Source: Pyrinomonadaceae bacterium
GTDB lineage: Bacteria > Acidobacteriota > Blastocatellia > Pyrinomonadales > Pyrinomonadaceae
DNA: 11,169 nucleotides
Direction of reading: 5' to 3'
Assembly (NCBI GenBank): GCA_013813825.1
Contig: JACCRA010000146.1
Span: forward strand, 1-11,169
Of this stretch, positions 1 through 11,169 are shown piece by piece. Position 1 is the first letter of the stretch, and every line of letters begins with the position of its first letter. Both the position numbers and the translations under genes were made by a program. The notes below the pieces were generated by a model. That model was not told where the DNA came from. It saw only the letters and a program-made list of their open reading frames with translations, and made no database searches.

Positions 1-602
1 TCCGCGCAATCTTCGGGACGGCGGACGAACGAGAGCGCGATGTAGTCGACATCCTGCCGGACGGCCCACTGTAAATCGCGCCGATCCTTGTCCGTCAGCG
101 ACGGAATCGGCAGGGCGACGCCGGGCAGATTGATGCCCTTGCGCTCGTTCAGGAGTCCACCGTTGACGACGCGGCAGACGACATCAGTATCCGTCGTGCG
201 CTCGACGCGTAACTCGATCAAGCCGTCGTCCAATAGCACGCGCGCGCCGGGCTTCACGTCACGCGCCAGCCCGGCATAATTGGTCGAGACTTCGCGCGCG
301 TCGCCTGCCACCGAGCGCGTCGTGAGCGTGAAAAGCGAATCGTCTTCGAGCGGGATCGGCTGGCCGCCCTGCAACACGCCGGTCCTGATCTTCGGCCCCG
401 AAAGATCGACGAGGATGGCGAGTGGTCGCCGCATTCGCTCGGCCGCCGCCCGCGCGCGGCGAATCGTCTCGGCGTGCTCTTCTTGGACACCGTGCGACAT
501 GTTGATTCGCACGGCGTTAGCGCCCGCCGCCAGCAAGGCTTCGAGCTGTGCCGGCTCGCGCGACGCCGGCCCCAGCGTCGCCAGAATTTTGGCTCTTCTC
601 AC
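1..602 (-). CDS. pyk: Pyruvate kinase, N-terminal 200 residues (cut by window edge)
   Basis: Pyruvate kinase transfers phosphate from phosphoenolpyruvate to ADP in the last step of glycolysis; it is cytoplasmic and usually a homotetramer. The visible part starts with the family opening [13 protein letters not shown], has the active-site VRINMSHG segment with R32, N34, S36 and H37, then [10 protein letters not shown] near residues 66-75. The B domain that closes over the active site follows at about 75-170, then the return to the barrel with [13 protein letters not shown] near 186-198. The catalytic Lys and the C-terminal domain lie beyond the window. The start is GTG at 602, because it gives the usual family N-terminus; an in-frame TTG at 608 would add two residues. 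A G-rich stretch just upstream could serve as ribosome binding site. It is last in a run of minus-strand genes, separated from the preceding thioredoxin gene by a heptamer fold-back repeat. Confidence 0.95.
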
Positions 603-613
603 AATCAAACCCC

Positions 614-712
614 CAGAGGAGAGGTCAGAGGTCAGAGATCAGAGGTCAGTAAAAGACAAGTTGCTTTTAGTTTTTACTGATCGCTGACTGCTGATCGCTG
701 ACCGCTGTTTAG
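614..712. repeat. Heptamer fold-back element E1 (leader of pyk)
   Basis: Positions 621-648 are four tandem 7-bp units of the type GAGGTCA (one reads GAGATCA). Positions 678-705 are four units of the type TGATCGC or TGACCGC, the approximate reverse complement. Inner blocks GTAAAAG (649-655) and TTTTTAC (671-677) also pair, leaving a 15-nt apex (656-670). Pairing of the outer units is imperfect, with 1-3 mismatches each, but the 7-bp register is kept. It fills most of the 164-bp gap between pyk and the upstream gene and so would lie in the leader of pyk, or between two cistrons if they are co-transcribed. No protein is encoded. Confidence 0.75.
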
Positions 713-766
713 ATTTTGACCGCAAATCGTTGGACTGCCGCCCGGCTACCGCCGCCGGAGCTAACA

Positions 767-1381
767 TTATTTGCCGCTTGCCACGGCCTTCGCAATTGCT
801 TGTTCAATCTTCGGTTGGTCAATGGCCTCAAAGCTGGAGAAGCGCGCGAGGACGCGGCCATCCGCGCCGAAGAGGACGGTGTAGGGAACGCCGACCACCC
901 CCTCCGCGTTGGGCGCGATGTAGAGCTTAAAAAGTTCGAGCGGCGACCAGACCACTTCGTTGTCGATGCCGGCCTCGCGGATGTACGCCTCGACTTTGTC
1001 GCCTTCGACGAACTGATTGTTCGACGCCATGTTGACTACCACCAAGCCCTTGTCGCGATACCGCTTCGCGAGGCCGGCGATGAACGGCGCGTGCTTCTGG
1101 CAGTGCGGACAGGTCGCGCTGAAGAAGTCGAGCAGCGCGATGCGCCCGCGCAAGGACGACAGGCGCAGCTTGGTCCCCTTGACGGTTTCCATCTCGAAAT
1201 CGGGGACGCCGGTTTGCGCGCCGCCCACGTCGTCAGCGCGCGGCAGTTGCGCGACCACGTCGGCGGGCGGCGCGCTCAACTTGGCGGCGCGAACGCTACG
1301 GACGAAACCCGGCACAACAGCGGCCAGCAGCAGCAGGCAGAGCAGCGCGGCGGCAAACATGGCTTTCGGTGAACGGAACAT
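767..1381 (-). CDS. Membrane-anchored thioredoxin-fold protein, TlpA-like, CPHC active site
   Basis: A 204-residue extracytoplasmic thiol-disulfide oxidoreductase of the TlpA/ResA/AhpC-TSA group. Residues 8-27 form a hydrophobic signal anchor or signal peptide with no lipobox. The redox site is DFFSATCPHCQKH with C91 and C94, and the cis-proline is in GVPYT (P166). The region between, with NMASNNQFVEGDKVEAYIREAG, is the TlpA/ResA-type insertion. CPHC is the dipeptide arrangement seen in DsbA, whereas TlpA and ResA usually carry CEPC or CPPC, so the redox potential may differ from its neighbour's. The start at 1381 has AAGGAG 11 nt upstream; a second Met at residue 8 is a possible alternative. 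It begins 37 bp after the end of another TlpA-like gene, so the two are probably one operon. The substrate cannot be told from sequence. Confidence 0.88.
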   Translation of the reverse strand: MFRSPKAMFAAALLCLLLLAAVVPGFVRSVRAAKLSAPPADVVAQLPRADDVGGAQTGVPDFEMETVKGTKLRLSSLRGRIALLDFFSATCPHCQKHAPFIAGLAKRYRDKGLVVVNMASNNQFVEGDKVEAYIREAGIDNEVVWSPLELFKLYIAPNAEGVVGVPYTVLFGADGRVLARFSSFEAIDQPKIEQAIAKAVASGK

Positions 1382-1418
1382 GTGGCGGAAAACTCCTTCA
1401 ATTTCTCTGGAAGATGCG

Positions 1419-2111
1419 TCAGTCGGTCGGCGCGGCGGCGGAGAGAGCGTCTTTGATCACTTGTTCGAGTTCGGTGGACGTTGAAGTGTCGTAGCCGACG
1501 AACCGCTTGGCGAGTCGTCCTGTGCGGTCAAAGATGTAAGTCTGCGGGATGGCGCTCGTGTCAGAAAAGTACAACTCGGACATCGCCTGATCCGGGTAGC
1601 CGAGCGGGTATTGGATACCGTACTGCTCGACGAAACCGGCGACCTTCGGGCGGTCTTCGTCACCGCCGACGTTGATGCCGACAACCTGTAAGCCCTGCGC
1701 GCCGTAGCGGCGTTGCAACGCGATGAGATGCGGCGTCTGCTCGCGGCACGGGGGGCAATAGGTGGCCCAGAAGTCGAGCACCAGCACTTGGCCGCGATAA
1801 TCGGCCGGACGCGCGCGCCGCCCGTCAAGCATCGTCCAGCCAACTTGCGACGTGGTCGCGCTTTGCGGCACAGGCACGCCGGTGTCCGAGCCGCGCGACG
1901 GCACGACCGGAATTGGCGGCATCGGCAGCGCCGTCTGTGGCGGCGTCGTTCCTGTAGGTGTTTTAGCAGCAGCCTGCTTTGCCGATTCCGGGATCGGCCG
2001 CGTCCGGCTACACGCCGCGCCGAGCGCCAGCGTCACGCACGCGACGAGGCACATCCGCGCTAGAGAAAAACGACGACACCGGAGTGCGCTTTGATGAGAG
2101 TGATGCGGCAT
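1419..2111 (-). CDS. TlpA/ResA-like thioredoxin-domain lipoprotein, CPPC active site
   Basis: A 230-residue thiol-disulfide oxidoreductase predicted to be lipid-anchored outside the cytoplasmic membrane. Basic residues (R11-R19) precede a hydrophobic run (20-32) ending LALGAAC; C34 is the likely lipidated cysteine, although Gly at -3 makes it an imperfect lipobox. A Pro/Thr-rich linker spans about 41-82. The thioredoxin domain follows, with VLDFWATYCPPCREQ (C119, C122), a GINVGGDEDRPKVAGFVEQ insertion typical of TlpA/ResA proteins, and cis-Pro P189 in AIPQTYIFD. Family members keep periplasmic cysteines reduced, for instance during cytochrome c maturation; no cytochrome genes are visible here, so the partner is unknown. 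The start at 2111 has GGAG 13 nt upstream; M20 is an alternative that keeps the signal peptide. It is the first gene of a probable pair with the CPHC protein downstream. Confidence 0.9.
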   Translation of the reverse strand: MPHHSHQSALRCRRFSLARMCLVACVTLALGAACSRTRPIPESAKQAAAKTPTGTTPPQTALPMPPIPVVPSRGSDTGVPVPQSATTSQVGWTMLDGRRARPADYRGQVLVLDFWATYCPPCREQTPHLIALQRRYGAQGLQVVGINVGGDEDRPKVAGFVEQYGIQYPLGYPDQAMSELYFSDTSAIPQTYIFDRTGRLAKRFVGYDTSTSTELEQVIKDALSAAAPTD

Positions 2112-2237
2112 TTGATTCGCGAAACTCCACGGATGGGAAACTCAGGCATTTTACACGAAGCGTGAAGTGAAGACGAAGCCCTTAAAACCAGAACCAAATT
2201 AGTCCTGACAAAATTTGGACGCATGGAAGAAAAGATG

Positions 2238-2315
2238 ATCCACAAATTTACGCGAAACGATGCGACAACCCGCGAAGAATGTCGTGCCACCTCGTTGGTG
2301 CGGTTTTGTGTCATC
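2238..2315. repeat. Degenerate fold-back element E2 upstream of the thioredoxin lipoprotein gene
   Basis: The 231-bp gap between yacG and the lipoprotein gene has no convincing gene. Inside it, GATGCGACAACCCGC (2259-2273) can pair imperfectly with GCGGTTTTGTGTCATC (2300-2315). More telling, positions 2238-2270 read on the plus strand match the minus strand of 11115-11147 (element E7) at about 24 of 33 bases, including a shared GAAACGA. It therefore looks like a decayed relative of E7. The period of 7 is only weakly visible here. Confidence 0.4.
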
Positions 2316-2342
2316 CAGCCGCCGGGCAAAATGCTCCGGACG

Positions 2343-2537
2343 TTAGAGTCGTTCGTCTGATGTCTGCGTCTCGCGCTGTTGGACGCCCCCTTCTGAAGGC
2401 GGGGCTTCGTCGGACGGCACGGCGTAGTTTTCATCTACCCAGTTGCCAAAGTCGATGAGCTTGCAGCGTTCTGAGCAGAACGGGCGGTATGGATTGTCTT
2501 TCTGGGTGGTTGGCCGGTCACAGTTCGGACATTTCAT
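2343..2537 (-). CDS. yacG: YacG-like zinc-binding protein (DNA gyrase inhibitor family)
   Basis: A 64-residue protein matching the YacG family, whose E. coli member is 65 residues long. In E. coli YacG binds GyrB and blocks DNA binding by gyrase; the role in other phyla is assumed rather than shown. Four cysteines form the zinc site: C3 and C6 in MKCPNC, and C21 and C25 in RPFCSERCK. The conserved run RPFCSERCKLIDFGNWVDE followed by YAVP is diagnostic. The C-terminus (from about residue 43) is polar and probably disordered. In proteobacteria yacG often lies beside coaE; here it stands between a Crp-like regulator and a thioredoxin lipoprotein, all on one strand. No clear Shine-Dalgarno precedes the ATG at 2537, but the start is fixed by the first cysteine pair. 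Confidence 0.93.
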   Translation of the reverse strand: MKCPNCDRPTTQKDNPYRPFCSERCKLIDFGNWVDENYAVPSDEAPPSEGGVQQRETQTSDERL

Positions 2538-2545
2538 AAAGCATG

Positions 2546-2631
2546 AAGGAAAAGGGGAGAGCTACAGGGACCAGCCGCAGTTTGAACTTTCGTTCAGTTC
2601 TGTGTGCCTCTGAACCTTTCCTCGCTTCCTT
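2546..2631. repeat. Possible degenerate fold-back element between the Crp-like gene and yacG
   Basis: AAGGAAAAGGGGAGAG (2546-2561) pairs with CTTTCCTCGCTTCCTT (2616-2631) at about 12 of 16 positions. A small hairpin, TGAAC with GTTCA around TTTC, sits between the arms near 2583-2596. It occupies the 114-bp spacer in the same manner as the clearer elements elsewhere in the window. The low-complexity purine and pyrimidine arms make chance pairing a real alternative. Confidence 0.3.
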
Positions 2632-2651
2632 GTTCCCCCTCGGTTTAGGTC

Positions 2652-3380
2652 TCAAGCGCCGGCCACTACTACTGCCGCGGCGGCGTGTGGTGGGTGCTTG
2701 ATTAAGATTTTGCGGTCAACGAAATCGATCATACCGGCGCGGCGCATGTCGTTCAAGCGGACGGTGATGCTTTCGCGAGTCGAGCCGACGATGGAAGCGA
2801 TTTCGCGGTGCGGTAAGGCGAGGTCGATCAACACGCCGTCGTCCGCGCACCGGCCGTACCTTTCTGAAAGCTCGGCGAGCAACTTTTCGAGTCGCGCCGG
2901 GATGGCGTCGAGCGCGAAGTCGGCGAGGCGGCGTTCGGCACGGGAGAGTCGTTGACCGAGCAGGCGGAAAGTGTAATCATAAAGCTCGCTACTTTCGGCC
3001 ATCAGTTGACGAAATTTCTCGACCGGAATTCGTAGCAGGCGTGCATTTTCATATGCCACCGCAGACATTTGCCGCGCCCCGGAAGCATAGAGCGCGAATT
3101 CGCCGAACAGTGATCCGGTCGGCAGAATGTCGATCACCGCTTCGCGACCCGTCCCCGGCTCGAGGCAGCATAGTTTGATGCGTCCGCGGGCGATCAGGTA
3201 GAGAGCGTCCGGCGTGTCGCCGGCCCGGTAGATGAAGCGCCGGCGGCGCACGTCCACGGCAAATGAGACGGAGGCGAACTCTCGGATCAGCGAGTCGGAA
3301 AGCGCCGCGCTCAATTCGGTGTGGCGGAGCAAGTTGGCGCGGTCGGGCGCGTTCAGATCGCAGGCTCTTCGGTGTGCCAT
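2652..3380 (-). CDS. Crp/Fnr-family transcriptional regulator
   Basis: A 242-residue regulator with the two-domain Crp/Fnr build. A cyclic-nucleotide-binding-type beta-roll covers about 25-130, with GDTPDALYLIARGRIKL and GSLFGEFALYASG (89-101) followed by R103. A dimerisation helix spans about 130-172. A winged helix-turn-helix at about 185-228 has LPHREIASIVGSTRESITV, including the recognition-helix Arg-Glu that in Crp contacts DNA. The N-terminus is about 20 residues longer than in typical members. The cysteines (C7, C71, C72, C178) are not arranged like the four Fe-S ligands of FNR, so oxygen sensing by that mechanism is unlikely. The cAMP-contacting Arg-Ser pair of E. coli Crp appears as Arg-Gln, so the ligand is uncertain. 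An AGAGGA lies about 13 nt before the ATG. It is divergent from the GGDEF regulator and upstream of yacG on the same strand. Confidence 0.93.
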   Translation of the reverse strand: MAHRRACDLNAPDRANLLRHTELSAALSDSLIREFASVSFAVDVRRRRFIYRAGDTPDALYLIARGRIKLCCLEPGTGREAVIDILPTGSLFGEFALYASGARQMSAVAYENARLLRIPVEKFRQLMAESSELYDYTFRLLGQRLSRAERRLADFALDAIPARLEKLLAELSERYGRCADDGVLIDLALPHREIASIVGSTRESITVRLNDMRRAGMIDFVDRKILIKHPPHAAAAVVVAGA

Positions 3381-3695
3381 GATGATGGGGGAATCCTCTA
3401 GCTCGTGTGGTCTGGGATAAGTTGTAATGTTAAGTCCGCGGCTGTAATAGCCTCGTCCGCAGGTAAGTTGTGAAACCGGTAGAAAATTACACGCGCAAGG
3501 ATTGACGGCGACGTGGGCGTTTCGGCTTTGAATTTTCGAGCGCGTCCGGGTGTGGAGCCAGAAGAAGCAAGGCGAAACTATAACCGGACTCGGACAAACG
3601 GCAACCGTCCTTGTTGATTCGGCACTCTAACATGAAGAATTAGCACGCGCAAGATATGTTTTTGGCCGCGAGTGAAATGAGCAAGTAGGGCGATT
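3381..3695. other. Divergent intergenic region between the Crp-like and GGDEF genes
   Basis: 315 bp without a supported gene; it must hold the start signals of two divergent genes. A 10-bp direct repeat, CACGCGCAAG, occurs at 3490-3499 and 3644-3653, each preceded by ATTA. A short hairpin GGCT-gtaat-AGCC lies near 3440-3452. On the minus strand a weak candidate promoter for the Crp-like gene is TTCACA with TATTAC 19 bp downstream. The GGDEF gene has only a weak TAGGG ribosome binding site. No heptamer fold-back element like those in other spacers was found here. Confidence 0.45.
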
Positions 3696-4706
3696 ATGTT
3701 AAGCAAATTTAAGATCCTGTTGGTTGATGACGACCCAGACAAGCGCCAGTTGCTGCGCTTCGCGTTGGAAGATCTGGCTGGCTTCTCGGTGCTGACGGCC
3801 AACGACGGCGTCGAAGGCTTGGCGGCGGTTAAGTCGCAGCAGATCGACCTCGTCATCACCGATGTGATGATGCCGCGGATGGACGGCTTCGAACTGGCGC
3901 GTTGCATTCGCGCCAATCCGCAGACCCGCTTCATCCCGATCATCATCCAGACCGCCGCGCGCGGCACTGCCCACGACTTGCGGCAGGGCGCGGAGGCCGG
4001 CGCTCTCGGCTACATCACTGATCCGACCGATCTCGATCTGCTAATAGCGCGCGCACACACGCTGCTCGACTTCAAAAACTACCTCGACTCGTGCGAAGAG
4101 GCGGCGTTTATCGATCACCTGACGGGGCTAGCGAACCGCCGCCGCTTCGAGCGCCAGTTGGCACGTGAAGCGTCGCGCACGCAGCGCTACGGCCGCCCGT
4201 TCTGCCTGCTGCTTGTCGATGTCGATCTCTTCAAAGACATCAACGACACATACGGGCACGAGGTGGGAGACGAGGCGCTCAGACAGTTGGGGAGCACGTT
4301 GCAAGTCGGGACGCGAGGCATCGACACTGCGGCGCGCATCGGCGGCGACGAGTTCGCCGTGATTCTGACCGAGACGGACTATGCCTTCGGCCTCGAAGTC
4401 GCTGAACGCCTGCGCCTCGCGATCAAACAGATCAGAGTGCCGGACGGCGGCGGGGCGCTAACGGCGAGTCTGGGCTTGGCTGAATTTTCCCACGCGCTGC
4501 TGGACGGCCGCGAACTGGTGGCCGCCGCCGACGCCGCCCTCTATGAGGCAAAACGACAAGGGCGCGACCGCGTCGTCGGACACACACCCGCCGCGCCTGA
4601 GGAGGCGAACTCGTCTCCGGCGCGCGGCGTATCAACAAGGCAGGGACGCGGATGGGATGAGGGCGGTGGGCGGTGGGATGATAGAAGAGAAGGCAGCAGG
4701 GAGTAA
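3696..4706 (+). CDS. Response regulator with REC and GGDEF domains (diguanylate cyclase)
   Basis: A 336-residue cytoplasmic response regulator predicted to make c-di-GMP from two GTP. The receiver domain (about 5-125) has the acidic cluster D11-D12-D13, phospho-acceptor D56 in VITDVMMP, and T86 in IIQTAA. The usual Lys of the LTKP motif is absent: the text is YITDPTD with D109 in that place. The GGDEF domain (about 136-290) has DHLTGLANRRRFERQ, VDVDLFKDINDTYGH and an intact GGDEF at 216-220. R207-x-x-D210, five residues ahead, is the inhibitory c-di-GMP site. ALYEAKRQGRDRV closes the domain. The last 45 or so residues are low-complexity; from about residue 319 they are encoded by a heptamer repeat array, and the stop codon lies inside the left arm of a hairpin. 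Catalysis looks intact; control by phosphorylation may be unusual. Confidence 0.94.
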   Translation: MLSKFKILLVDDDPDKRQLLRFALEDLAGFSVLTANDGVEGLAAVKSQQIDLVITDVMMPRMDGFELARCIRANPQTRFIPIIIQTAARGTAHDLRQGAEAGALGYITDPTDLDLLIARAHTLLDFKNYLDSCEEAAFIDHLTGLANRRRFERQLAREASRTQRYGRPFCLLLVDVDLFKDINDTYGHEVGDEALRQLGSTLQVGTRGIDTAARIGGDEFAVILTETDYAFGLEVAERLRLAIKQIRVPDGGGALTASLGLAEFSHALLDGRELVAAADAALYEAKRQGRDRVVGHTPAAPEEANSSPARGVSTRQGRGWDEGGGRWDDRREGSRE

Positions 4707-4766
4707 GCAGCCAGAGCGGTTCTTATTTCTATTTACTGCCTGCTGCCTTCTACCTGTTCCTCATTC
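4654..4766. repeat. Heptamer fold-back element E3 (3' end of the GGDEF gene)
   Basis: AGAAGGCAGCAGGGAGTAAG (4688-4707) pairs with TTTACTGCCTGCTGCCTTCT (4732-4751) at 18 of 20 positions, with a 24-nt apex. Outside the left arm, 4654-4681 is four 7-bp units in the order A-B-B-A (A is GGGATGA, B is GGGCGGT). The right flank up to about 4766 carries matching pyrimidine-rich sequence. The TAA of the GGDEF gene (4704-4706) is within the left arm, and the strong ribosome binding site of the next gene begins six bases after the right flank ends. The hairpin could slow transcription or protect the upstream transcript, but it lacks a T-tract. Confidence 0.8.
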
Positions 4767-4771
4767 TTTTC

Positions 4772-4785
4772 GAGGAGGTTTCATG
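4772..4785 (+). promoter_or_regulatory. Strong Shine-Dalgarno deciding the start of the coiled-coil membrane protein
   Basis: GAGGAGG at 4772-4778 lies 4 nt before the ATG at 4783. It selects this ATG over in-frame upstream codons reaching back to 4543, which would overlap the GGDEF gene by more than 160 bp and read through the E3 repeat. Confidence 0.85.
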
Positions 4786-5778
4786 GCTGATTATCGAGAT
4801 CGGTTGGAAGAGTGGCGCGAGACGGCGCGGCGCAAGGCGCGCGAGCTTGACGACAAGTACAAAATCAAGGATCGCGTCGAGGAGAGCGCGCGGGCGGCGC
4901 AGGAGGCGGCGAAGCGCGGCGCGTCGCGGGTCTTGAGCGAAGCGGAGCGAGCGCGCGCCGAGGCCGAGCGCCTGAGCGAAGAGTTTGAGGTGGGCGAGCG
5001 CACCGGCGAAGTGCGCGAGCAGGCGCACTATGCGGCGGCCGAGGCCGCGCGTTCGGCACGCGACGCGGGCGAGCGTTTGCGCGATGCCGGGCGCACCGCT
5101 GGCGAGCGAGCAGGCGAGGTTTTCGGCGAAGCGAAAACTTACTACCGCCGCGCCGCGCGAGCTTACGATGTCAGTTCGCGCGCGACGCGGGCGACTTCCG
5201 CCGCCGGTATTGGTCTCTTCAAAGTTTATGATTGGGCGCGGACGAATCCGAAGCAGGCCGTAATGGTTTCGCTCTCGGTGGCGGCGGGCGTGCAGTTGGG
5301 CGCGTCTTTCCCGCGGCTCGACGCCGTGCTGCTCGGCGCGCACCCGCACTGGTTCACGCACTCGGCCCTACCCGTTTGGGCGATGCGGCGCGCGGGTGTG
5401 AAGTTCGACAGTTATTTGCGCGAACGTGAAGAGTTGATCGGGCGCGGCGAGTTAACCGAAGCCGAGCGCAAGCGCGCGGCGTTTGAGCGCAACATCGTCC
5501 GCTACGTCGGCGCGCCGCTTTTGGGCGCGTTCAGTTGCGCGGCGGGCGTCGCCATCTGCGCGCAAATCTTTCAACCGGGCCGCATCGTCGGCGCGCCCAT
5601 CAGTTGGCTGCTTGGCGGCAACCCGGTGCTCGACGGCATCTGGCTCTTCGCCAACGGAGTGATCTGCATCCAGCAGGGCTACAAGTTTTTCATGATCGCC
5701 CTCAGGGACCAGCAGGACGCGCAGCGCATCGTGCGCGAACTGAAAGGGCTATTGCCTACCGCTTCGGCGACCGCCTGA
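4783..5778 (+). CDS. Unrecognised Ala/Arg/Glu-rich coiled-coil membrane protein
   Basis: A 331-residue protein I cannot assign to a family. Residues 1-140 are very rich in Ala, Arg and Glu with a helical, amphipathic pattern (for example AREKARELDDKYK-like stretches near the start and AEAERLSEEFEVGERTGEV further on), resembling coiled-coil, LEA-like or apolipoprotein-like sequences. A GERAGEVFGEAK segment near 110 looks like LEA-type repeats. Then come three hydrophobic segments: about 159-175 (QAVMVSLSVAAGVQLGA), 242-264 (GAPLLGAFSCAAGVAICAQIF) and 282-306. A charged stretch, FDSYLREREELIGRGELTEAERKR, lies between the first two, and the C-terminus ends in a short charged helix. A plausible picture is a long helical domain tethered to the membrane. 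It follows the diguanylate cyclase gene by 76 bp on the same strand, so co-transcription is possible, but that alone does not show a shared role. Confidence 0.8.
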   Translation: MADYRDRLEEWRETARRKARELDDKYKIKDRVEESARAAQEAAKRGASRVLSEAERARAEAERLSEEFEVGERTGEVREQAHYAAAEAARSARDAGERLRDAGRTAGERAGEVFGEAKTYYRRAARAYDVSSRATRATSAAGIGLFKVYDWARTNPKQAVMVSLSVAAGVQLGASFPRLDAVLLGAHPHWFTHSALPVWAMRRAGVKFDSYLREREELIGRGELTEAERKRAAFERNIVRYVGAPLLGAFSCAAGVAICAQIFQPGRIVGAPISWLLGGNPVLDGIWLFANGVICIQQGYKFFMIALRDQQDAQRIVRELKGLLPTASATA

Positions 5779-5811
5779 GCATAGCAACAGAACATACACT
5801 TTAAGAAAGTT

Positions 5812-5846
5812 AAAGGCGGGTTGGCCGGGCGGGCCAATCTGCCTTT
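5812..5846. terminator. Bidirectional hairpin terminator between convergent genes
   Basis: AAAGGCGGGTTGGCC (5812-5826) pairs along all 15 positions, two of them G-U, with GGCCAATCTGCCTTT (5832-5846) around a 5-nt loop. On the plus strand CGCTTTGTT follows. On the minus strand the stem is followed by the T-rich AACTTTCTT. It sits in the 154-bp gap between the coiled-coil membrane gene and the end of the site-2 protease gene, so it can serve both. The stem is compact and GC-rich, unlike the heptamer fold-back elements. Confidence 0.7.
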
Positions 5847-5932
5847 CGCTTTGTTGCCCGGTGCAATGTCGACAAATCGAAACACGCGAGAGTAACGGAG
5901 TTGCAGGGGCTGTGGCTTGATGTAGTTCGATT

Positions 5933-7036
5933 TTAGGTGATCGTGATCGGGAACAACTCGAAGGAGAGGAGAAAGACGATGAGCGTGAGCAAGGCAGCGA
6001 GGAGCCGCGTAGCGCCGAGGGGCTGCGCTTCGTCCATCGCCGGCGGGTGGCGCACGCGGAGCATGATGAATAGAAGGATCGCGTAGAGAAAGCCGCTTGG
6101 CGTGTGATGACGGGTCCAGCCGAGGACGGCGCTGGCGGCCATCACGGCGAACGCCGCGCGTCCTGCCCACCAATGTACGCGCGGACCCAAGACAGCGAAA
6201 ACGGCATGTCCTCCGTCGAGTTGTCCGACTGGTAGCAAGTTCAGACTCGTTACCAGCAGCCCGATCCACGCGGCCATGAACAGAGGGCTGATCGCTGCCG
6301 TCTCGATCGGCACGCCGAGCGCGCCGGCCAGCAGACGCAACAGCGGTTGCTCGTGAAAGATGATGCTGCCGGCCGCGACTGACGACGGTCCAGGCTGCGC
6401 CCACAGCACGGCGGCGATGGCGATGGGGACGATGACGATGAAGCCGGCGAGCGGCCCGGCGACGCCAATGTCGAAGAGTGCGCGGCGGTTCGGGATCGGC
6501 GACTTGATTTTGATGAATGCGCCGAACGTGCCGGCGAGAAAAAGCGGCGGGGCGGGCAGGAAGAAGGGCAGTGTCGCGTCCACGCCGTAGCGGCGGCAGG
6601 CGATGTAGTGGCCGGCCTCATGCGCTAAAAGAATCGACAGCAGCGCGACCGCGAACGTCATGCCTTGTGCCAGCAAATCGGGACGCGCGGCGGCATGTTT
6701 AATAAGCGCCCAGACTGCGGAGAGATAAACGGCCGGAAGGTAGGAAAGGTAATCGATCCACTCGACAGGCGGGGCGATCTCCGGCTCGCTGAGTTGGCTG
6801 AAGTCAGCGGAGAGCATGACGCCCGAGAGCGTCGCCGTTAGAAAAGTCAGCAGGAACAGTCCCGCGTGTCGCCCCCACGCGCGCGCGGTCGGTCGCTTAG
6901 AAACCGCGCCGGGTGGCAGGTGTCGAGTGACGGATGCATGAGCCGGAAATGGTAAAAGCGAAGCGGCTCTTCCGCGCGCTCCGCTTGGCTGGTGGTTGGC
7001 TGACGCCCCCTCTGCGATCTGCTCGTCACTCGTCAC
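5933..7036 (-). CDS. Site-2 protease family intramembrane zinc metalloprotease (M50)
   Basis: A multi-pass membrane metalloprotease that cuts substrates within the bilayer, as in regulated intramembrane proteolysis. The zinc motif is LLAHEAGHYIACRRYG with H139, E140 and H143. The third-ligand motif is NLLPVGQLDGGH with D274. PFFLPAPP, GTFGAFIKIKSPIPNRRALFD and GVAGPLAGF match the EGY-like branch found in cyanobacteria, plants and several bacterial phyla; no PDZ domain is present. A first membrane segment, LFLLTFLTATLSGVM (about 60-74), also fits that branch. The start is uncertain: GTG at 7036 lies inside the right arm of repeat element E5, and no ATG, GTG or TTG occurs in frame between the element and residue 74. 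Starting at M74 would delete the conserved first segment, so the repeat-encoded N-terminus (about 41 residues) is probably translated. The gene begins 19 bp after HU, so the two are likely co-transcribed. Confidence 0.92.
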   Translation of the reverse strand: MTSDEQIAEGASANHQPSGARGRAASLLPFPAHASVTRHLPPGAVSKRPTARAWGRHAGLFLLTFLTATLSGVMLSADFSQLSEPEIAPPVEWIDYLSYLPAVYLSAVWALIKHAAARPDLLAQGMTFAVALLSILLAHEAGHYIACRRYGVDATLPFFLPAPPLFLAGTFGAFIKIKSPIPNRRALFDIGVAGPLAGFIVIVPIAIAAVLWAQPGPSSVAAGSIIFHEQPLLRLLAGALGVPIETAAISPLFMAAWIGLLVTSLNLLPVGQLDGGHAVFAVLGPRVHWWAGRAAFAVMAASAVLGWTRHHTPSGFLYAILLFIMLRVRHPPAMDEAQPLGATRLLAALLTLIVFLLSFELFPITIT

Positions 7037-7050
7037 TTGTCACTCGTCAC
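6913..7050. repeat. Heptamer fold-back element E5 (overlaps the start of the S2P gene)
   Basis: Positions 7023-7050 are four 7-bp units, three TCGTCAC and one TTGTCAC. Positions 6913-6933 are three units of the type GTGACGG or GTGTCGA, the approximate reverse complement (about 17 of 21 in the best register). The roughly 90-nt apical region contains GTAAAAGCGAAGCGGCTCTT (6952-6971), which resembles the cores of E1 and E6 on the same strand. Unlike the others, this element lies mostly inside a reading frame: the first 41 or so codons of the site-2 protease. Confidence 0.65.
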
Positions 7051-7055
7051 CGTTC

Positions 7056-7400
7056 TTAAAATTCCGGCAGCCGCGGTGCGGCTTCGGGCGCGGCGGTGTC
7101 GTGCAGATCGGAGTTGTCGTCTTCGGCCTCAAAGCCGTGGGCTTGAAGTTCCTTGCCGGGCTTGAAGCGGATGGTCATGCCCGAAGGGATGGCGACTTCT
7201 TCGCCGGTGCGCGGGTTGCGCCCCACGCCGCGCTTACGCGGCTTGACGACGAAGACGCCGAAGCCGCGCAGTTCAATGCGCTCGCCGCGCGCCAGCGCCT
7301 CTTTCATCGAATGAAAGAGGGCATCCACGGCCTGCTCGGCCTTCATCTTCGGGACGCCCGTGCGATCCGCGACGCGGTTGACGATGTCGAGTTTGATCAC
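7056..7400 (-). CDS. HU/IHF-family DNA-binding protein with acidic C-terminal tail
   Basis: A nucleoid-associated protein of the HU/IHF family, which bends DNA as a dimer. Residues 1-88 make a full-length HU fold: MIKLDIVNRVADRTG opens helix 1; RIELRGFGVFVVKPRKRGVG (41-60) and RNPRTGEEVAIPSG (61-74) form the beta arm, with P63 the intercalating proline; IRFKPGKEL ends the domain. Typical HU proteins are about 90 residues, but this one has 114. The extra 25 residues contain the acidic run EAEDDNSD and end PRLPEF; the extension is acidic, unlike the Lys-rich tails of some actinobacterial HU proteins. The start is GTG at 7400 with AGGAG 4 nt upstream; a nearby ATG is out of frame and stops at once. 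The assignment to HU rather than an IHF subunit rests on the single gene and is not certain. Confidence 0.93.
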   Translation of the reverse strand: MIKLDIVNRVADRTGVPKMKAEQAVDALFHSMKEALARGERIELRGFGVFVVKPRKRGVGRNPRTGEEVAIPSGMTIRFKPGKELQAHGFEAEDDNSDLHDTAAPEAAPRLPEF

Positions 7401-7452
7401 GCTGCTCCTGTTGCCTCCATCTCACAAAACGCGCCCTCGAAAATGTTCAAGC

Positions 7453-7582
7453 AAGCGTTCAGCGTTCAGCTATCAGCCAGTCACCTGCGGTGCGGCTCGT
7501 TCATCTTCGCGCTTCGTGTCTGGGGGCGCCGCGCGAGTTATCTTGTTTTCGCTGAAAGCTGAAAGCCGATGGCTGAACGCTT
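7453..7582. repeat. Heptamer fold-back element E4 (leader of the HU gene)
   Basis: AAGC followed by units GTTCAGC, GTTCAGC and TATCAGC (7453-7477) faces units GCTGAAA (twice), GCCGATG, GCTGAAC and then GCTT (7551-7582). The outer 11 bp, AAGCGTTCAGC, pair perfectly; over 25 positions about 21 match in the 7-bp register. The apical region is about 70 nt and GC-rich. It lies between the predicted HU promoter (7631-7660) and the HU start, so it should be transcribed as part of the HU 5' leader. Confidence 0.7.
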
Positions 7583-7630
7583 ACAATGTTAAAGCCTAGT
7601 CAGCAAGCGCGTTACCCATTACCTGAGCCG

Positions 7631-7660
7631 ATAATAGAGACGCGCCGCAAAGCCTGTCAA
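7631..7660 (-). promoter_or_regulatory. Sigma70-like promoter for the HU gene
   Basis: Read on the minus strand: TTGACA (7660-7655), an 18-bp spacer, then TATTAT (7636-7631). The -35 is perfect and the -10 is one base from consensus. It would start transcription near 7624, giving an HU leader of about 220 nt that contains element E4. Confidence 0.65.
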
Positions 7661-7693
7661 GGATGAGCCGTGGCGAGCCTCCGAGTCCTCGCG

Positions 7694-7723
7694 TTGACAA
7701 AGCGCGCGGCGGGCGGCTAACCT
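7694..7723 (+). promoter_or_regulatory. Sigma70-like promoter for lepB
   Basis: TTGACA (7694-7699), an 18-bp spacer, then TAACCT (7718-7723), which keeps the most conserved T, A and final T of the -10 box. The predicted start near 7730 is about 40 nt before the lepB ATG. It lies back to back with the HU promoter, the two -35 boxes being 33 bp apart. Confidence 0.5.
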
Positions 7724-7770
7724 CGATTTTCGCTTCCCCGATGCATTAACTAGTGAAGAATTAAGAGCTT

Positions 7771-8469
7771 ATGTTCAGACGTAAAAGCCGCAGCCCGGCC
7801 TTCGGCGACATCTCCTCCGCTGACGATCGCGGCATCGAAGTGCAACACCTTGACCTCGAATCGCGGCGCCACTTCTGGGCTGAGTCGCGCTTGCTGGCGC
7901 GCGATCTGGTCTTCGCCCTGATGGTTGCCGCCCTCTTCATCGTCTTTGTCGTTCAGCCGGTCAAGGTCGAAGGCACGTCAATGCTGCCGCGCCTGCATGA
8001 CGGCGAGCGTATCTTCGTCAACAAACTCGTTTACTATCACTGGCCGAAGCTGGAGCGCGGCGACATCGTCGTCTTCTGGTTCCCGGACGACCCAGACAAG
8101 AGTTATATCAAGCGCGTCATCGGTTTGCCCGGCGAGTTAGTTGACGTGCGCGAAGGCCGCATCCGCGTCAACGGGCAGGAGTTGAACGAGCCGTATCTCG
8201 ATCCGCAGTTGAACCTCGCGCGCCTCAACCACCCGCCCACCGTCGTTAAGCCGCATTATTATTTTGTGATGGGCGACAACCGCGATCATTCGAGTGACTC
8301 GCGCTTCTGGGGATTGGTTCCTGAAAAATATATCTATGGCAAGGCGCTGCTGCGCTACTGGCCGCTCTCCGAGGCCAACATCATCTCGCATGAGACGGAT
8401 TACGCGCTGACCGCGCCCGACCCCAACGCACCCGTCCCCAACTCCGTCGAGACGGAGGAAGAACCTTAA
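7771..8469 (+). CDS. lepB: Signal peptidase I
   Basis: A 232-residue type I signal peptidase, the serine protease that removes signal peptides from exported proteins at the outer face of the cytoplasmic membrane. A cytoplasmic N-terminal stretch of about 43 residues precedes a single membrane anchor at about 44-61 (RDLVFALMVAALFIVFVV). Box B, VEGTSMLPRLHDG, supplies the nucleophile S70. Box D, RGDIVVFWFPDD then YIKRVIGLPGE, supplies the general base K114. Box E, GDNRDHSSDSRFWG, is intact. The C-terminus is an acidic, Pro-rich tail. Length and architecture are usual for the family. An AAGAG lies just before the ATG. It is the first gene of a probable lepB-TPR-carA unit behind the promoter at 7694-7723. 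Many bacteria carry several lepB paralogues, so this may not be the only one. Confidence 0.96.
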   Translation: MFRRKSRSPAFGDISSADDRGIEVQHLDLESRRHFWAESRLLARDLVFALMVAALFIVFVVQPVKVEGTSMLPRLHDGERIFVNKLVYYHWPKLERGDIVVFWFPDDPDKSYIKRVIGLPGELVDVREGRIRVNGQELNEPYLDPQLNLARLNHPPTVVKPHYYFVMGDNRDHSSDSRFWGLVPEKYIYGKALLRYWPLSEANIISHETDYALTAPDPNAPVPNSVETEEEP

Positions 8470-8470
8470 A

Positions 8471-8560
8471 GGCAGTGAGCAGTAGGCAGTAAGCAGTTAA
8501 AAACAAATTGCTTCGCTTGCTCGCTGTTCACTGCTCACTGCCTACTGCTCACTGCTCATT
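8471..8560. repeat. Heptamer fold-back element E6 (fills the lepB-TPR gap)
   Basis: The clearest element in the window. The left arm (8472-8499) is four units of the form GCAGTGA, each differing by one or two bases. The right arm (8528-8555) is four units of the form TCACTGC or CTACTGC. Paired outer to inner in strict register, 26 of 28 positions match: GCAGTAG pairs exactly with CTACTGC, and the innermost pair is also exact apart from one base. The apex contains TTAAAAACAAATTGCTTCGC (8497-8516). It begins two bases after the lepB stop and ends six bases before the next ATG. Confidence 0.88.
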
Positions 8561-8565
8561 AAACG

Positions 8566-9870
8566 ATGATCGACTGGTTGAGGCCGCTACTCTTGATGTT
8601 TTACGCGCCGGCGCGCGGGTTGGGCGAAGCGCGCGAGGGCGTGTCGTTGCGCGGTGCCGCGTTGCTGGCCTTGTTAATGCTCGGCGGGTTGTTGTTGTTT
8701 ACGCAGTGGCCCTACTTCGGCTCCTCGTTCGCTCCGTGGAATGCCTTCGTGGCCGTCAGGATGCTAATTAGTTCGGCCGGCTTACTGCTCTTTCTGGCGT
8801 TGGTGTTTGTGCCCCTGCTGATTGTTTTCGCCAACCTGTTCGACCGGCGCGCGAGCGTCGGGCTGGCGTTGCGGCAGGAGTACCCAGCGGTGGCAACGGC
8901 CATCAGCTACGCACTGGCGGCGGCTGTGGTAGTGGGTTTCGTGGCGGTCGCGGCGGCACGTTACAGCGGCGTTGAAGCTTGGTTTCAGCACGGGTCCCGG
9001 CAATTCTTTGAATTGGGGATCGCGCAAAATCAGGTGTCCCCGGAAGTGGCGACGCTACTCATGGAGCAGTCGGAGTTGACGGGAAGTTTGATGCTGATGC
9101 TGTCGGCGATGCTGCCACCGTTTGCGCTCTGGGCGGTGGCTGCGGCGCGCGAGGCGTTGCGTCTGACATGGGGGCGGGCGGTGGTGGTCGTCGTTGCGAG
9201 CGGCGTACTAACGATTACCATCTCGCCGATCATCTCTTTCCTCAGCGCACTCCTCGCCTCGCCGTTCCTGCTCGTCCTCCTCGTCCTGTTTCTGCGCGGC
9301 TACCTCAATGAGTTGGCGGGTCACCAGCGCGCCCGCGCCGCCTTCAAGCAGAACCTTGAAGCGGCGACTCTCAACCCGGCCGACTCTTCGGCGCATTACA
9401 ACCTCGGCCTGCTCTACCTGCAACGTAAGGAAGTGAACGAGGCGCGCGACCGCTTCCGCCGCGCCATCGAGATCGACGCCGACGAGATCGACGCCCATTA
9501 CCAACTTGGCCGCATCAGCCGCGAGCAGGGGCGTGACGCCGACGCCATCAAGCACTTCGAGCAAGTGGTCGAGCGCGACGACCGTCACGCGCAGCACGAA
9601 GTATGGCGCGAGATCGGTGCCACCTACCTCGCCGCCGGCCAATTCGCCGACGCCCGCGACGCGCTCGCACGCTTCCTCGACCGCCGCGAGAACGATCCCG
9701 AAGGCTTGTATCTGATGGGGCGCTCTCTGGCCGGCCTGCATTTGCCCGGCGACGCCGCCGCCGCGATGCGTGCCTGCATCGAAGCCGTCAAGACCGCGCC
9801 CGCTTATAAATACCGCGCCGAGAAACGCTGGCTCAACGAAGCGCAGCAGTTTTTGCGCTCACAGGCGTGA
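8566..9870 (+). CDS. Yip1-like membrane domain fused to TPR repeats
   Basis: A 434-residue membrane protein with two parts. The N-terminal 245 residues open with a Yip1-type segment (LLLMFYAPARGLGEAREG) and hold about five hydrophobic segments, near 30-46, 64-90, 106-130, 172-197 and 206-245. From about 260 on there are at least four tetratricopeptide-like repeats: the first two read SSAHYNLGLLYLQRKEVNEA and IDAHYQLGRISREQGRDADA, and later ones include EIGATYLAAGQFADARDALA and LYLMGRSLAGLHLPGDAAAA. TPRs bind protein partners, so a membrane-anchored assembly or quality-control role is reasonable, but no specific function can be assigned. No Shine-Dalgarno is visible: the right arm of E6 and then TTAAACG lead straight into the ATG. 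It lies between lepB and carA and may be co-transcribed with both. Confidence 0.85.
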   Translation: MIDWLRPLLLMFYAPARGLGEAREGVSLRGAALLALLMLGGLLLFTQWPYFGSSFAPWNAFVAVRMLISSAGLLLFLALVFVPLLIVFANLFDRRASVGLALRQEYPAVATAISYALAAAVVVGFVAVAAARYSGVEAWFQHGSRQFFELGIAQNQVSPEVATLLMEQSELTGSLMLMLSAMLPPFALWAVAAAREALRLTWGRAVVVVVASGVLTITISPIISFLSALLASPFLLVLLVLFLRGYLNELAGHQRARAAFKQNLEAATLNPADSSAHYNLGLLYLQRKEVNEARDRFRRAIEIDADEIDAHYQLGRISREQGRDADAIKHFEQVVERDDRHAQHEVWREIGATYLAAGQFADARDALARFLDRRENDPEGLYLMGRSLAGLHLPGDAAAAMRACIEAVKTAPAYKYRAEKRWLNEAQQFLRSQA

Positions 9871-9882
9871 TCGGTCACGCCT
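9863..9882 (+). other. Hairpin spanning the TPR gene stop, before carA
   Basis: AGGCGTGA (9863-9870) and TCACGCCT (9875-9882) are perfect inverted repeats around TCGG, a stable tetraloop-sized turn. The TGA stop is part of the left arm. GATTTAGTTC follows, a poor T-tract, so it could be a weak terminator, an attenuator ahead of carA or simply an end-of-cistron hairpin. Confidence 0.45.
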
Positions 9883-9895
9883 GATTTAGTTCACA

Positions 9896-11008
9896 ATGGC
9901 GGACATCAACATTAAACCGGCGCTACTCGCGCTGGAGGACGGCCGCACGTTTCGCGGGCGCGCATGGGGCGCGGAGGGCGAAGTGTGCGGCGAGATGGTC
10001 TTTAACACGTCGATGTCGGGCTATCAGGAAGTCCTCACCGATCCGTCCTACGCGGGGCAGATCGTGTGCATGACCTATCCGCTCATCGGCAACTACGGCG
10101 TAAACGAACAAGACGCGGAGTCGGCCCGGCCATGGGTCGAAGGTTTCGTGGTGCGCGAAGCGAGCCGGACGGCGTCAAACTGGCGAGCCGAGGAGACGCT
10201 CGATGCGTACCTCAAGCGTTGGCGCGTCGTCGCTATCGATCACATCGATACGCGCTCTCTGGTGCGGCACATCCGGGATCGGGGCGCGATGCGGGCGTGT
10301 CTCTCAAGCGTCGATCTGGACGCGGAGAGTTTGATCGCGAAAGCGCGGGCGGCGGAGCGGATGGAAAATCGGGAACTGGCGAGCGTCGTCACGACCGCGC
10401 AGGCCTACGAAGTACCGGCGGAAGGCGCGGAGCGTTTTCACGTCGTCTGCTATGACTTCGGCGTTAAGATGACTTCCCTGCGCGAGTTCGCGCGGCTGGG
10501 CTGCCGCGTGACGGTAGTGCCCGCCGCGACGCCGGCGGCGAGCGCTCTGGCTTTGCAACCCGACGGCATCTTCCTCTCGAACGGACCGGGCGATCCGGCG
10601 TCGATGACGCAGGTGGTGGAAGAGATTCGCCGCGTCGCCGAATCCGGCGTCCCGATCTTCGGCATTTGCTTCGGCCATCAACTGCTGGGTCGCGCTTTCG
10701 GCGGCCAGACCTATAAGCTCCGCTTCGGCCACCGTGGCGGCAACCAGCCGGTACGAGACAATTTGACCGGCGCGATTGAGATCACCTCGCACAATCACGG
10801 CTTCGCGGTCCGGGCCGAGAGTTTGCCGCCCGAGATGGAAGTCACGCACGTCAACCTCAATGATGACTGCGTCGAAGGCATGAGCCACCGGCTCTTGCCG
10901 ATCATCTCCGTCCAATATCACCCGGAAGCCGCGCCGGGCCCGCACGACGCCGCCCACCACTTCCTCCGCTTCATCGAACTGATGGAAAAAGCCGGTGCCG
11001 GAAGTTAG
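9896..11008 (+). CDS. carA: Carbamoyl-phosphate synthase small subunit (glutaminase)
   Basis: The small subunit releases ammonia from glutamine and channels it to CarB, which makes carbamoyl phosphate for pyrimidine and arginine synthesis. The 370 residues comprise the N-terminal CPSase small-chain domain ([54 protein letters not shown]) and a class I glutamine amidotransferase domain from about 181. The catalytic triad is C258 in [10 protein letters not shown] with H342 and E344 in QYHPE, matching E. coli C269, H353 and E355. FLSNGPGDP is also present. Length is normal. It begins 25 bp after the TPR gene and lacks an obvious Shine-Dalgarno; a hairpin sits just ahead. carB is not visible in the 161 bp left in the window, though it may lie further on. 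Confidence 0.96.
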
Positions 11009-11091
11009 AGGAAACGTGTACAGGCCAGTGCCGCTTACAGCGCGTGCGGGCTTGCTTGTGTGGCCGGAGCCGCGCCAGTGAAATTCAAGTT

Positions 11092-11143
11092 ACGAAATGA
11101 CATGAAAATAAAAACCTCTTCGCGTCGTTTCGTGTCATTTCGT
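11092..11143. repeat. Fold-back element E7 downstream of carA
   Basis: ACGAAATGACATGAAA (11092-11107) pairs with TTTCGTGTCATTTCGT (11128-11143) at 15 of 16 positions around a 20-nt apex that includes AAAAACCTCTTCGCG. Read on the minus strand, 11115-11147 resembles 2238-2270 (E2). It is the only feature in the 161 bp after carA, where no gene is supported. The following ATAAATTTTTAAC gives a short T-run, so on the plus strand it could double as a terminator for carA. Confidence 0.75.
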
Positions 11144-11169
11144 GGATAAATTTTTAACTCCTTCAGTTG

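Follow-up and report, generated by a model that had tools for sequence, protein, structure and literature searches.

The DNA analyzed here, referred to as the window, is an 11,169-nt stretch of a Pyrinomonadaceae genome. It includes genes for a thioredoxin-fold protein (AhpC/TSA), a GGDEF response regulator, an M50 peptidase, HU, a signal peptidase, a TPR protein and CarA, and its 2149 spacer bases contain five hairpins with arms phased at 7 nt. The features are as follows:

620-707, unstranded: heptamer fold-back element; left arm of AGAGGTC/AGAGATC units, right arm of GCTGAYC-type units, GCTTTT in the loop; lag-7 match 0.57, RNA fold z -5.5
4688-4755, unstranded: heptamer fold-back element, array weak and stem strong; identified from the window scan and address occupancy in relatives
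6910-7050, unstranded: decayed heptamer fold-back element with GTGACRA units, right arm CTCGTCACTCGTCACTTGTCACTCGTCAC; M50 peptidase/HU gene spacer
7454-7581, unstranded: heptamer fold-back element with a long loop (~80 nt), units AGCGTTC / GCTGAAA; divergent HU-signal peptidase spacer
8472-8558, unstranded: heptamer fold-back element with AGTRAGC units; RNA fold z -8.9
11092-11143, unstranded: inverted repeat of period 10 (TRF), outside the heptamer class; 3' of carA; lag-7 match 0.22

The five hairpins were detected by scanning, at lenient thresholds, for a lag-7 array with an inverted partner. The same scan returned no hairpins in 300 shuffled sets of the window spacers, zero at periods of 5, 6, 8, 9 and 11, and one at a period of 10. 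Self-matching of the spacers at lag 7 was 0.329, compared with 0.252 in dinucleotide shuffles (z 6.4), and was the highest among lags 2-21, followed by lags 14 (z 3.35) and 10 (z 3.15). A preliminary description of this DNA had proposed heptamer-phased fold-backs in its spacers, with units that differ between loci, and had named shuffled spacers as the standard of comparison. Both lag-7 matching and arm complementarity exceeded the shuffles, and the units do differ; the proposal holds for five hairpins but not for 11092-11143, which does not belong to the class because its period is 10 and its lag-7 match is only 0.22.

The weak element at 4688-4755 and the decayed element at 6910-7050 (left arm down to about one unit; the reversed sequence used as its control is in turn a heptamer unit, belonging to a different family) were accepted because orthologous spacers in other genera carry heptamer hairpins. 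The address of the former held a hairpin in all six array-rich genomes with data, the window's own genome counted, and that of the latter was filled in all eight with data, by several families. The element at 8472-8558 begins 3 nt past the stop codon of the signal peptidase gene (8469), and its other end lies 8 nt short of the TPR gene start (8566); its address was filled in seven of nine array-rich genomes. Of the five hairpins, 7454-7581 had the weakest fold (z -2.2). Element 4688-4755 overlaps the 3' end of the GGDEF gene and the gap before the next plus-strand gene, and 620-707 has as neighbors the thioredoxin-fold gene and the gene at the low end of the window, both on the minus strand. 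Rfam 15 gave no matches in the window at gathering score. Searches of a plasmid collection returned nothing for 7005-7060 and 614-712 and one record for 8472-8558, the retrieved stretch of which contains single-direction arrays; 8472-8558 had no match in a phage collection.

Beyond the window, lag-7 arrays in spacers again outnumbered those in shuffles, in keeping with the scan suggested in the preliminary description: 19 versus 0 in the window's own genome (205.6 kb sampled on 48 of 819 contigs), 71 versus 0.4 in G019, and 80 versus 0 in G014. Across samples from seven relatives, the window's own genome among them, 219 hairpins of period 7 were counted, compared with 0-21 at each of six other periods, and the mirrored element class first suspected in the window is therefore real. 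Arms measured ~32 bp and the loop 17 nt, with a median element of 76-104 nt, and 18 sequence families had at least two members. Tandem 7-bp units in spacers are the mark of heptamer simple sequence repeats, but the single-direction arrangement that the preliminary description gave for STRR was not the rule here: 415 of 453 arrays sat in a hairpin with the partner within 250 nt, and 38 were lone. Density ranged from 0 to 2.8 hairpins per 10 kb; among sparse relatives, none was found per 100 kb in G021, one in G012, three in G008 and six in G002. Among the matches listed, the AATCGTG-unit element of G019 matched dozens of places in either of two species of its genus (~78-93% identity), so that searches by sequence identity do find families, contrary to what had been supposed; the same multi-unit arms were likewise found again, among the matches listed, at dozens of loci and in several genera. 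On this sequence evidence, the heptamer hairpins are dispersed elements.

The elements were placed relative to genes using starts and orientations from a purpose-made codon-usage gene model, preferred over longest open reading frames because the latter place starts at element edges. Addresses lay mainly just past a gene's 3' end and within narrow gaps separating co-directional neighbors. Across four genomes, elements were present in 145 of the 415 spacers between co-directional genes, compared with 19 of 73 for convergent and 11 of 90 for divergent pairs, and in the 145 co-directional cases they started at a median of 4 nt past the stop codon. After the element length was subtracted, 54 of 115 gaps of 0-30 nt were filled, versus 13-18% of those above 60 nt. 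Of 141 co-directional cases, 51 had the element no more than 12 nt from the predicted start of the next gene; only one of these 51 retained a Shine-Dalgarno-like motif there, versus 136 of 447 element-free spacers, the element itself occupying the region.

Such placement could reflect selection for the hairpin: an address may need an intercistronic or terminal stem (for 3'-end protection, termination, or coupling or uncoupling), any strong stem would serve, and occupants would change freely. The start just past the stop, the excess of co-directional over divergent spacers, the near-absence of Shine-Dalgarno-like motifs beside near-start elements and the retention of addresses across genera are all consistent with this account. 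Against it, the wobble signature of RNA pairing was absent from the sense strand, where mismatches showed the reverse tendency (119 G.U versus 156 A.C, p 0.03; in tight gaps only, 93 versus 113, p 0.19), and selection on RNA-level pairing was rejected; sparse relatives are almost without elements, and at one address both neighbors are tRNA genes. We consider hairpin selection doubtful as an alternative, but it is compatible with the replacement explanation developed below and would supply its selection.

Comparison of orthologous spacers demonstrated that hairpin addresses between genes stay fixed across species, including species of different genera. Between G019 and G041 (86% identity), 83 orthologous spacers (40-600 nt; 8 dropped for a gap of >800 nt in G041) had a hairpin in both genomes in 25 cases, in neither in 49, and in one only in 4 + 5; strict thresholds gave 23, 50 and 4 + 6. 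With one genome per genus, 121 of 161 pairs at 30 addresses were concordant, versus 87.5 when permuted (0/5000) and 90.9 after stratification by orientation and residual gap (0/3000), in a test whose array-rich genomes were picked for array-rich samples, G013 and G005 (mostly empty at the tested addresses) being excluded. The test scored any lag-7 hairpin, and a GC palindrome in the HU-signal peptidase spacer of G040 and G041 therefore counted as present. When all sampled genomes were included, sparse ones among them, hairpins were in both in 109 pairs, in neither in 263, and in one only in 226 and 22 (pairs not independent).

Fixed addresses might also arise by independent, repeated insertion at preferred sites, namely short gaps just past stops, with no replacement. 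The higher occupancy of tight gaps is as expected from such parallel insertion, as is one address without a hairpin in two species but with one in a third. However, concordance held after stratification, and the seven co-directional addresses that were tight in every genome with data, few as they are, divided into four all-empty, two all-filled and one mixed. Moreover, only 9 of the 83 G019/G041 spacers were discordant; under parallel insertion, the preferred sites would therefore have to be near saturation while other spacers stayed empty. Parallel insertion is, in our judgment, unlikely.

While addresses persisted, their occupants changed; all exchange comparisons were between species, and family names at 86% and 94.6% identity were assigned by eye. 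For G019 and G041, 42 of 70 G019 hairpins were comparable (segments >450 nt excluded), four of them without a recognized G041 hairpin, although some have one by eye. In the resulting 38 orthologous pairs (one of which, 304506, is a GC palindrome), 25 fell under a similarity of 0.35 and were classed as dissimilar. Three of these (92792, 96481 and 107268) have, by eye, the same outer family and are set apart by a nested hairpin; the other 22 are outright different families. In a set of 22 dissimilar pairs that includes 96481 and 107268, the flanks were homologous up to a median of 6 and 7 nt from the arms on the left side and 3 and 3 nt on the right side; by this alignment, exchange is demonstrably confined to within a few nucleotides of the arms. 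A species pair at 94.6% identity had another family at three of nine addresses, where whole cassettes differed, loops included, between flanks 94-98% identical. One of the three is the 88-nt spacer separating two tRNA-Ser genes, where three species carried three different families. One occupant kept its flanks but had its loop inverted. Hairpins at orthologous addresses nonetheless resembled one another more than random occupants did (0.313 versus 0.177; 0/2000), and therefore about one third look inherited. Nested hairpins were present, which indicates that insertion into the loop also occurs; nesting followed by decay was rejected as the main route of exchange. At two addresses, the flanks retain traces of the hairpin found in the other species, but such traces occurred in just 2 of 49 dissimilar comparisons, hardly more often than in the control (4% versus 1.4%, score 12). 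At four G041 addresses with gene-length segments, no common enzyme was seen by eye; one of them also has a hairpin.

Two further accounts have to be set against this exchange. If the arrays were generated in situ, polymerase slippage would build them, hairpin-templated correction would mirror them, and units would drift locally while nothing moved. Slippage has been proposed for heptamer repeats (Mrazek et al. 2007, as recounted in passages of PMC4679880 and PMC4692102), and arms within one element resembled each other more closely (0.757) than arms taken from separate elements belonging to one family and genome (0.706; 0/1000, n = 148), the former figure being biased upward because the element's own base pairing was used to set the arm borders. 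The recurrence of the same multi-unit arms at dozens of loci in several genera, and the occurrence of different whole cassettes between flanks that are 94-98% identical, make in-situ generation very improbable. Alternatively, because all 12 named relatives found are titled as metagenome-assembled genomes, the pattern could be an artefact of assembly. The exchanged addresses, however, keep both flanks and gene order, such hairpins occur in records of several accession prefixes, and the elements (median 76-104 nt) are shorter than usual sequencing reads; an artefact is hardly credible.

The preliminary description had found mobility unsupported. The absence of short target duplications agrees with that view, but occupant exchange at orthologous sites and the many dispersed copies argue for movement. 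In 236 elements, flanking repeats of 4 nt (48 versus 42.7 permuted), 5 nt (13 versus 12.4) and 6 nt (6 versus 3.6) revealed no target duplication, and thus not the target-site duplication of DDE-type MITEs at these lengths; longer repeats were in small excess (7 nt, 4 versus 0.95; 8 nt, 3 versus 0.2). Among the arrays of the sampled draft assemblies, no loop was seen to carry the gene of an autonomous copy. The 38 lone arrays included three long-range inverted pairs, which enclosed no transposase by eye in these drafts, each covering part of its genome. Insertion sequences tend to drop out of draft assemblies.

As short palindromes dispersed past gene ends, the elements also recall REP sequences and REPINs, which are moved by RAYTs (Y1 transposases), and PF01797 (RAYT) matched in 20 of 24 genomes searched (G019, G040 and G041 were left out). 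However, array-rich G009 (91% complete), with 10 hairpins in its 50.6-kb sample, lacked a match, and matches were more numerous in the three sparse genomes covered, G008 (15), G012 (13) and G002 (9), than in array-rich G014 (4), G001 (3) and G000 (2). RAYT was therefore rejected as carrier. A GTAG/CGTC tag lay within 7 nt outside the foot, on either strand, in only 11 of 236 elements. The REP systems described in part in PMC3733652 share short, dispersed spacer palindromes with the Pyrinomonadaceae hairpins, which differ in having 7-bp-phased arms; neither a GTAG/CGTC tag nor dependence on RAYT was found in them, and a REP origin is highly unlikely.

A closer likeness is found in IS1272, which, in the portions of Wan et al. 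(2017; PMC5678879) considered here, removes inverted repeats of varied sequence and size and substitutes a hairpin-ended element, no target duplication being reported there for new insertions. In Pyrinomonadaceae, as far as sequence comparison alone tells, one hairpin similarly takes the place of another without a 4-6-nt duplication. In IS1272, though, the incoming DNA is a 1.9-kb insertion sequence with a transposase, whereas the cassettes here are gene-less and ~85 nt. Nor is an IS1182-family enzyme, the IS1272 kind, consistently present: the model NF033551 scored above cut-off in one of 18 genomes (G000) and had no match in G009, G040, G041 or G170, genomes with many elements or pattern matches. 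IS1182 was rejected as carrier on these counts.

Our best explanation, to which we give nearly an even chance, is that the elements are short, non-autonomous fold-back cassettes of two mirrored arms, about four heptamers each, and a short loop, and that the hairpin type at a fixed address is repeatedly exchanged for a family also present elsewhere in the genome, by structure-directed replacement resembling the stem-loop-replacing transposition of IS1272. A hairpin or cruciform extruded at the address would be the target; a transposase-like enzyme acting in trans would excise the resident hairpin and put another hairpin cassette in its place, rather than insert repeatedly, and the address would persist while its sequence turned over. 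It is also possible, at somewhat less than an even chance, that this is a new replacement system recognizing hairpin shape and not sequence, in which unrelated heptamer cassettes compete for fixed addresses and a newcomer cleanly evicts the occupant; addresses would be long inherited and occupants would turn over within a few percent divergence.

Among longer simple repeats, heptamers form the commonest category in most of the genomes that have been examined (Mrazek et al. 2007, via passages of PMC4679880 and PMC4692102). The sections of Rehm et al. (2015; PMC4692102) drawn on here describe intergenic arrays, mostly of four units, of GGGAATC in Xanthomonas and GGGGA(C/T)T in Nostoc; they lie closer to the upstream gene, and most have the same flanking genes in two strains, with very variable length and sequence. 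Like the Pyrinomonadaceae hairpins they are intergenic and heptameric, and the two Xanthomonas strains have 70 and 75 inverted pairs, a precedent for mirrored heptamer arrays. According to those sections, one G-rich unit type per organism was studied and read as quadruplex-forming; Pyrinomonadaceae have 18 multi-member unit families, arrays largely in hairpins, and families that substitute for each other at an address. The TAACTGA repeats of Beggiatoaceae and others are also intergenic, with two to six copies adjoining coding sequences (MacGregor 2015; PMC4679880), but in the text available they comprise 169 direct sets and one indirect, of one unit, mostly just 5' of start codons.

The new point is a behavior: addresses are shared while hairpin families change. 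Mobile and repetitive DNA is usually followed by sequence at varying positions; here position is conserved and sequence is not. Replacement by shape, if true, would carry the IS1272 precedent over to gene-less cassettes and to the scale of the whole genome, and would help to explain why sequence-changing heptamer arrays recur between the same genes, as in Xanthomonas. The location of addresses just past stops, often over the expected ribosome-binding site of the next gene, raises a question about operon expression in Acidobacteriota. A stop codon within a unit recurs in every frame because 7 is not a multiple of 3, and stops in all three plus frames of an arm were found in 114 of 240 elements, a modest excess over phase-permuted arms (86, sd 5.9).

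The window is the entire contig C407 of its own draft genome (G000; 3.96 Mb in 819 contigs). Its genes, with Pfam assignments, and its hairpins with arms phased in 7-bp units are the following:
two thioredoxin-fold (AhpC/TSA) proteins
CRP-type regulator
GGDEF response regulator
M50 peptidase
HU-type protein
signal peptidase, S26, lepB-like
TPR protein
carbamoyl-phosphate synthase small chain
4783-5778, the one protein of the window with no Pfam match
620-707, hairpin with 7-phased arms
4688-4755, hairpin with 7-phased arms
6910-7050, hairpin with 7-phased arms
7454-7581, hairpin with 7-phased arms
8472-8558, hairpin with 7-phased arms

No 7-phased hairpin arose in 300 shuffled spacer sets, compared with these five in the window's real spacers. 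The lag-7 self-match (match at a 7-nt offset) that the preliminary description expected to exceed dinucleotide shuffles did so in the window spacers, with z of 6.4, the highest of lags 2-21. That description had extended a single class of elements across 614..11143; the five hairpins bear this out in part, but 11092-11143 is an inverted repeat of period 10 and was excluded from the heptamer class. This last hairpin, downstream of carA and with units TTTCGTGTCA, is a different repeat type and may have a family of its own.

The wider scan of the genome and its relatives proposed at the same time, performed on samples, placed lag-7 arrays in spacers far above shuffles: 19 in the sample of G000, 71 in G019, 80 in G014, and 45 in further relatives, as compared to 0, 0.4, 0, and 0 in the respective controls. 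Lags besides 7 and 14 yielded at most 6 arrays in these samples. Period-7 hairpins numbered 219 (including a few GC palindromes) in samples from seven genomes totaling 1.19 Mb, in which periods 5, 6, 8, 9, 10, and 11 gave 0, 19, 21, 9, 5, and 2. Hairpin density per 10 kb was 0.78 in G000, 1.73-2.8 across the array-rich G019, G041, G040, G014, G001, and G009, and 0-0.6 in the sparse G021, G012, G008, and G002. All 12 named relatives found are titled MAG; G014 and G010 belong to the same family as G000, taken here to be Pyrinomonadaceae. Of 396 genomes from the phylum, 14 contain the exact pattern GTGACRA, in a search without a clean control since the reversed pattern is itself another heptamer unit. 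The top count, 60 forward and 60 reverse matches, was in G170, from another family of the phylum.

In a catalogue of 240 elements, the median stem was 32 pairs, with 89% of stem positions pairing, and the median loop 17 nt. Clustering of 226 elements by sequence gave 27 clusters, 18 with at least two members, and several of these spanned at least three genera. Nested elements, a whole heptamer hairpin within the loop of another, were observed at L099:15572-15705 and at several addresses in G041, where the inner hairpin was, by eye, mostly of AATCGTG type.

The addresses of the hairpins, that is, the orthologous spacers in which they reside, are shared among relatives. The two genus-mates of G019, namely G040 and G041, are 86.1 and 86.2% identical to it. 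Across 83 orthologous spacers of G019 and G041, a hairpin was present in both genomes in 25, in neither in 49, and in one only in 4 and 5 (23, 50, 4, and 6 at strict thresholds). Among nine array-rich genomes, using 57 addresses with data in at least three genomes, 313 of 379 pairs were concordant versus 191 (sd 9.9) when permuted within genomes. Restricting the set to a single genome from each genus (30 addresses) gave 121 of 161 concordant pairs versus 87.5 (sd 6.3). Neither count was matched in 5000 permutations. Stratification by gene orientation and residual gap left 121 versus 90.9 (0 of 3000 permutations). Three window addresses filled in G000 were also filled in most array-rich genomes: M50-HU in 8 of 8 with data, GGDEF-next gene in 6 of 6 with data, and signal peptidase-TPR in 7 of 9 (G000 included in each). 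TPR-carA and CRP-GGDEF were filled in 0 of 6 and 0 of 5 with data.

Position relative to genes was examined in four genomes, using codon-usage gene calls and spacers of at least 60 nt. Among the 415 co-directional spacers 145 held an element, as did 19 of the 73 convergent and 11 of the 90 divergent ones. Co-directional elements began a median of 4 nt past the stop codon (quartiles -5 and 13), and residual gaps of 0-30 nt, with the element subtracted, were filled in 54 of 115 cases. In 51 of 141 cases, no more than 12 nt separated an element from the next start; a Shine-Dalgarno-like motif was left in only one of these 51, versus 136 of 447 element-free spacers.

The occupants of these addresses are far less constant. 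Among the 38 G019/G041 pairs where both genomes have a hairpin, 13 reached a similarity of 0.35, which is above chance (7.8% of non-orthologous pairs), and 25 fell below it. By eye, three of the 25 (92792, 96481, 107268) have the outer family in common and differ by a nested hairpin, and thus 22 are outright different. In 22 dissimilar pairs from a second set, overlapping partly with the first, flanks aligned to within medians of 6 and 7 nt of the arms on the left side and of 3 nt on the right side. Between G040 and G041 (94.6% identity; aligned blocks totaling 72.6 kb), placement was possible for ten hairpins, one of them a GC palindrome. In the HU-signal peptidase spacer of these two species (G040:C126:8750), a GC-rich palindrome, GCCGCGCGCC, was nearly unchanged, unlike the heptamer hairpins. 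Of the nine other placed hairpins, three kept their family, one did so with a loop that is flipped against its flanks (score 34 of 44 inverted, 8 direct), one differed by a nested hairpin, three had a different family, and one address was empty in G041 and G019. The inverted 44-nt loop belongs to a GTCCGTT-type element (G040:C79, ~11704, and its G041 orthologue) with collinear flanks at 94.6% identity. One of the addresses with an exchanged family is a gap of 88 nt from tRNA-Ser(CGA) to tRNA-Ser(GGA), where three species carry three different families.

Such occupant differences are not the work of point mutation. The ordinary identity of the flanks speaks against recombination that brought in a tract of some distant relative. 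We looked for target duplications of 4-6 nt at the elements and found none; no REP tag was established beside them, no requirement for RAYT (the Y1 transposase of REP sequences) emerged in genomes with elements, stems bore no RNA wobble signature, and the sampled genome parts held no autonomous copy. Given these results, structure-directed exchange of hairpins would fit best. Staphylococcal IS1272 is reported to take out the inverted repeat at its target and occupy its place without duplication (PMC5678879); the likeness lies in that replacement, the difference in its transposase family (IS1182), not consistently present here. Parallel insertion into preferred gaps is a possible alternative. 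So is selection that favours a hairpin at each address; such selection is compatible with replacement, and both may act together.

Heptamer arrays have been described in cyanobacteria, Xanthomonas, and Beggiatoaceae (PMC4679880, PMC4692102). The preliminary description had set mirrored arrays apart from known single-direction ones; the arrays here are mirrored, but so are array pairs reported from Xanthomonas, where the majority of repeats sit between the same genes in both strains compared and vary greatly in sequence (PMC4692102). Searches covering few subscription journals found no literature pairing 'Acidobacteria' with 'heptanucleotide' and, among the titles and beginnings of abstracts listed, no account of hairpin families being swapped for one another at fixed addresses. 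A plasmid of Sulfurovum mangrovi (Campylobacterota; NZ_CP087125.1, L206) carries seven tandem TGCTCAC units, then TATTTCC units, at ~36802-36865; its arrays run in a single direction, four places of the record match, and TGCTCAC is also the unit of the window element at 8472-8558.
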